Positions 1 to 64,000 of a stretch of 64,000 bases of DNA are shown here, in pieces. Location of the stretch: positions 1 to 64,000 of the forward strand of contig PIUA01000027.1 of NCBI GenBank assembly GCA_017577405.1, read 5' to 3'. Position 1 is the stretch's first letter. Every line of letters starts with the position of its first letter. Source of the stretch: Bacillota bacterium. GTDB lineage: Bacteria; Bacillota; Limnochordia; Limnochordales; Limnochordaceae. Both the position numbers and the translations under genes were made by a program. A model generated the notes under the pieces. It did not search any database and was not told the origin of the DNA. It saw nothing but the letters and a program-made list of their open reading frames with translations.

Positions 1-248
1 TGATCCAGAGCGCTTTGGAGGCTCTCGGTGAGCTGATCCTGGAGATGGGTGAGGACCGCTGCCTGAAAGACCTCCTGCCACGTCGACGCGAGGCGATGGG
101 CCTCGTCCGCGGTCTTGGCCCTCACCGTCACCGTCAAGAGGCCGGTGTTCCCATCGAGGCTGGCCGTGAACCGACGGCGAAGGCTGGCGGCCGTCGCCTC
201 CGGTACCAGTTGGGGTGGACTCGGCCTACTCGTACCTGAGGGCCTCAA
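1..248 (-). pseudogene. Fragment resembling the distal part of a Wzz/chain-length-determinant-like protein; runs off the left edge
   Basis: Minus-strand open frame reads ...LVPEATAASLRRRFTASLDGNTGLLTVTVRAKTADEAHRLASTWQEVFQAAVLTHLQDQLTESLQSALD. The 'tGLLTVTVrAktadeAhrLAstw' stretch resembles Wzz-type proteins. No N-terminal TM region: upstream sequence is the permease gene in another frame. Only a TTG near 248 could start it. Confidence 0.35.
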
Positions 249-1437
249 TGGGATCCAGCCGGGAAGCCCGCCACGCGGGGTAGACGCCGAAGAAGAGGCC
301 CACGGCTAAGGCGAAGCCCAGGGCCAGGGCGATGGTGACCGGTTCGACGGCGAAGGCCCACTGGCCCGCCCGGGCCAGGTACCAGCCGGCGGCCACCCCC
401 AGGAGCACCCCGACGATGCCGCCCAGGCCGCTCAGGGTGATGGACTCCACCAGGAACTGGAGGAGGACGTGGCGGCTCTTAGCCCCCACGGCTTTGCGGA
501 TGCCGATCTCCCGGGTCCGCTCGGTGACCGAGACCATCATGATGTTCATGATACCGATGCCGCCCACGAGCAGGGAGATGCCGGTGATCCCCGCCAGGAG
601 CAGGGTGAGGGTGCCCGTGGTCTGGGCCATGGTCTCCAGGAGCTCCTGCTGGCTGGTGATGACGAAGCGGTCCGCGCTCCCCAGGCGTTGGGTGAGGAAG
701 TTGGTCAGGGCCTGCTGGGCGAGCGGCGTCCACTCAGGGCCCAGGCTGGAGACCTGGATGCTGTTCACCCGGTCCCGGCCGAAGAGGCGCTTCTGCGCGG
801 TGGTGATGGGGACCAGCACCTGATCACCCATGGAGAAGAAGCCCTGGGTCCGGGGGGTCATCACCCCCACCACGGTGAAGGGGACGCTGCCGATGCGGAT
901 GGTCTGGCCGATGGGGGAGCGGCCCGACTCGCCGAAGAGGTCCTCCATGGCCACGTCGCCCAGCACCGCCACCCGGGCGAGGCTGGCCACCTCGTCGGCG
1001 GTGAAGAAGCGCCCTTCCGCCACGGCCCAGTTGAGCTGCTCGATGTACTCAGGCGTCGTCCCCACCACCCGGGTGGAGGTGGCCTCCCGCCCCCACGCGA
1101 CGGTGAAGCTGCCGCTGGCCTCCGCGGAGAGGCTCCGGATGCCGGGGAGCTGGGCCTCCTGGAGCTCCCGCAGGTGGTCCAGGGTGAGGAGGTCCACGCT
1201 GCCTCGGGCCATGGGGGTGCCGGGGGTGCGGCGGATCCGGCCGGGGGAGATGGTGATCAGGTCGGTGCCGAGGCTGGCGATCTGCTCGGTCACCGAGCGG
1301 CTCGCCCCCTGGCCGATGGAGACCAGCCCCACCACCGCCGCCACGCCGATGATGACCCCCAGCATCGTAAGGAACGAGCGAAGCTTGTTGGCGGTGAGGC
1401 TGGCCAAGGCCATCCGGATGCTCTCCAGGAGACTCAC
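226..1437 (-). CDS. MacB-type ABC transporter permease (FtsX domain)
   Basis: N-terminal [27 protein letters not shown] and C-terminal [33 protein letters not shown]...P..EALRYE. Confidence 0.93.
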   Translation of the reverse strand: MSLLESIRMALASLTANKLRSFLTMLGVIIGVAAVVGLVSIGQGASRSVTEQIASLGTDLITISPGRIRRTPGTPMARGSVDLLTLDHLRELQEAQLPGIRSLSAEASGSFTVAWGREATSTRVVGTTPEYIEQLNWAVAEGRFFTADEVASLARVAVLGDVAMEDLFGESGRSPIGQTIRIGSVPFTVVGVMTPRTQGFFSMGDQVLVPITTAQKRLFGRDRVNSIQVSSLGPEWTPLAQQALTNFLTQRLGSADRFVITSQQELLETMAQTTGTLTLLLAGITGISLLVGGIGIMNIMMVSVTERTREIGIRKAVGAKSRHVLLQFLVESITLSGLGGIVGVLLGVAAGWYLARAGQWAFAVEPVTIALALGFALAVGLFFGVYPAWRASRLDPIEALRYE

Positions 1438-1495
1438 TCGCGGACCCTCCTCTCCGACGGCGATTGGGGCGGCGACTGGCGGGCCATGAGGCCCA

Positions 1496-2776
1496 TCAGA
1501 ACCGGATGACGGGCATGGGCCCCCGGCCGCCGGGGCCGCTCCGGCCGGGTCCAGCCCCGGGCAGGCCCCCCGCCTGGATGACCACCGTGTCCTCGGCCGT
1601 CAGGCCGGCGATGATCTCCGCGTAGCGGCCGTCGGTCAGGCCCACCTGGATGGGAACGGCTCGGGTGCTCCCATCGGGTTGAGCCACCAGCACCATATCC
1701 TGGTTCCCCTGGCGGAAGATGGCCTCCAAGGGGAGGCGGAGGGCGTCGGGCTTCTCCTCCACCACGATGGCCACGTCGACGGTCATGCCGGGGCGGAGGA
1801 GGTTGGCCTCGTTCTCCAGCTCCACCGTGACGTCGAAGGTGACGATGCCGCTCTGGGTGGTGCCGACGGTGGCCACCGAGGTGACCGTCCCCTCAAAGAT
1901 CCGGCCCGGGGCGGCGTCCGCCTCCACCCGAGCGGGCAGCCCCCGGCGGACCCGGTTCACATCGATCTCGTGGACGGGCACCGTCACCCGCATCCGGTCC
2001 AGGCGGCCCACAGTGGCCACCACCGCGCCCTCCTGGATGGTCTCGCCCGCCTCCACCTGCACCGAAAGGACCGTCCCGGTGAGGGGCGAGCGGATCTCGG
2101 CCCACTTCAGCTCCTCCTCGGCCAGGGCCAGGTTGGCCTCAGCCTCGGCCACCTGGGCCTGGGCCACCTCCACGTCGGCCGGGTCGGGGCCGGCGGTCAG
2201 CTCGGCCAGCTCCTGCTCCGCCAGCTGCAGCTGCCGCCGGGCCAGGGCCAGATCCTGCTCCAGCTGGGCCAGCTCTGCCGGGGCGACAGCCCCCTGGGCG
2301 GCCAGCCGCTGGGTCTGCTCCACCTCCCGGGCGAGCCGTTCCACCTGGAGCCGAGCCTGCGCCACCGCGTGCTCCTGGCGCAAGAGCTCCGCCTCCGACG
2401 GGCCGGCCAGGAGCTTGCGCAGGTTGGCCTGGGCGGAGGTGAGGCTGGCCCGGGCCCGGGTGACGGCCAGCCGCAGGTCTGTGGGATCCAGCGCGACCAA
2501 GAGCTGGCCCGCCTCCACGGCCTCCCCTTCCTGGACGGCCACCTGGCTCACGGGCCCCGCCGCCCGGCTGACCACCTCAATCTGAATCAGGGGCTCCAGA
2601 CTGCCCACCGCGGTGAGGACGTCCTCCATGGGGCCGATGTTGGGCTGGATGCGGACGATCTGCCCTTGGGCGACCGCGGTGGGATCCGGGACCGGACGGG
2701 CCCAGGTCCAGTAGCCCCAACCGGCGAGGCCCAGCACCAGAACGGCTGCCCCGAGCCAGAGAAGCCTGCGTCGCAT
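1496..2776 (-). CDS. Efflux periplasmic adaptor subunit (MacA/HlyD family)
   Basis: N-terminal TM, lipoyl/barrel-sandwich motifs, long coiled-coil, 'IRSPLTGTVLSVQVEAGETIQEG'. Confidence 0.92.
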   Translation of the reverse strand: MRRRLLWLGAAVLVLGLAGWGYWTWARPVPDPTAVAQGQIVRIQPNIGPMEDVLTAVGSLEPLIQIEVVSRAAGPVSQVAVQEGEAVEAGQLLVALDPTDLRLAVTRARASLTSAQANLRKLLAGPSEAELLRQEHAVAQARLQVERLAREVEQTQRLAAQGAVAPAELAQLEQDLALARRQLQLAEQELAELTAGPDPADVEVAQAQVAEAEANLALAEEELKWAEIRSPLTGTVLSVQVEAGETIQEGAVVATVGRLDRMRVTVPVHEIDVNRVRRGLPARVEADAAPGRIFEGTVTSVATVGTTQSGIVTFDVTVELENEANLLRPGMTVDVAIVVEEKPDALRLPLEAIFRQGNQDMVLVAQPDGSTRAVPIQVGLTDGRYAEIIAGLTAEDTVVIQAGGLPGAGPGRSGPGGRGPMPVIRF

Positions 2777-2863
2777 CAGCTGCCACCTGCCTTGGGAGGA
2801 TCAGACCCTCACCGCGGGTCTGCCCGGAATGGTTCAGACCACCATGGTAGCACCCAATTATGA

Positions 2864-4060
2864 TCAATCTGTGACGGTCCCTGCTAGGCCGTCCAGCTGG
2901 GCCGCCTGAAGGAACCGGGCCAGACTGATCCGGTAGTCGAAGAGCGCGTTGAGGACGCTCACCTGGGCTTCGAAGGCCTTCTGCTGGGCCTCGGTCACGT
3001 CGAGGGAGGTGATGGTCCCCGCCTCGAACCGGAGCTGGGTGATGCGGAGCTGCTCGGCCGCCAGCTCCGCGGCCGCCTCCCGCAGGGGCACCTGGGCTGC
3101 CGCGGCCTGGAGGGCATCGTAGGCGTTCCGCACCTCCAGCTCCACCCGGAGGCGGGCCTGCTCCAGGGCCTGCTCCGCCTGCTTCAGCTGCAGCTCTGCC
3201 CGGGCCTGGTCCAGCCGGGGGGTGAAGGGGTTTTGGGCCAGCTCCAGGGTGATCCGGGCCGTCTCCACCCGGTCCTGGGCCTGGAGGATCTCCAGCCGCT
3301 GGGCCAAGGCGGAGGCGAGGGCCGTCTCCAGATCCACCGGCACCGGCTCGAAGAGGAGCTCCGTTTCCGCGGGGAGGACCGGCTCATCCAACGGCCGGCC
3401 CAGGAGCTGGTTGAGGGCCCGCTGGGCCGCGACCAGGGCCCGCTGGTCCGCCTCCAGCTGCATCTCCGCCTGCCGGAGCTGCTGGCGGGTCTGCTTCAGG
3501 TCCAGATCGGCCAGGGCGCCCGCGGCGTGCCGGACCTGGGCCGCCTCCAGCTGGCGCTGGACCTGCTCCAGGTTCCCCTGGCTCAGCTCCACCTGCTGGA
3601 GGCTGCGGATCAGGTCGTAGTACGCCTCGGCCACCTGGAGGGTGAGGCTGGCCAAGCTCGCCTCATGCTCCAGCTGGGCGTTCCGCCAGGCGCTCTCCGC
3701 CTCCCGCCCGCTCACCGGCGAGGGGCTCACCAGGAGGTTGGCCTTGGCCTGCTCGTACTCCAGCCGGGCCAGCTCCAGGGCCAGGTCGGCGGCCTGCCGG
3801 TCCGGCCCCTGGCGGAGGGCGATCTCGATGGCCTCATCAAGGCTGAGGCGGGCCGCCTCCGCCCCAGCTTCTTGGCCGGCGGCCTGGCCAGCCCAGAGGC
3901 CAGCGGTGAGAAGCGCGGCGGTGAGACACAGGGCCAGGGCCGGAAGGCGGCCCGCCCGGGACCGGCGCCGCGAGCCCCCGGGCGGCTGGAAGCGCGCCCT
4001 GGGCGGCTCCGGCCGGTGGGATGGGGGCGTCGGAAGGGTGAGGCGTGCATCCCGTGCCAA
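2864..4060 (-). CDS. TolC family outer-membrane efflux protein
   Basis: Signal peptide, repeated helical TolC pattern (LSLDEAIEIALRQGP..., AQVRHAAGALADLDLKQTRQQL..., LRFEAGTITSLDVTEAQQ). Confidence 0.88.
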   Translation of the reverse strand: MARDARLTLPTPPSHRPEPPRARFQPPGGSRRRSRAGRLPALALCLTAALLTAGLWAGQAAGQEAGAEAARLSLDEAIEIALRQGPDRQAADLALELARLEYEQAKANLLVSPSPVSGREAESAWRNAQLEHEASLASLTLQVAEAYYDLIRSLQQVELSQGNLEQVQRQLEAAQVRHAAGALADLDLKQTRQQLRQAEMQLEADQRALVAAQRALNQLLGRPLDEPVLPAETELLFEPVPVDLETALASALAQRLEILQAQDRVETARITLELAQNPFTPRLDQARAELQLKQAEQALEQARLRVELEVRNAYDALQAAAAQVPLREAAAELAAEQLRITQLRFEAGTITSLDVTEAQQKAFEAQVSVLNALFDYRISLARFLQAAQLDGLAGTVTD

Positions 4061-4105
4061 CGGTCATCATCCTTTCACTGGCCCCGCCAGGAGGCGGGGA
4101 AGAGT

Positions 4106-5314
4106 CTACTCGTAGCGCAGGGCCTCGATGGGGTCCAACTGGGCTGCCCGCCGGGCGGGCCAGATCCCGAAGAAGAGCCCCACCGCCGCCGCAAAGCTAA
4201 AGGCCAGGGCCACGGTGGACCCTTCGATGACGAAGGGCCAGTCGCCCACCTGGGCCACCGCCCAGGTGACGAGGGCGCCGAGCCCGATTCCCAGGAGCCC
4301 GCCCAGGCCGCTCAAGGTGACGGACTCCACCACGAACTGGGTCAAGACGTAGCTGTTCTTGGCCCCCAGGGCCTTCCGGATGCCGATCTCCCGAGTCCGC
4401 TCGGTGACCGAGACCAGCATGATGTTCATGATGCCGATGCCACCCACCAGGAGCGAGATCCCCGTGATCCCCGCCAGGAGGATGGTGAGGATGCCGGTGA
4501 CCTGGCCCACCATGTCCAGGATCTGCTGCTGGGATTCAAGGCGGAAGGCCTCGGGATCGTTCATCAGCTGGGTCAGGTAGTTGCGCAGGCTCCCCTCGGC
4601 CAGCTGGGTCTGATCCGTCGCCGCGGCCACGATGATCTCCGTCAGGGGGCGGTGACCCATCACCCGGGCCCGGGCCGTGGTCAGGGGAATGACCACCAGC
4701 CGGTCGAACCCGCCGGTCACCATGCCATCTTTGGGGGCCATCCGGCCCACCACGGTGAACTGGTCGGTGCCGATGGTCACCACCTGCCCCACGGGGTCGA
4801 AGTCGGGATCCCCGAAGAGCTGCTCGATGGCCTGCGGCCCCATCACCGCCACGGGCCGGGCCTCCACCACGTCCTCCTGGCTGATGAAGCGCCCCCGGTC
4901 CACCCTCCAGTTCATCACTTGGGCCCACTCGGCGGTGGCGCCCATGACGGGCAGGGGGGTGGTCCGGTTCCCCGCCCGGATGGAGGCGGTCCCTTGCATG
5001 TCGGCCGCCACCTGGAGCACCCCGGGCAGGCGGGCCGCCTGGAGGGCCTCCAGGTGGCTCAGCTGCAGCTCCCCGGCCCGCTGCCAAATCCCGGGGGCCA
5101 CCTGGCGGTACCCGGGGCCGACGAAGATGACGTTGGCCCCGAAGCCCGAGATCTCGTCGGTCACCGCCCGGGTCGCCCCGTGGCCGATGGAGACCAGGGC
5201 CACCACCGACATGACGCCGATGATCACCCCCAGCATGGTGAGGAAGGAGCGCATCTTGTTGGCCAGCAGGCTGCTGAAGGCCATCCGGACGGCCTCCACC
5301 AGGGTGAAGATCAC
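4106..5314 (-). CDS. MacB-type ABC transporter permease (FtsX domain)
   Basis: [35 protein letters not shown] ... [33 protein letters not shown]. Confidence 0.94.
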
Positions 5315-6177
5315 GACCCCTCACCTGCCTGCTCAGCCCCGTCCTGCCGGGCCTCGCCCGCGCGCGGCCCCGCCGGCCCCTCCTGGCCCGCCGCCTCCTC
5401 CACCGGGAGGCTTTCGGGGGCGGGCGGCAGGGCTGCCAGCCGCTCGGCGGCATTCAGGGGCTCAGGCACATCCTCCACCCGCACCAGGCGCCCGTCCCGG
5501 AAGTGGAAGATCCGGTCGGCGTGGAGGGCCACCTCCCGGTCGTGGGTGACCAGAACCAGGGTGTTCCCCTCCCGGTGGATCTCCTGGAAGAGCGCCATGA
5601 TCTCCATCCCGGAGCGGGTGTCCAGGTTGCCCGTGGGCTCGTCGGCCAGCAGGATGGCCGGCCGGTTGACCAGGGCCCGGGCGATGGCCACCCGCTGGCG
5701 CTGGCCGCCCGAGAGCTGGGAGGGGAGGTGGTGAGCCCGCTGGGCCAAGCCCACCCGGGCCAGGGCCTCTTCCGCCGCCTGGCGGCGGGCCCGGTGGCTC
5801 TTCCCCGCGTAGATCATGGGCAGCTCCACGTTCTGCAGGGCCGTGAGCCGGGGCAGGAGGTTGAAGCTTTGGAAGACGAAGCCCACTTTCCGGTTCCGGA
5901 TCTCGGCCAGGCGGTTCTCCGAGAGGGTGCCCACCTCTTGGCCGTCAAGCCAGTACTGGCCCGCGGTGGGCCGGTCCAGGCAGCCCAAGAGGTTCATCAG
6001 GGTGGACTTGCCCGACCCCGACGGGCCCATGATGGCCACGAAGCTCCCCTCGGGCACCTCCAGGGTGACGTCCACCAGGGCGGGGACCTGGACATCTCCC
6101 ATCCGGTAGATCTTGGTCAGGCCCTGGGTGCGGATCACCGCCCGGGGTCCTGTGGCGACGGCGGCTGCGCGGTTCAC
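5311..6177 (-). CDS. ABC transporter ATP-binding protein (LolD/MacB type)
   Basis: Walker [10 protein letters not shown], signature [15 protein letters not shown], Walker [14 protein letters not shown]-loop LVTHD. Confidence 0.97.
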
Positions 6178-7466
6178 TCCATCGCCTCCTCCTGGCCGTT
6201 GGCCTGGGCCCGCCCCGCCTCCACCAGTTCCAGGTACCGCTGGGGCGTCATGGTGGCGGGCAGGATGATGAGGGTCTCGTCACCGGTTAGGCCCGCCTGC
6301 ACCTCGGCCATCTGATCGTTCCGGAGCCCCAGGGTGACGGGGACCACCTCGGTCACCCCATCGGGCCGGCGGGCCACCACCACGTCCTGATCTCCCTGGC
6401 GGACGACGGCCTCCAAGGGCACCTGGAGGACATCCTCCAGACGCTCCAGCAGGATCTCGACGGTGGCCGTCATCCCCGGCCGGAGTCGCTGGTCGGGGTT
6501 GGCCAGGCTGATGGTCACGTCAAAGGTGGCCACGTTCGCCTCCCGGCTCCCCTGGGGGGCGACGGCGATGACCTCCCCTTCGAAGGTCTGGCCCCGCACC
6601 GCGTCGGTCCGCACCCGGACCGGCTGGCCCACCTGGATGCTGGGCACATCCATCTCATTGACCGGCGCCACCACCTCCAGGTGGTCGGTGCGGCCCAGGC
6701 GGGCCACCACCTTTCCCGCCTCCACCGGCTGGCCCAGCCGGGTGTTGAGGACCAGGACCGCGCCGTCCATGGGGGCGGTGATCCGGGCCCGGCGGAGGTT
6801 CTCCTGAGCCCGGGCTACATCGGCTTCCGCCTGGGCCACCTGGGCCCGGGCCCGCTCCAGCTCGTATTCGGTGGGGCCCCGTTCCAGCTCGGCCAGGTGC
6901 TCCTGAGCCAGCTGCAGGGACCGCCGGGCGGCGGCGAGGCTCTGCTCCTTCTGCCGGAGCTCCTGGGGCGGGAGGGCGCCGGCCCGGGCCAGGCTCCGGG
7001 CGGAAGCCACCTCCACCTCCAGCCGGGCCACCTCCGCCTCGGCCGCGGCCACGTTGTTCCGCGCTTCCAGCCGCTGGACCGGGGTGGGCCGGTTGGCCAG
7101 GGCCGCCAGATCGGCCTGGGCCATCCGCAAAGCGGCCTCCGCCTGCTGAAGGTCGAGGCTCAGATCGCTGGGATCCAGGGCCAGGAGCAGGTCCCCCCGG
7201 CGGACCCGATCCCCCTCCCGTACGGGGAGCTCCTCCACGATCCCGGAGACCCGGGCGACCACCTCAGCCTCTTCCAGGGGCTCCAGGGTGCCCACCACCC
7301 GGGTGACCCGCTCCAGGGGCCCCCGGGAGACGGCCACCTCCCGGACCTGGCTCAAGAGCGCGGCGCTGGCCAGGCTGGCGGAGCGGTTGGCCAGAACGTA
7401 AAGGCCCCCGCCGACCAGGCCCACCACGATGAGAACCCAAAGGCCGATCTTGGCCAGCCGTCTCAT
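6174..7466 (-). CDS. Efflux periplasmic adaptor subunit (MacA/HlyD family)
   Basis: N-terminal TM anchor, lipoyl/coiled-coil organisation, '[23 protein letters not shown]'. Confidence 0.93.
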
Positions 7467-7472
7467 CGGATC

Positions 7473-8951
7473 TCACTCCTCCTCCTGAGAAACGAATGAC
7501 TCCCAACCCAAGACCCGTCCCTGCTCATCCACCACCGGCAGGCCGGCCGCCCGCTGCAGGGCCGCGGCCGCGCGGAGGAGGTCGTAGCGGGCCGTCGTGG
7601 CGCCGCTCAACGCCGCCTGGTACGCCGCCTGGGCTTCGGCCAGCTGGCGGGGGGTGATGACGCCGGCATCGAACCGGATCCTTTCCGCCTCCAGGCGGAT
7701 GCGGGCCGCCTCCAGCTGGAGCTCCCTCGCCGGCAACGCCTCCAGGGCCAAGAGGTACGCCTCATGGGCCTGGCGGACTTCCTCGGCCACCGTCGTCTCC
7801 AGCTCGGCCAGCTGGCTTTCCAGCCGCTCCAGGGTGAGCCGGTGCTGCTCCAGGGCGATCTGGCGGCTGCCGCCGTCGAGGAGCGGCAGGCCCACGCTGA
7901 TGCCGGCGGACCAACCGGTGAACTGGTTCGGCTCGTTGGGGCCCGACACGGGCCCCGACCGGTAGAGGCGGGCCTGCCCCGAAAGGCTCAGCTCCCAGGT
8001 GTCCAAGGGCAGGGTGACCTCCACGCTGCCGTCCTGGCCCCTGTAGCCCCCGTTCAGTGCCAGGGTGGGCTCGAAGGGCCGCTTCAGCTCGGTCCAGGTG
8101 ATCTGGGCCTGCTGAAGGGCCTCGCGCGCGGTGAGGAGGTCGGCCCGGTGCTCCAGGGCGTGGGCGATGAGCCGCTCCACCGAGGGGAGAGCCGACGCCT
8201 GGCTGGCCGCCGGCTCCAGACCCGCGAGGTCCAGGCCGGCCAGCTCCAGCTCGGCCCGCAAGGGGAGGCCCAGCTGCCGGTTGAGGGCGGTCTGGGCCCG
8301 GGTGGCATCGAGCTGGGCTTGGGCCAGGTTCTGGCGGGCGGCGAGGGCCTCCGCCCGGGCCTCCAAGAGGTCGGCTTGGGAGGCAGCCCCCTGGCTGGCC
8401 CGCAGTTCCGTCTGGGCCAAGACCGCCTCGGCTTGGCGCAGGGCCTCGGTGCTCCGCGCCACGGCGGCCCGGGCCTCCAGGAGCTTGAGGTAGCCGTCCA
8501 GAACCGACTGGGCCACATCCTGGCGGGCTTCGGCCAGCGACCGCTCCGCCTCCCGGAGGGCCTGCTCGGCCTGGCGGATCGTCTCCGGGGCGGCGCCTCC
8601 CAGGAGGGGCTGGAGGGCCAGGCTTTGATCGAGGGTCAGGCTGACGGTCCAGGCGCCCTCTTGGCCCTCCCGGACGGTGTACCCGCTGGTCAGCCCCGCT
8701 TGGGTCCGGTAGGGCACGCCCGCCTGGCGCCAGGCAAGCTCCGCTTCCGCTAGGGCCCGCCGCTCTGCGGCCAGGGTCGGCCCCTGCTCCCACGCAAGGC
8801 GGATCGCCTCGGGCAGGGTGAGCTGCCGGGCCTCGTCGGTCTGGGCCGAGGCCGCCCAGCCGGGCGGTCCCCACCAGAGACTGGTGAGGCTGGCGAGGAG
8901 CAACAAGGCCAGGGTTGGTCTGATCCGCGCGGCCACATCATCGCCTCCCAA
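7473..8951 (-). CDS. TolC family outer-membrane efflux protein
   Basis: Signal peptide, 'LTLPEAIRLAWEQGPTLAAERRALAEAEL', internal TolC repeat 'IRFDAGVITPRQLAEAQAAYQAALSGATTARYDLLRAAAALQRAAG'. Confidence 0.9.
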   Translation of the reverse strand: MGGDDVAARIRPTLALLLLASLTSLWWGPPGWAASAQTDEARQLTLPEAIRLAWEQGPTLAAERRALAEAELAWRQAGVPYRTQAGLTSGYTVREGQEGAWTVSLTLDQSLALQPLLGGAAPETIRQAEQALREAERSLAEARQDVAQSVLDGYLKLLEARAAVARSTEALRQAEAVLAQTELRASQGAASQADLLEARAEALAARQNLAQAQLDATRAQTALNRQLGLPLRAELELAGLDLAGLEPAASQASALPSVERLIAHALEHRADLLTAREALQQAQITWTELKRPFEPTLALNGGYRGQDGSVEVTLPLDTWELSLSGQARLYRSGPVSGPNEPNQFTGWSAGISVGLPLLDGGSRQIALEQHRLTLERLESQLAELETTVAEEVRQAHEAYLLALEALPARELQLEAARIRLEAERIRFDAGVITPRQLAEAQAAYQAALSGATTARYDLLRAAAALQRAAGLPVVDEQGRVLGWESFVSQEEE

Positions 8952-8965
8952 ATCCTAAAACAGCA

Positions 8966-8987
8966 GTGCACTAGAAGAGTAGTACAC
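8966..8987. promoter_or_regulatory. Imperfect palindrome, possible TetR/MarR-type operator
   Basis: GTGCACTA-GAAGAG-TAGTACAC; 7 of 8 arm positions complementary; overlaps the -10 element. Confidence 0.55.
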
Positions 8988-9004
8988 CCATGCTCGCCTG
9001 TCAA
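8976..9004 (-). promoter_or_regulatory. Sigma-A-type promoter of the efflux operon
   Basis: Minus strand TTGACA (9004-8999), 17 nt spacer, TACTCT (8981-8976), just upstream of the tolC start at 8951. Confidence 0.7.
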
Positions 9005-9276
9005 GGGTTGAGATCGGCCTCCCGCCCCTGGAGGGAGAGGCGTCCAGAGGAGGGGATCCAGCCCATTCTCGCGCGCAAAAGTAACGACTTTGTGACGAAC
9101 GGCAACATCTTTGGGTGGAGATGGTTTCCAAGGGAGTCTTCGGGGATGGACGGGGCGGGGACGAGGGGGCATGGGCACCCGGGACCGCGCGGAGGAGATG
9201 CCTCCCAGGAGTGGAAGGATAGGAGCGGTCGGGTACAGCCTTCCTCAGCCGTGAACAACCGGAAGGAGGAGTCGGC

Positions 9277-10410
9277 ATGGAAGCCAATGCGGATCGGGCC
9301 CAGGGCGCGGCCCTGCTCGATGATCGTCAGGCATGCCAGGCGCTGGACCCTAGCGACATGGCCGGTGCCATCCACGGCCTGCCGGAGCAGTGCGAGGAGG
9401 CGTGGCGGGGGGCCCAGAGCGCCGACCTCCCCCCGTGGGAGCGGCCCCGGCAGGTGGTGGTCTTGGGGATGGGCGGGTCGGCCATCGGCGCCGAGCTGGT
9501 GGCCGGGCTCCTGGAAGGGTCGGCGCCGGTACCCATTGCGGTCCACCGGGGCTACGGGGTTCCCGGTTACGTAGGCCCCGAAACCCTGGTCATCGCCTCC
9601 AGCTACTCGGGGAACACCGAGGAGACCCTCTCGGGCTACGATGCAGCCAAGAGCCGCGGGGCCCAGCTGGTGGCCGTCACCACCGGCGGGGCGCTGGCCG
9701 AGCGGGCTGAGCGGGATGGGGTCCCCTGGGTGCGCATCCCCTCCGGGTTGCAGCCTCGGGCGGCCATCGGCCACTCCCTGGTGCCCCAGCTGGCCATCCT
9801 CCACCGGGCTGGGCTCATGGAGAACCCTGAGCCCAGCGTCCAGGAGGCGATCCGGGTCCTCAAGGGCCTCCGGGAACGGCTGGAACCGGCGGTGCCGGCA
9901 GCGCAGAATGAAGCGAAGCAGATCGCCCTCGACTTCCACCAGCGCTTGCCCGTCATCTACGGCACCCAGGGGTGGAAGGGCGTCGTCGCCTACCGCTGGA
10001 AGACCCAGATCAACGAGAACGCCAAGGCCCAGGCCATGGCCAACCAGTTCCCCGAGCTGAACCACAACGAGACTGTCGGCTGGGAGGTGCCGCCGGCCAT
10101 CAACCGCCTCTGCCAGGTGGTCCTCCTGCGGGAGCCGGACGATCCCGCGCTCATCCGGCGGCGGATCGAGGTGACCGCGGAGCTCATGCGGCCCCACGTG
10201 GCGGGCATCCGGGAGGTCTGGGCTGAGGGCGACTCGGCGCTGGCAAGGCTCTTCTCCCTGCTCTATCTGGGGGATTATGTCAGCCTCTACCTGGCGTACC
10301 TCTACCGGGTGGATCCGACGCCGGTGAAGGCCATCGACCGGCTGAAGAGGGAGCTGGCCCGCCTCCAGGCCGAGGGTGGGGAGCGTGGTGGCGATGGCTC
10401 CGGCTCCTGA
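9277..10410 (+). CDS. Bifunctional phosphoglucose/phosphomannose isomerase (SIS domain)
   Basis: SIS-domain motif 'VIASSYSGNTEETLSGYDAA', C-terminal bact-PGI region 'ELNHNETVGWE'. Confidence 0.93.
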   Translation: MEANADRAQGAALLDDRQACQALDPSDMAGAIHGLPEQCEEAWRGAQSADLPPWERPRQVVVLGMGGSAIGAELVAGLLEGSAPVPIAVHRGYGVPGYVGPETLVIASSYSGNTEETLSGYDAAKSRGAQLVAVTTGGALAERAERDGVPWVRIPSGLQPRAAIGHSLVPQLAILHRAGLMENPEPSVQEAIRVLKGLRERLEPAVPAAQNEAKQIALDFHQRLPVIYGTQGWKGVVAYRWKTQINENAKAQAMANQFPELNHNETVGWEVPPAINRLCQVVLLREPDDPALIRRRIEVTAELMRPHVAGIREVWAEGDSALARLFSLLYLGDYVSLYLAYLYRVDPTPVKAIDRLKRELARLQAEGGERGGDGSGS

Positions 10411-11383
10411 CGGGGCATCCGCCCTCGCCCTGGGCATCGACCTGGGCGGCACCAAGATTGCCGCCGGGGTGGTCGATGCCTCCGGGCGGATCCTGGGCCG
10501 GGGCCACCGGCTCACCCAGCCCCAGGAGGGGTGGGAGGCGGTGGTGGACCGGATGGTGGCCGCGGGGGAGGAGGCCCTGGCCCAGGCGGGGGTGACGGCG
10601 GAGGCGCTCGCGGGCGTCGGCATCGGCTCGCCGGGCCCCGTCAACCCCGAGACGGGGGTGGTGGTGGAGGCGGCCAACCTCTTCTTCAAGAACGTGCCCC
10701 TGGCCGAGGCGGTCGCCGCCCGGTTCGACCGGCCCACCTACCTGGACCACGATGCCCGGGTGGCCGCCCTGGGCGAGTACCGCTTCGGGGCAGGCCAGGG
10801 GGCGACCCACCTGGTCTTCGTCACCGTGTCGACGGGGATCGGGGCGGGCATCATCGTGAAGGGGCGGCCCCACCAGGGCGCACACTTCGCGGCAGGCGAG
10901 CTGGGCCACACGGTGGTGATGCCCAACGGCCCCCGGTGCACCTGCGGCCTCAACGGCTGCCTGGAAGCCGTCGCCTCGGGCACGGCCATCGCCAAGCTGG
11001 CCCGGGAGGCGATGGCCCGGGGCGAGGCTCCCATTCTGGCCCAGCTGGCCGGGCATGATCCCGAGCGGGTCGATGCGCGGCTGGTGGCGGAAGGGGTCCG
11101 CCGGGGCGATCCGGCCTGCCGGCAGGTGCTGGACCAGGCCACCTTCTACCTGGGCCTGGCCCTGGCGGGGGTGATCAACCTCATCGACTGTGACCGGATC
11201 GTCCTCGGCGGCGGCGTGGCCAAGATGGGCGAGCTCCTCTTCGAGCCCGTCCGCCGGACGGTGGCCGCGTCGGTGGTGGCCACCGGCCGGCAGGTGCCCA
11301 TCGTTCCCGCGGCCCTGGGCTCCGATGCCGGGATCCTGGGGGCGGCCTCTCTGGCCCTGGCGCCCCTCACTCCAGGGTCTTGA
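10376..11383 (+). CDS. ROK family glucokinase
   Basis: ALGIDLGGTKIAAGVVD, 'PRCTCGLNGCLEAVASG' ROK zinc motif; GTG start overlaps upstream gene. Confidence 0.93.
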   Translation: MGSVVAMAPAPDGASALALGIDLGGTKIAAGVVDASGRILGRGHRLTQPQEGWEAVVDRMVAAGEEALAQAGVTAEALAGVGIGSPGPVNPETGVVVEAANLFFKNVPLAEAVAARFDRPTYLDHDARVAALGEYRFGAGQGATHLVFVTVSTGIGAGIIVKGRPHQGAHFAAGELGHTVVMPNGPRCTCGLNGCLEAVASGTAIAKLAREAMARGEAPILAQLAGHDPERVDARLVAEGVRRGDPACRQVLDQATFYLGLALAGVINLIDCDRIVLGGGVAKMGELLFEPVRRTVAASVVATGRQVPIVPAALGSDAGILGAASLALAPLTPGS

Positions 11384-11843
11384 TGAAGGCGATGAGGGCT
11401 TCGATGGTCCCCGGCTGGGCCAGCTGGTTCCGGTAGGGGGCGATGGTGGCCGTCATCACGCCGGCCGCGTACCCCCGGACGATCTTGGCGTCGGGGTTCT
11501 CGATGGACTCCCGCAGGTAGGCCTCATCGGCCACCACCCGTTCACCCGTGGTGAGTTCCACCTCCCGGCCGTACAGCCCGGCCCAGGTGGGGCCCACCAT
11601 GGGGGTCCCGTCCAGGGAGTGGCACGCAGAGCAGCCGAGCTGGGTATAGAAGCGCTGGCCCATGGCGACCAGCTCCGCCTCGGTGAAGGTGGGGGCTTCG
11701 GCGCCCGGAACCTCCTCGGCGTGCTGGGCCACCTGGGCGGGGTCGCCGACAGCCACTTGGGGCTGGGTGAACTGGCCGTACAAGAGGATGGTGATGGCGG
11801 TCACGGCCATCAGCGTCACATAAAACCAAGCCTGCTTGAACAC
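11367..11843 (-). CDS. Membrane-anchored mono-haem class I cytochrome c
   Basis: N-terminal TM, CSACH haem motif, 'VGPTWAGLYGREVELTTGERVVADEAYLRESIENPDAKIVRGYAAGVM' as in the C-terminal domain of CoxB-type proteins. Confidence 0.9.
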   Translation of the reverse strand: MFKQAWFYVTLMAVTAITILLYGQFTQPQVAVGDPAQVAQHAEEVPGAEAPTFTEAELVAMGQRFYTQLGCSACHSLDGTPMVGPTWAGLYGREVELTTGERVVADEAYLRESIENPDAKIVRGYAAGVMTATIAPYRNQLAQPGTIEALIAFIKTLE

Positions 11844-11970
11844 GGCGTCTCCTCCTCAGGCAAGGTGAACGATGGCTGGTCGTGGCGACCGTCCTCTGCA
11901 GGGGCGCGCAGGCACAGGCCGTGCCCCAGATGTGTTCGCAAGAATGATCACGATTCCTGCTCTTGACCTA

Positions 11971-12072
11971 TGAAGAGGGCCCGCCAGTGGCGGGCCTCAA
12001 ATGTTCGAGGCAAACCCTCTTCAGCCAGCGGAAAACCCTTGAGCCGGCCGGTTGGCTCATTTACCGGCTGGC
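11971..12072 (-). terminator. Structured intergenic region with overlapping hairpins, downstream of the 12113-13057 gene
   Basis: GGCCCGCC-AGT-GGCGGGCC (11978-11996); outer TGAAGAGGG/CCCTCTTCA (11971-11979/12015-12023); GCCTC/GAGGC alternative; GCCGGCCGGT/ACCGGCTGGC (12043-12052/12063-12072). Confidence 0.55.
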
Positions 12073-12112
12073 CCCAAAGGAAGCCTCTCGCCGGAGAAGG
12101 CCGCCCCCGAGG

Positions 12113-13057
12113 TTAGGGGCCCTGTTCCACCCGGACCACCACCCCGTCCCGGAAGAGGACGGTCCGCCGGACCTCCTCCCAGAAGCGGGGCGTGCCCGTG
12201 AAGAAATCGTACTGCCCCACCGTCTCGATGTACCGCCAGCGGAGGACGGGCCCCAGCTGGGGGTCGGTCACCTCCAGGATCTCATCGGGCGCACCCCAGG
12301 CGGCGGCCACCATGGCAGGGCTCATGCCGGGAACTACCCGGCCCTGGCTGACCAGGCGGAGCTGCTCCACGCTCCAGTCGGGGTAGTGGGTCTCAGCCAG
12401 GGCCAGGGAGACCTCCCCCTGGGCGACCAGCTCCACCAGCTCGGGAGGCCAGCCGGGATGGGCCTCCTGCAGGGCAGCCCGCTCCTGCTCGGCCAACGAC
12501 GGGCCGAAGAAGAGCTGGAGGCCCAGGCTGAGGCTGGTCGCCTCCGACCGGGTCCAACCCGAAGCCGGGCGGGCGAAGCTGGTGGCCCCCTGCACCAGGA
12601 GCTGGAGGCCGTCCTTCAGGCCAAGCTCAGCGCCGTAGGTGAGGCGGAGGACGGGGCGGCCGCTCCCTTCCCACTCGTATCCGGCTCCGGCCCGGGCGTA
12701 GACCCGGACGGGCCCCCGGGTCAGGTGGGGACCGGCGGAGATCACCAGCCGGGTGGGGTCGCCCTCCCCACCGGGCATAAGGCTGGCGGCGGCCGAGTAC
12801 CAGGCGAAGTGGCGGACGGCGCCCACCTCCACCGGCCGGCCGCCCAGGCCCCCGATGACGAACGCGCCCAGTCCCTCGGGCGGGAGGCCGGGCAGGGTCT
12901 GGGCTGCTGTCGACCCGCCCAGGAGGAGCAGGAAGCTGAGGAGCCAGAAGATGAGGTGTGCCCCTCCTCGCCGCTCCCAGCCCGCCAGGAAGGACCGCCC
13001 CCGGAGCTTTCCCCCGACGGGGCGTGTGCCACCCCAACCGCCCGAGATCCTCGCCAT
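12113..13057 (-). CDS. Secreted/envelope protein: beta-rich region plus C-terminal SmpA/OmlA (BamE)-like segment
   Basis: Signal-like hydrophobic N-terminus; alternating beta-rich middle; 'GRVVPGMSPAMVAAAWGAPDEILEV...LRWRYIE...VLFRDGVVVRVE' resembles SmpA/OmlA. Confidence 0.65.
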   Translation of the reverse strand: MARISGGWGGTRPVGGKLRGRSFLAGWERRGGAHLIFWLLSFLLLLGGSTAAQTLPGLPPEGLGAFVIGGLGGRPVEVGAVRHFAWYSAAASLMPGGEGDPTRLVISAGPHLTRGPVRVYARAGAGYEWEGSGRPVLRLTYGAELGLKDGLQLLVQGATSFARPASGWTRSEATSLSLGLQLFFGPSLAEQERAALQEAHPGWPPELVELVAQGEVSLALAETHYPDWSVEQLRLVSQGRVVPGMSPAMVAAAWGAPDEILEVTDPQLGPVLRWRYIETVGQYDFFTGTPRFWEEVRRTVLFRDGVVVRVEQGP

Positions 13058-13162
13058 GCCCTCGCCTCCTCGCACCCGAGTGGCCCATCGCTCCCAGGGC
13101 CGGACCAGGCCCCGGGGCCGCGCGCGGGCCCCTCTCAGGTTATCGAGCGAGGGAGGGCCGAT

Positions 13163-13795
13163 CTAGAGCCACATGGCCTCCACCTCGTAGATGGTGGGCT
13201 GGCGGAGCTGCTGGTGTTGGGGATCCCAGATGCCGCAGAGGACCCCGTAGCGGGTGGGTTTGGCCGCCAGGGCCGCGGGCAGGCTGCAGAGGGTTCCCTC
13301 GGGGCCCTGAGGGAGCTGGCAGCCCAGGGGATACTCGGGTGGGCGGGTGCCGGTCAAGACGCCGCACTCCCCGCCCCCGACCAGGCGGAGGAACCAGGGG
13401 GAGGGGTTGGCCCGGTCGGGCGGGTTGGTCCAGGCGTCGGGCGGCTGGGGGAGGGGATCGGTCAGCTCCAGGACCACACCCTGGTTCTGGGCCGGATCCC
13501 CCTGGGGGCAGGCGACGGTGCCGCCGGCGGTCAGGAAGCACGGGTCGTAGATGACGTTCTCGGAGGCGCAGCGGAAGGCTCCCTCCCGGGGGGCGGCCAG
13601 CGACCCGGTCCAGCAGGAGCCGGGCCGGGTTTCGACGGCCGTAAAGCCTTCGGGATCATAGATGACGATGGCCGTCCCCTGGGCGGTGCCGGACCACCAT
13701 CCGGTCGACCATCCGGCCACGACCAAGGCCAGTGCCAGGAGTAGGAGGACGCCTCCCAGCCACCGCCGTGAGACCACCAGCACCCGTTTGGCCAC
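13163..13795 (-). CDS. Membrane-anchored/secreted cysteine-rich hypothetical protein
   Basis: GTG start with AAAGGCGGGAG upstream, single N-terminal TM, eight Cys in the exported part (GSCWTG, FRCASE, YDPCF, VACPQ, GECGV, LGCQL, TLCSL, VLCGI). Confidence 0.7.
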   Translation of the reverse strand: MAKRVLVVSRRWLGGVLLLLALALVVAGWSTGWWSGTAQGTAIVIYDPEGFTAVETRPGSCWTGSLAAPREGAFRCASENVIYDPCFLTAGGTVACPQGDPAQNQGVVLELTDPLPQPPDAWTNPPDRANPSPWFLRLVGGGECGVLTGTRPPEYPLGCQLPQGPEGTLCSLPAALAAKPTRYGVLCGIWDPQHQQLRQPTIYEVEAMWL

Positions 13796-14108
13796 CAGGG
13801 CTCCCGCCTTTCTCGAGGTTGACCCCGCCTGAGGGGGGCGAGCGCCCCGGCCGAGCCCAGCTCCCCCGGCCGAGACCAGCTCGCGCGGCTTGCGGACCGG
13901 TGTCGGATGGGGGTTGGAACCCTGCACCCGGGGGGCGATCGCGCCAGCGACGCCGCCCCTGGAGACCTATGTGCCCCCGAGCCGGGAAAGACGCGGAGAC
14001 TTGGTGGTGAGCTTTTCCAGCGGCAGGGAAGGATCCTGCCGGGGCCGAAGCTTCCCGGACAGGCTTCTCTCCAGGGGCCTGCAGGTGACGGTTTGGGGGG
14101 CGGTCTGG

Positions 14109-16112
14109 ATGAGGAAGCATCCTGGGCAGGCCGGCTTCCAGGGGTGGTGCCGGCATTGCATCCCCGGCCAGCTGACGCCAGCCTGGTGGCGACCCATCCT
14201 TCTGGGGCTCATCCTGCTCCTGGTGGGCTTTGGGTGGGGCCCCGGCCCCGCGTGGTGGGGATCGGCCCAGGAAGTCCCACAGGCAGAGACCCTCGCTCTT
14301 CCCCACCCCCCTACCGTCACCGTTGTACCGGAGCTGTCAGGGCCCATCCCGGCCGGGCGGCTCTGGCTGGCCGTCCAGATCCAGGCGCCTGCCGGCGTCC
14401 AAGAGGTGGTCTTCTGGCTGGAGGATCCCACGGGCCAGCGGGAGCGTCTCGTCCCTGAGGTCGGGGGGCCGTCGGAAGAGGAGCAGACGGCCTGGTTTGA
14501 GGTGCCCGGGGTGACTGAGGGCACCTACCGGTTGACCGTCCAGGTGGTGGATGGGGCCGGGCAGGAGACTGAAGCTGTCTGGACCTTCCCTGTGGTGGGG
14601 GACCTCACCGTGGAGCCGGAGCTGGCCGAGTTGGAGGCGGGGCTCTGGGTCCGGGAGCCCAGCGCGCAGGAGGCGGTGGACCGGATGGCCCAGACCGGGG
14701 AGCTGTGGCGCCTCCTGGAGCGGCGGTACGGGTGGCGGCGCGGCACCGACCCGGTCCGGATCCAGGTGAGCTGGGAGGGCACCTTGGGCCGTTTGACCCA
14801 CCCCCTGCTGATGAAGGCGTTGGTGGAGGATCAGCCGGCAGGCTTTCTGGCCCGGGGGGTGCGGGCCTACGAGGCCGTCCGGGGCGCTCCCTACTGGTGG
14901 GAGGCTCGGGGGCCGGAGCCAGGGGTGAGCGAGGCCTTCCCGGGCGGCTCAACCCAGCCTCCGGACGCCACGGTCCTCTACGGCGCCGGGGCGTATGCTC
15001 CCGAGCGGGAGGCCGTGGGGTGGACCTCCTTTCTGGCCGCCTACCACCGCCACCCGGCGGCGGACGATGCCGCCTACCGCCTGGGCCGCTCCCATGAGCT
15101 TCTGGCCGCCCGATTCGCCCCCGGCCGCTCCGAGCGGGTGGCCCACCTGCTGGCCGCGGCGTGGGCCTACCTGGCCGCGCTGGAGCTGCCCGACGGGGAC
15201 ATGGCGTGGGATGCCCGCAACCGCCTCATCTACCTGCTGGATGCAGTGGCCCGCCCCGAAGACCTCCAGCGGATGACCGGCCGCCTCGAAGAGGGGGCCT
15301 CCCCGGAGGCGGGGCTGGTGGAGCGTTTTGTCCGGCCCCAGCTGGGCCGGGACTTGGCCGTGGCCGCCCAGTATGCCCTGGCCCTCCGCCATCTGCGGGC
15401 CGGCGAGTACGAGGCCGCCGCCCAGGGCCTGGCCGCCGTCCTGGCTGCCTTGCCGGAGGAAGGGCCCTGGGATCCCCTGGCCCTGAGAACCTCCCAGACC
15501 CGGGCGGCCGTGGAACGGCAGCAGGCGACGGCGCAGCAGCTGGCGGAGCTGCGGGCCGGCCGGGAGGGCCGGGGGGCCGAGGCGGCCGCGGCCGCCTACC
15601 AGGAGGCGGCCCTCATCTACCGGGATCCCCACCTCTTCGCCTTGGCCCTCTGGCACGGGCAGCGGGCCCAGTACCTGGCCTTCGGCCATCTCTTCGAGGC
15701 GGCGGCCCACGAGCTGGACGGGGCCATCCTGGCCGAGGACGCCGCCGGGCAGATCACCTACATCCGAGCCCTCGCCCTCTTCGAGGAGCTCCTGGCCGCC
15801 CAGCCCCCCGAGCCGTGGCGGGAGCGGGCCCTCTTCTCCAAGGGGATGAGCCTCTACCACCTGCTCCACTACGGGCAGGAGGTGGAGGCGTGGCGCCCCC
15901 GCCCAGCCCTGACCCAGGAGCTGGTGGCCACCTTCCGCACCTTCGCGGACGAGTACCCGGCCAGCCCCTGGGCCGACGATGCGTTGCTCATGGTGGGCGT
16001 CTACGGAGAGGAGCCCCGGGTCTTGCAGGCCCTCATCGAACGGTATCCCGATGGCGACAAGCGGCCCATCGCGGAGGCGCTCCTGGAGGAGAAGCCTCAC
16101 CCCGGCTGGTGA
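14109..16112 (+). CDS. Secreted/anchored repeat (TPR-like) hypothetical protein
   Basis: N-terminal TM/signal, a beta segment, then helical repeats resembling TPRs (FLAAYHRHPAADDAAYRLGRSHELLA..., FRTFADEYPASPWADDALLMVG). Confidence 0.7.
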   Translation: MRKHPGQAGFQGWCRHCIPGQLTPAWWRPILLGLILLLVGFGWGPGPAWWGSAQEVPQAETLALPHPPTVTVVPELSGPIPAGRLWLAVQIQAPAGVQEVVFWLEDPTGQRERLVPEVGGPSEEEQTAWFEVPGVTEGTYRLTVQVVDGAGQETEAVWTFPVVGDLTVEPELAELEAGLWVREPSAQEAVDRMAQTGELWRLLERRYGWRRGTDPVRIQVSWEGTLGRLTHPLLMKALVEDQPAGFLARGVRAYEAVRGAPYWWEARGPEPGVSEAFPGGSTQPPDATVLYGAGAYAPEREAVGWTSFLAAYHRHPAADDAAYRLGRSHELLAARFAPGRSERVAHLLAAAWAYLAALELPDGDMAWDARNRLIYLLDAVARPEDLQRMTGRLEEGASPEAGLVERFVRPQLGRDLAVAAQYALALRHLRAGEYEAAAQGLAAVLAALPEEGPWDPLALRTSQTRAAVERQQATAQQLAELRAGREGRGAEAAAAAYQEAALIYRDPHLFALALWHGQRAQYLAFGHLFEAAAHELDGAILAEDAAGQITYIRALALFEELLAAQPPEPWRERALFSKGMSLYHLLHYGQEVEAWRPRPALTQELVATFRTFADEYPASPWADDALLMVGVYGEEPRVLQALIERYPDGDKRPIAEALLEEKPHPGW

Positions 16113-16903
16113 GGCGGGCGGCCCTCGGGAGGCTCAATGGGTTCCTGGCTGGGATGCCCGGGCCGGGGCCGCTCCCCCAGGGGCACCAAGCCCAGCCGCA
16201 GGGCGAGGACCGCGGCCTGGGTCCGGTCTTCCACGTTCAGCTTGGTGAGGATGCGGGAGACGTGGGCCTTCACTGTGCGCACGGTGGCGCGGAGGGTGGC
16301 GGCAATCTCCTTGTTGCTCCGGCCCTGGGCGATGAGGGCCAGGACCATCTGCTCCCGGGGCGTGAGCGCGATGTCGCCCGGAGCGCTGGCCCGGGTGCGG
16401 GCCAGCGCCTGGACCAGTTGGAGAGCGGCCGCGGGCGAGAGGTAGGTCTGCCCCCGGGCGACGGTCCGGATCGCCTCCTCCAGGTGGAGGGTGACCTGCT
16501 CCTTGTGGAGGAAGCCCGCCGCGCCGGCCCGGAGGGCTTCCACGGCATAGGGGTTCTCGGGAAGCACGCTCACCACCAGGATGTGGCGGGCCAGCCCCTC
16601 CGCCAGCAGGCGCCGGGTGAGGTCGAGGCCGCAGTGGCTCCCCAGCTGGATGTCCATGAGGACCACATCGGGCCGGAGCTCCCGGGCCGCCCGTAAGGCT
16701 TCTTCGGGGCCGGAGGCCTCCCCCGCGACGGTCACCCCGGCCATGATCTCGACCAGCCGACGCAGGGCGCCGCGGGAGAGGGGATCATCGTCCACCACGA
16801 GGAGGGTGATCCGGTCTGCGTCCATGGTCCACCTCGTTGGGCGTCGCTCCGGCCCGGCCACGGCTCGGCTGGGCTGGCGGGCGGGCCCATGGGCGGGCTT
16901 CAC
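16097..16903 (-). CDS. NarL/FixJ-type response regulator
   Basis: Receiver 'LLVVDDDPLSR...PDVVLMDIQLG' and LuxR HTH 'LTPREQMVLALIAQGRSNKEIAATLRATVRTVKAHVSRILTKL'; GTGA overlap with the kinase gene. Confidence 0.95.
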   Translation of the reverse strand: MKPAHGPARQPSRAVAGPERRPTRWTMDADRITLLVVDDDPLSRGALRRLVEIMAGVTVAGEASGPEEALRAARELRPDVVLMDIQLGSHCGLDLTRRLLAEGLARHILVVSVLPENPYAVEALRAGAAGFLHKEQVTLHLEEAIRTVARGQTYLSPAAALQLVQALARTRASAPGDIALTPREQMVLALIAQGRSNKEIAATLRATVRTVKAHVSRILTKLNVEDRTQAAVLALRLGLVPLGERPRPGHPSQEPIEPPEGRPPHQPG

Positions 16904-17670
16904 GTCTCCTGGGGCCGGTGCAGGGGCAGGTGGATCAAGGCCTCGGCGCCGCCCTCTTCCCGGTTGCGCAGGGTCAGGGTGCCATCGTGGGCTTCGATGA
17001 CGGCCCGGGCAATGGGGAGGCCCAAGCCCAGGCCGTTCTCGCGGGTGGAGTGAAAGGGCAAGGCGGGGTCGAAGCCGGGGACCTCGGGGAATCCGGGACC
17101 GGTGTCGCGGATGGCGATCTCCACCGTCTCACCGTCACATCTCAGGTGGAGGCCGATGGTGCCGCCCCGGGTTCCCAGCGCGTGCAGGCTGTTGAAGGCC
17201 AGATTGAGCAGGGCCGCCTCCAGGAGCGCGCGGTCGCCTTCCACGGTGCCCCGGGGCCCGGCGTACTGCTCGGTCACCTCCACCGGATGCCCCGCCGCTG
17301 CGCAGGCTCGGGCCGCGACCCGCACCAGATCCGCCACGGCCCCCATGAGCTCCACCAGGTTGACCGCCTCCCGCCGGGGGGGCCGGACCCCACCGTAGGC
17401 GAGAGCCCCTTCCAGGAGGGCCGAGGCCCGCCGGAGGGCGGTTCGGGCCGTCTCCAGGTCGGCGAGGGAGGGGAGGCGGCCCGCGCTGACGGAACGCTGG
17501 GTCGTGGAGAGAACCACTTCAATGACGCTCAGGGCAGTCTTCGCTTCGTGGGCCACGTAGAGCATGCCCTCCTGCAAGGGAGAGCGCTGCTCCCGGGTTC
17601 CTTCAAGAGGGAGCACCGGCCAACGGAGCGACGGCGCCACCAGCGGCTGGGAAGAGGTGGACGAAGTCAC
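16900..17670 (-). CDS. Soluble sensor histidine kinase (HATPase)
   Basis: H-box-like 'YVAHEAKTALSVIE', N box 'LLNLAFNSLHAL', G boxes 'IRDTGPGF' and 'GLGLGLPIARAVIEAHDG'; no TM or sensory domain. Confidence 0.88.
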   Translation of the reverse strand: MTSSTSSQPLVAPSLRWPVLPLEGTREQRSPLQEGMLYVAHEAKTALSVIEVVLSTTQRSVSAGRLPSLADLETARTALRRASALLEGALAYGGVRPPRREAVNLVELMGAVADLVRVAARACAAAGHPVEVTEQYAGPRGTVEGDRALLEAALLNLAFNSLHALGTRGGTIGLHLRCDGETVEIAIRDTGPGFPEVPGFDPALPFHSTRENGLGLGLPIARAVIEAHDGTLTLRNREEGGAEALIHLPLHRPQET

Positions 17671-17925
17671 GTAACGATCCCCCTTTGGAGCACCTGGTCC
17701 TCGCTTCTCCCCAAGATCGCGCCGGCCACCGCCAACGAGCCCGGGATGGAGGCCGCCCCAGCGGCGCTCGGGATCCGCCCTGCCCCCGGACGGGACTCGG
17801 GCAGGCGCGGGTCGCAGCCCATCATCTTGGCCGGTTGTATTTCTGAAGATTCCATCATAAGCCTGGGCTTCCTTTTATAAAGTAAGGCCCGGCCATCGAC
17901 ATCCGGCCATCCCATTCTCCGAGAC

Positions 17926-17950
17926 CCGGTCCCCGAGCCCTGGGGACCGG
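17926..17950 (-). terminator. Hairpin 3' of the 17982-18860 gene
   Basis: CCGGTCCCC (17926-17934) / GGGGACCGG (17942-17950). Confidence 0.6.
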
Positions 17951-17981
17951 CCCCCGTCCCGGCAGATGACCACCCGGCAGA

Positions 17982-18860
17982 TTACCAACCGAGCTCGAGA
18001 CCGACCCGGTAGCGCGGGTCGCTTTCATAGCCCCACTCCAAACGCAGGTGCCCGAGGCTGACGCCCAGGGTGCCGCCCCACCCAGCGCGCTCGCCCGTCT
18101 CCAGATCCATCTGGTACCCCAGGGCGAGCCTCAGGGTGGGGCCCACGGGGAGCCGGAGGCCCACCCGACCCATCAAGCCTCCCTCATCATCCAGATCCGC
18201 ATCGGCCACCCCCAGGGCGAGCTGGGCCCCTTCCAAGAGGGTCCCCTGCAGGGGGGTGGCGGTGACGGTGATGCCGGCCAGGCCCCGCCCCGGAAGGGCC
18301 TCCCCCGATCGGAGGGGCAGGTCCAGGCCGCTGACACCCAGACTGACCCACGGTGTCGGGTGCCAGGCCAGGCCGGCGTCCAAGGTCCAGCGGCCGCTCC
18401 CATCGGCCGTCCGGGTCCAGACGGGGCGGATCCCCAGGGCGGCCGCTCCCAGACGGCCCGCGACCGCGTAGGAGAGGCTCACCGATTCCCCCGCAGCCCG
18501 GGGCTGGGCGGTCACCACCAAGCCACCGGCCAGGGTGATGCCCGGGTCCAGGAGGGTCAGGCCGTACAGGGGCCCCGAGCCCACCCCTTCCTGGGGGAGG
18601 CTGACCCAGAGGCCCACGGCTGCCTGGCCCAGCTCGGTGGCCGCGGCCGGGTTGAGGAACACGGCTTGGCTTTCGCCGGAAGCGCCGGTCACGTCGGGGA
18701 AGGGGGCGAGGGCCAGATCCCCCGGCTGGGCCAGGCTGGCCGCCGGCACGAGGAGCCAGGCCGCCAGCAGGAGGGCGGGCACCGCCCAGGGGGTGCTGCG
18801 CCGCCGGCCTGCCCGGAGCCGATCTCGATCGAGCCTAGGAGCTGGGGTGTCTCGCCGCAT
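17982..18860 (-). CDS. Outer-membrane beta-barrel-like protein
   Basis: Signal peptide, 'VTGASGESQAVFLNPAAATELGQAAVGLWVSL', alternating strands, C-terminal aromatic ...YRVGLELGW. Confidence 0.65.
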   Translation of the reverse strand: MRRDTPAPRLDRDRLRAGRRRSTPWAVPALLLAAWLLVPAASLAQPGDLALAPFPDVTGASGESQAVFLNPAAATELGQAAVGLWVSLPQEGVGSGPLYGLTLLDPGITLAGGLVVTAQPRAAGESVSLSYAVAGRLGAAALGIRPVWTRTADGSGRWTLDAGLAWHPTPWVSLGVSGLDLPLRSGEALPGRGLAGITVTATPLQGTLLEGAQLALGVADADLDDEGGLMGRVGLRLPVGPTLRLALGYQMDLETGERAGWGGTLGVSLGHLRLEWGYESDPRYRVGLELGW

Positions 18861-18875
18861 GCCAGGGCCTCCTCC

Positions 18876-19759
18876 TTACGGGGTCAACAGCCGGGGCGTG
18901 ATGATCACCAGCACCTCGGACGCGGTCCGCCGTTCCTTGGTGGACGAGAAGAGGAAGCGGAGGAGGGGCAGATCCCCCAAGACCGGCACCCGGGTCGTCA
19001 CCTGTTCCTCGCTCTCCTGGACCAGACCGCCCAGGGCCAGGGTCTCGCCATCCCGCAACCGCCGGGCTCGTTCTTGAGCTGCCAGTCGAGCCCCAGCTCT
19101 TTGCGCCCTTCTTCGGAGACTTCGGTGACGATGGCCTCGATGGCCACCTGGGGGAGAGGCTGATCCACTTGGGCCAGGTCGGCCTCGATCCGCTCCAGGA
19201 GGTCCGGCGGCGCGGTGATGAGGGCCGTGTTGGTCTCGGGATCGAAGCGGACGTAGTTGGCGTAGTACTCCGAGACCAGCCGGCGGGCCTGGTCGGCGGT
19301 GGCGTGGTTGAGGCGGACGAGCCGGGTCTGGGTAAGCTGGCTGAAGATGGGGCTGCTCCGGTCCGCCTTGCCCACCAGGTAGGTGGTCTCATCCAGCTTC
19401 ACGTAGGTGAAGCCGCCCGGGGCCAGGATCATCTGGAGGGCCTGTTCAAAGGGCACCTCGTTCAACTCGAGGGTGACGAAGCCCTGGACGCCCGGGTCGG
19501 TCAGGACGTTCACCCCCGCCTGCATGGCGATGTCCTGCAGGGCCTGGGTGATGAAGGTCTCGACGAAAATGTTGGAGACGCGCGGTGGCTCCGCGACCGC
19601 AGGGCTTTGGGGAGGGGCCAGGCCCACGTCCTCGGGGAGGCCCGCGAGGAACGACGGATCTCTCCCTTGGGCCGCCCCCGGGGAGGGGCATGCGGTGGCG
19701 ATCACCAGAGCGACCAATACTGCTCCCCACCGCTGCCAGCCATGGTCCTTCCAGCGCAT
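18876..19759 (-). pseudogene. Secretin (PilQ/GspD-like) with internal deletion and frameshift
   Basis: Start at 19759 (MRWKDHGWQRWGAVLVALVIATACPS...), secretin N-domains to '...TEVSEEGRKELGLDWQLKNEPG'; after a frame change at about 19045-19060 it resumes at 'RLRDGETLALGGLVQESEEQVTTRVPVLGDLPLLRFLFSSTKERRTASEVLVIITPRLLTP'. The central secretin core is absent. Confidence 0.85.
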
Positions 19760-19930
19760 ACCTGCAGCACCTCCGTCGATCCAGCTCCGGTGCCGGTGGG
19801 GGACCGGCAGCCCGGGTTCACGGCCCAAGTCAGCTCCCCTCCGATACCGGACCCTCTCCGGGCGAGGCCCCCTGGGCCAGGGTGATGATCCTTTCCTGGA
19901 CCAGCGGGGGTCCATCGGGATAGCGGACGG

Positions 19931-20566
19931 TCACCCGAATTGGATCCGCTGCCAGATCTTCACGCTCTGGCCGTAGTGGAGCTCATTGGAGTTGGGAATG
20001 ACCAGGGGCTCCTGGTTGAGGTCGGCGGCCCGGACCCAACCCCGGGCGTTGGCTTCATCAAAGGTGTCGCCGTAGCTGTACCAGGTCTCGATGGTGTCCT
20101 GGGTGCCCTCGGGAACGTCGGGGCCCAGGTACTGGAGGTCGCCGAAGTCAGCGAAGAAGACCACGACGTCGTTGTTGCTCTTGATGGTGAAGCCGAGGGA
20201 GTCGGAGGCGTACTCACCGGGCTTGAGGATGCGCCAGTCCTTGCGGGTTCCCGTCAGGCTCCACTCGAGCCACTGGGCGAGGGAGGCATGGCTGGTGAAG
20301 GTGAAGTCCCAATAGGCCTTATTGCAGCTGCCTTGGGTGGGCAAGGAGTTCCACGACCGGGCCCGCTGGGTGGCATTGCTCAGGCCGATGGACTGCCACT
20401 CGGCTCCGTCGTCCGGCTCGCCCGTGGTCGTGAGGGGCCGGTAGTAGACCTCGACCTCCTGAGCGCCAGGCGGCAATGCTTCGCCGTTGGGGTTGTAGGC
20501 CGCGACGCTCCCCGCCAGAGCGAGGCAGAGAGCGCCCGTCAGCACGAAGGCCACCTTGCTCCGCAT
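19931..20566 (-). CDS. Secreted hypothetical protein with a TRKDWRILKPGEYA motif
   Basis: Signal peptide MRSKVAFVLTGALCLALAGSVAA; motif shared with the 20655-21407 product. Confidence 0.75.
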   Translation of the reverse strand: MRSKVAFVLTGALCLALAGSVAAYNPNGEALPPGAQEVEVYYRPLTTTGEPDDGAEWQSIGLSNATQRARSWNSLPTQGSCNKAYWDFTFTSHASLAQWLEWSLTGTRKDWRILKPGEYASDSLGFTIKSNNDVVVFFADFGDLQYLGPDVPEGTQDTIETWYSYGDTFDEANARGWVRAADLNQEPLVIPNSNELHYGQSVKIWQRIQFG

Positions 20567-20654
20567 GGCTTCACGAGCTCCTTTCCAATGAGTGATGATG
20601 CTCACGGTTGTGAGGCCGTCGCCTCGGTCGTGCTGTGGTCTCGGTCGTGCCGTT

Positions 20655-21407
20655 TCAACGCATGAAGAGGACCTTCAGCACCGGGTTCGTAGCGGCTCCA
20701 CCGCCGGATGGTCTGCCGGTCTCCCCTCCGCTGCCGGCTGCCCGCCGGCCAGGCTGGACCAGGGGCAGGGAGTGGGGCCGGTCACCATCGCCGGGCTTGC
20801 GGACCCGCCAGTCTTTCCGGGTGAAGGGCACCTCGACCCGGAGCCAGTGCCTCTCCGGAACGCGTACCGGGATGCAGGGGTGGGCGAAGCTGCCCCCCTT
20901 CCACCAGACGGTGAGGGCGGAGTCGAGACAGTACTGGCCTGGCTCGTGGTACTGTTGCTTCCCAGCGGGGTTGCGTCCGGTGCGGAGACGGAAGGTGAGG
21001 CTGGCCGATGCCCCACTGGGCAGGTCGCCGACGGACCAGAGGACCTGAGTGGCCCCCCGGCCTTGGCCGAGCCGGCGGACGTCCACGTGGCCCCGGGACC
21101 CCATGACGGACCGGGGGTCGATCTCCAACTCGGCCCCGTAGTTGTTCCGCAGGGCGACCTGCCGGACCGCGGCCAGGGAGGTGTTGGTCACCGTCCAGAC
21201 GACCTGCCACTCCACCTCTTCACCGAGGGGGACCAGCCAGAAGCCGTCAGCGTCTCGGACCACGCCGTCGGTGACCGCCTCGATCTCGTAGGTGACGACC
21301 AGGGGATGGGAGGCGGCCCCGGCCGGCACGGTGAGGAGGAGGCAAAGGAACGCGGCCCCCACCATGCCCAGGAGGTGTCCTGGAATCCTGCGTCCCTTGC
21401 CAGCCAT
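20655..21407 (-). CDS. Secreted hypothetical protein with a TRKDWRVRKPG motif
   Basis: Signal peptide MAGKGRRIPGHLLGMVGAAFLCLLLTVPAGAA; beta-rich DUF11-like region; the longer upstream ORF extension is antisense-like filler. Confidence 0.75.
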   Translation of the reverse strand: MAGKGRRIPGHLLGMVGAAFLCLLLTVPAGAASHPLVVTYEIEAVTDGVVRDADGFWLVPLGEEVEWQVVWTVTNTSLAAVRQVALRNNYGAELEIDPRSVMGSRGHVDVRRLGQGRGATQVLWSVGDLPSGASASLTFRLRTGRNPAGKQQYHEPGQYCLDSALTVWWKGGSFAHPCIPVRVPERHWLRVEVPFTRKDWRVRKPGDGDRPHSLPLVQPGRRAAGSGGETGRPSGGGAATNPVLKVLFMR

Positions 21408-21562
21408 GCGGCTCACCCTCTCCCCGTGCTCCCAGCCGTGGGCAAGTATAGGGAAAGGGCGCCGGAGGCGACAATCGGCCAGGGGAGCACACCCCCTGGT
21501 CCCAGGGCCCTTGGCCGCCAGGACAACAAACTGACGTTCGATTGGGAGGCGATCGAGGGGGT

Positions 21563-22243
21563 CTAGGAGAGCTGGGGCTTGAGGAGCCCGCAGCGGACCG
21601 CCAGGAGGGCGGCTTGGGTCCGGTCCTCCACGCCCAGCTTCTGGAGGATCCGGGAGACGTGGGCTTTGGCGGTGCGGGTGGAACAGTGGAGGGCGGCGGC
21701 GATCTCCTTGTTGCTCAGTCCCTGGGTGAGAAGGGCCAGGGTTTCCAGCTCCCTGGGGGTCAGGGCCGTCCGGGGCCCTGTCGGCCGGGGCACCCAGGCC
21801 TGGAGGAGGGAGGAGACCAGGTGGGGGGCGGCGGCGGGGTGGAGGTAGGTCTCCCCCCGGCCGACGGCCCTGATGGCCCGTTCCAACTCGTGGGCGACGT
21901 GGTCTTTCCGCAGGTACCCCCTGGCCCCGGCCTCCAGAGCCCGCAGGGCGTAGGGCTCGTCGGGCAGGACGCTGACCACCAGAACCCCGCCGGTGAACCC
22001 CCGGTGGATGAGGCCCCGGGTCAGGTCGAGGCCGTCGGCGGTCCCCAGCTGGAGGTCGACCAGCACCACCCGGGGCTGGAGGGCGAAGGCGTGCTCCAGG
22101 GCGGCTTCGGGCGAGGCGGCCTCGCCCACCAGGCGGATGCTGGGAGCCAAGCTCTCCAGGAGGCTCCGGTAGGCGTGGCGGGCCAGGGGATCGTCCTCCA
22201 CAAGGAGGACGGTGGTGGGCAGGCTGGTGGCCACAACGGTCAC
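21563..22243 (-). CDS. NarL/FixJ-type response regulator (orphan)
   Basis: 'TTVLLVEDDPLARHAYRSLL...PRVVLVDLQLG' and 'LTPRELETLALLTQGLSNKEIAAALHCSTRTAKAHVSRILQKL'; GTG starts at 22243/22234. Confidence 0.93.
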   Translation of the reverse strand: MTVVATSLPTTVLLVEDDPLARHAYRSLLESLAPSIRLVGEAASPEAALEHAFALQPRVVLVDLQLGTADGLDLTRGLIHRGFTGGVLVVSVLPDEPYALRALEAGARGYLRKDHVAHELERAIRAVGRGETYLHPAAAPHLVSSLLQAWVPRPTGPRTALTPRELETLALLTQGLSNKEIAAALHCSTRTAKAHVSRILQKLGVEDRTQAALLAVRCGLLKPQLS

Positions 22244-22490
22244 CTCCCAGGCACGGGGCCGCCAGCCCAGCCGGGTGAGCCGCGGCCGCCTGAGCCGCGC
22301 CCGGGCCCCTGGACCTCCCGGGCGGCGAGAAGCGGGGTGTGCCCCAAACTGAGCACAACGTGGCCCCGAAATCGTTTCAGTCTTCGGATGAATCCCGTAT
22401 TGGGAGTCTACGCCGGGACCCCGGGCCCCTCCTCCTCCGGCGGACGTTTCTGGGAGAGGCGGGCTGGGGGACGGAAAGGCCAGCGGAGAA

Positions 22491-22514
22491 GGGCGGGCCC
22501 GCCAGGGCCCGCCC
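22491..22514 (-). terminator. Hairpin terminator of the 22539-23300 gene
   Basis: GGGCGGGCCC-GCCA-GGGCCCGCCC, 10 bp perfect stem. Confidence 0.65.
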
Positions 22515-22538
22515 CGCCTCAACCTGGAACGCCTCGGG

Positions 22539-23300
22539 CTAGAAGCCGATGGCCAGGCCGCCGTAGAAGCCCGAACGGGTCACATCCCGGCTGATGGCGC
22601 CCTGGAAGGCCACGGCCCGGAGGGTGTCGGCCCGGTAGCCTGCCTGGAGGGAGATGGTGGGGGAGAGGAAGTACCGGGCCTGGAGGTCGTAGCCCAGGAA
22701 GAAGAGCCGGTGGGGGTCCATGGCGTTCATGGTCTCGTCGGTCCACCGGGCCCAGGGTGTGGCCCGCAGGCTGGCCCCCACCGCCAGCTGGTTGGTGACA
22801 GCCAGGCGGGTCTCCAACCCCAGCCCCCAGCCGGCCGCCTCAAAGGGGATCTGCTCGTCGGCCCCGTCGGTGGCCCACTGCCAGGAGACCGCCTGGTGGA
22901 TCAGGCCCAGGGCGACGGGCCAGGGGCTCAGGCCGGCCCACGCCTCGGCCCGGAGCAGGTGGCTGGCGGGCCGGGACGGATCCCGGTCGGCGGGAATCCG
23001 GTTGGCCTCGGTGACCAGGCGGAACTCGGTGCCCGGGGCGAGGCTCAGGGCGGTGGTGATGGCGGTCGTCTCCAGGGGGACATCGAAGGACGCGGTCATG
23101 CCGTCCACGTTGGAGCGGTAGCTGTCCACCAGCCGGTCTTGGCCCCGGTTCACCTCCATGAAGGAGCTGACCGCGCCAGCCTGGGGCGTTGCCGCGGCGA
23201 GGAGCCCGGCCACCAGCAGGCAGACGGTGAGGATGTGGAGCCCAGGCCCGGGCTGGCCGGTCCGGGGCAGGCTCCTGGTTTCGGGCGCCGTGGTGCGCAT
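22539..23300 (-). CDS. Outer-membrane beta-barrel-like protein
   Basis: Signal peptide, alternating beta strands, C-terminal ...SGFYGGLAIGF (terminal Phe). Confidence 0.65.
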   Translation of the reverse strand: MRTTAPETRSLPRTGQPGPGLHILTVCLLVAGLLAAATPQAGAVSSFMEVNRGQDRLVDSYRSNVDGMTASFDVPLETTAITTALSLAPGTEFRLVTEANRIPADRDPSRPASHLLRAEAWAGLSPWPVALGLIHQAVSWQWATDGADEQIPFEAAGWGLGLETRLAVTNQLAVGASLRATPWARWTDETMNAMDPHRLFFLGYDLQARYFLSPTISLQAGYRADTLRAVAFQGAISRDVTRSGFYGGLAIGF

Positions 23301-23331
23301 GGGTCACCCAACCTCCTTTGGGCTTTCGGCC

Positions 23332-24075
23332 TCAGAATTGGTAGGCCAGGCCGAGGGTGTACCCGCTCTGCTGGTACCCCCGCTCCTGGAGGCCCTCAGC
23401 CGGGTTGGGAATCTCGGTCTGCTCCTGGCGGTACCCGGCGTGGGCCTCCAGCCCCCGCCAGAGGTTGAGGCTGGCGCCTACCTGGAACTGGGTGTAGGTA
23501 CCCTGCCGGGTCTGGCCCGCCTCCAGCACCTCCGCCTGGGGCACGTGACGGACGGAACCCTCGAGGCGGACCCGCTTCGAGAGGTTCACCCCACCGGCCA
23601 CCAGGCCACCCAAGCCGGTCACCGTCACCGGCGAGTCCTCCCCTTCGGGAAGGACCGAGTAGACATAGGTGGGCCCGACGGCGGCCCCCAGGAGGGGCAG
23701 GCGGTAGGTGGCCTCCACCCGGTAGCCGGGCACGGGCCAGGTCGCCGCGCCGTCGGCCAGCCCGTCGACGGTCTGGGCCACCTGGTCGGGGGTGGTGGCC
23801 AGTTCACCGGCCACCGTCAGCCGGGGGGTGAGCTCCAGGCCGAACTGGGCCAGGAGCTGGGGCGCGGCCTCGCTGGTCCGGGTGATCTGGCTGCCCGCCC
23901 GGTCCTCCCGGGCCAGGCGGGACAGCCAGTATTCCATGGAAAGCTCTGGGCTGACGGCGAGGACTGCGGGTGCCCGCAGGCTGTAGGCCAGCGCCAGGGC
24001 CATGAGGGCGAAGAGAAGACGGCGGATACGTTGGAACACCTGGTACACCCCTTCTGCGGCATAGATCTGTTCCAT
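23332..24075 (-). CDS. Outer-membrane beta-barrel-like protein
   Basis: Start at MEQIYAAEG, hydrophobic signal region, many amphipathic strands, C-terminal ...SGYTLGLAYQF. Confidence 0.65.
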   Translation of the reverse strand: MEQIYAAEGVYQVFQRIRRLLFALMALALAYSLRAPAVLAVSPELSMEYWLSRLAREDRAGSQITRTSEAAPQLLAQFGLELTPRLTVAGELATTPDQVAQTVDGLADGAATWPVPGYRVEATYRLPLLGAAVGPTYVYSVLPEGEDSPVTVTGLGGLVAGGVNLSKRVRLEGSVRHVPQAEVLEAGQTRQGTYTQFQVGASLNLWRGLEAHAGYRQEQTEIPNPAEGLQERGYQQSGYTLGLAYQF

Positions 24076-24306
24076 GTGGTCGCTCGACTTCAGGTGCGAC
24101 GTGGGGGTACCGGGACGGGAGCCGCCTGCGGGCAGCCCCCCGGTACGCATGTGCAACCGAAGGCACAGACGCCTTCTCTTGGCATGGAAGGGCCTCCTGC
24201 CGGGGAGTCCTGGTGAGGCAGGGAAGACCTGGATGAGGGCGAAGCAGGCCCTGGAGGCGCCCAGCGGTCCGGAGCGCGGTTTGGCCGGGGAAGGAGGGCG
24301 GGCGCG

Positions 24307-25071
24307 GTGGAGCGACCGGTGATCGGGCTCAGCTGCGGACGGCGGGAGGACCAGAGCCAGGCCTTTCTTCATGTGGCCTACCTGGAGGCGGTGGCGGCGG
24401 CCGGCGGCCTGCCCGTGGTGCTCCCGCCCTTGGAGCCCGGGGGGCTGGACCTGGCCCAGGTGGCCGCCGCCCTCCTGGCCCGGGTGGATGGGCTGCTCTT
24501 GACGGGCGGCGATGACCTGGATCCCCGGCACTACGGCCAAGAGCCCGACCCCCGGCTGGGCTGGGTGGATCCGGATCGGGACGCGCTGGAGCTGGCCTTG
24601 GCCCAGGAGGCCCTCCGGCGCCGGACGCCGCTCCTGGCCATCTGCCGGGGTGTTCAGGTGCTCAACGTGGCCGCTGGGGGCGACCTCCACCAGGATCTGG
24701 GCGAGGTCGCCCGCCTCCAGCACAGCCAGCGGGCGCCCCGCTGGCACCGGAGCCACCCCGTTCGGGTCCACCCCGGCTCCCGGCTGGCCCAGCTCTTGGA
24801 CACGCCGGGCGGTGAGGTGGTTGTCAACAGCTTCCATCACCAGGCGGTCCGCCAGGTGGCCCCCGGGTTCCGGGCGGTGGCCCACGCCAGCGACGGGGTG
24901 GTGGAGGCCATCGAGCGGGCTGGGGAGGACCACTTCTGCGTGGGGGTCCAGTGGCACCCGGAGCACCTGGTGGGCCGGTGGCCCGAGCAGCGGGGGCTCT
25001 TCCGGGGGCTGGTGGAGGCGGCCCGGGTTGCGGCGGCACCGCACCGCGGTGAGAGGGGCATCATTCCGTAA
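24307..25071 (+). CDS. Gamma-glutamyl-gamma-aminobutyrate hydrolase family protein (class I GATase, PuuD-like)
   Basis: Intact nucleophile 'LLAICRGVQVLNVAAGG' and 'VGVQWHPEHL'. Confidence 0.93.
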   Translation: MERPVIGLSCGRREDQSQAFLHVAYLEAVAAAGGLPVVLPPLEPGGLDLAQVAAALLARVDGLLLTGGDDLDPRHYGQEPDPRLGWVDPDRDALELALAQEALRRRTPLLAICRGVQVLNVAAGGDLHQDLGEVARLQHSQRAPRWHRSHPVRVHPGSRLAQLLDTPGGEVVVNSFHHQAVRQVAPGFRAVAHASDGVVEAIERAGEDHFCVGVQWHPEHLVGRWPEQRGLFRGLVEAARVAAAPHRGERGIIP

Positions 25072-25088
25072 GAGGAAGGGGGTTCCGG

Positions 25089-25601
25089 GTGGAGCGTTGG
25101 ACGTGGCGAAGCACCAGCCCTGAGGAGACCCTGGCCCTGGGCCGGTGGCTGGGCGAGCGGGCCCAAGCGGGGGATGTCTTCCTGATGGAGGGGGATCTGG
25201 GGGCGGGCAAGACCCTGATGACCAAGGGGATCGCCCTCGGCTTGGGGATCGACCCAGAGCAGGTGACCAGCCCCAGCTTCACCCTGATGCAGGTCCACCA
25301 CGGGCGGCTCCCCCTGTACCACATGGACCTCTACCGCCTGGAGCGGGCGGCCGACGTGGAGGCCCTGGGGCTGGAGGAGTTTTTGGAGGGGGACGGGGTG
25401 GCCGTCGTCGAGTGGGCGGCCCGCCTGCCTGAGGGCCTCCGGCCCGAAGAGGGGCTGGTGGTGCGCCTGGACGTGGTGGACGAGCAGGTCCGGGCGGTGG
25501 AGCTGGTGGCCCGGGGCCGCCGCATGGAAGGGCTCCTGGGCCAGCTGGCCATGGGTGAGGGGGTTCAGCAGGGACCGGATGACGAGCAGCGAAAGGAATA
25601 A
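25089..25601 (+). CDS. tsaE: tRNA t6A biosynthesis ATPase TsaE
   Basis: Walker A 'EGDLGAGKTLMTKGIA', 'SPSFTLMQVHHGRLPLYHMDLYRLE'. Confidence 0.95.
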   Translation: MERWTWRSTSPEETLALGRWLGERAQAGDVFLMEGDLGAGKTLMTKGIALGLGIDPEQVTSPSFTLMQVHHGRLPLYHMDLYRLERAADVEALGLEEFLEGDGVAVVEWAARLPEGLRPEEGLVVRLDVVDEQVRAVELVARGRRMEGLLGQLAMGEGVQQGPDDEQRKE

Positions 25602-26382
25602 TCTTCCAAGGAGCCGGCCCCGCCGGTACGTGCTGGGGCTGGAGAGCTCAGGGCGCCTGGGCGGCGCGGCGGTGGCCGAGGTGGTGGAGGAGGGGATCGT
25701 CCTCCGGGCCGAGCAGTTGGCCGGTGTGGAAGCGACCCACTCGGAGCGGCTGATGCCCGCCCTCCAGGCGGTGATGGCGGCGGCGGGGGTGGAGCCCCAT
25801 CAGGTGGCCGCGGTGGCCGTCAGCCAGGGCCCCGGTTCCTACACAGGGATCCGCATCGGCGTCATGACGGCCAAGGCCTTGGGCTTCGCCTGGGAGGTGC
25901 CGGTGGTGCCCGTCCTCAGCCTGGAGGCCCTCGCCTGGCAGGCCCGGGCGGTGCCCGCGGCGTGGTTGCTGCCCGTCCTGCCCGCCCGGCGGGGCGCCTA
26001 CTTCGGGGCCCTGTACCGGCCTGGGGACGGGGAGCCCGCCCAGTGGGAGCAGCCCGTGCCGCCGGGCCGCTGGACGCCCCAGGAGCTCCTGGCTCCCCTG
26101 GTGGAGCGACCGGGCCGTGTCTGCCTGGTGGGGGAGGGGGCCGAGGGCTTCCACCAATGGCTCGCCTCGGAGGCAGGGGCAGCCTTCCGGGACCGGGTGA
26201 TCCCCGCCCACTGGAGCCTGGACCACCTCCGTCCGGGGGCGGTCGCCCTCTTGGGGGCGCGGCGCTGGCGGGCGGGCCAGGCCCAGGATCCCATGGAGGT
26301 CCTGCCCCGGTACTTGCGGGAGACGGAGGCGGAGCGCCGGGCGGCCGGCGGGGACGACGAGGGGCGGAAAGGCGCAGGCTGA
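25579..26382 (+). CDS. tsaB: tRNA t6A biosynthesis protein TsaB
   Basis: 'VAAVAVSQGPGSYTGIRIGVMTAKALGFAWEVPVVPVLSLEALA'. Confidence 0.93.
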   Translation: MTSSERNNLPRSRPRRYVLGLESSGRLGGAAVAEVVEEGIVLRAEQLAGVEATHSERLMPALQAVMAAAGVEPHQVAAVAVSQGPGSYTGIRIGVMTAKALGFAWEVPVVPVLSLEALAWQARAVPAAWLLPVLPARRGAYFGALYRPGDGEPAQWEQPVPPGRWTPQELLAPLVERPGRVCLVGEGAEGFHQWLASEAGAAFRDRVIPAHWSLDHLRPGAVALLGARRWRAGQAQDPMEVLPRYLRETEAERRAAGGDDEGRKGAG

Positions 26383-26439
26383 GGGGACGTCCCGAGGAAG
26401 GAGGAGCCCGGCCAGGGCTTGGGGCTGGCCGGCACAAGG

Positions 26440-26934
26440 ATGGCGACAGAAGCCAGAGAGTCCTTCGAGGTCGTTGTTGAACCCATGCGCCTGCGGGACC
26501 TGGGGGATGTGCTGACCATTGAGCGGCTCTCCTTTCCCACCCCCTGGTCCCGGTACGCCTTCCTCTCGGAGCTCTTGGAGAATGACCGGGCCTACTACCT
26601 GGTGGCCCGGCTGGTGCCTCCCGTGCCGCCCCGGCCCCGGCGGGCCCGGCCTGCGGGGTACGTGGGGGTTTGGCTGGTCCTGGACGAGGGGCACGTGACC
26701 AACGTGGCCGTCCACCCCGATTACCGGGGGCTGGGCATCGGCCGGAAGCTGATGCTGGCCGTGGAGGACCTGGTGCGGCAGAAGGGCGGCAAGCGGATGA
26801 CCCTGGAGGTCCGCCGGAGCAACCTGATCGCCCAGAACCTCTACCGGAGCCTGGGCTACCGGAGCGCTGGCGTCCGCCGGGGATACTACCGGGACAACAA
26901 CGAAGACGCCTTTATCATGTGGAAGGACTTGTGA
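26440..26934 (+). CDS. rimI: Ribosomal-protein-alanine N-acetyltransferase RimI
   Basis: GNAT fold 'VTNVAVHPDYRGLGIGRKLMLAV', 'LEVRRSNLIAQNLYRSLGY'. Confidence 0.93.
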   Translation: MATEARESFEVVVEPMRLRDLGDVLTIERLSFPTPWSRYAFLSELLENDRAYYLVARLVPPVPPRPRRARPAGYVGVWLVLDEGHVTNVAVHPDYRGLGIGRKLMLAVEDLVRQKGGKRMTLEVRRSNLIAQNLYRSLGYRSAGVRRGYYRDNNEDAFIMWKDL

Positions 26935-26999
26935 ATGGCGAAGGACCGGCGAGTCGGCCGCACGCCAAGCCGGCCGGCGGGAGGACGTGAGGGAGCGGT

Positions 27000-28019
27000 A
27001 TGGCGGGGCTTGCACGAGACGGATTGATCCTGGGCATCGAGACCAGCTGTGACGAGACGGGGGCGGCGGTGGTGGCGGGGGGGACCCGCCTCTTGAGCAA
27101 CGTGGTCGCCTCCCAGGTGGAGATCCACCGGCGCTTCGGCGGGGTGGTGCCCGAGATCGCCTCCCGGCGCCACGTGGAGACCCTCCTGCCCGTGGTCCGC
27201 CAGGCCCTGGATCAGGCGGGCCTCGCCTTGAGCGATCTGGACGCGGTGGCGGTCACCCAGGGGCCGGGCCTGGTGGGGGCCCTGCTGGTGGGGATCGCCG
27301 GCGCGAAAGCCTTGGCCTACGGGGCGGGGCTTCCCTTGGTGGCGGTCAACCATATCGAAGGCCACATCTACGCCAACCGGCTGGATTTCCCCGAGCTGGA
27401 GCCGCCCTTCCTCTGCCTCATCGCCTCCGGGGGCCACACGGAACTCCTGGAGGTGGTGGACTGGGGCGTCTACCGCCGCCTGGGCAAGACTCGGGACGAT
27501 GCGGCGGGGGAGGCCATCGACAAGATCGGCCGGGCCATGGGGCTCGCCTACCCGGCGGGGGCCGAGCTGGACCGCCTGGCCCGGGAGGGCGACCCCGAGG
27601 CCTTCAGCTTCCCCCGGGCCCTCAGGGAGGGGTTCGATTTCAGCTTCAGCGGGCTGAAGACGGCCGCGCTCACCCTCTGGCGCCAGCTCCAGGACCGAGA
27701 GGAGGTGCCCCTGGCCGACTTTGCCGCCAGCTTCCAGGAGGCGGTGGTGGGGGTGCTGGCCGAGAAGACCCTGGCCGCCGCCCGGGAGGTGGGCGCCCAG
27801 GCCATCGCGGTGGCGGGCGGGGTGGCGGCCAACAGCCGCCTCCGCCAGCTCCTGAGTGAGGGGGCGGCGGCCCTCGGCGTGCCCTTCTACGTCCCCCGGC
27901 CCGCCTTCTGCACCGACAACGGGGCCATGATCGCGGCGGCCGGCTACGTGCGCTGGCAGCGGGGGGAGCGGGCAGGCCTCGACCTGAATGCCGTGCCCAA
28001 CCTCAGCTTGGACGGGTAG
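27000..28019 (+). CDS. tsaD: tRNA N6-adenosine threonylcarbamoyltransferase TsaD
   Basis: 'ILGIETSCDETGAAVV', 'VNHIEGHIYANR', 'ASGGHTELL', 'FCTDNGAMIAAAGY'. Confidence 0.97.
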   Translation: MAGLARDGLILGIETSCDETGAAVVAGGTRLLSNVVASQVEIHRRFGGVVPEIASRRHVETLLPVVRQALDQAGLALSDLDAVAVTQGPGLVGALLVGIAGAKALAYGAGLPLVAVNHIEGHIYANRLDFPELEPPFLCLIASGGHTELLEVVDWGVYRRLGKTRDDAAGEAIDKIGRAMGLAYPAGAELDRLAREGDPEAFSFPRALREGFDFSFSGLKTAALTLWRQLQDREEVPLADFAASFQEAVVGVLAEKTLAAAREVGAQAIAVAGGVAANSRLRQLLSEGAAALGVPFYVPRPAFCTDNGAMIAAAGYVRWQRGERAGLDLNAVPNLSLDG

Positions 28020-28275
28020 GGGGAAGGGTCTGGCGGCGGGCGGGGCGCTGGCGGGCGGCGCGACCCGCGGCCGGGGCGGCCCCCAGCCGGTGGCGCCGGC
28101 GTCCCTTCCAGCGCCAGAAGAGGCTGCCGTCGGCCCGACGGAGGAGCTGGAGGGGACCCAACTGCACCAGGGGCCGGTAGAACGGGAGCATCCGGGCCCC
28201 GAGCCTGACGGGCAAGCGTGGGAGGCGCCCCTTGGGCTTCCGATCGGTGGGCAGGGAGGAGACCTTGGACTGCAC
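28003..28275 (-). CDS. Small very basic hypothetical protein (90 aa)
   Basis: GTG start with AAGGGGG 8 nt upstream and a sigma-A-type promoter; overlaps the end of tsaD. Confidence 0.5.
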   Translation of the reverse strand: MQSKVSSLPTDRKPKGRLPRLPVRLGARMLPFYRPLVQLGPLQLLRRADGSLFWRWKGRRRHRLGAAPAAGRAARQRPARRQTLPPTRPS

Positions 28276-28325
28276 GGCGCGTGCCCCCTTCGCAAGGCGT
28301 GGCGGGCGTGCCTGATGTGGGCCTC

Positions 28326-28355
28326 ATTATAGCAACGCGCGGCGCTGTCCGTCAA
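28326..28355 (-). promoter_or_regulatory. Sigma-A-type promoter
   Basis: Minus strand TTGACG (28355-28350), 18 nt spacer, TATAAT (28331-28326). Confidence 0.75.
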
Positions 28356-28363
28356 TTCGGACA
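28346..28363. promoter_or_regulatory. Perfect hyphenated palindrome overlapping the -35 element
   Basis: TGTCCG-TCAATT-CGGACA. Confidence 0.5.
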
Positions 28364-28471
28364 AAGGGTGACCAGGCTCGGGAAGGCCGGGCAGAGATCC
28401 GGGTCAAAAGGGCCGGCGCGACGGGGAGGGACGGCTGGGTTCCATCTCAGCATGCGGGGAGGGTCGCGCAG

Positions 28472-29665
28472 GTGCGACGAGCGGCGCGGATGCAGGTGGT
28501 GGGAACGGAGACGGCCTTCGAAGTGCTGGCCCGGGTGGCGGAAGCCGAGCGGCAAGGGCGGAGCATCGTCAGCTTCTGCATCGGCGAGCCCGACTTTCCC
28601 ACCCCTGAGGCGGTGAAGGAGGCGGGGATCGAGGCGATCCGGCGGAACGAGACCCATTACAGTCCCTCCGCCGGGATCTGGCCCCTGCGGGAGGCGGTGG
28701 CGGTCCACGTCACCCAGACCCGGGGCGTGCCCGTGGCGCCGGAAGAGGTGGTGATCACCCCGGGCGCCAAACCCATCATCTTCCACAGCCTCCTGGCCGT
28801 CGCCGGCCCTGGTGACGAGGTGGTCTACCCCAATCCGGGCTTCCCCATCTACGAGTCGGTCATCCGGCTGGTGGGTGCCACACCCGTCCCCCTGCCCTTG
28901 CGGGAGGAGGCAGGCTTCTCCTTCACCCCTGAGGACCTGGAGGCCCGGGTGGGGCCGCGCACGGCGATGGTCATCATCAACTCGCCCCATAACCCCACGG
29001 GGAGCGTGGTCTCCCAGGAGGCCCTGGAGGCCCTGGTCCGCCTGGCCCAGCGGTACGATTTCTGGATCCTGAGCGACGAGATCTACAGCCGCATCGTTTA
29101 CGACGAACCCCACCACTCGCCCTATGCCCTGCCGGGGGCCAAGGAGCGGACTATCCTCTTGGACGGCTTTTCGAAGGCCTACGCCATGACGGGCTGGCGG
29201 ATCGGCTACGGCGTCATGCCCCAGGCCCTGGCCGAGGACGTGGCCCGGTTGGTGACCAATGCCGAGTCGTGTACGGCCACCTTCACCCAGCACGCCGCCC
29301 TGGCCGCCCTCACGGGGGACCAGGAGCCCGTCCGGCAGATGGTGGAGGCCTTCCGGGCCCGGCGGGACCGGATGGTCCAGGGCTTGAACCGGATCCCGGG
29401 GATCCGCTGTCCTGTGCCCCAGGGCGCCTTCTACGTCTTTCCCAACGTGACGGAACTGGTTCGGGCCAAGGGGTTGAAGTCGGCCCGGGATCTCCAAGAG
29501 GCGCTCCTGGCCGAGGCGGGGGTGGCCGTCCTCAGCCGGAGCGCCTTCGGCACGCCCGCCCCCGAGGAGGACCAGGAGTACCTTCGGTTGAGTTACGCGA
29601 CGTCGATGGAGCAGATTGAGGAGGGGTTGCTCCGCTTGGAGGCCTACGCCCGCTCGGACGGCTGA
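28472..29665 (+). CDS. Pyridoxal-phosphate-dependent aminotransferase (class I/II)
   Basis: 'INSPHNPTGSVVS', 'ILSDEIYSRIVYD', PLP-Lys 'LDGFSKAYAMTGWRIGY'. Confidence 0.95.
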   Translation: MRRAARMQVVGTETAFEVLARVAEAERQGRSIVSFCIGEPDFPTPEAVKEAGIEAIRRNETHYSPSAGIWPLREAVAVHVTQTRGVPVAPEEVVITPGAKPIIFHSLLAVAGPGDEVVYPNPGFPIYESVIRLVGATPVPLPLREEAGFSFTPEDLEARVGPRTAMVIINSPHNPTGSVVSQEALEALVRLAQRYDFWILSDEIYSRIVYDEPHHSPYALPGAKERTILLDGFSKAYAMTGWRIGYGVMPQALAEDVARLVTNAESCTATFTQHAALAALTGDQEPVRQMVEAFRARRDRMVQGLNRIPGIRCPVPQGAFYVFPNVTELVRAKGLKSARDLQEALLAEAGVAVLSRSAFGTPAPEEDQEYLRLSYATSMEQIEEGLLRLEAYARSDG

Positions 29666-29736
29666 GGTCGGGCGGCGGGCCGGCCGGGGAGGTGAGGCCG
29701 GGGGTTGATGGCTCGGCGGGGCGAGGGAGGAAGCAG

Positions 29737-29763
29737 GCAGCCGGGGCCTGGGGCCCCGGCTGC
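29737..29763. terminator. Bidirectional hairpin between convergent genes
   Basis: GCAGCCGGGGCC-TGG-GGCCCCGGCTGC, 12 bp perfect stem. Confidence 0.7.
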
Positions 29764-29803
29764 GGGGAGGGGCGACCCTCCTCCCAGGAGGCGCGGGGAG
29801 GGG

Positions 29804-30388
29804 CTAGCGGGCGAAGAGGTGGTTGCCGATCTGGGTGGTGGTGGGTCGGCTCCACATCCAGGGGTTGACGGGCACCGAGGGGTTCCAGAAGAAGAGCGCG
29901 CCGTAGGTGGGGTCCCAGCCGTTGGCCGCATCCTGGGCGGCCTTGTAGGCCGTCGCGGAGGGCTGGCGGCGCCAGATCAAGCCGTTGGAGACCGATTCGA
30001 AGGCGCCCCGCTCGTAGACCACCCCGGGGATGGTCTTGGGGAACCGGCCGTCCTCCACCCGGTTGAAGACCACAGCGGCCACGCCCACCATGCCCGCATA
30101 GGGCTCACCCTGGGCCTCGGCCTCGATCAGGCGGGCCAGGAGGTCGTGGTCACTGGCACTCATGCGGGCGGTGCCGCCGGAGCCTGGGATGGTGAGGGTC
30201 TGGCCCGGGTAGATCCAGGTGGTCCAGACGTTGCTCGCCCGCTGGATCTCCGCCACGGTGGTGCCGTGACGCTGGGCGATGAGCCAGAGGGTGTCGCCCG
30301 GCCGGACGGTGTAGGTGGCCGCCGCCGCCGGAAGGCTGGCGACCAAGGCGAGCAACGCGCCGAAGGCGATGGAGCGCACAAGGTTCAT
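29804..30388 (-). CDS. LysM-containing SleB-type cell-wall hydrolase
   Basis: Signal peptide, LysM 'YTVRPGDTLWLIAQRHGTTVAEIQRAS', hydrolase_2 'LARLIEAEAQGEPYAGMVGVAAVVFNRV...YGALFFWNP'. Confidence 0.93.
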   Translation of the reverse strand: MNLVRSIAFGALLALVASLPAAAATYTVRPGDTLWLIAQRHGTTVAEIQRASNVWTTWIYPGQTLTIPGSGGTARMSASDHDLLARLIEAEAQGEPYAGMVGVAAVVFNRVEDGRFPKTIPGVVYERGAFESVSNGLIWRRQPSATAYKAAQDAANGWDPTYGALFFWNPSVPVNPWMWSRPTTTQIGNHLFAR

Positions 30389-30687
30389 CAGGTCATCTCC
30401 TTCTGCGTCTGTGCATGCTGCCTGGCAGCATGAACGGTGCAAAAGATGCCAGCCCTGCCCAGAGATGGGCGGGCTTGTCCCCAGCATAGTTGAGCCCGGG
30501 TGGGCCGTCCCCGCTGGAAATCCTCTCTGGAGCGGGTGAGGCTGGCTGGGAGGCCCTGAGACGGCGAGAACTGAAAAGGGTCCCAAACGGATCCCAGGAT
30601 TCGCAGGCGGAGGGTGTGCTGGGCGAGATTCCCGGCAGAGGGTCGCCTGGGCAAGATGGCCGCCGGATTCGGAAAGGAGCGAGGAGC

Positions 30688-31623
30688 ATGGTCCGGGTGA
30701 TCACCGTGGCCAACCAGAAGGGCGGCGTGGCCAAGACCACCACCGTCCTCAACGTGGCGGCCGCCTTGGCCGAGGGCGGGGCCCGGGTGCTGATGGTCGA
30801 CCTGGACCCCCAAGGCTCCCTTACCCTCGCCTCGGGGTTCGCCCCCGACGCGCTGGAGGTCAGCCTCTACGATGGGCTGCTGAAGGAGGTGCCGGCCGAG
30901 GCGTTTCTCCTCCCCACCGCCTTCGGCCCCGACCTCCTCCCCAGCAACGTGGACCTCTCCCTCGCCGAGATGGAGCTGATCAACCTGGTCGCTCGGGAGC
31001 GGCGGGTGGCGGCCCTGCTTGCCCCGCTCCGGGACCGGTACGACTGGGTCCTCATCGACTCCCAGCCCAGCCTGGGCCTCCTGACCATCAACGCCCTGGC
31101 CGCGTGCGACCAGGTCCTCATCCCCGTCGCCTGCGAGTACCTCTCCCTGCGGGGCGTGGAGGTGCTCCTGCGGATGATGGGCAAGGTCCGGGTGCGGCTC
31201 AACAGCCGGCTCCGGGTGGTGGGGATCCTCCCCACCCTGTACGACACCCGCACTCGCCACGCCCGGGAGAGCCTGGAGGCGATCCACCGCCACTTCGGCG
31301 GCGAGTATCCCGTCTTCCCCCAGGTGGTCCCCCGGAGCATCCGCTTCTCCGAGGCGGCCCAGGCCGGCCAGCCCATTCTCGCCTTCGCGCCGGGCAACCC
31401 GGGGACGGAGGTCTACCGGGAGGTGGCGGCGGAGCTGGCCCGGCGGGCCCCGGGGACCCCCGAAGAGGGCAGCCCACCGGGCGCCCTGCGCCGCCTGGGC
31501 CCCCTTCCGGAGCCGACGGCCGAGAGCGATGCCGGCGCCCGGTGGAAGGCCCGGGTCTGGGGGACGGCGGGTCCCATGCGGAATCTCCCGCCGAAGCAGC
31601 TGAAGCCGGGGCCGGATGGGTGA
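30688..31623 (+). CDS. ParA/Soj-family ATPase
   Basis: Deviant Walker A 'ANQKGGVAKTTTVLN', 'VLMVDLDPQGSLT', 'VLIDSQPSLGLLTINAL'; no ParB next to it. Confidence 0.93.
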   Translation: MVRVITVANQKGGVAKTTTVLNVAAALAEGGARVLMVDLDPQGSLTLASGFAPDALEVSLYDGLLKEVPAEAFLLPTAFGPDLLPSNVDLSLAEMELINLVARERRVAALLAPLRDRYDWVLIDSQPSLGLLTINALAACDQVLIPVACEYLSLRGVEVLLRMMGKVRVRLNSRLRVVGILPTLYDTRTRHARESLEAIHRHFGGEYPVFPQVVPRSIRFSEAAQAGQPILAFAPGNPGTEVYREVAAELARRAPGTPEEGSPPGALRRLGPLPEPTAESDAGARWKARVWGTAGPMRNLPPKQLKPGPDG

Positions 31624-31634
31624 AGGAGGCGGAC

Positions 31635-32372
31635 ATGGTGAGGGTGGAGGTAGCCTTCCGAACGGAGGAGGCGGGCCCGCCCAACCCCGATGGGGTGGCG
31701 GTGGTCATCGATGTCCTGCGGGCGACCACCTGGGTGGCAACCGCGCTGGAGCGGGGCGCCTGGGGCGTCCGGCCCGTGCGGGAGGTGGAGGCGGCCCGGG
31801 CATTGGCCCAGAGCCTCCGGGAGGCGGGCCAGGGGGTGCTCCTGGCCGGCGAGCGGGGGGGCCTGCCGCCCCAGGGGTTCGATCTGGGGAACTCGCCCGC
31901 GGAGCTGATGGGCCTGGAGCTTCGGGGCCGGCGGCTGGTCTTGACCACCACCAACGGCACCCGGGCCCTGGAGGCGGTGGCGGGGAGCGGGGAGGTGTTG
32001 GTCACCTCCTTGCGCCACGGGGAGGCGACGGCCCGGTACTTGGCCCGGCGAGGCCGGCCCGTCCGGCTGGTCTGCGCCGGGACGGAAGGCCGCCTCTCCC
32101 TGGAAGATCTCCTCGCGGCCGGGTGGGTCGTCCGTCACCTCCAGAGGCTGGGGGTCCAGCTCCAGCTGGCCGACACCGCCCGGGTGGCGGAGGCGCTGGC
32201 GGTGGCCTGGGAGGGGCGGGAGCTGGAAGCCCTGCGGGCCGCGGAGCACGGCCAGTACCTCGTCGGGTTGGGCTTCGCCCAGGATTTGGCTCTGGCGGCT
32301 CAGCGGGACGTGTGGCCGGGGGTGATCCGCCTGGAAGATGGCTGGCTGCGGCCGGCTCGGGAACCGATTTGA
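31635..32372 (+). CDS. 2-phosphosulfolactate phosphatase family protein (ComB)
   Basis: 'VVIDVLRATTWVATALERGA', 'LLAGERGG...FDLGNSP', 'LTTTNGTRALE'. Confidence 0.9.
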   Translation: MVRVEVAFRTEEAGPPNPDGVAVVIDVLRATTWVATALERGAWGVRPVREVEAARALAQSLREAGQGVLLAGERGGLPPQGFDLGNSPAELMGLELRGRRLVLTTTNGTRALEAVAGSGEVLVTSLRHGEATARYLARRGRPVRLVCAGTEGRLSLEDLLAAGWVVRHLQRLGVQLQLADTARVAEALAVAWEGRELEALRAAEHGQYLVGLGFAQDLALAAQRDVWPGVIRLEDGWLRPAREPI

Positions 32373-32507
32373 ACCTTCCGGGGGGCCTGTCCGTATCCCC
32401 TGATGGGGAGGAGTGCCGGTGCGAGGTCCCGACCGGTCAACCTGGTGGCCCGCGAGTGGTGCTGCTCCTCCGGAGATGAGGAAAGGCTACCCGAAGGAGG
32501 CGACCAG

Positions 32508-33344
32508 GTGATCCGCGTCGTGACCGACAGCGCGTCGGACCTGCCCCCTGAGTTGGCCGACGCCGAGGGGATTGAAGTGGTCCCCCTCTACGTCACCTTT
32601 GGAGGGGAGACCTACCGGGACGGGGTGGATCTGAAGCCCCAGGAGTTTTTCGCCCGCTTGCGGGCCAGCGACGAGCTGCCCACCACCGCTCAGCCCACAC
32701 CGGGGGACTTCGTGCGGGCCTTCGAGCGGCTCGCCTCCCAGGGGGCGACGGGCATTGTGGTCCTCACCCTGAGCAGCGGGATCAGCGGCACGTTCAACTC
32801 GGCCCTCCAGGCCGCCCGGATGTGGAAGGAGCGGGCGGTGGAGGTGATCGACAGCCGGACGGCCCTTATGGCCCAAGGGTTTGGCGCCCTCGCCGCCGCC
32901 CGGCTCGCCCGGGCCCAGGCCTCCCTGGAAGAGGTGGCCAACGAGGCCCGGCGGGTGCTGAAGCGGACCCGGCTCCTGGCCGCGGTGCCCACCCTGGAGT
33001 ACCTGCGGCGGGGCGGGCGTATCGGCCGGGCGGCCGCGCTGGTGGGCAACCTTCTCCAGATCAAGCCGGTGGTGGGCGATCAGGACGGAGTGGTGACCCC
33101 GGTGGCCCGCCTGCGGACCTGGAAGCGGGCCCTGGGCTACATCATGAACCGGGCGGTGGAGGAGCTCACCCCCGGCCAGGGCCGATTGGCGGTGATGCAT
33201 GCCGACGCCCTGGAGGATGCCCAGAGGGTGCTGGAGCAGCTGGTGGAGCGGGTGAAGCCGGTGGAGACCATCCTCACCGACTTCTCCCCGGTCTTGGGCA
33301 CCCACTCGGGCCCTGGGGCCATCTGTGTGGTCTATTACCAGTAG
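32508..33344 (+). CDS. DegV family fatty-acid-binding protein
   Basis: 'VTDSASDLPPELA...VVPLYVTFGGETYRDGVDL', 'TAQPTPGDFVRAF', 'LSSGISGTFNSA'. Confidence 0.95.
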   Translation: MIRVVTDSASDLPPELADAEGIEVVPLYVTFGGETYRDGVDLKPQEFFARLRASDELPTTAQPTPGDFVRAFERLASQGATGIVVLTLSSGISGTFNSALQAARMWKERAVEVIDSRTALMAQGFGALAAARLARAQASLEEVANEARRVLKRTRLLAAVPTLEYLRRGGRIGRAAALVGNLLQIKPVVGDQDGVVTPVARLRTWKRALGYIMNRAVEELTPGQGRLAVMHADALEDAQRVLEQLVERVKPVETILTDFSPVLGTHSGPGAICVVYYQ

Positions 33345-33400
33345 GGGACGGCCGGGGCACGCCTTGGCCCGGGTCCGGATTGGGGGGGTCTGGTCCGGAC

Positions 33401-33429
33401 CGGTCCGGCGCTCGGAGAGTGCCGGACCG
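33401..33429. terminator. Bidirectional hairpin between convergent genes
   Basis: CGGTCCGGC (33401-33409) / GCCGGACCG (33421-33429), within a GGTCCGG-rich stretch. Confidence 0.6.
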
Positions 33430-33453
33430 AGGCTGTGCCCATCCAGGTTGGGT

Positions 33454-34044
33454 CTAGATCCAGTCGGTGTCAGAGACGACCATGGCCAGACGCTCCAGCA
33501 GGCCCATCAGGAGCTGGCGGGTCTTCCGGGAGACGCCGTCCAGGAGCGCGAGGCGGATGGCATCAGCCACAACCATGAAAGCCTCCACCTCACCCACCAA
33601 GGTGAGCCCCTCGCTGGTCCGCAAGGCGGCGGCCACCATGCGCGCCCCCTCCGGGGCCATGCCCGGCATGAGGGCAACCAGGGCCTGGAGCTCGTCCTCG
33701 GTGACCACCAGCCAGAAGGAGGCCTCCTCCGGCAGGGGCCGCTGGGGGAGGCGGAGGTCCCAGGGGGTGCCGTGCCAGTCGCGGATGACGCCCTGGTCAC
33801 CGCACTCGATGCACTCCCAGCGGATTTCCCGGGGAATGTCGAGCCGGACGATATCCAGATACCCGGGGCACCGCCGGCGGTTGGGCCGGCGCCGGCAACG
33901 GATGGCTGAGGGGATGATGGGGCCGGCCGGGTAGGCCTGGGCAGCGGCCACGATCCGGCCCAGGTAGGCGGCAAACCGGGCTAAGGGCCCCATCTCCGTG
34001 GACCCGCTTTCGTCCACGTACTCCCGAAGGCTGATCACCGTCAT
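33454..34044 (-). CDS. Hypothetical protein with a Cys-rich zinc-ribbon-like segment
   Basis: 'IRCRRRPNRRRCPGYLDIVRLDIPREIRWECIECGDQGVIRDWHGTPWDL'. Confidence 0.75.
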   Translation of the reverse strand: MTVISLREYVDESGSTEMGPLARFAAYLGRIVAAAQAYPAGPIIPSAIRCRRRPNRRRCPGYLDIVRLDIPREIRWECIECGDQGVIRDWHGTPWDLRLPQRPLPEEASFWLVVTEDELQALVALMPGMAPEGARMVAAALRTSEGLTLVGEVEAFMVVADAIRLALLDGVSRKTRQLLMGLLERLAMVVSDTDWI

Positions 34045-34226
34045 GCTCCCCACCACCGTTACCGCCGGGAGAGGCCCGCGCCGAGCGCCCTCGCCCCTTG
34101 GCACGTGTTGCAGTGTAGCCGATTCGCCACGAAGGGCGGCTCCCCTTCCCGAAGTTGGCAACGGCCCGGTGGTGGCCGCCCAGGTGGCAAGGCCCTTTCC
34201 GCCTGGCCCCGCCGGCCGCCAGCCGA

Positions 34227-34255
34227 TTGCCCCCCTCCTTTCCCTGTGCTAGAAT
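34227..34255 (+). promoter_or_regulatory. Sigma-A-type promoter of the hpt-guaA-his operon
   Basis: TTGCCC, 17 nt spacer, TAGAAT; 28 nt before the hpt TTG start. Confidence 0.65.
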
Positions 34256-34282
34256 GGGGACAACCTTCGTGGGGGGTCCGCC

Positions 34283-34831
34283 TTGGATTCGGATATCAGG
34301 GAGATTCTGGTCGACGAGCAGCAGATCGCCCGCCGGGTGAAGGAGCTGGGGGAGGAGATCAGCCGGGATTACGCTGGCCGTCCCCTGGTCCTGGTCTGCA
34401 TCTTGCGCGGGGCCGTGGTCTTCATGGCCGATCTGTTGCGCGCCATCACCATTCCGGTCACCATCGACTTCATGGCCATTTCCAGTTACGGGAACAACGT
34501 TCGCAGCAGCGGCGTGGTCCGGATCCTGAAGGACCTGGATGGGAGCATCGAGGGGAAGGATGTCCTGATCGTCGAGGACATCATCGACTCGGGGCTCACC
34601 TTGGCCTACCTCCTGGAGAACCTCCGCTCCCGCCGGCCCAACTCCTTGGAGGTCTGCGTCCTCCTGGACAAGCAGGTGCCCCGGAAGGCGTCCCTGCCCA
34701 TCCGCTATACAGGCTTCACCATTCCCGATGCCTTCGTGGTGGGGTACGGCCTGGACTACGCGGAGAAGTACCGGAACCTGCCCTACGTGGGCATCCTCAA
34801 GCCTGAGGTCTACTCGGAGGTTCAGTCCTGA
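34283..34831 (+). CDS. hpt: Hypoxanthine phosphoribosyltransferase
   Basis: PRPP loop 'VLIVEDIIDSGLTLAYLLE', 'ILRGAVVFMADLLRAI'; TTG start. Confidence 0.96.
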   Translation: MDSDIREILVDEQQIARRVKELGEEISRDYAGRPLVLVCILRGAVVFMADLLRAITIPVTIDFMAISSYGNNVRSSGVVRILKDLDGSIEGKDVLIVEDIIDSGLTLAYLLENLRSRRPNSLEVCVLLDKQVPRKASLPIRYTGFTIPDAFVVGYGLDYAEKYRNLPYVGILKPEVYSEVQS

Positions 34832-36399
34832 TGGGTCCTGCCTGTGGGGAGGCGGCCGCGGCCCGGGCGGAGCGGGTCCTGGTTCTGGACGTGGGGGGGC
34901 GGGCGGCCTCCCTCATCGCCCGCCGGGTCCGGCAGGCCCAGGTCTACTCCCAGGTGGTGCCGGCCAGCACACCGGCGGCGGAGCTCCTGGCCCTTCAGCC
35001 CAAGGGGCTGATCCTGGCCGGCGAGGCCGGGCTGGAACCCGACTCCGACACGGTCCGTCTCGACCCCGAGCTCCTGAGCTCGGGTCTTCCTCTTTTGGCC
35101 ATCGGGGCCGGGCTTCTGGCCGTGCTCCGGGAGCTGGGCGGCGGGCTGGAGGCGGCCGGCGGACTGGACGGGCCGCAGCCTGTGCGGATCCTCCATGGGT
35201 CCGACCTCCTCCACGGCCTGGAGCCCGACGAACCGTGGACCGTTCCCGTGATGCCCGCTGGCCAGCGGATTGTGCCGCCCCCGGGGTTGGAGGTGATCGC
35301 CACCGCCGGGGACCGACCCGTCGCGTTCCGCCACCGGGAGCGGCCCTTCTTTGGGCTGGCCGTCCACCCTGGAAGGCTCGCTGAGCCCCCAGGGGAGAGC
35401 CTCCTCCGCAACTTCCTCTTCCGGGTCTGCGGCCTTCAGGGCCGCTGGCAGATGCGGGCCTACCTGGAGGAGCAGGTGGCCGCCCTGCGGGCGCGCATCG
35501 GGGGGGAACGGGTCATCCTCGGCCTGAGCGGCGGGGTGGACTCGACGGTCACCGCCGCGCTCCTCCACCGGGCGGTGGGGGACCAGCTCACCTGCATCTT
35601 CGTGGATCACGGCCTCCTCCGGGAAGGGGAGGTGGAGGCGGTCCGGGAGGCCTTCCGGTTCCTGGGGGACCGGCTGGTGGTGGTGGACGCGGCCCAGCGG
35701 TTCCTGGCCCGCCTCGCGGGGGTGACCGATCCCGAAGAGAAGCGCCGCCGGATCGGCAACGAGTTTATCCGGGTCTTTGAAGAGGAAGCGCGGAAGCTGG
35801 GGCCCGTCCGGTTCCTCGCCCAAGGGACCATCTACCCGGATGTCATCGAAAGCGGCGGGCCCGGCGGGAAGGACGGCCCGGTCATCAAGAGCCACCACAA
35901 TGTGGGCGGCCTGCCGGAGCGCTTGGCCATGGAGCTGGTGGAGCCCCTGCGGGAGCTCTTCAAGGATGAGGTGCGGGAGCTGGGCCGGGAGCTGGGCCTG
36001 CCCCCGGCGCTGATCGACCGCCACCCCTTCCCCGGTCCGGGGTTGGCGGTGCGGATCGTGGGGCCGGTGGAGCCCCAGGCGCTGGCCATTGTCCGCCGGG
36101 CCGACGCCATCGTGCGGGAGGAGCTGGAGAGGGCCGGCCTCCTCCAGGACGTGTGGCAGGCCTTCGCCGTGTTGACCCCCATCCGGACGGTGGGGATGCG
36201 GGACGGCCAGCGGACCTACGGCTCCCTGGTGGCGGTCCGGGTTGTCCACAGCGTCGATGCCATGACGGCGACCTGGGTGCCCCTACCCCACGAGGTGCTG
36301 GCCCGGATCTCGAGCCGGATCACCGACGAGATCCCGGAGGTCAACCGGGTGGTGTACGACATCACCTCCAAGCCGCCCGGGACCATCGAGTGGGAGTAA
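34831..36399 (+). CDS. guaA: GMP synthase with intact ATP-pyrophosphatase/dimerisation half and degenerate glutaminase half
   Basis: 'VILGLSGGVDSTVTAALLHRAVGDQLTCIFVDHGLLREGE', 'DRHPFPGPGLAVRI', C-terminal 'PPGTIEWE'; the N-terminal GATase lacks the catalytic Cys and Glu. Confidence 0.95.
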   Translation: MGPACGEAAAARAERVLVLDVGGRAASLIARRVRQAQVYSQVVPASTPAAELLALQPKGLILAGEAGLEPDSDTVRLDPELLSSGLPLLAIGAGLLAVLRELGGGLEAAGGLDGPQPVRILHGSDLLHGLEPDEPWTVPVMPAGQRIVPPPGLEVIATAGDRPVAFRHRERPFFGLAVHPGRLAEPPGESLLRNFLFRVCGLQGRWQMRAYLEEQVAALRARIGGERVILGLSGGVDSTVTAALLHRAVGDQLTCIFVDHGLLREGEVEAVREAFRFLGDRLVVVDAAQRFLARLAGVTDPEEKRRRIGNEFIRVFEEEARKLGPVRFLAQGTIYPDVIESGGPGGKDGPVIKSHHNVGGLPERLAMELVEPLRELFKDEVRELGRELGLPPALIDRHPFPGPGLAVRIVGPVEPQALAIVRRADAIVREELERAGLLQDVWQAFAVLTPIRTVGMRDGQRTYGSLVAVRVVHSVDAMTATWVPLPHEVLARISSRITDEIPEVNRVVYDITSKPPGTIEWE

Positions 36400-36423
36400 A
36401 CAAGGATCGAGTGGGAGCAACTG

Positions 36424-37767
36424 GTGAGCACGGAGGCCCCATCCTTCAATCGCCCGCGCATGCCCCGGGGCGTGCGCGACCTCCTTCCCGGCGAGCTCCG
36501 GGAGCTGAAGGCCCTGGAAGAACGGCTCCTCGAGGTCTTCAGCCTCTGGGGCTACCAGCCGGTCCGGACCCCTTCCTATGAATTTGAGGAAGCGCTGCTC
36601 CGGGCGGCTCCCCAGGACGACCTGTCGGGCTGGCACCAGCGCCTCTTCCGCTTCTCCGACCGGGAAGGGAACGGGCTCGCCCTGCGACCGGACATGACCA
36701 CACCCATCGCCCGCCTGGTGGCCGGACGGCTGCGGCGGGCGCCCTTGCCTCTGCGCCTCTGTTACGCCGAGAACGTCTTCCGCTACGAAGAACCCCAAGC
36801 TGGCCGGAGCCGGGAGTTCCGCCAGGCGGGGGTGGAGCTGATCGGCAGCCCCTACCCCGAGGCCGACGCGGAGGTGGTGGCCTTGGCCAGCCGCCTGCTG
36901 GAGGGGCTGGGGCTCCGGAACTTCCGCCTGGAGATTGGCCACGTGGGCTTCGTCCAGGGAGTGCTGGAAGGGCTGGGCCTGGGCCCGGAGATGGAACGGC
37001 TCCTCCGGCGGACCCTGCAGCTCCGGGATTACGTCGCCTACCAACGGCTCGTCACCTCCGCCCCCCTGCCCGACGGTCTGCGGGAGGGGCTCCTCCGGCT
37101 CCCCTCCCTCCGGGGCGGAGGCGAGGTGCTGGACCGGGCCCGGGAACTGGCCCGGACGCCCCAGGCCCAGGCCGCCCTGGCCAACCTGGAGGAGATCTGG
37201 CAGCTCTCGCGGGCCCACGGCGTGGGGGCGCACGTCAAGCTTGATCTGGCCCTGGTCCGGGATGTGAGCTACTACACGGGCATGGTGCTGGAGGGCCTGG
37301 TGGAGGATGTGGGCTACCTCTTGGTGACCGGGGGGCGGTACGACGACCTGGTGGCCCGGTTCGGCCGGCCCTTGCCCGCCACCGGTTTTGCCGTCGGGTT
37401 GGAGCGGCTCCTGCTGGCGCTGGAGCGCCAGGGTGTCTGGGGCCTGCCCCCCGCCTCAGGCCCCCTCTTCATCACCTTTGACCCCGCCCGGCGGGAGGAG
37501 GCGCTGGCGGCGGCCGCCCGGCTCCGGGAGGGGGGCTGTCCCGTCGAAGTCGAGGTCTCCCGCCGGGACGAGGTGGCCCAGCGAGGCTACGCCCGCCAGA
37601 GGCGGGTGCGGCTCTGGGCCCGCTTCCTGGAGGGTGAGCGGGGCATGGTCCGCGTGGAGCCGCTGGATGACGAGGCTGGCTCGAGGGTGAAACCCGTGGC
37701 CGAGTGGGTGGCCGAGGTGCTCCGAGCCCGGGAGGAGGGGGTGACCGCCGGTGGACGGGCGCGCTGA
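36424..37767 (+). CDS. hisZ: ATP phosphoribosyltransferase regulatory subunit HisZ
   Basis: HisS-like 'GVRDLLPGE...LEERLLEVFSLWGYQPVRTPSYEFEE', lacks an anticodon-binding domain, next to short-form hisG. Confidence 0.92.
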   Translation: MSTEAPSFNRPRMPRGVRDLLPGELRELKALEERLLEVFSLWGYQPVRTPSYEFEEALLRAAPQDDLSGWHQRLFRFSDREGNGLALRPDMTTPIARLVAGRLRRAPLPLRLCYAENVFRYEEPQAGRSREFRQAGVELIGSPYPEADAEVVALASRLLEGLGLRNFRLEIGHVGFVQGVLEGLGLGPEMERLLRRTLQLRDYVAYQRLVTSAPLPDGLREGLLRLPSLRGGGEVLDRARELARTPQAQAALANLEEIWQLSRAHGVGAHVKLDLALVRDVSYYTGMVLEGLVEDVGYLLVTGGRYDDLVARFGRPLPATGFAVGLERLLLALERQGVWGLPPASGPLFITFDPARREEALAAAARLREGGCPVEVEVSRRDEVAQRGYARQRRVRLWARFLEGERGMVRVEPLDDEAGSRVKPVAEWVAEVLRAREEGVTAGGRAR

Positions 37768-38440
37768 ACCCCCAGCGCCGGGCCCGGCGCCCAGGGGCCG
37801 GCCCATCACCCTCGCCCTGCCCAAGGGTCGCCTCCTGGAGGAGGCGGCGCCCCTCCTCGCCCAGGCGGGCTTGCCCGCGCCGGACGACCCGGGCCGGCAA
37901 CTCCGGGTGGAGAAGGACGGCTGGGTCTACCTCCTGGTCCGCCCCGCGGACGTGCCCACCTACGTGGAGTACGGCGCCGCGGACCTGGGGCTGGTGGGGA
38001 AAGACGTCCTCCTGGAGCAGGAGCCGGCGGTGGCCGAGGTGGCCGACCTGGGCTTCGGCGCCTGCCGGTTGGTGGTGGCCGTCCCGGAAGGATCGGCCAT
38101 CACGGAGATCGACGAGCTGGACTTCCACTCCCGGGTGGCCACCAAGTACCCCCGCATCGCGGCCCAGTTTTTCGAGGAACAGGGTTTGGCTGTTGAACTG
38201 ATTACCCTGAAAGGATCCATCGAGCTGGCGCCGGCCATGGGGCTGGCCGATGCCATCCTGGACCTGACCCAGACGGGCCGGACCCTGGAGGCCAACCGGC
38301 TCCGGGTGATCGCCCAGGTGGCCGAGAGCACCGCCCGACTCATCGCCAATCCGGTCCGCCTCCGGCTGCGGGAGGCGGAGCTGGCCCCCTGGCTGGCCCG
38401 GATCGAGGCGGCCGCCCGCGGAGGAGGGGAGCAGCCGTGA
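37751..38440 (+). CDS. hisG: ATP phosphoribosyltransferase catalytic subunit (short form)
   Basis: 'ITLALPKGRLLEEAAPLL', 'YGAADLGLVGKDVL', 'GLADAILDLTQTGRTLEANRL'. Confidence 0.96.
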   Translation: MDGRAEPPAPGPAPRGRPITLALPKGRLLEEAAPLLAQAGLPAPDDPGRQLRVEKDGWVYLLVRPADVPTYVEYGAADLGLVGKDVLLEQEPAVAEVADLGFGACRLVVAVPEGSAITEIDELDFHSRVATKYPRIAAQFFEEQGLAVELITLKGSIELAPAMGLADAILDLTQTGRTLEANRLRVIAQVAESTARLIANPVRLRLREAELAPWLARIEAAARGGGEQP

Positions 38441-39837
38441 GCCTTTTGGAACGGTGGGAGAGCTGGAACACGTCTTGGGATCGCCTGGTGGCCGCCCTTC
38501 GGCGGCCGCCTTTGGAGGCGCTGGCCCGCCAGCCCCTGCCCGGCGGGGAGGAGCTGTTCGGCCGGGCGGTCACCACCCAGGAGGGGGTCCGGGCCATCCT
38601 GGATGAGGTGCGAGACGAAGGGCTGCCCGCCCTCCTCCGCTGGACGGAGCGGTTGGACGGGGCCCGGCTGGGGCCTGAGGCCGTATGGGTCTCGCCGGAC
38701 GAGCTGGAGGCGGCCCGGCGCCAGGTCTCCCCGGCCCTGCTCGCCCGCATCAGGCTGGCCAAGGAACGGATCGAGGCCTTCCACCGGGCCGAGCCGGTGG
38801 CCCGCTCCTGGCACCAGGTGGATGAGACGGGGCTCCTCTTGGGCCAGCAGGTCCGGCCTGTCCGGCGGGCGGGGCTCTACGTGCCGGGTGGCCGGGCGCC
38901 TCTTTTCTCCAGCCTCCTCATGGGGGCGGTCCCCGCCCGGGTGGCGGGGGTGGAGGAGATCATCGTCGCCACCCCGCCCCGGCCCGACGGGAGCATCCAC
39001 CCGGCCATCCTGGCCGCGGCTGCGGAAGCGGGGGTCACCCAGATCCTCCGGGCAGGCGGGGCCCAAGGGGTGGGCGCGCTGGCCTATGGCCTGCCCGGGG
39101 TGCTGGAGCCGGTGGAGCTGATCGTGGGGCCGGGCAACCTCTTCGTCACCCTGGCCAAGCGGGAGGTCTTCGGCCAGGTGGGCATCGACGGGCTCCCCGG
39201 TCCCAGCGAGGTGCTGGTGGTGGCCGACGACGGGGCCAACCCCCACTGGGTGGCCGCCGATCTTCTTGCCCAGGCGGAGCACGATCCCCAGGCCTCCGCG
39301 GTTCTCATCACCCCCAGTGCGCCCCTCCTGGAGGCGGTGGAGGGCGCCCTTCGCCGGCAGCTGGCGGAACTCCCCGCCCCCAACGGGGCGGTGGCCCGGG
39401 AGGCCCTCCAGCGCTGGGGGAAGGCCCTCCTCTGCCGGGACCTGGAGGAGGCCGTCACCTGGGCGGGGCGCCTCGCGCCCGAGCACCTGGAGCTGGCCGT
39501 TGCCGACCCCTGGCGCTGGGTGGGGATGGTGGAGTCGGCGGGGGCCATCTTCCTAGGCCACTGGTCGAGCGAGCCCCTAGGCGACTACCTGGCGGGGCCG
39601 GACCATATCCTGCCCACCAACGGCGCGGCCCGGTTCAGCTCGGGCCTGAGCGTCCAGACCTTCCTCAAGCGGACCAGCCTGGTGGCCTACACCCGGGAGG
39701 CCCTCCGGCGGGATGGGCCCCCGGTGGTCCAGCTGGCCCGGGCCGAGGGGCTGGAGGCTCACGCCCGGGCAGTGGCCCTCCGCCTGGAGGCCCAGGGGGT
39801 GGCGGGCGAGGCCCAGGAAAAGGAGGCGGAAGGATGA
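38437..39837 (+). CDS. hisD: Histidinol dehydrogenase
   Basis: 'GLYVPGGRAPLFSSLLMGAVPARVAGV', 'DGLPGPSEVLVVADDGANPHWVAADLLAQAEHD', 'HILPTNGAARFSSGLSVQTFLK'. Confidence 0.97.
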   Translation: MSLLERWESWNTSWDRLVAALRRPPLEALARQPLPGGEELFGRAVTTQEGVRAILDEVRDEGLPALLRWTERLDGARLGPEAVWVSPDELEAARRQVSPALLARIRLAKERIEAFHRAEPVARSWHQVDETGLLLGQQVRPVRRAGLYVPGGRAPLFSSLLMGAVPARVAGVEEIIVATPPRPDGSIHPAILAAAAEAGVTQILRAGGAQGVGALAYGLPGVLEPVELIVGPGNLFVTLAKREVFGQVGIDGLPGPSEVLVVADDGANPHWVAADLLAQAEHDPQASAVLITPSAPLLEAVEGALRRQLAELPAPNGAVAREALQRWGKALLCRDLEEAVTWAGRLAPEHLELAVADPWRWVGMVESAGAIFLGHWSSEPLGDYLAGPDHILPTNGAARFSSGLSVQTFLKRTSLVAYTREALRRDGPPVVQLARAEGLEAHARAVALRLEAQGVAGEAQEKEAEG

Positions 39838-40547
39838 GGGAGACCGGGCGGGAGCCGGCCCGCCAGGCGGCCTACCAGCGGGCGACCCGGGAGACCCAGA
39901 TCCGGGTGGTCCTCAACCTGGACGGCAAGGGTAAGGCGGCCGTCACCACCGGGGTGGGCTTCTTCGACCACATGCTGGAGAGCTTCGCCCGGCACGGGCT
40001 CTTTGACCTGACGGTGGAGGCCCAGGGGGACCTCCACGTGGACGCGCACCACACCGTGGAGGATGTGGGCCTCTGCCTTGGGGAGGCCTTCCGCCGGGCC
40101 GTGGGGGAGGGCCGGGGGATCCGGCGGTTCGGCGAGGCGACCATCCCCATGGATGAGGCCCTGGTCCGGGCGGTGGTGGACCTGTCGGGCCGGCCGTACC
40201 TGGTCTGCCGCCTGGCCTTGCAGGGGCCCCGGCTGGGGACCATGGAGACCCAGCTGGTGCCCGAGTTCTTCCGGGCCCTGGCCACCCGGGGCGGCTTCGC
40301 CCTCCACATCCACCAGCTGGAGGGGGAGAACGACCACCACGTGGTGGAGGCGGCCTTCAAGGCCGTCGCCCGGGCCTTGGACCAGGCGACAGGCTTGGAC
40401 CCTCGGGTGGAAGGGGTGCCCTCCACCAAGGGGCGCCTGGTGGACGACGAGGAGGCGGGTGGCCTTCCAGGCCCGGCCCCAGCCGCTGGTTCCCAACCGG
40501 CACCGGAGTCCCATCCCGGGGCGGGGGGTGGGGGCCCGTGGAGCTGA
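39834..40547 (+). CDS. hisB: Imidazoleglycerol-phosphate dehydratase with about 40 aa low-complexity C-terminal tail
   Basis: 'GVGFFDHMLESFARHG', 'DLHVDAHHTVEDVG', 'ENDHHVVEAAFKAVARAL', 'PSTKG'. Confidence 0.96.
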   Translation: MRETGREPARQAAYQRATRETQIRVVLNLDGKGKAAVTTGVGFFDHMLESFARHGLFDLTVEAQGDLHVDAHHTVEDVGLCLGEAFRRAVGEGRGIRRFGEATIPMDEALVRAVVDLSGRPYLVCRLALQGPRLGTMETQLVPEFFRALATRGGFALHIHQLEGENDHHVVEAAFKAVARALDQATGLDPRVEGVPSTKGRLVDDEEAGGLPGPAPAAGSQPAPESHPGAGGGGPWS

Positions 40548-41278
40548 TCCCCGCCATCGACCTGCGGGAGGGCCGGGTGGTCCGGCTGGTCCAGGGGGCG
40601 TTCCACCAGGAGCACCGCTACCCCCTGGACCCGGTGGAGGCGGCCCGCCAGTGGGTGGCCGCGGGGGCCCAGCGCCTCCACCTGGTGGACCTGGACGGCG
40701 CCCGCTCAGGCGCGGCTCCCGGCGCCACGCCCAACGGCCAGGCGGTCGCCCGGGTCTGCCAGGCGGTGGCGGTGCCCGTCCAGCTGGGCGGGGGCATCCG
40801 GAGCCTGGAGGCGGCCCAGGCGGCCCTGGCCCTGGGGGTGGAGCGGGTCATCTTGGGGACGGTGGTGGTCCGGGCGCCCGAAAGGGCGGCCCGGATCCTT
40901 GAGGCCCTGGGCGGCCGGGCGTGGGTCTCCCTCGACCTGCGGGAGGGCCGGCTGGCGGTGGCCGGCTGGGAGGAGGAGGGGGAGCAGGACGGCCTGGCCA
41001 TCGCCCGCTGGGCGCGCGAGGCGGGGGCCGGGGGCCTGGTGGTGACCGCGGTGGGGCGGGATGGGACCCTGGCCGGGCCCGATCTGGAGACCTTGAGGCC
41101 GTTTTTGGGTTTGGGGCTGCCTGTTGTGGCGGCGGGTGGGGTGGGCCGGTTGGAGCACCTCCGCCAGCTGAAAGCCCTCGAACCTATGGGCCTCACCGGT
41201 GTCATTGTGGGGCGGGCGCTTTACGAGGGCTGCTTGACCTTGGAGGAGGCCCTGGAGGTGGTGGCCGGTGCGGGTTAA
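40538..41278 (+). CDS. hisA: HisA, ProFAR isomerase
   Basis: '[18 protein letters not shown]', '[13 protein letters not shown]', '[16 protein letters not shown]'. Confidence 0.96.
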
Positions 41279-42818
41279 GCGGGTCATCCCCTGCCTCGAT
41301 GTGGCGGGCGGCCGAGTGATGAAGGGGGTCCACTTCGCCAACCTGCGGGATGCCGGGGACCCGGTGGAGCTCGCCCTGCGCTACGACCAGGCGGGCGCGG
41401 ACGAGCTGGTCTTCCTCGACATCTCCGCCACCCCGGAGGGCCGGGCCACCCGCCTCGACTGGGTCCGGGCGGTGGCTCAGAAGCTCTCCATCCCCTTCAC
41501 CGTGGGCGGCGGCATCAGCAGCTTGGAGGCCATCGAGGCGGTGCTCCAGGCGGGCGCCGACAAGGTGGTCCTCAACACCGCGGCGGTGGCCCAGCCGGTT
41601 CTGGTCCGGGAGGCGGCTGAGCGCTTCGGCAGCGCCCGGATCGTCGTCGCCATTGACGCCCGGCGGGTGGCCGGCGGGGATCGGGACGGGACGCCCCGGT
41701 GGGAAGTGGTCACCCACGGGGGACGGGAGGCTGCGGGGCTGGAGCCCGTCGCCTGGGCCCGGGTGGTGGAGGCGCTGGGCGCGGGCGAGATCCTCCTCAC
41801 CAGCATGGATGCCGACGGGACCCAGGCCGGCTACGACCTGGAGCTGACCCGGGCGGTGGCCCGGGCGGTCCGGATCCCTGTCATTGCCTCGGGTGGGGCG
41901 GGGACCTTGGAGCACCTCCGGGCGGCCCTTCAAGAGGGGGAGGCGGACGGGGTCCTGGCCGCCTCCATCTTCCACGACGGACGGCACACGGTGGCCGAGG
42001 CCAAGGCGTACCTGGCCCAGGCGGGGGTGCCCGTTCGTCACGGGATCCCTTCAACGGAGGAAGGGTTGGCCGGCGGGCTCCGCTTCGGGCCCGACGGGTT
42101 GATCCCGGTGGTGGTCCAGTCGGCTGGCGAGGACCAGGCGGTCTTGATGCTGGCCTACATGAACCGGGAAGCCCTCCAGAAGACCCTGGCCACGGGCACC
42201 ACCTGGTTTTGGAGCCGCTCCCGCCAGGAGCTCTGGCCCAAGGGGGCGACCTCAGGCAACCGCCAGCGGGTGGTGGAGGTGCGGGCCGATTGCGACCGGG
42301 ACGCCCTTCTGGTCCGGGTGGCCCAGGAGGGCACCGGCGCCTGCCACACCGGGGCGTGGAGCTGCTTCCACCAGCCCCTCCCGACCCCAGCGCAAGAGGG
42401 GGAGGCCGGTCCCGAGGAGGCCAGGGGGGCTGGGGACCCAGGGACGGCTGGCGTCGGAACTCCCGACGGGGCTCGGGGCGCGGCCGAAGGCCCCTTGGCT
42501 TCCGGGCCCGTCACCCTGCCGCGGCTTCTGGAGGTGGTCCGGGACCGCCAGGCCCGGCCCCGCCCCGGCTCCTACACCACCTACCTCTTCGAGCAAGGCC
42601 TGGACAAGATCCTGAAGAAGGTGGGCGAGGAGGCGACGGAGGTGGTGGTCGCCGCCAAGAACGGCGACCGGGACGGGCTGGTGGGCGAGATCGGCGACCT
42701 CCTCTACCACCTGGCCGTCCTCATGGTGGAGCGGGGGGTGGGCCTGGAACAGGTGGAGGCGGAGCTTACCCGCCGCCACGGCCCAGACCGGCCACCGCGG
42801 CCGCCCCGGCCCCGCTGA
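41268..42818 (+). CDS. HisF-HisI-HisE trifunctional fusion (IGP synthase cyclase, PRA-CH, PRA-PH)
   Basis: HisF '[18 protein letters not shown]...AIDARR...[20 protein letters not shown]'; HisI 'GLIPVVVQ...[12 protein letters not shown]...[27 protein letters not shown]'; HisE '[29 protein letters not shown]'; one ORF without stops. Confidence 0.96.
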
Positions 42819-45800
42819 GCCTCCCGCCTGCTCCAGCGCCCACGGGATCGGTCAGGTCCACCCGTAGGTAGAGGGTGGGGCTGCCGGCGGGCTCGATGGA
42901 GGAGGCCACGCCCACCCCCAGGGTCAGGGGGGTGGCGTACCCCAGGTACGTGGTCAGGGTGAGCTCGGCGCCCGCTCCCCAACGCCTTTGGAGGGCAGCC
43001 TCGGTGTCGCTCCAGACGGCTCCTCCCTCCAGGTAGAGCCGCCCGCCCAGGTCGTCGAAGAAGAGGGGCCAGGTGCCCACCCCCCGGCTGAACCGGTACA
43101 GCTGGCTCTCCAGGCCGAGGGTGACCCGGAGGGCGTGGCGCCCTGTCAGGGTGGGCCCGTGGGCCTGGAGGGTCCAGAGGCTTCGATCCACGGCCCGGGA
43201 GGCCGTAGGATCCCCGACGGCCAGGGCCTCCTCCAGGCTGGCCGTTCCCACCACCCCGTCCAGCACCAGCCGCTGCCGGCCCAGGTTCCAGCTGAAAGCG
43301 GCCTGTTCCCGCCAGGTGGCGACCACGCCCTGCCGGCTCCCATCGGCGCCTTCCCGGAAGCCCGTGAGGGAGAGGCCGCTGGCCAGGGTGAAGGAGCGTC
43401 CATCCACCGGCCAAGCCTGTTCCCGGCCCACCCCCAGGGTGACCGCCTGGCCGGGCCCGGCCAGGCCCGATCCATCCCCGACGGGCTCATCGTCCCAGAG
43501 CTTGGCGGTGGCTGCCACCGAGGTGGCCGCCAGCACCCCCGGCCAGGTGTAGGCCAGGCCCAGCTGAAGCTCCCGCTCCAGCCGGCCGGCCTTCTTCCCG
43601 TCTTCCAAGAGGGTCTCTTGCCGGACCCCCAGGGCCCAGGTGGCCTGAGGGTGGCCGAAGAGGGGCCCCTGGTACTCGAAGGCGACCCAGGGGCGCCCGC
43701 TGACCAGGCCCAAGCCGCCGGTCAGGGCGTAGACCCGCTCCCGGTAGGCATCGTAGCCCAGGGTGAGGGCGCCCACCACCGGGCCTGCCTCATCCTCGAG
43801 GATCAAGGGCAAGGCGAACCGGGGCCGCAGAGAGTCCCAGGGGCGGTAGGGGCGGACGGCGCTGTGCGACCCAACCCCCTGCCCGGGACTTGGGGACCCA
43901 CCCTGGGGCTTGGGGGCCACCGGGGCTGCCGGGTCCGGCTCGTCAGGGTCCAGGAGTGGGGCAGCGACGCCGGGCACCTCCGCCGGATCCCGGGCCGTGA
44001 CCGGCGGGTCCACCCGCGTCCAGAGGGCCGGCGAGAAGGGCAGGAGGCTGAGGCGGTAGCCCCTGGCCGTGTACTCCATGGCCACCAGCCGGGGCCCCTC
44101 GTCGGTCTGGATCACGGTGGGGTCGAAGAGACCTGTAAGGGTGCGGGCGACCTGGACGATCTGGCCGGACGCCAGCTCGTAGGCGTAGAGGGTGGGGATC
44201 CCCGTCTGGTCCGAGTCGAAGAGGATCCAGCGCCCGTCGGGGGTGAACTGGGCGTTCTGGTGGACCACCCCGGGGCCGCCCCGGGCCCGGCTCCCCACCA
44301 CCAGGGGCTCCAGGCGGCCCGTGGCCCGGTCCAGGCGGAGGAGGTCCATGCCCCCGCCGGGCTCGTGGCTGGCCACCAGGATGCCGTCACCTCCGGGGAA
44401 CCAGCCGAAAGCCAGCACCTGGCGCTCCCCGCGGGCCGGGAGGAGCTCCCGGAGCCGGGAACTGTCGGGCTCCACCGGCCAGGGGCCGGCCAAGTCCACC
44501 TCCAGGAGCCGGGTGGTGGGCCCCTCCCGGCTGGAGAAGACCAACCGCCGGCCGTCAGGGGAGGGGGCGGGGCCGAAGGCCCGCAGGCCCCGGGTGAGCC
44601 GCTCCTCCCGGCCGGTGGCCAGATGGTAGGCGTAGAGGTCGGTGAAGGTTCGGCCGCCATCCGCCTCCACCTTGGCGTAGTAGAGGCTCTGCCCGTCGGG
44701 CGACCAGGCGATGGGGCCCATGAGGAGCCCCGCCACCAGCTGCCGATCCCGCACGGTCTCCCCGTCCCACGCCATCAGCCGGAGGGCCGGCGCCACAGGC
44801 CCGTGGACGGTGACGTAGGCCAGGCGCCGGCCGTCGGGGGAGGCGACGGGCGACTCGGGCACATACCCCTGCCCCCCGAGGGGCTGGGTGGGGGTGAGGC
44901 CTTCAGCCCGGAGCCGTTCGATCTCCGGCTCGTACACCCGCCGCAGGTGAGCCTGCCACTCTTGGTAGAAGGCCTCCGGAGTGGTTCCGAGGGCCTCCTG
45001 GAAGGCCTGGTCCAAGGACGTGGTCCGGGCGAAAGCCCGGTTGAAGGCCTCCAAGGCCTCCTCGCCGGAGCGGCTCGCCATGAACGCCCACAAACTGTAG
45101 CCGTACAGGTAGACGATCCCGCCCGGCTTCCACCGCTCCAAGGGGTAATGGCCCAAGATCTGGTCCAGCCGGAGGAGATCGTCCTCCAAGACCATGGCCC
45201 GCAGGAACATGTGGTAGTAGGGATCGTGGCCCCGGCCGCCCAGATCGGCCACCGTCTCCTGGTAGGTGGCGAACCCCTCGATGAAGGCGAAGCTCTGCAG
45301 CATCATGGGGTTGGTGAGGATGGGGACCCGCCCGAAGAGGAGGGCCATCACCCGCCCTGGGCCGTCGTTCATGTCCAGGTGGAGCACGTGGGCGTACTCG
45401 TGGAGGATGACCAGGCGGAGCCACTCGCGCATGCGGGGGCTGATCCCCGACCCATAGGGGCTGAAGAACGTGGGCGACGCAGGGAAGAGGGTGATCTTGG
45501 GGTAGAGGAGGGGGTCGGCCGTGCCGTTGGCCAGGTCGGTGGTGTCGGCCAGGACCAGGTGGGTCTTCTCCGACGGCACGTGGCCGACCCGGGGCGCCAG
45601 CTCCCGGTGGACCTCCTCGGCGATGCGGGCCACCTCGTGGGCCAGCGCCTCATACCCGCCATCAAAGTGGACGAGGAAGTGCTCCGTCTCCAGGGTGAAG
45701 CGGCGGGCGGCGCCGGCCCCCCCTGGTGCCAGGACAGCGGTGAGCACGATCGCCAAGAGGAGTGCCACCGCCCGAGGCGCCCGGGCGGCGAAAGCTTCGC

Positions 45801-45852
45801 GACGGCCAGACTCGACAGGTTGGGGCGGGATGGACGGGAGCAACGGGCCCAC
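42766..45852 (-). CDS. Gluzincin-like metalloprotease, PD40 beta-propeller and C-terminal beta-barrel protein
   Basis: '[14 protein letters not shown]...[11 protein letters not shown]' (HExxH...E), repeated [43 protein letters not shown]-terminal '[19 protein letters not shown]...[11 protein letters not shown]'; GTG start at 45852 with GAGGAGGA. Confidence 0.85.
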
Positions 45853-45993
45853 GGGGGATCCTCCTCTGCCGTTTTGTGCCTCTCTTTCCCCATGGCGGAG
45901 GGTTCCCCTTTTTCCTCCTGCCCCCACGGGCGAGGCGCTGGAAACCCGCAGAACGGCGGCTTCTGGCCGCCCCGGAGGCGCCAGGACGGGGAA

Positions 45994-46024
45994 AGGCCGG
46001 CGACGGATCACCCGTCGCCGGCCT
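45994..46024 (-). terminator. Hairpin terminator after the gntP-like gene
   Basis: AGGCCGGCGACGG (45994-46006) / CCGTCGCCGGCCT (46012-46024), 13 bp perfect stem, TTTCCCC following on the minus strand. Confidence 0.75.
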
Positions 46025-46065
46025 GAAGCTGGGCCCCTGGCAAGAGGCCTGGCCTCGCCTGCCCC

Positions 46066-47415
46066 TCAGACCAGGAAGAGGCTGAGAATCCAGACGGAGA
46101 GGATCCCCACCACGCCGGCGATGCCGCTGGCCACCGTCTGGAGCCGGTAGGCTTGCGCCACGTTCATCCCCGAGAACTGGGAGACAACCCAGAAGTAGGA
46201 GTCGTTGGCGTGGGAGACGGTCATGGAGCCGGCGCCGATGGCGAGCACCGCCAGGACGGGCCCCAGCCCTCCGCCCAGCCCCAGAGCGGGGAGAAGCGGC
46301 GAGACGATGGCCGAGGTGGTGATGATGGCCACCGTCGACGAGCCCTGGGCCGTCTTCAGGGCGGCGGCGATGAGGAAGGGGAGGAAGATGCCCAGGTTGA
46401 AGGCAGCCAGGCTCGTTCCCAGGTAATCGGCGATGGGCGTTGTCTGGAGGACCTTCCCCAAGGCGCCACCCGCGCCGGTGATCAGGATGATGTTCCCCGC
46501 ACTCCTCAAGCCCGTCTCCACCCAGTCCCGGATGACCGTCTCATCCCACCGGGCCGTGGCCCAGAAGGCCAGGAAGACGCCGAGCAGCAGGGCCGTCACC
46601 GGATTGCCCAGGAAGCTGAAGAAGTCGGCGACGAAGCCCGTCCCCAAAGGCCGGGTGGGGTAGTCGGCGACGGACTTGAGGGCGATGAGGATGACGGGGA
46701 CCAGGATGGGGGCGAAGGAGGCCGCGACAGAGGGCCGCCGCTCCGGCGCCTCCGACCCCTCGCCGGCCGTCGCCGCGGGGGGATCGATCTGGATCCGCCG
46801 CCCCATCACGGTGGCGTACCAGTAGGTCGCCGCCACCACCGGAATGGAGACCACCAGGCCCAGGAGGATGACCAGGCCCAGGTCGGCGCCCAGGGTGCCC
46901 GCGGCCGCGATGGGGCCCGGCGTGGGCGGGACGAAGACGTGGGTGGCGTAGAGCCCCATGCTGAGGGCCACCGCGTAGAGGGCCATGGACTTGCCCGACC
47001 GGGCGGCGAGGGACCGGTTCAGGGGCGAGAGAATGACGAAGCCCGAGTCGCAGAAGACGGGGATGGAGACCACCGCGCCGGTGACCGCCATGGCCAGCGC
47101 GGAGCGGGCCTCACCCAGCACCTTGAGCACCGCGTCGGCCATCACCCGGGCGCCGCCGTTCCGCTCCAGGATGAAGCCGATGATGGTCCCCGCGGCGATG
47201 ACGATGCCGATGCTGCTCAAGGTGCCGCCGAAGCCGGACGTGATGGCTCCGATCACATCGTTGGCCGGCAACCCGGCCACCAACCCGACGCCGTAGGCGG
47301 CCAGCAAGAGGACGAGGAACGCATGAAGCCGAAGCTTGGCGGTCCCCCAGATGATGAAGACGATGGCCGCCAGGAGGATGACCAGTAACCAACCGCCTTG
47401 AACCACAGGCCGCAC
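46066..47415 (-). CDS. GntP family permease
   Basis: 'FVPPTPGPIAAAGTLGADLG', 'GAGGALGKVLQTTPIADYL', multi-TM. Confidence 0.95.
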   Translation of the reverse strand: MRPVVQGGWLLVILLAAIVFIIWGTAKLRLHAFLVLLLAAYGVGLVAGLPANDVIGAITSGFGGTLSSIGIVIAAGTIIGFILERNGGARVMADAVLKVLGEARSALAMAVTGAVVSIPVFCDSGFVILSPLNRSLAARSGKSMALYAVALSMGLYATHVFVPPTPGPIAAAGTLGADLGLVILLGLVVSIPVVAATYWYATVMGRRIQIDPPAATAGEGSEAPERRPSVAASFAPILVPVILIALKSVADYPTRPLGTGFVADFFSFLGNPVTALLLGVFLAFWATARWDETVIRDWVETGLRSAGNIILITGAGGALGKVLQTTPIADYLGTSLAAFNLGIFLPFLIAAALKTAQGSSTVAIITTSAIVSPLLPALGLGGGLGPVLAVLAIGAGSMTVSHANDSYFWVVSQFSGMNVAQAYRLQTVASGIAGVVGILSVWILSLFLV

Positions 47416-47432
47416 CTCCCTTGGTGGGTAGG

Positions 47433-48608
47433 TTATCCTTGAGCCTTCAAAGCCAGCCCGATGCCAACGAGCCGGGCCAAGCGCTCACCAGTCCGTTCCA
47501 GACGCTTCCGGGTCTCGTCGGGATTCATCGCCTCGTCCAGGGTGCAGGGGCTCTCCACCACGGGAATGATGGCCGCCAAGCCCGCGGCCCGGAGGGCGTC
47601 CAGCTCCTCCGGGGTGAGGCTGCCCACACACCCGGCCACGGCCACCACGGGGACGCCGAAGGCGGCCGCCCGCCGGGCCACCCCGAAGGGGACCTTGCCG
47701 TGGAGGGTCTGGCGGTCGATCCGGCCCTCGCCCGTGATGACCAGGGAGGCCCAGGCGAAGTGCCGGTCGGCCTGGAGGGTCTCGAGAGCCAGCTCGATGC
47801 CCCGCTGCAGGCGGGCCCCGGCGAAGGCCATGAGGCCGAAGCCCAAGCCACCGGCCGCGCCCGCCCCGGGCAGCTCCCGGAAGGAGCGGCCGATCACCCC
47901 TTCCACCACGTCGGCGAAGTGGGCCAAGGCCGCGTCCAGCTCCTGGACCATCTCGGGGGTGGCCCCCTTCTGGGGGCCGTAGACCGCCGCGGCGCCCCGC
48001 TCGCCTGTGAGGGGGTTGTCCACATCGCAGGCGACCACCACCTCGGTCTGGGCCAGGCGGGGGTCGAGGCCGCTCAGGTCGACCCGGGCCAGACGGGCCA
48101 GCGCCGCCCCGCCGGGGGGCAGCTCGGCCCCCGCCTCATCCAGAAAGCGGACCCCCAGGGCTTGGGCCATGCCCGCTCCTCCGTCGTTGGTGGCGCTCCC
48201 GCCGATGCCCACCAGCAAGCGCCGGGCTCCCTGATCCAGGGCATCCCGGATCAGCTCGCCCGTCCCCCGGGTGGTGGTCACCCGGGGATCCCGCCGGTCC
48301 GGCGGCACCAGGGTGAGCCCCGAGGCGGCCGCCATCTCGATGACGGCCACTTCCTCACCGTCCTGCTGGAAGAGGCCGTACTGGGCCTCCACCGGCTCGC
48401 CCAGGGGGCCCGTCACCTGGCGGGTCACCAAGCGGCCGCCGGTGGCCCGCACCAGAGTCTCCACCCAGCCCTCGCCCCCGTCGGCGACGGGCAGGAGCTC
48501 CACCTGGGCCGCGGGCCAGGCCCGGCGGACCCCCCGGGCCAAGGCTTCCGCCACCTCCACCGCACTTAGGCTGCCTTTGAACGAATCGGGCGCGATGACG
48601 ACTCGCAT
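47433..48608 (-). CDS. Glycerate kinase
   Basis: 'MRVVIAPDSFKGSLSAVEVAEAL', 'VGIGGSATNDGGAGMAQALG', 'VITGEGRIDRQTLHGKVPFGVA'. Confidence 0.96.
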   Translation of the reverse strand: MRVVIAPDSFKGSLSAVEVAEALARGVRRAWPAAQVELLPVADGGEGWVETLVRATGGRLVTRQVTGPLGEPVEAQYGLFQQDGEEVAVIEMAAASGLTLVPPDRRDPRVTTTRGTGELIRDALDQGARRLLVGIGGSATNDGGAGMAQALGVRFLDEAGAELPPGGAALARLARVDLSGLDPRLAQTEVVVACDVDNPLTGERGAAAVYGPQKGATPEMVQELDAALAHFADVVEGVIGRSFRELPGAGAAGGLGFGLMAFAGARLQRGIELALETLQADRHFAWASLVITGEGRIDRQTLHGKVPFGVARRAAAFGVPVVAVAGCVGSLTPEELDALRAAGLAAIIPVVESPCTLDEAMNPDETRKRLERTGERLARLVGIGLALKAQG

Positions 48609-48812
48609 GCCCCTACCCCCAGTCTCATCCAGTGCCGATAACACTTTCGAACTTCGTCGCCCGATGACCTTCCTATTAGAATTGCGGCAGGGACTCGGAA
48701 GTATGCGTACGAATGGGAACTCTAAAGCGGCCGTGATCGGACGGAAGGCTCTTGGCATTCGCAACAGTCTCAGAAGCGGCACGCGAGGGTGGCTGGTGGG
48801 GAGGCAGCGCGG

Positions 48813-49997
48813 GTGAGGTGGCTCCTGGTCAAGCATGCCCGGCCAGGGATGGTCCTGGCCCGGCCCGTCTCCGCCGAGGGGCGGACGCTTTTGGCGCCGG
48901 GGGTGGTCCTCACCGCCCGGGTCTTGCACCGGCTGGAGGAGTTGGGGATCAGCACCCTCTACGTCCGGGAGCCGGGCGACGTGGACCCCAAGGTGGTGGC
49001 GGAGGCCACCGAGGTGGTTTCGGAGCGGACCCGCGGGCAGGCGTACCAGGCGGTCCAGCAGTACATGACCCGGCTCAAGGCGGGCCTGGTCAACCCGGTC
49101 CAGGAGGGCCGGCGCCTCAGCCTGGTGGTCAGGCAGATTGTGGATGAGGTCCTGGCCAACAGGGATGTGATCCTCCAACTGGCCGACATCCGGGCGGTGG
49201 AGGGGTACCTCTTCAGCCACTCGGTGGGGGTGGCGGTGACCGCCTCCTTCATGGGTATCCATCTGGGGCTGGATCACCGGTCGCTGGTGGGCCTCTGCTT
49301 GGGGGCCCTCCTCCACGATGTGGGGAAGGTGCGGATCGCCGACGCCTTGTGGAACAAGCCCACCCAGCTCAGCCCGGGGGAGTTCCAAGAGATTCAGCGC
49401 CACACAGTGTACGGTTTTGACATCCTGCGCCGCAACCCCGCCTTCGACCGGCGGGCGGCCCATGTGGCCTACCAGCACCATGAGCGGTGGGACGGAAGCG
49501 GCTACCCCCGGGGTCTGACCGGGGAGAAGATTCACCTGTGGGCCCGGGTGGTGGCGGTGGTGGACGTCTTCGACGCGCTCACCACCGACCGGGTCTACCG
49601 GCCAGCCCGGCCTGTCCACCAGGTGTTGGGCTACATCGAGGCGGAGGCGGGCCGCAGCTTCGATCCCACAGTGGTCCGCACCTTCCTGGCCCGGGTGGCC
49701 CCCTACCCGGTGGGCAGCCGGGTCCGCCTCAATACCGGCCAGGTGGGCCGGGTGGTCCGGCTGAACGACGGGGTCCCCGCCCGTCCGGTGGTCCAGCTGG
49801 CGACCGGGGAGGAGGTAAACCTGAAGACCGACCTGGCCCGACGGATCGTGGGCCTGGCCGAGGAGGAGCCGCCCGGAGGCAGGCTCCTGCCGGGGTCGCG
49901 GGACGAGGCCCGGCCCTTCGGCCCGGCCGATCGGTCTGGACCCTCGGCAGAACCGCGCTCCCTGGGGTCCTCGCCGGAGGGGCCCCGGGACGCGTGA
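48813..49997 (+). CDS. HD-GYP domain c-di-GMP phosphodiesterase-like protein
   Basis: 'LLHDVGKVRI', 'HHERWDGSGYPRGLTGEKI', 'VVDVFDALTTDR'. Confidence 0.93.
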   Translation: MRWLLVKHARPGMVLARPVSAEGRTLLAPGVVLTARVLHRLEELGISTLYVREPGDVDPKVVAEATEVVSERTRGQAYQAVQQYMTRLKAGLVNPVQEGRRLSLVVRQIVDEVLANRDVILQLADIRAVEGYLFSHSVGVAVTASFMGIHLGLDHRSLVGLCLGALLHDVGKVRIADALWNKPTQLSPGEFQEIQRHTVYGFDILRRNPAFDRRAAHVAYQHHERWDGSGYPRGLTGEKIHLWARVVAVVDVFDALTTDRVYRPARPVHQVLGYIEAEAGRSFDPTVVRTFLARVAPYPVGSRVRLNTGQVGRVVRLNDGVPARPVVQLATGEEVNLKTDLARRIVGLAEEEPPGGRLLPGSRDEARPFGPADRSGPSAEPRSLGSSPEGPRDA

Positions 49998-50057
49998 CAT
50001 CCCGCTGGGGGCCGTCTATAATGGAACCCGTGCCGGGACTTGCCAGGAGGCGTGACG

Positions 50058-52253
50058 GTGACCGATTGGCTCGAAGGGTTGAACCCGCGGCAGCGGGAGG
50101 CGGTGGAGCATCGCGATGGCCCCCTCTTGGTCATCGCCGGGGCCGGGTCGGGGAAGACCCGGGTCCTCACCTACCGGATTGCCTACTTGATTGAGGCCAG
50201 GGGCGTGCCGGCCCATGCCATTCTGGCCGTGACCTTCACCAACAAGGCGGCCGCCGAGATGCGCCAGCGGATCGAGCGGCTCATCGGACCCAAGGCCGAG
50301 CAGGCATGGATTGGCACCTTCCACGCCACCTGCGTCCGGATGCTCCGCCAGTCCGGGCCGAGCATCGGGCTGCGGCCCGATTTCTCCATCTTCGATGGCT
50401 CCGACCAGTTGAGTTTGGTCCGCCGGGTGATGAAGGAGCTGAACATCGACCCCAAGCGGTACGAACCCCGCTCCATCCTGGCCGCCATCAGCACGGCCAA
50501 GAACGAGCTCATCTCGCCCGAGGCCTATGCCGACCGGGCGGTGGACGCCTGGGAGCGGACCGTGGCCCGGGTCTACCGGCTCTACCAGGAGGGCCTGGCC
50601 GAGGCCAACGCCCTGGACTTCGACGACCTCTTGATCCAGGCCAACCGCATGCTGGCCGAAGCGCCCGAGGTCCTCAAGAAGTACCAGAACCGCTTCCAGC
50701 ACATCTTGGTGGATGAGTACCAGGATACCAACCACGCTCAGTACCTCTTGATCAACCGGCTGGCCGCCGCCCACCGGAACCTGTGCGTGGTGGGCGACGC
50801 GGACCAGTCCATCTACGGCTGGCGGGGGGCGGACATCCGGAACATCCTTGACTTCGAGCGGGATTATCCCGATGCCCATGTGGTCCTGATGGAGCAGAAC
50901 TACCGCTCCACAGGCCACATCCTGGAGGCGGCCAACCACGTCATCGCCAACAACCCGGGCCGGCCGCCCAAGCGGCTCTGGACGGACGGGCCCAAGGGGG
51001 ATCCCGTCTACGTCTACCAGGCGGTGGACGAACGGCAGGAGGCGGCCTTCGTCGCCAACGTCATCGAGCTCCTCCACCGGCAGGGGCGGAGCTACGGCGA
51101 CTTCACCCTTCTCTACCGGACCCACGCCCAGTCCCGGGCCTTCGAGGAGGAGTTCGTCCGGCGGGGGCTGCCCTACCAGATCGTCGCGGGCTTGCGCTTT
51201 TACGACCGGAAAGAGATCAAAGACCTGTTGGCCTACCTGCGGGTGCTGGCCAACCCCCGGGACCGGGTGAGCCTGGAGCGGATCCTCAACGTGCCCCGGC
51301 GGGGGATCGGCCCGGCCACCCTGGCCAAGGTGGAGGCCTACGCGCGCCAGCAGCTCGACGAGACGGGCCGACCTCTCAGCCTCTACGCCGCGATGGGACA
51401 CGCCGGGCGGGTGGAAGGTCTTTCGGTCCAGTACCGCCGCCGGCTGGCCGAGTTCTACGCCCTGATGGAGGGGCTCCGGGAGAAGGCGGCGCAGCTGACG
51501 GTGACCGAGCTGGTGGAGCGAGTCCTCCACGAGTCGGGGTACCTGGCCGAGCTCCAGGCGGAGCCGGGCCCCGACGGGGAGAGCCGCCTCCAAAACGTCC
51601 AGGAGTTCCTCACCGTCACCCAACAATTCGACGACCAGACGGGCGGCCAGCCCGGCCAGTTGGCCGCCTTCCTGGAGCAGGTGGCCCTCGTCTCCGACGC
51701 AGACGCCTACGACGAGGAGACGGGCAAGATCACCATGATGACCCTCCATGCCGCCAAAGGGCTGGAGTTCCCCGTGGTCTTCCTGGTGGGGATGGAGGAG
51801 GGGGTCTTTCCCCACAGCCGGGCCGTCTGGGAGCCGGGCGAGATTGAGGAGGAGCGGCGGCTGGCCTACGTGGGCATGACCCGGGCGGAAGAGCTCCTTT
51901 TCCTCACCTGCGCCCGGCAGCGGACCCTCTACGGTTCCACCAACCTCAACGCCATGAGCCGCTTCATTGAAGAGATCCCCGAGCACCTGCGAAAAGACCT
52001 CACCTTTGTGGGGGTCCGGGGCCTGCTGGACGAGGGGGCGGGGGACGCCTCCGAGACGGCGGAGGCTGAGCCGGCCCAAGGTCTGCCGGGGGGCTTCCGG
52101 CCGGGGCAGCGGGTGCGCCACAAGCACTTCGGCGTGGGGACGGTGGTCCGGGTGGAGCCCTCGGGCCGGGACGAGAAGGTGACCGTCGCCTTCCCCGACC
52201 AGGGGATCCGGACCTTCATCCGCTCCCTGGCCCCGCTGGAGCCGGCGGGATAA
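50058..52253 (+). CDS. pcrA: PcrA/UvrD-type DNA helicase
   Basis: 'LNPRQREAV', 'VIAGAGSGKTRVL', 'VDEYQDTNHAQY', 'VGDADQSIYGWRGADI', 'MTLHAAKGLEFPVVFLVGMEEGVFPH'. Confidence 0.97.
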   Translation: MTDWLEGLNPRQREAVEHRDGPLLVIAGAGSGKTRVLTYRIAYLIEARGVPAHAILAVTFTNKAAAEMRQRIERLIGPKAEQAWIGTFHATCVRMLRQSGPSIGLRPDFSIFDGSDQLSLVRRVMKELNIDPKRYEPRSILAAISTAKNELISPEAYADRAVDAWERTVARVYRLYQEGLAEANALDFDDLLIQANRMLAEAPEVLKKYQNRFQHILVDEYQDTNHAQYLLINRLAAAHRNLCVVGDADQSIYGWRGADIRNILDFERDYPDAHVVLMEQNYRSTGHILEAANHVIANNPGRPPKRLWTDGPKGDPVYVYQAVDERQEAAFVANVIELLHRQGRSYGDFTLLYRTHAQSRAFEEEFVRRGLPYQIVAGLRFYDRKEIKDLLAYLRVLANPRDRVSLERILNVPRRGIGPATLAKVEAYARQQLDETGRPLSLYAAMGHAGRVEGLSVQYRRRLAEFYALMEGLREKAAQLTVTELVERVLHESGYLAELQAEPGPDGESRLQNVQEFLTVTQQFDDQTGGQPGQLAAFLEQVALVSDADAYDEETGKITMMTLHAAKGLEFPVVFLVGMEEGVFPHSRAVWEPGEIEEERRLAYVGMTRAEELLFLTCARQRTLYGSTNLNAMSRFIEEIPEHLRKDLTFVGVRGLLDEGAGDASETAEAEPAQGLPGGFRPGQRVRHKHFGVGTVVRVEPSGRDEKVTVAFPDQGIRTFIRSLAPLEPAG

Positions 52254-52255
52254 GC

Positions 52256-53428
52256 TCACGCCCCCAGGCCCAGGAACCGCCGCCACCAGGCAGGCCGCCC
52301 CACCGAGGCGGCCGCCTCCAGGGGGAGGGTCCGGACCAGCTGGTCTCCCAGGAGCAGGTCCACCTGGCCCAGGGGCTCGAAGCGGCGGACCGGCAGGGTG
52401 ACGGGGGCCAGCCGGATCCGCAGGTGGACGTCGTGGACTTGGTCGTGCCGGACCAGGATCTGGACGGGCTGGGGCGAGGCCAGGGGGATGGGCTCGTCGG
52501 TGCCGGGCGCCGCCGCCTCCACCAACGGCTCGTGAGCTTGGGCCAGCTCCAGGCGCCGGAAGGTGGTGAAGCCCCACTCGAGCAGCCGGGTGGACTCGGA
52601 CCAGCGGTCGGGGCTGGCCAGGACGACGCTCAACAGCTCCAAGCCGTCCCGGTTGGCGGCGCTCACCAGGCAATGGCCGGCGTCGCTGGTGGTCCCCGTC
52701 TTGACGCCCACCGTCCCCTCGTAGCTCCAGAGGAGACGGTTGGTGTTGCTCCAGTGGCCCCCTTCCGTCCGGTGCTCCCGGGTGCGGACGATCTGGGCGA
52801 AGACCGGGTAGGTCATGGCCGTCCGGGTGATGAGCGCCAGATCGTAGGCGGTGCTGTAGTGGCCGGCCGCGTCCAGCCCGTGGGGGTTCTGGAAGAGGCT
52901 GTTGCGGGCGCCGAGCTCTCGAACCCGCTGGTTCATCAGCCGGGCGAAGGCGGGGACGGACCCGGCCAGGTGTTCCGCCACCGCGACGGCCGCGTCGTTC
53001 CCCGAGGGGAGCATCATGGCGTGGAGCAGGTCCAGCAGGGAGAGGGTCTGGCCCGCCCGGAGGTGGGCGCTGGACCCCCGGGTGCCGGCCGCCTGGGGGC
53101 TCACCTGGACCGGCTCGTCCAGGCCGCCCCGCTCCACCGCCAGGAGCGCGGTGACGATCTTGGTGGTGCTGGCGGGCGCCCGTCGCTGGTGCTCGTTCCG
53201 GGCATAGAGGATGGTTCCGGTGGAAACCTCCAGGAGGATGGCGGCCCGGGCGCCCAGCCGCGGGCCTTCCTCCCGGGCGCCGGGCCAGTAGACCACCTCC
53301 GGCGGCGGCGCGGCGGGCACCCAGGCGGGCCGGTTGCCCCCCAGGAGGCGGCGGGCCGCCGCCACGGTGGGCGCCGCCACCAGGACGGCCAGGGCAGAGC
53401 GCAGGAGCTGGCGCCGGGTGATGACCAC
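52256..53428 (-). CDS. D-alanyl-D-alanine carboxypeptidase (DacF/S11 type)
   Basis: SxxK 'APASTTKIVTALLA', SxN 'PSGNDAAVAVAEH', KTG 'VGVKTGTTSDAGHCLV'. Confidence 0.95.
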   Translation of the reverse strand: MVITRRQLLRSALAVLVAAPTVAAARRLLGGNRPAWVPAAPPPEVVYWPGAREEGPRLGARAAILLEVSTGTILYARNEHQRRAPASTTKIVTALLAVERGGLDEPVQVSPQAAGTRGSSAHLRAGQTLSLLDLLHAMMLPSGNDAAVAVAEHLAGSVPAFARLMNQRVRELGARNSLFQNPHGLDAAGHYSTAYDLALITRTAMTYPVFAQIVRTREHRTEGGHWSNTNRLLWSYEGTVGVKTGTTSDAGHCLVSAANRDGLELLSVVLASPDRWSESTRLLEWGFTTFRRLELAQAHEPLVEAAAPGTDEPIPLASPQPVQILVRHDQVHDVHLRIRLAPVTLPVRRFEPLGQVDLLLGDQLVRTLPLEAAASVGRPAWWRRFLGLGA

Positions 53429-53472
53429 GGAGCGTGCCTCCCCTTCCAGGCCGGACCACCGCAAAGCTATGA

Positions 53473-55903
<2,431 letters not shown>

Positions 55904-55907
<4 letters not shown>

Positions 55908-57418
55908 TGGAGATCCTGCAGCATGCCCACGAACTGGCGGAGCGGCTCGAGCGGCGGGAGATCTCGGCTGAAGAGGTGACCCAAGCCTACTTGGACCGGA
56001 TGGAGCGGCTGGAGCCCCATGTGCACGCCTTCCTCGCCCGGACCCCTGAGCAGGCCCTGGCGACGGCCCGGGAGGTGGACCGGCGCCGGGCCCAGGGGGA
56101 GCCCGTCCACCCCCTGGCGGGGATCCCCGTGGCGGTGAAGGACAACCTCTGTACCGAAGGGGTGCCCACCACCGCCGGCTCCCGGGCGCTGGAGAACTTC
56201 CGGCCGCCCTACAGCGCCACCGCGGTGGCCCGGCTCCATGAGGCAGGCCTGCCCTTGGTGGGGAAGACCAACCTGGATGAGTTTGCTATGGGCGCCTCCA
56301 CCGAGGCGTCGGCCTTCGGCCCCACCCGGAACCCCTGGGACCGGGAGCGGGTGCCCGGGGGCTCCAGCGGCGGCTCGGCCGCGGCGGTGGCGGCTGGCCA
56401 GGTGCCCTGGGCCCTGGGGAGCGACACGGGGGGCAGCATCCGCCAGCCCGCGGCCTTCTGCGGGGTGGTGGGCCTGAAGCCCAGCTACGGGCGTGTCTCC
56501 CGGTACGGGCTCATCCCCTTCGCGTCCTCTTTGGACCAGGTGGGGATCCTCACCCGGGACGTGACCGACGCGGCCCACCTCCTGGAGGTGCTTGCCGGCC
56601 ACGATCTGGCCGACTCCACCTCGGTGGACGCGCCGGTGCCCGCCTACCGGAAGGCACTCCAGGCTGAGCCCCGGGGCCTGCGGATCGGCCTGCCCGTCCA
56701 GTTCTTCGGGGATCAGATCGACCCGGCGGTGCGGCAGGCGGTCCGCCAGGCGGTGGACCGGATGGCCGAAGCGGGGGCCGAGGTGGTGGAGCTCTCCCTC
56801 CCCACGGTGGAGCACGCCCTGGCCTGCTACTTGGTTCTCGCCCCGGCAGAGGCCAGTTCCAACCTGGGCCGCTACGACGGGGTCCGGTACGGGTTCCGGG
56901 CCCAGCCCGACGGCCGGCCGGCCAAGGACGTGACTGAGATGTTCCTGGCCACCCGGGGGGAGGGCCTGGGCCTCGAGGTGAAGCGGCGGATCCTTTTGGG
57001 CACCTACGTGCTTTCGGCCGGCGCCTACCAGACGTACTACCTCCAGGCCCTCAAGGTCCGGACCCTGATCCGCCAGGACTTCGAACGGGCGTTCGAGCAG
57101 GTGGACGTGCTGGCGACGCCCACCACGCCCACCACCGCCTTCCGCCTCGGGGAGCGGCTGGAACGTCCCATGCGCATGTACCAGAGCGACCTGTGCACGG
57201 TGCCCGTCAACCTGGCGGGCCTGCCGGCCATCTCCCTGCCCTGCGGTCAGGACGCCGGCGGGCTGCCGGTGGGCCTCCAGCTTATCGGCCGCTATCTGGA
57301 TGAGGCGGGGCTCTTGCGGGCGGCCTACGCCTTCGAGCAGGTGGCAGGCTGCCGGGCGGCGGTGCCGCCTCTGGCCCACCTGGGGACCGGCGCAGGGGAG
57401 GTGACCATCCATGGCTGA
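55904..57418 (+). CDS. gatA: Asp/Glu-tRNA amidotransferase subunit A
   Basis: Amidase signature 'PGGSSGGSAAAVAAG...GSDTGGSIRQPAAFCGVVGLKPSYGRVSRYG' and 'VAVKDNLCTEG'. Confidence 0.98.
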
Positions 57419-58892
57419 GGCTCAGCTGGAGATGTTGGATCTGGGGGATCTGGAGGCGGTCATCGGCCTGGAAGTCCACGTGGAGCTGGCCACCCAGTCC
57501 AAGCTCTTCTGCGGCTGCGCCACCACCTTCGGGGCGCCCCCCAACACCCAGGTCTGCCCCGTCTGCCTGGGCTTGCCGGGGACCCTCCCCGTCTTGAACG
57601 CGCGGGCGGTGGAGTACGCGGTGAAGGCGGGGCTCGCCCTGGGCTGCCAGATCACCGAGCGGAGCCTCTTCGCCCGGAAGAACTACTTCTACCCGGACCT
57701 GCCCAAGGCGTATCAAATCTCCCAGCACGAGCGGCCCCTCTGCCGGAACGGGGCGGTTACCATCACGACACCCGAGGGGCTCCGCAGGATCGGCATCGTC
57801 CGGGTCCACCTGGAGGAGGAGGCGGGCAAGCTGGTCCACTCGGGGGACAGCATCATCGGCTCGGAAGCGACTCATGTGGACTACAACCGGGCGGGCATCC
57901 CCCTCATCGAGATCGTCACCGCCCCTGACCTGCGGAGTCCCGAGGAGGCCCGCCTCTTCCTGGAGGAGCTCCGGACCATCCTGCGGTACATCGGCGTCTC
58001 CGACGTGCGCATGGAAGAGGGCTCCCTCCGTTGCGACGCCAACATCTCCCTCCGCCCCAAGGGTTCAACGGCGCTGGGGACCAAGACGGAAGTGAAGAAC
58101 ATGAACTCCTTCCGGGCGGTGGTCCGGGCCCTCACCTACGAGGCCCAGCGCCAGGCGGAGGTGATCCGCAGCGGGGAGGCGGTTCGGCCTGAGACCCGGG
58201 CCTGGGATGAAGCCCGGCAGGTGACGGTGGCCATGCGGGCCAAGGAGGAGGCCGACGACTACCGGTACTTCACCGAGCCCGACCTGGTCCCCCTGGTCCT
58301 CACCCAGGAGCGAATCGAGGGCTGGCGGGCCGAACTGCCCGAGCTCCCCGCCGCCCGGCGGGAGCGGTTCGTCGCCAGCTACGGCCTGCCCGAGTACGAC
58401 GCCTCGGTGCTCACCAGCTCCCGGCTGGTGGCCGACTTCTTCGAGGCGGTTGCCCAGGAGGTGGGTGACGCCAAGCTGGCCAGCAACTGGGTGATGGGCG
58501 AGGTCCTCCGCTGGGCCAAGACCGAGGGGGGCGAGGTGGTGGAGCTCCCCGTTTCGGTCCAAGGGCTGGCGGAGCTCTTGGGCCTCCTGCGGCAAGGGGT
58601 GATCAACCAAGCGGCGGCCAAGTCGGTCCTGGAGGAGATGGTCGCCTCGGGGCGGGGCGCCCGGGAGATCGTGGCTGAGCGGGGCCTGGAGCAGATCAGC
58701 GACCGGAGCGAGCTGGAAGCCCTCGTCGACCGGGTGATCGCCGAGAACCCCAAGCCCGTCGAGGACATCCGGGCCGGGCAGACCAAGGCCATCGGCTTCC
58801 TCATGGGCCAGGTGATGCGCCTCAGCCAGGGGAAGGCCAACCCCCAGCAGGTGCGGGAGCTCTTGCACGAGCGGCTCGGGGTCGGAGGGTAG
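57411..58892 (+). CDS. gatB: Asp/Glu-tRNA amidotransferase subunit B
   Basis: 'EAVIGLEVHVELATQSKLFCGC', 'VDYNRAGIPLIEIVT', YqeY-like C-terminal region. Confidence 0.98.
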   Translation: MAEAQLEMLDLGDLEAVIGLEVHVELATQSKLFCGCATTFGAPPNTQVCPVCLGLPGTLPVLNARAVEYAVKAGLALGCQITERSLFARKNYFYPDLPKAYQISQHERPLCRNGAVTITTPEGLRRIGIVRVHLEEEAGKLVHSGDSIIGSEATHVDYNRAGIPLIEIVTAPDLRSPEEARLFLEELRTILRYIGVSDVRMEEGSLRCDANISLRPKGSTALGTKTEVKNMNSFRAVVRALTYEAQRQAEVIRSGEAVRPETRAWDEARQVTVAMRAKEEADDYRYFTEPDLVPLVLTQERIEGWRAELPELPAARRERFVASYGLPEYDASVLTSSRLVADFFEAVAQEVGDAKLASNWVMGEVLRWAKTEGGEVVELPVSVQGLAELLGLLRQGVINQAAAKSVLEEMVASGRGAREIVAERGLEQISDRSELEALVDRVIAENPKPVEDIRAGQTKAIGFLMGQVMRLSQGKANPQQVRELLHERLGVGG

Positions 58893-58894
58893 GG

Positions 58895-59878
58895 ATGGTG
58901 GTCCGGCGGGCTGGCCCCTCCTCGTGGCAGGCGGAGCTCCTGCTCCTGGGGGTGGCCGCGGTCTGGGGCGGGACCTTCCCGGTCATCAAGGCCCTGGTCG
59001 GCCAGGTGCCACCCCACACCCTCCTCACCCTGCGCTTCACCGCGGCGGCCATCCTCCTCCTGCTGCCCGCCTGGACCCGGGGAGGCCGGCTGGACCGTCC
59101 TGCCTTCCGGAGCCTGCTCCGGCACGGCCTCCTCTTGGGCGTGAGCCTCTGGGCCGGGTACTTCTTCCAGACCGCGGGCCTGCGGCTCACCACCGCCTCC
59201 AAGGCGGCCTTCCTCACCGCCTTGGGCGTGGTCTTCGTCCCTTTGCTGGGCGCCCTCTTCTTCCACCGGCGGCCGGCCCCGGCCGTCTGGGCGGGGGTGG
59301 CGGTGGCCACCGGAGGGCTGGCCTGCCTCAGCCTGCCCGGCGGCGAGGGGTGGCTGCCGGCCCCGGGGGACCTCCTGGTGCTCCTGGGCGCGGCGGCCTT
59401 CGCCCTCCAGATCCTCCTCGTGGACCGGTGGGGCGCCCAGCACGACCCGCTCCTCCTCGCCGGGGTGGAGCTGGCCACCGTGGCGCTCCTCAGCCTGCCC
59501 GCGGCCATCGCCTTCGAGGGGCTGCCCCTCCGCCACCCGCCCCGTCTCTGGCTGGGCCTGGCCTACCTGGCCGTCCCGGCCACCGCGGTCGCCCTCTGGG
59601 TTCAGATCCGCTACCAGCACCGGACCGATCCCACCCGGGTGGGCATCATCCTGGGCACCGAGCCCCTCTTTGGGGCCCTGTTGGCCTGGCTCTTCCTGGG
59701 TGAGCGGATGACGGAGGCGGGTCTGCTGGGCGGGGTTCTGGTCCTGGCGGGGCTCCTCTTGACCGAGCTGGGCGGGCGGGCACCCCAGGCGGAGGGGGCC
59801 CCCCGGGAGCGCAGGGCGGGCTCCACCCTGCCCATCCGAGGGCAGGCCCGCCGGGCCCGCGGGAGGGATGGACGGTGA
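58895..59878 (+). CDS. EamA/DMT superfamily transporter
   Basis: Two EamA repeats, 'AAVWGGTFPVIKALVG', 'GTEPLFGALLAWLFLGERM'. Confidence 0.93.
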   Translation: MVVRRAGPSSWQAELLLLGVAAVWGGTFPVIKALVGQVPPHTLLTLRFTAAAILLLLPAWTRGGRLDRPAFRSLLRHGLLLGVSLWAGYFFQTAGLRLTTASKAAFLTALGVVFVPLLGALFFHRRPAPAVWAGVAVATGGLACLSLPGGEGWLPAPGDLLVLLGAAAFALQILLVDRWGAQHDPLLLAGVELATVALLSLPAAIAFEGLPLRHPPRLWLGLAYLAVPATAVALWVQIRYQHRTDPTRVGIILGTEPLFGALLAWLFLGERMTEAGLLGGVLVLAGLLLTELGGRAPQAEGAPRERRAGSTLPIRGQARRARGRDGR

Positions 59879-60711
59879 GCGAGGTTCTGGTCCAGATTGG
59901 GCCCCTGCCCGTCTACACCTTCGGCCTCACCCTGGCGCTGGGCTTCCTGCTGGCGGCGCTGGTCGCCATCCGGGAGGGCCGGCGGCGGGGGATCCCGGCC
60001 GAGCGGATGGGGGACTTCCTGGCGGTGGGCATCGTTGTCGGCCTGGTGGGGGCCCGGGCCGGTTTCGTCCTGCTCAACCGCCAGTACTACCGGACCTTCC
60101 CCTGGGAGATCCTCCTCTTGCAGGATGGGGGCCTCACCTTCTACGGGGCTGTTCCCGCGCTGCTCCTCCTGGCCTGGGTCTGGCAGCGGGAACGGGGCGC
60201 CTTCTACCGCCTGCTGGATGCCCTGGCCCCCGGAGTGGCCTTAGGCAGCGCGGTGGCCCTGGTGGGCTCCGATCTCTTCGGGCGCCGGACGGGGCTGCCC
60301 TGGAGCGTCACCTCACCGGCGGGGGTGCAGGTCCACCCCCTCCAGGTCTACTGGCTGGTGGCTCTCTACCTTCTCTTTGTGTTCCTGTGGCGGCGCCGCC
60401 GCCGGATCCGGTTCGACGGGGAGCAGTTCCTCTTCTGGCTGGTGGGTGACGGGCTCATCCGGTTCGGGGCCGGCTTTCTGCGGGAAGGGGAGCGGTTCTG
60501 GAGGTTGGGGTACGACCAGTGGGGGGCCCTTCTGGCCGTAGGTCTGGGGCTCCTCTGGCTCCGGGGGCGCCTCCAGGGAGACGACTTGCCCTGGGAGGGG
60601 GATGTGCGGTACGCTACCAGGGGTAAGCCCCAACTTCTGGAAGTCTTTTGGTGGGGCTTGGGCCTTCTGATGCTGGTCGGGGGTTTCTACCTGCGCCTCG
60701 GGGCGCTGTAA
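59875..60711 (+). CDS. Prolipoprotein diacylglyceryl transferase-like membrane protein with divergent signature
   Basis: N-terminal 'IGPLPVYTFGLTLALGFLLAALVAIREGRRRGIPAERMGDF', 'LLDALAPGVALGSAVALVGSDLFGRRTGLPW', 'HPLQVYWLVALY' align with the Lgt family, but key positions differ. Confidence 0.8.
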   Translation: MSEVLVQIGPLPVYTFGLTLALGFLLAALVAIREGRRRGIPAERMGDFLAVGIVVGLVGARAGFVLLNRQYYRTFPWEILLLQDGGLTFYGAVPALLLLAWVWQRERGAFYRLLDALAPGVALGSAVALVGSDLFGRRTGLPWSVTSPAGVQVHPLQVYWLVALYLLFVFLWRRRRRIRFDGEQFLFWLVGDGLIRFGAGFLREGERFWRLGYDQWGALLAVGLGLLWLRGRLQGDDLPWEGDVRYATRGKPQLLEVFWWGLGLLMLVGGFYLRLGAL

Positions 60712-60724
60712 AGGGGGCCGACAG

Positions 60725-61219
60725 ATGAGCGACCCCATCGAGTACGTCCGGGAGCGGCTGGCCCAGCAGGACCAACGGTTGACCCCCCAGCGGGAGACGG
60801 TGCTCCGGGTGCTTCTGGATCACGCCGACACCCACCTCACCGCCGAAGAAGTCTACTTGGAGGCCCGCAACCGCGCGCCGGAGCTGGGCCTGGCCACCGT
60901 CTACCGCACCCTTGACCTCTTCGCCCGCCTGGGCGTGGTCCGCCGGCTGGACGCCGGCGAGGGGGTGGCCCGGTACGAGTTCCACCCCGAAGGCGCGGGC
61001 CACTACCACCACCACCTCATCTGCCTGGAGTGCGGCCAGATTCTCGAGTTCGAACAGGACCTCCTCGACCGGGTGGAACGGGCGGTGGAGCGGGAGACGG
61101 GCTTCCGGGTGGTGGACCACTCCCTCCTCCTCTTCGGCCTCTGTCCCAACTGCCAGAAACCGTCGGACGGCGACGGGGACCGTCCCCGATCGGACCGGGA
61201 AGCCTCCGGCCCGGCGTGA
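60725..61219 (+). CDS. Fur family transcriptional regulator
   Basis: 'RLTPQRETVLRVLLDHADTHLTAEEVY', 'LATVYRTLDLFARLGVVRRL', 'HHHLICLECGQI', 'CPNC'. Confidence 0.95.
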   Translation: MSDPIEYVRERLAQQDQRLTPQRETVLRVLLDHADTHLTAEEVYLEARNRAPELGLATVYRTLDLFARLGVVRRLDAGEGVARYEFHPEGAGHYHHHLICLECGQILEFEQDLLDRVERAVERETGFRVVDHSLLLFGLCPNCQKPSDGDGDRPRSDREASGPA

Positions 61220-61331
61220 CCCGCCTGCCTTCTCGCCTTTTTCCAGCCGTGGGTTGACGACCCCTAAGACCCATGGTAGATTTATTCGTAGAGAAAACCA
61301 ACCGATCTACTCGGGTTTCACCGGCGAGCGC

Positions 61332-61360
61332 TTGACGGTCGCGTGGGCCCTGGGTACAAT
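61332..61360 (+). promoter_or_regulatory. Sigma-A-type promoter of the second Fur-family gene
   Basis: TTGACG, 17 nt spacer, TACAAT. Confidence 0.8.
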
Positions 61361-61362
61361 CG

Positions 61363-61385
61363 CTATAGATAACCAATATTTATAG
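61363..61385. promoter_or_regulatory. Fur/PerR-like AT-rich operator candidate
   Basis: Imperfect palindrome CTATAGATAACCAATATTTATAG directly after the -10 and 13 nt before the ATG. Confidence 0.6.
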
Positions 61386-61397
61386 GTGTGAGATCCC

Positions 61398-61913
61398 ATG
61401 AACCACCGAGTCCAAGCATTCCGGGAGCTGCTGGCGGCGCGGGGCTACCGGGTGACGCCCCAGCGGGTGGGGATCTACGAGTACTTGGTCACCACCGATG
61501 AGCACCCCAGCGCGGAGGAGATCTACCGGGCCCTTCAGGATCGCTACCCGACCATGAGTCCCGCGACCGTCTACAAGACCTTGGACTTGCTGGTGGAGCT
61601 GGGACTGGTGGGCGAGCTGGCCTTCGGCGGTGAGGTGACCCGGTACGATGGCCAGCCCGACCTCCACCTCAACATGGTCTGCCTCCAGTGCCGGCGGATC
61701 CTGGACCTGCCGGTGGAGGGCTTGGAGCGGGTGGCCCAGGTGGCCCGGGAGAAGGCCGGCTTCCAGGTTCTCCGGGAGCGCCATGAGGTGTACGGGATCT
61801 GCCCCTCCTGCCAGAGGGTGAACCGAGCCGATCCTGCCGCCGACGATCAAGCACACCACGAAGCTGAGCCCTCCAGGCCTCTGGAGGAGCATCGCCCGCA
61901 GGAGGTGGGTTGA
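61398..61913 (+). CDS. Fur family transcriptional regulator (PerR-like)
   Basis: '[28 protein letters not shown]', '[19 protein letters not shown]', '[12 protein letters not shown]', 'CPSC'. Confidence 0.93.
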
Positions 61914-61914
61914 G

Positions 61915-62814
61915 ATGCGTGCCGTTGCCGAGGAGCCGTCCGTAGCCCGGGAGGCCCGCTCCTCCCGAGGAGCCGCCGAGGAGCTGTCGGTGGGCGAAGA
62001 CCTGCTCCAGACCTACCTGACCGACATGGGCCAGGTCCCGCTCCTCACGCCGGAGGAGGAGGTGGAGCTGGCCAAGGCGGCCGAGCAGGGGGATGAGGAC
62101 GCCCGCCGCCGGCTGATCGAGGCCAACCTCCGGCTGGTGGTGAGCATTGCCAAGCGGTACGCCCATCGGGGAGTTCCGCTCCTGGACCTGATCCAGGAGG
62201 GGAACCTGGGGTTGATCCGGGCGGTCGAGAAGTTCGACTGGCGCCGGGGCAACCGGTTCAGCACCTACGCCACCTGGTGGATCACCCAGCGGATCCGGCG
62301 GGCGGTTCTGGACCAGTCCTCAGGGATCCGCCTGCCCGTGAACAAGTTTGATGTGGTCCGCAAGATCCTCAGCCTGCGGGAGACCTACCTCCGGGAGGAG
62401 GGCCGGGAGCCGACGGACTACGAGCTAGCCGAAGCCCTGGAGATGGATGTGGAGCAGATCCGCCAGGTGCGCCAGGCCACCTATGAGCCCCTCTCCCTGG
62501 AGAACCCCATCAACGAGGACGGGTTCAGCCTGGGCGACATCATCGAGGATGAGGACGCGGCCAACCCCGATGAGCAGGTGCCCCAGAGCAGCCTCCAGGA
62601 GGAGCTGAACGAGCTGCTCTCCATCCTCAACGAGAAGGAGCTCCAGGTCCTCCGGCGCCGGTTCGGCCTGGACGGGGGCCAGCCCATGACCCTGGCCGAG
62701 GTAGGCCGGGAGATCGACGTCTCCAAGGAACGGGTCCGCCAGATCCAGGCTCAGGCCCTGCGCAAGCTGCGGCGGGAAGGCCTCGCTCACCAGCTGGAAG
62801 CGTACCTCACCTGA
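61915..62814 (+). CDS. RNA polymerase sigma-70 factor (RpoD/SigA-like, short)
   Basis: Region 1.2 '[25 protein letters not shown]', region 2 '[33 protein letters not shown]', region 4 '[29 protein letters not shown]'. Confidence 0.95.
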
Positions 62815-62945
62815 GACTGGACCCGGCGGCGCGGGGAGGCGGGGCCCGAGGCCTCGCCCCCCGGGCTCCTGGCCCGCCGTCTTCAGCCCAACCCACCTCC
62901 CTCCCGGCGAGGGCCTGAGGGCAGACCGGCGCGGGGACTCCTCGC

Positions 62946-62973
62946 TTGTCTTTGTTCGACAATATGGTAGAAT
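62946..62973 (+). promoter_or_regulatory. Sigma-A-type promoter upstream of the GGDEF gene, with an inverted repeat
   Basis: TTGTCT, 16 nt spacer, TAGAAT; TTGTC-N7-GACAA (62946-62962) overlaps the -35/spacer. Confidence 0.55.
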
Positions 62974-63054
62974 GTGCACGTGCCAGAAGCTTAGTAGACG
63001 GGAGCGGGTTGGACCCTGCAGCGCGGCGCCCCCGAGGGCCAGAGGCCCCAATCG

Positions 63055-63972
63055 ATGTCGGGTGATTTCCAGGCGCTGCTGAACGATGTGGAGAAGACCT
63101 TGACCCGTCTTCGCCACGAGATCGGGCGCCTGCAACACCTGATCCTGACCGATGAGCTGACCGGGCTCTACAACCGCCGGTACCTGGAAGTCCGGCTCGT
63201 CGAGGAGCTGAACCGGGCCCAGCGGTACCACCGGTCGTTCAGTCTTTTGTTTCTCGATTTGGACGATTTCAAATCGGTGAATGAGCGCTTCGGTCATCCG
63301 GCGGGGGACCGGTTGCTGGCCGAGTTCGGCCAGGTGCTGCGGGAGAACGCCCGGGCCATGGACGTGGTCTTCCGCTACGGGGGCGAGGAGTTCCTTCTCC
63401 TCTTGCCCGAGACGGGCCTGGAAGCCGCCCTGGAGGTGGGCCAGCGCCTCCAGCGCCAGGTGGCCCAGCGGGCGTTCCTCGACGGCTGCCTCACCATCAC
63501 CTTCAGCGGCGGCGCGGTCAGCTTCCCAGCCGACGGGAGCGATCCGGAGACTCTGGTGCAACGGGCCGATATCGCCCTGCGGGTGGCGAAGGCCCAAGGG
63601 AAGAACCGGATCCTCGCCGCCGCCCGCCTGGGGCCGGAGGCGGCTGAGGTGGCGGCCGCCTGCCACCGGCCGCCGGAACCGCGCTGGGAGCCCCCGGAGC
63701 CGGTCGTCCGGCGTCTGGCCGTTCCGGGCTTCCGCCAGGGGAACCTCCTGCCCGCCTCATTCTGGAGTGGCGAGGAGCTTTTCCGCGTCCGGGCCCTGGT
63801 GGCCCACGAGCCGGCGGAGCCCGATGGGGCGGAGCGGTTTCTCTTCGAGACGGATCAGGGCCTCCAGCGCTTTGAGCGCCGGGATGGCCAGTGGTACTGG
63901 CTGGGCCCCGCGTCGAACGCCCAAGAGGCCAGGTCCCAGTCGGCTCCCCAGGCCGACGCCCCCCCGCCATGA
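63055..63972 (+). CDS. GGDEF diguanylate cyclase with a C-terminal domain of unknown function
   Basis: 'LTDELTGLYNRRYLE', 'FRYGGEEFLLLLPET', upstream RxxD (RAMD) at the I-site spacing. Confidence 0.95.
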   Translation: MSGDFQALLNDVEKTLTRLRHEIGRLQHLILTDELTGLYNRRYLEVRLVEELNRAQRYHRSFSLLFLDLDDFKSVNERFGHPAGDRLLAEFGQVLRENARAMDVVFRYGGEEFLLLLPETGLEAALEVGQRLQRQVAQRAFLDGCLTITFSGGAVSFPADGSDPETLVQRADIALRVAKAQGKNRILAAARLGPEAAEVAAACHRPPEPRWEPPEPVVRRLAVPGFRQGNLLPASFWSGEELFRVRALVAHEPAEPDGAERFLFETDQGLQRFERRDGQWYWLGPASNAQEARSQSAPQADAPPP

Positions 63973-64000
63973 CCCGGTTCCCCCAGCGGATGGGGCCGGG

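Follow-up and report, generated by a model that had tools for sequence, protein, structure and literature searches.

The GMP synthase (GuaA) encoded in a 64,000-nucleotide window of a draft genome from the class Limnochordia combines a dead glutaminase domain with an intact synthetase half, and its gene is followed directly by a histidine operon from which hisH is missing. We consider it likely that this GuaA is ammonia-dependent and forms part of a lineage-wide shift from glutamine to ammonia, with GatCAB making glutamine on tRNA. Glutamine is treated as a near-universal biosynthetic nitrogen donor; our survey of 61 Limnochordia genomes (that of the window, G000, and 60 relatives) suggests that the whole class has repeatedly switched biosynthesis from glutamine to free ammonia. 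G000 is a metagenome-assembled genome (MAG) of 86.4% completeness and single gene absences from it are provisional, whereas the lack of hisH at its own junction and the point lesions in guaA are direct observations despite this incompleteness. Coordinates below refer to the window, the whole stretch of DNA analysed, unless a contig is named. The main features of guaA are as follows.

34831..36399, forward strand: guaA, GMP synthase, single copy, 522 aa (one open frame, profile matches, genome search)
Residues about 14–205 of GuaA: GATase half; residues 206–522: ATP-PPase and C-terminal half
35446..36399, forward strand: intact synthetase half, with SGGVDS PP-loop, VIKSHHN lid loop, HPFPGPG and C-terminal KPPGTIEWE
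35017..35028, forward strand: residues 63–66, Ala-Gly-Glu-Ala (AGEA) in place of the SGGP loop (alignment, codons)
35104..35106, forward strand: codon 92, GGG, by which the nucleophile Cys becomes Gly; the elbow reads LLAIGAGLLA against ILGICYGMQ
35254..35259, forward strand: codons 142–143, Pro-Ala where the WMSHGD motif has Ser-His (alignment, codons)
35365..35373, forward strand: HPG in place of HPE, with His179 kept and Glu181 replaced by Gly (alignment, codons)

The gene is a single uninterrupted frame free of frameshifts, and the first-pass annotation had likewise seen no frameshift at the two sites that it rechecked; the coordinates given there, 34831–35460, identify the right locus and cover its N-terminal half alone. 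The C-terminal half scores 461.5 bits against TIGR00884 (guaA C-term, cut-off 338.75), PF00958 matches GuaA with 136 bits, and the ATP-PPase and GMP_synt_C domains are present with SGGVDS, the IKSHHN lid and the C-terminal XMP loop. The N-terminal half is a class I GATase by homology (PF00117, 53.7 bits, cut-off 22.8) and falls under the cut-off of TIGR00888 (guaA N-term, 87.8 bits against 172). An AlphaFold2 model of GuaA (pLDDT 81.5) has the GMP synthase 7sbc as its top PDB match (TM 0.83/0.85), and since the model most resembles whole GMP synthases the dead domain probably still folds.

GuaA residues were compared by alignment with 42 relatives, and the codons of the window were read directly. 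Position 92 is Cys in at least 90% of the 42 relatives and Gly in the window protein, residue 179 is the retained triad His (CAC, 35365–35367), and residue 181 is Gly (GGA, 35371–35373) where relatives carry Glu. The catalytic Cys-His-Glu triad is reduced to Gly92, His179 and Gly181. Codons and alignment alike confirm the earlier proposal of a dead glutaminase domain with a replaced SGGP loop and an intact synthetase half; the loss of the triad that it described extends to two of the three residues. The window protein keeps 28 of 56 GATase-half columns conserved at 90% or more, against 124 of 133 such columns in the synthetase half (9 changed). A relative of the same genus, G001, has a GuaA with a normal triad (GICYGLQ, FHPE). 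An intact triad displaced to another part of the N-terminal half was sought and rejected, the other conserved glutaminase motifs being lost too and the G001 alignment being nearly gap-free. Identity between the G000 and G001 proteins is 44.7% in the GATase half and 81.7% in the synthetase half, whereas G001 and ten other class members share about 55–64% and 60–68%, respectively; on these comparisons accelerated change is limited to the GATase half and to the window lineage.

A second glutaminase lesion lies in the his operon directly 3′ of guaA, in the order hisZ-G-D-B-A-F-IE.

36424..37767, forward strand: hisZ
37751..38440, forward strand: hisG
38437..39837, forward strand: hisD
39834..40547, forward strand: hisB, overlapping hisA by 10 bases
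40538..41278, forward strand: hisA
41268..42032, forward strand: hisF, cyclase subunit left as an orphan (TIGR00735 match at 41274–42038, 345.5 bits)
42035..42818, forward strand: hisIE, in an open frame common with hisF

The 10-base overlap of hisB and hisA leaves no hisH at their junction (40424–40547), 4 kb downstream of guaA, and TIGR01855 (HisH) has no match anywhere in the G000 genome. Of the two subunits of imidazole glycerol phosphate synthase, HisF is found at full length and HisH is not. At the same junction G001 has about 800 bp with a complete hisH (GICLGLQ, FHPE), and hisH occupies a gap of roughly 690–800 bp in G001, G002 and G015; the junction is without hisH in the window and in G013, G016, G020 and G027. 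The hisF and hisIE genes of the window form one continuous open frame (41268–42818, 516 aa), and a fusion is possible.

The remaining glutaminase and nitrogen genes of G000 include the following.

55602..58892, forward strand: gatCAB, tRNA-dependent amidotransferase, GatA catalytic motifs intact
55602–55907, forward strand: gatC, assigned by operon position and sequence start
55904–57418, forward strand: gatA, catalytic motifs intact
57411–58892, forward strand: gatB, assigned by operon position and sequence start
G000:C14:146334–146720 (L171) and G000:C25:178517–178906 (L172), minus strand: asparagine synthetase-type (AsnB-type) proteins

Both AsnB-type proteins have Ser for the N-terminal nucleophile Cys (MSGIVGG, VSGIVGW) and keep LSGGLDSS; the related G001 protein starts VCGIAGW. 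A genome search with PF00117 gave three matches: PyrG, the dead GuaA half and a 254-aa hydrolase-like protein (24307–25071). The last has the class I GATase fold, resembles gamma-glutamyl-GABA hydrolase and has its Cys (AICRGVQ) and HPE intact. The triad of PyrG is also intact (GICLGMQ, FHPEW), which rules out that all class I GATases of G000 are dead and means that some glutamine may exist, from import or peptides. Glutamine synthetase (GlnA) went undetected in the 86.4% complete MAG.

Could GuaA and HisF receive their ammonia in trans from a separate glutaminase, the arrangement of archaeal two-subunit GuaAa/GuaAb? The first-pass annotation had offered this as one of two sources and had called for a genome search, which returned neither a second GuaA, nor a stand-alone GuaA-type glutaminase, nor a live glutaminase subunit of the archaeal split type in G000 at 86.4% completeness. 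We regard supply in trans as improbable: an incomplete MAG could leave GlnA or a glutaminase unsampled, and the window does hold the class I GATase-fold protein at 24307–25071, but PF00117 finds only the three proteins above, HisH is undetected, no GlnA is detected that would supply glutamine, and relatives of 95–100% completeness show the same losses. The other proposed source, free NH3, is favoured because GlnA and other GuaA-like or HisH-like glutaminases are undetected and further glutaminase subunits or domains are lost or dead. Ammonia dependence of the window enzyme, as first suggested, fits all of the sequence evidence, as do a dead glutaminase and a live synthetase. With glutaminase and GlnA both undetected, direct amination by ammonia would explain GuaA, HisF and the AsnB-type proteins most simply.

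Loss of the GuaA glutaminase is recurrent across the class. We found guaA in 58 of the 61 genomes, with a marginal match in G023. The gene is absent or marginal in G014, G019, G023 (family f5) and G049, which are 87–93% complete and also lack glutamine synthetase. Among the 57 genomes placed on a tree of the synthetase half, the GuaA triad is intact in 16 (counting G009, in whose assembly the guaA frame is interrupted) and non-intact in 41, three of which (G039, G040 and G043) run into contig ends and are only partly seen. The remaining 38 are full-length and dead (G000, G015, G016, G020, G027 and G031; G000 and G016 were so classed by reading their sequences) or shortened. The tree requires at least seven changes of GuaA glutaminase state, at least four of them forced by well supported branches. 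A frameshift interrupts the G009 gene (L144, G009:C2:83143-84704), whose assembly nearly matches G003 in other respects; an assembly error is likely. In G040, guaA (L121, G040:C15) ends at a contig edge and a fragment at G040:C163:7802-8086 matches the GuaA N-terminus. In G020, an additional GuaA N-terminus, also dead and nearly identical to the first, lies on a different contig (L101, L145; C85, C27), perhaps strain variation in the bin. In a public genome set, four of the nearest 80 relatives are non-intact, all Bacillota MAGs (L012, L028 and L048 with Cys replaced by Gly; L019 with Cys kept and HPE missing), which shows that the trait is no artefact of one collection.

The lesions of G000 might instead record the early pseudogenization of guaA and his genes in an organism that is turning into a scavenger of purines and histidine, since the G000 MAG is smaller than the G001 genome (2.25 Mb against 3.8 Mb) and some relatives have no his genes or no guaA at all. 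We think this decidedly unlikely, because the synthetase half of G000 remains 82% identical to that of G001 with its conserved columns kept as above, the his genes are full length (hisF is 79% identical to that of G001), and every lineage with a shortened GATase retains a full synthetase half. Most often, loss of the GuaA glutaminase leaves a short stub in which beta1-alpha1-beta2 and the ARxVR...VYSEI helix survive. In solved GMP synthases it is through this helix that the GATase domain contacts the synthetase domain (PMC10526850), so the surviving stub is plausibly a docking face. Retention of this contact would also suit a dead half with a new job in regulatory ligand binding or partner docking, ammonia use being incidental; as the rest of the domain erodes to varied lengths and no new conserved pocket was seen, such a role is very unlikely. 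Although G000 is a draft MAG, a sequencing or assembly artefact is scarcely credible and frameshift or mis-assembly is ruled out as the source of the lesions, given one continuous frame, many independent substitutions over the whole GATase half in a residue-by-residue alignment, and recurrence of the same lesion class in other assemblies and families.

The state of GuaA co-varies with the presence of glutamine synthetase. All 16 genomes with an intact GuaA have GlnA, none of the 28 GlnA-less genomes with guaA has an intact one, and 13 genomes have lost the GuaA glutaminase with GlnA present (Fisher 1.7e-6, kinship ignored). Excluding the three incomplete loci gives counts with and without GlnA of 16/0 for intact against 12/26 for non-intact GuaA (Fisher 1.7e-6, kinship ignored). 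HisH behaves alike among 42 genomes with hisF, being found in 20 of 25 with GlnA and 0 of 17 without (1.1e-7, kinship ignored). Tree-independent pairs provide only four to six contrasts, all in the expected direction or tied and never opposite, which is too few for significance once kinship is taken into account (p 0.125 at best). Loss of GlnA as a necessary cause is unsupported, as the 13 GlnA-bearing genomes show.

Other amidotransferases are affected too. Full-length CarB occurs without CarA in about ten genomes, and the nucleophile is replaced by Gly in CarA (G014, G016, G019, G024 and G027), by Ser or Gly in PurF (G015, G016, G024 and G027) and by Ser, Ala or Gly in PyrG (G044, G052, G056 and G057). 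The GlmS of G021 has a Ser nucleophile (L184, G021:C61; MSGVIGYVG) with GlnA still present. A dead GatA amidase was considered as well and is ruled out by motifs that are intact in GlnA-less genomes; these fit tRNA-dependent glutamine synthesis, with asparagine a possible donor.

From the observed sequence lesions, gene absences, retained partners and co-distribution we infer ammonia use, an order of events and a donor for GatCAB. Glutamine synthetase would have been lost first, or free glutamine would have been scarce and ammonia plentiful. The glutaminase modules would then have decayed or vanished (the GuaA half, HisH, CarA and the Ntn domains of AsnB, PurF and GlmS), while the amination modules (the GuaA C-half, HisF, CarB and the AsnB C-half) would have been kept and fed by ammonia, so that XMP, PrFAR and aspartate would be aminated with free ammonia. 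In GuaA, the ATP-PPase half would make adenyl-XMP, which free NH3 in solution would attack; the N-terminal domain would be a relic without catalytic activity, probably retained for its part in folding and domain docking. Glutamine would mainly be made on tRNA by GatCAB, and asparagine may be the amide donor for its intact amidase. The GMP synthases that have been studied accept external ammonia in vitro, but their Km for NH4+ lies between tens and hundreds of mM (PMC10526850); an ammonia-dependent GuaA would accordingly need high internal ammonia or a lower Km. We hold the chances to be even for the broadest form of the proposal: that lineages of this free-living class have neither glutamine as nitrogen carrier nor glutamine synthetase, have dismantled the glutaminase modules of purine, pyrimidine, histidine, asparagine and amino-sugar synthesis, use ammonia directly everywhere, and make glutamine on tRNA only, where GatCAB would draw on asparagine or ammonia.

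The window GuaA shares two-domain architecture, fold and synthetase motifs with bacterial GuaA of the E. coli 1GPM and A. baumannii 7SBC type, and differs in the loss of the glutaminase Cys, Glu and substrate-binding motifs, its relatives going on to shorten the domain to a stub. Mammalian carbamoyl-phosphate synthetase I likewise has a fused class I GATase without the nucleophile Cys beside an intact synthetase and uses free ammonia, as is predicted for the window GuaA. It is, however, one urea-cycle enzyme in an organism with glutamine synthetase, whereas the lesions described here extend to many unrelated amidotransferases and GlnA is undetected in G000. The lone ATP-PPase subunit of archaeal GuaAa/GuaAb (P. 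horikoshii, M. jannaschii) uses ammonia in vitro (PMC10526850), but that system has a live glutaminase subunit, of which none was found in G000 (86.4% complete). Ammonia-dependent NadE-type NAD synthetase carries out its amidation in vivo from ammonia, without a glutaminase (PMC3376133); it is a single enzyme family, in contrast to the genome-wide shift proposed here. Blochmannia vafer is a bacterium with natural loss of glnA, but it is an intracellular mutualist whose host has its own glutamine synthetase, and the parts of that report available to us describe no set of dead glutaminase domains (PMC3017870). Every part of our proposal has a single-enzyme precedent (carbamoyl-phosphate synthetase I, NadE, the archaeal ATP-PPase subunit), and the coordinated class-wide version would be a larger systems-level claim; a search of openly accessible literature turned up no account of a whole class moving away from glutamine.

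If true, the class would lay out glutaminase decay as a natural series in many enzymes simultaneously, with point lesions at one end, stubs in between and deletion at the other, and it would offer ready-made ammonia-only amidotransferases with which to probe why channelled ammonia is normally needed. Genome models of Limnochordia members are reported to contain numerous apparent auxotrophies for amino acids (PMC9347119), which the shift could explain, and the members are reported as abundant in high-ammonia (thermophilic) biogas digesters (PMC11932165), which would tie it to habitat (PMC11932165, PMC9347119). It would also make direct predictions for isolates.
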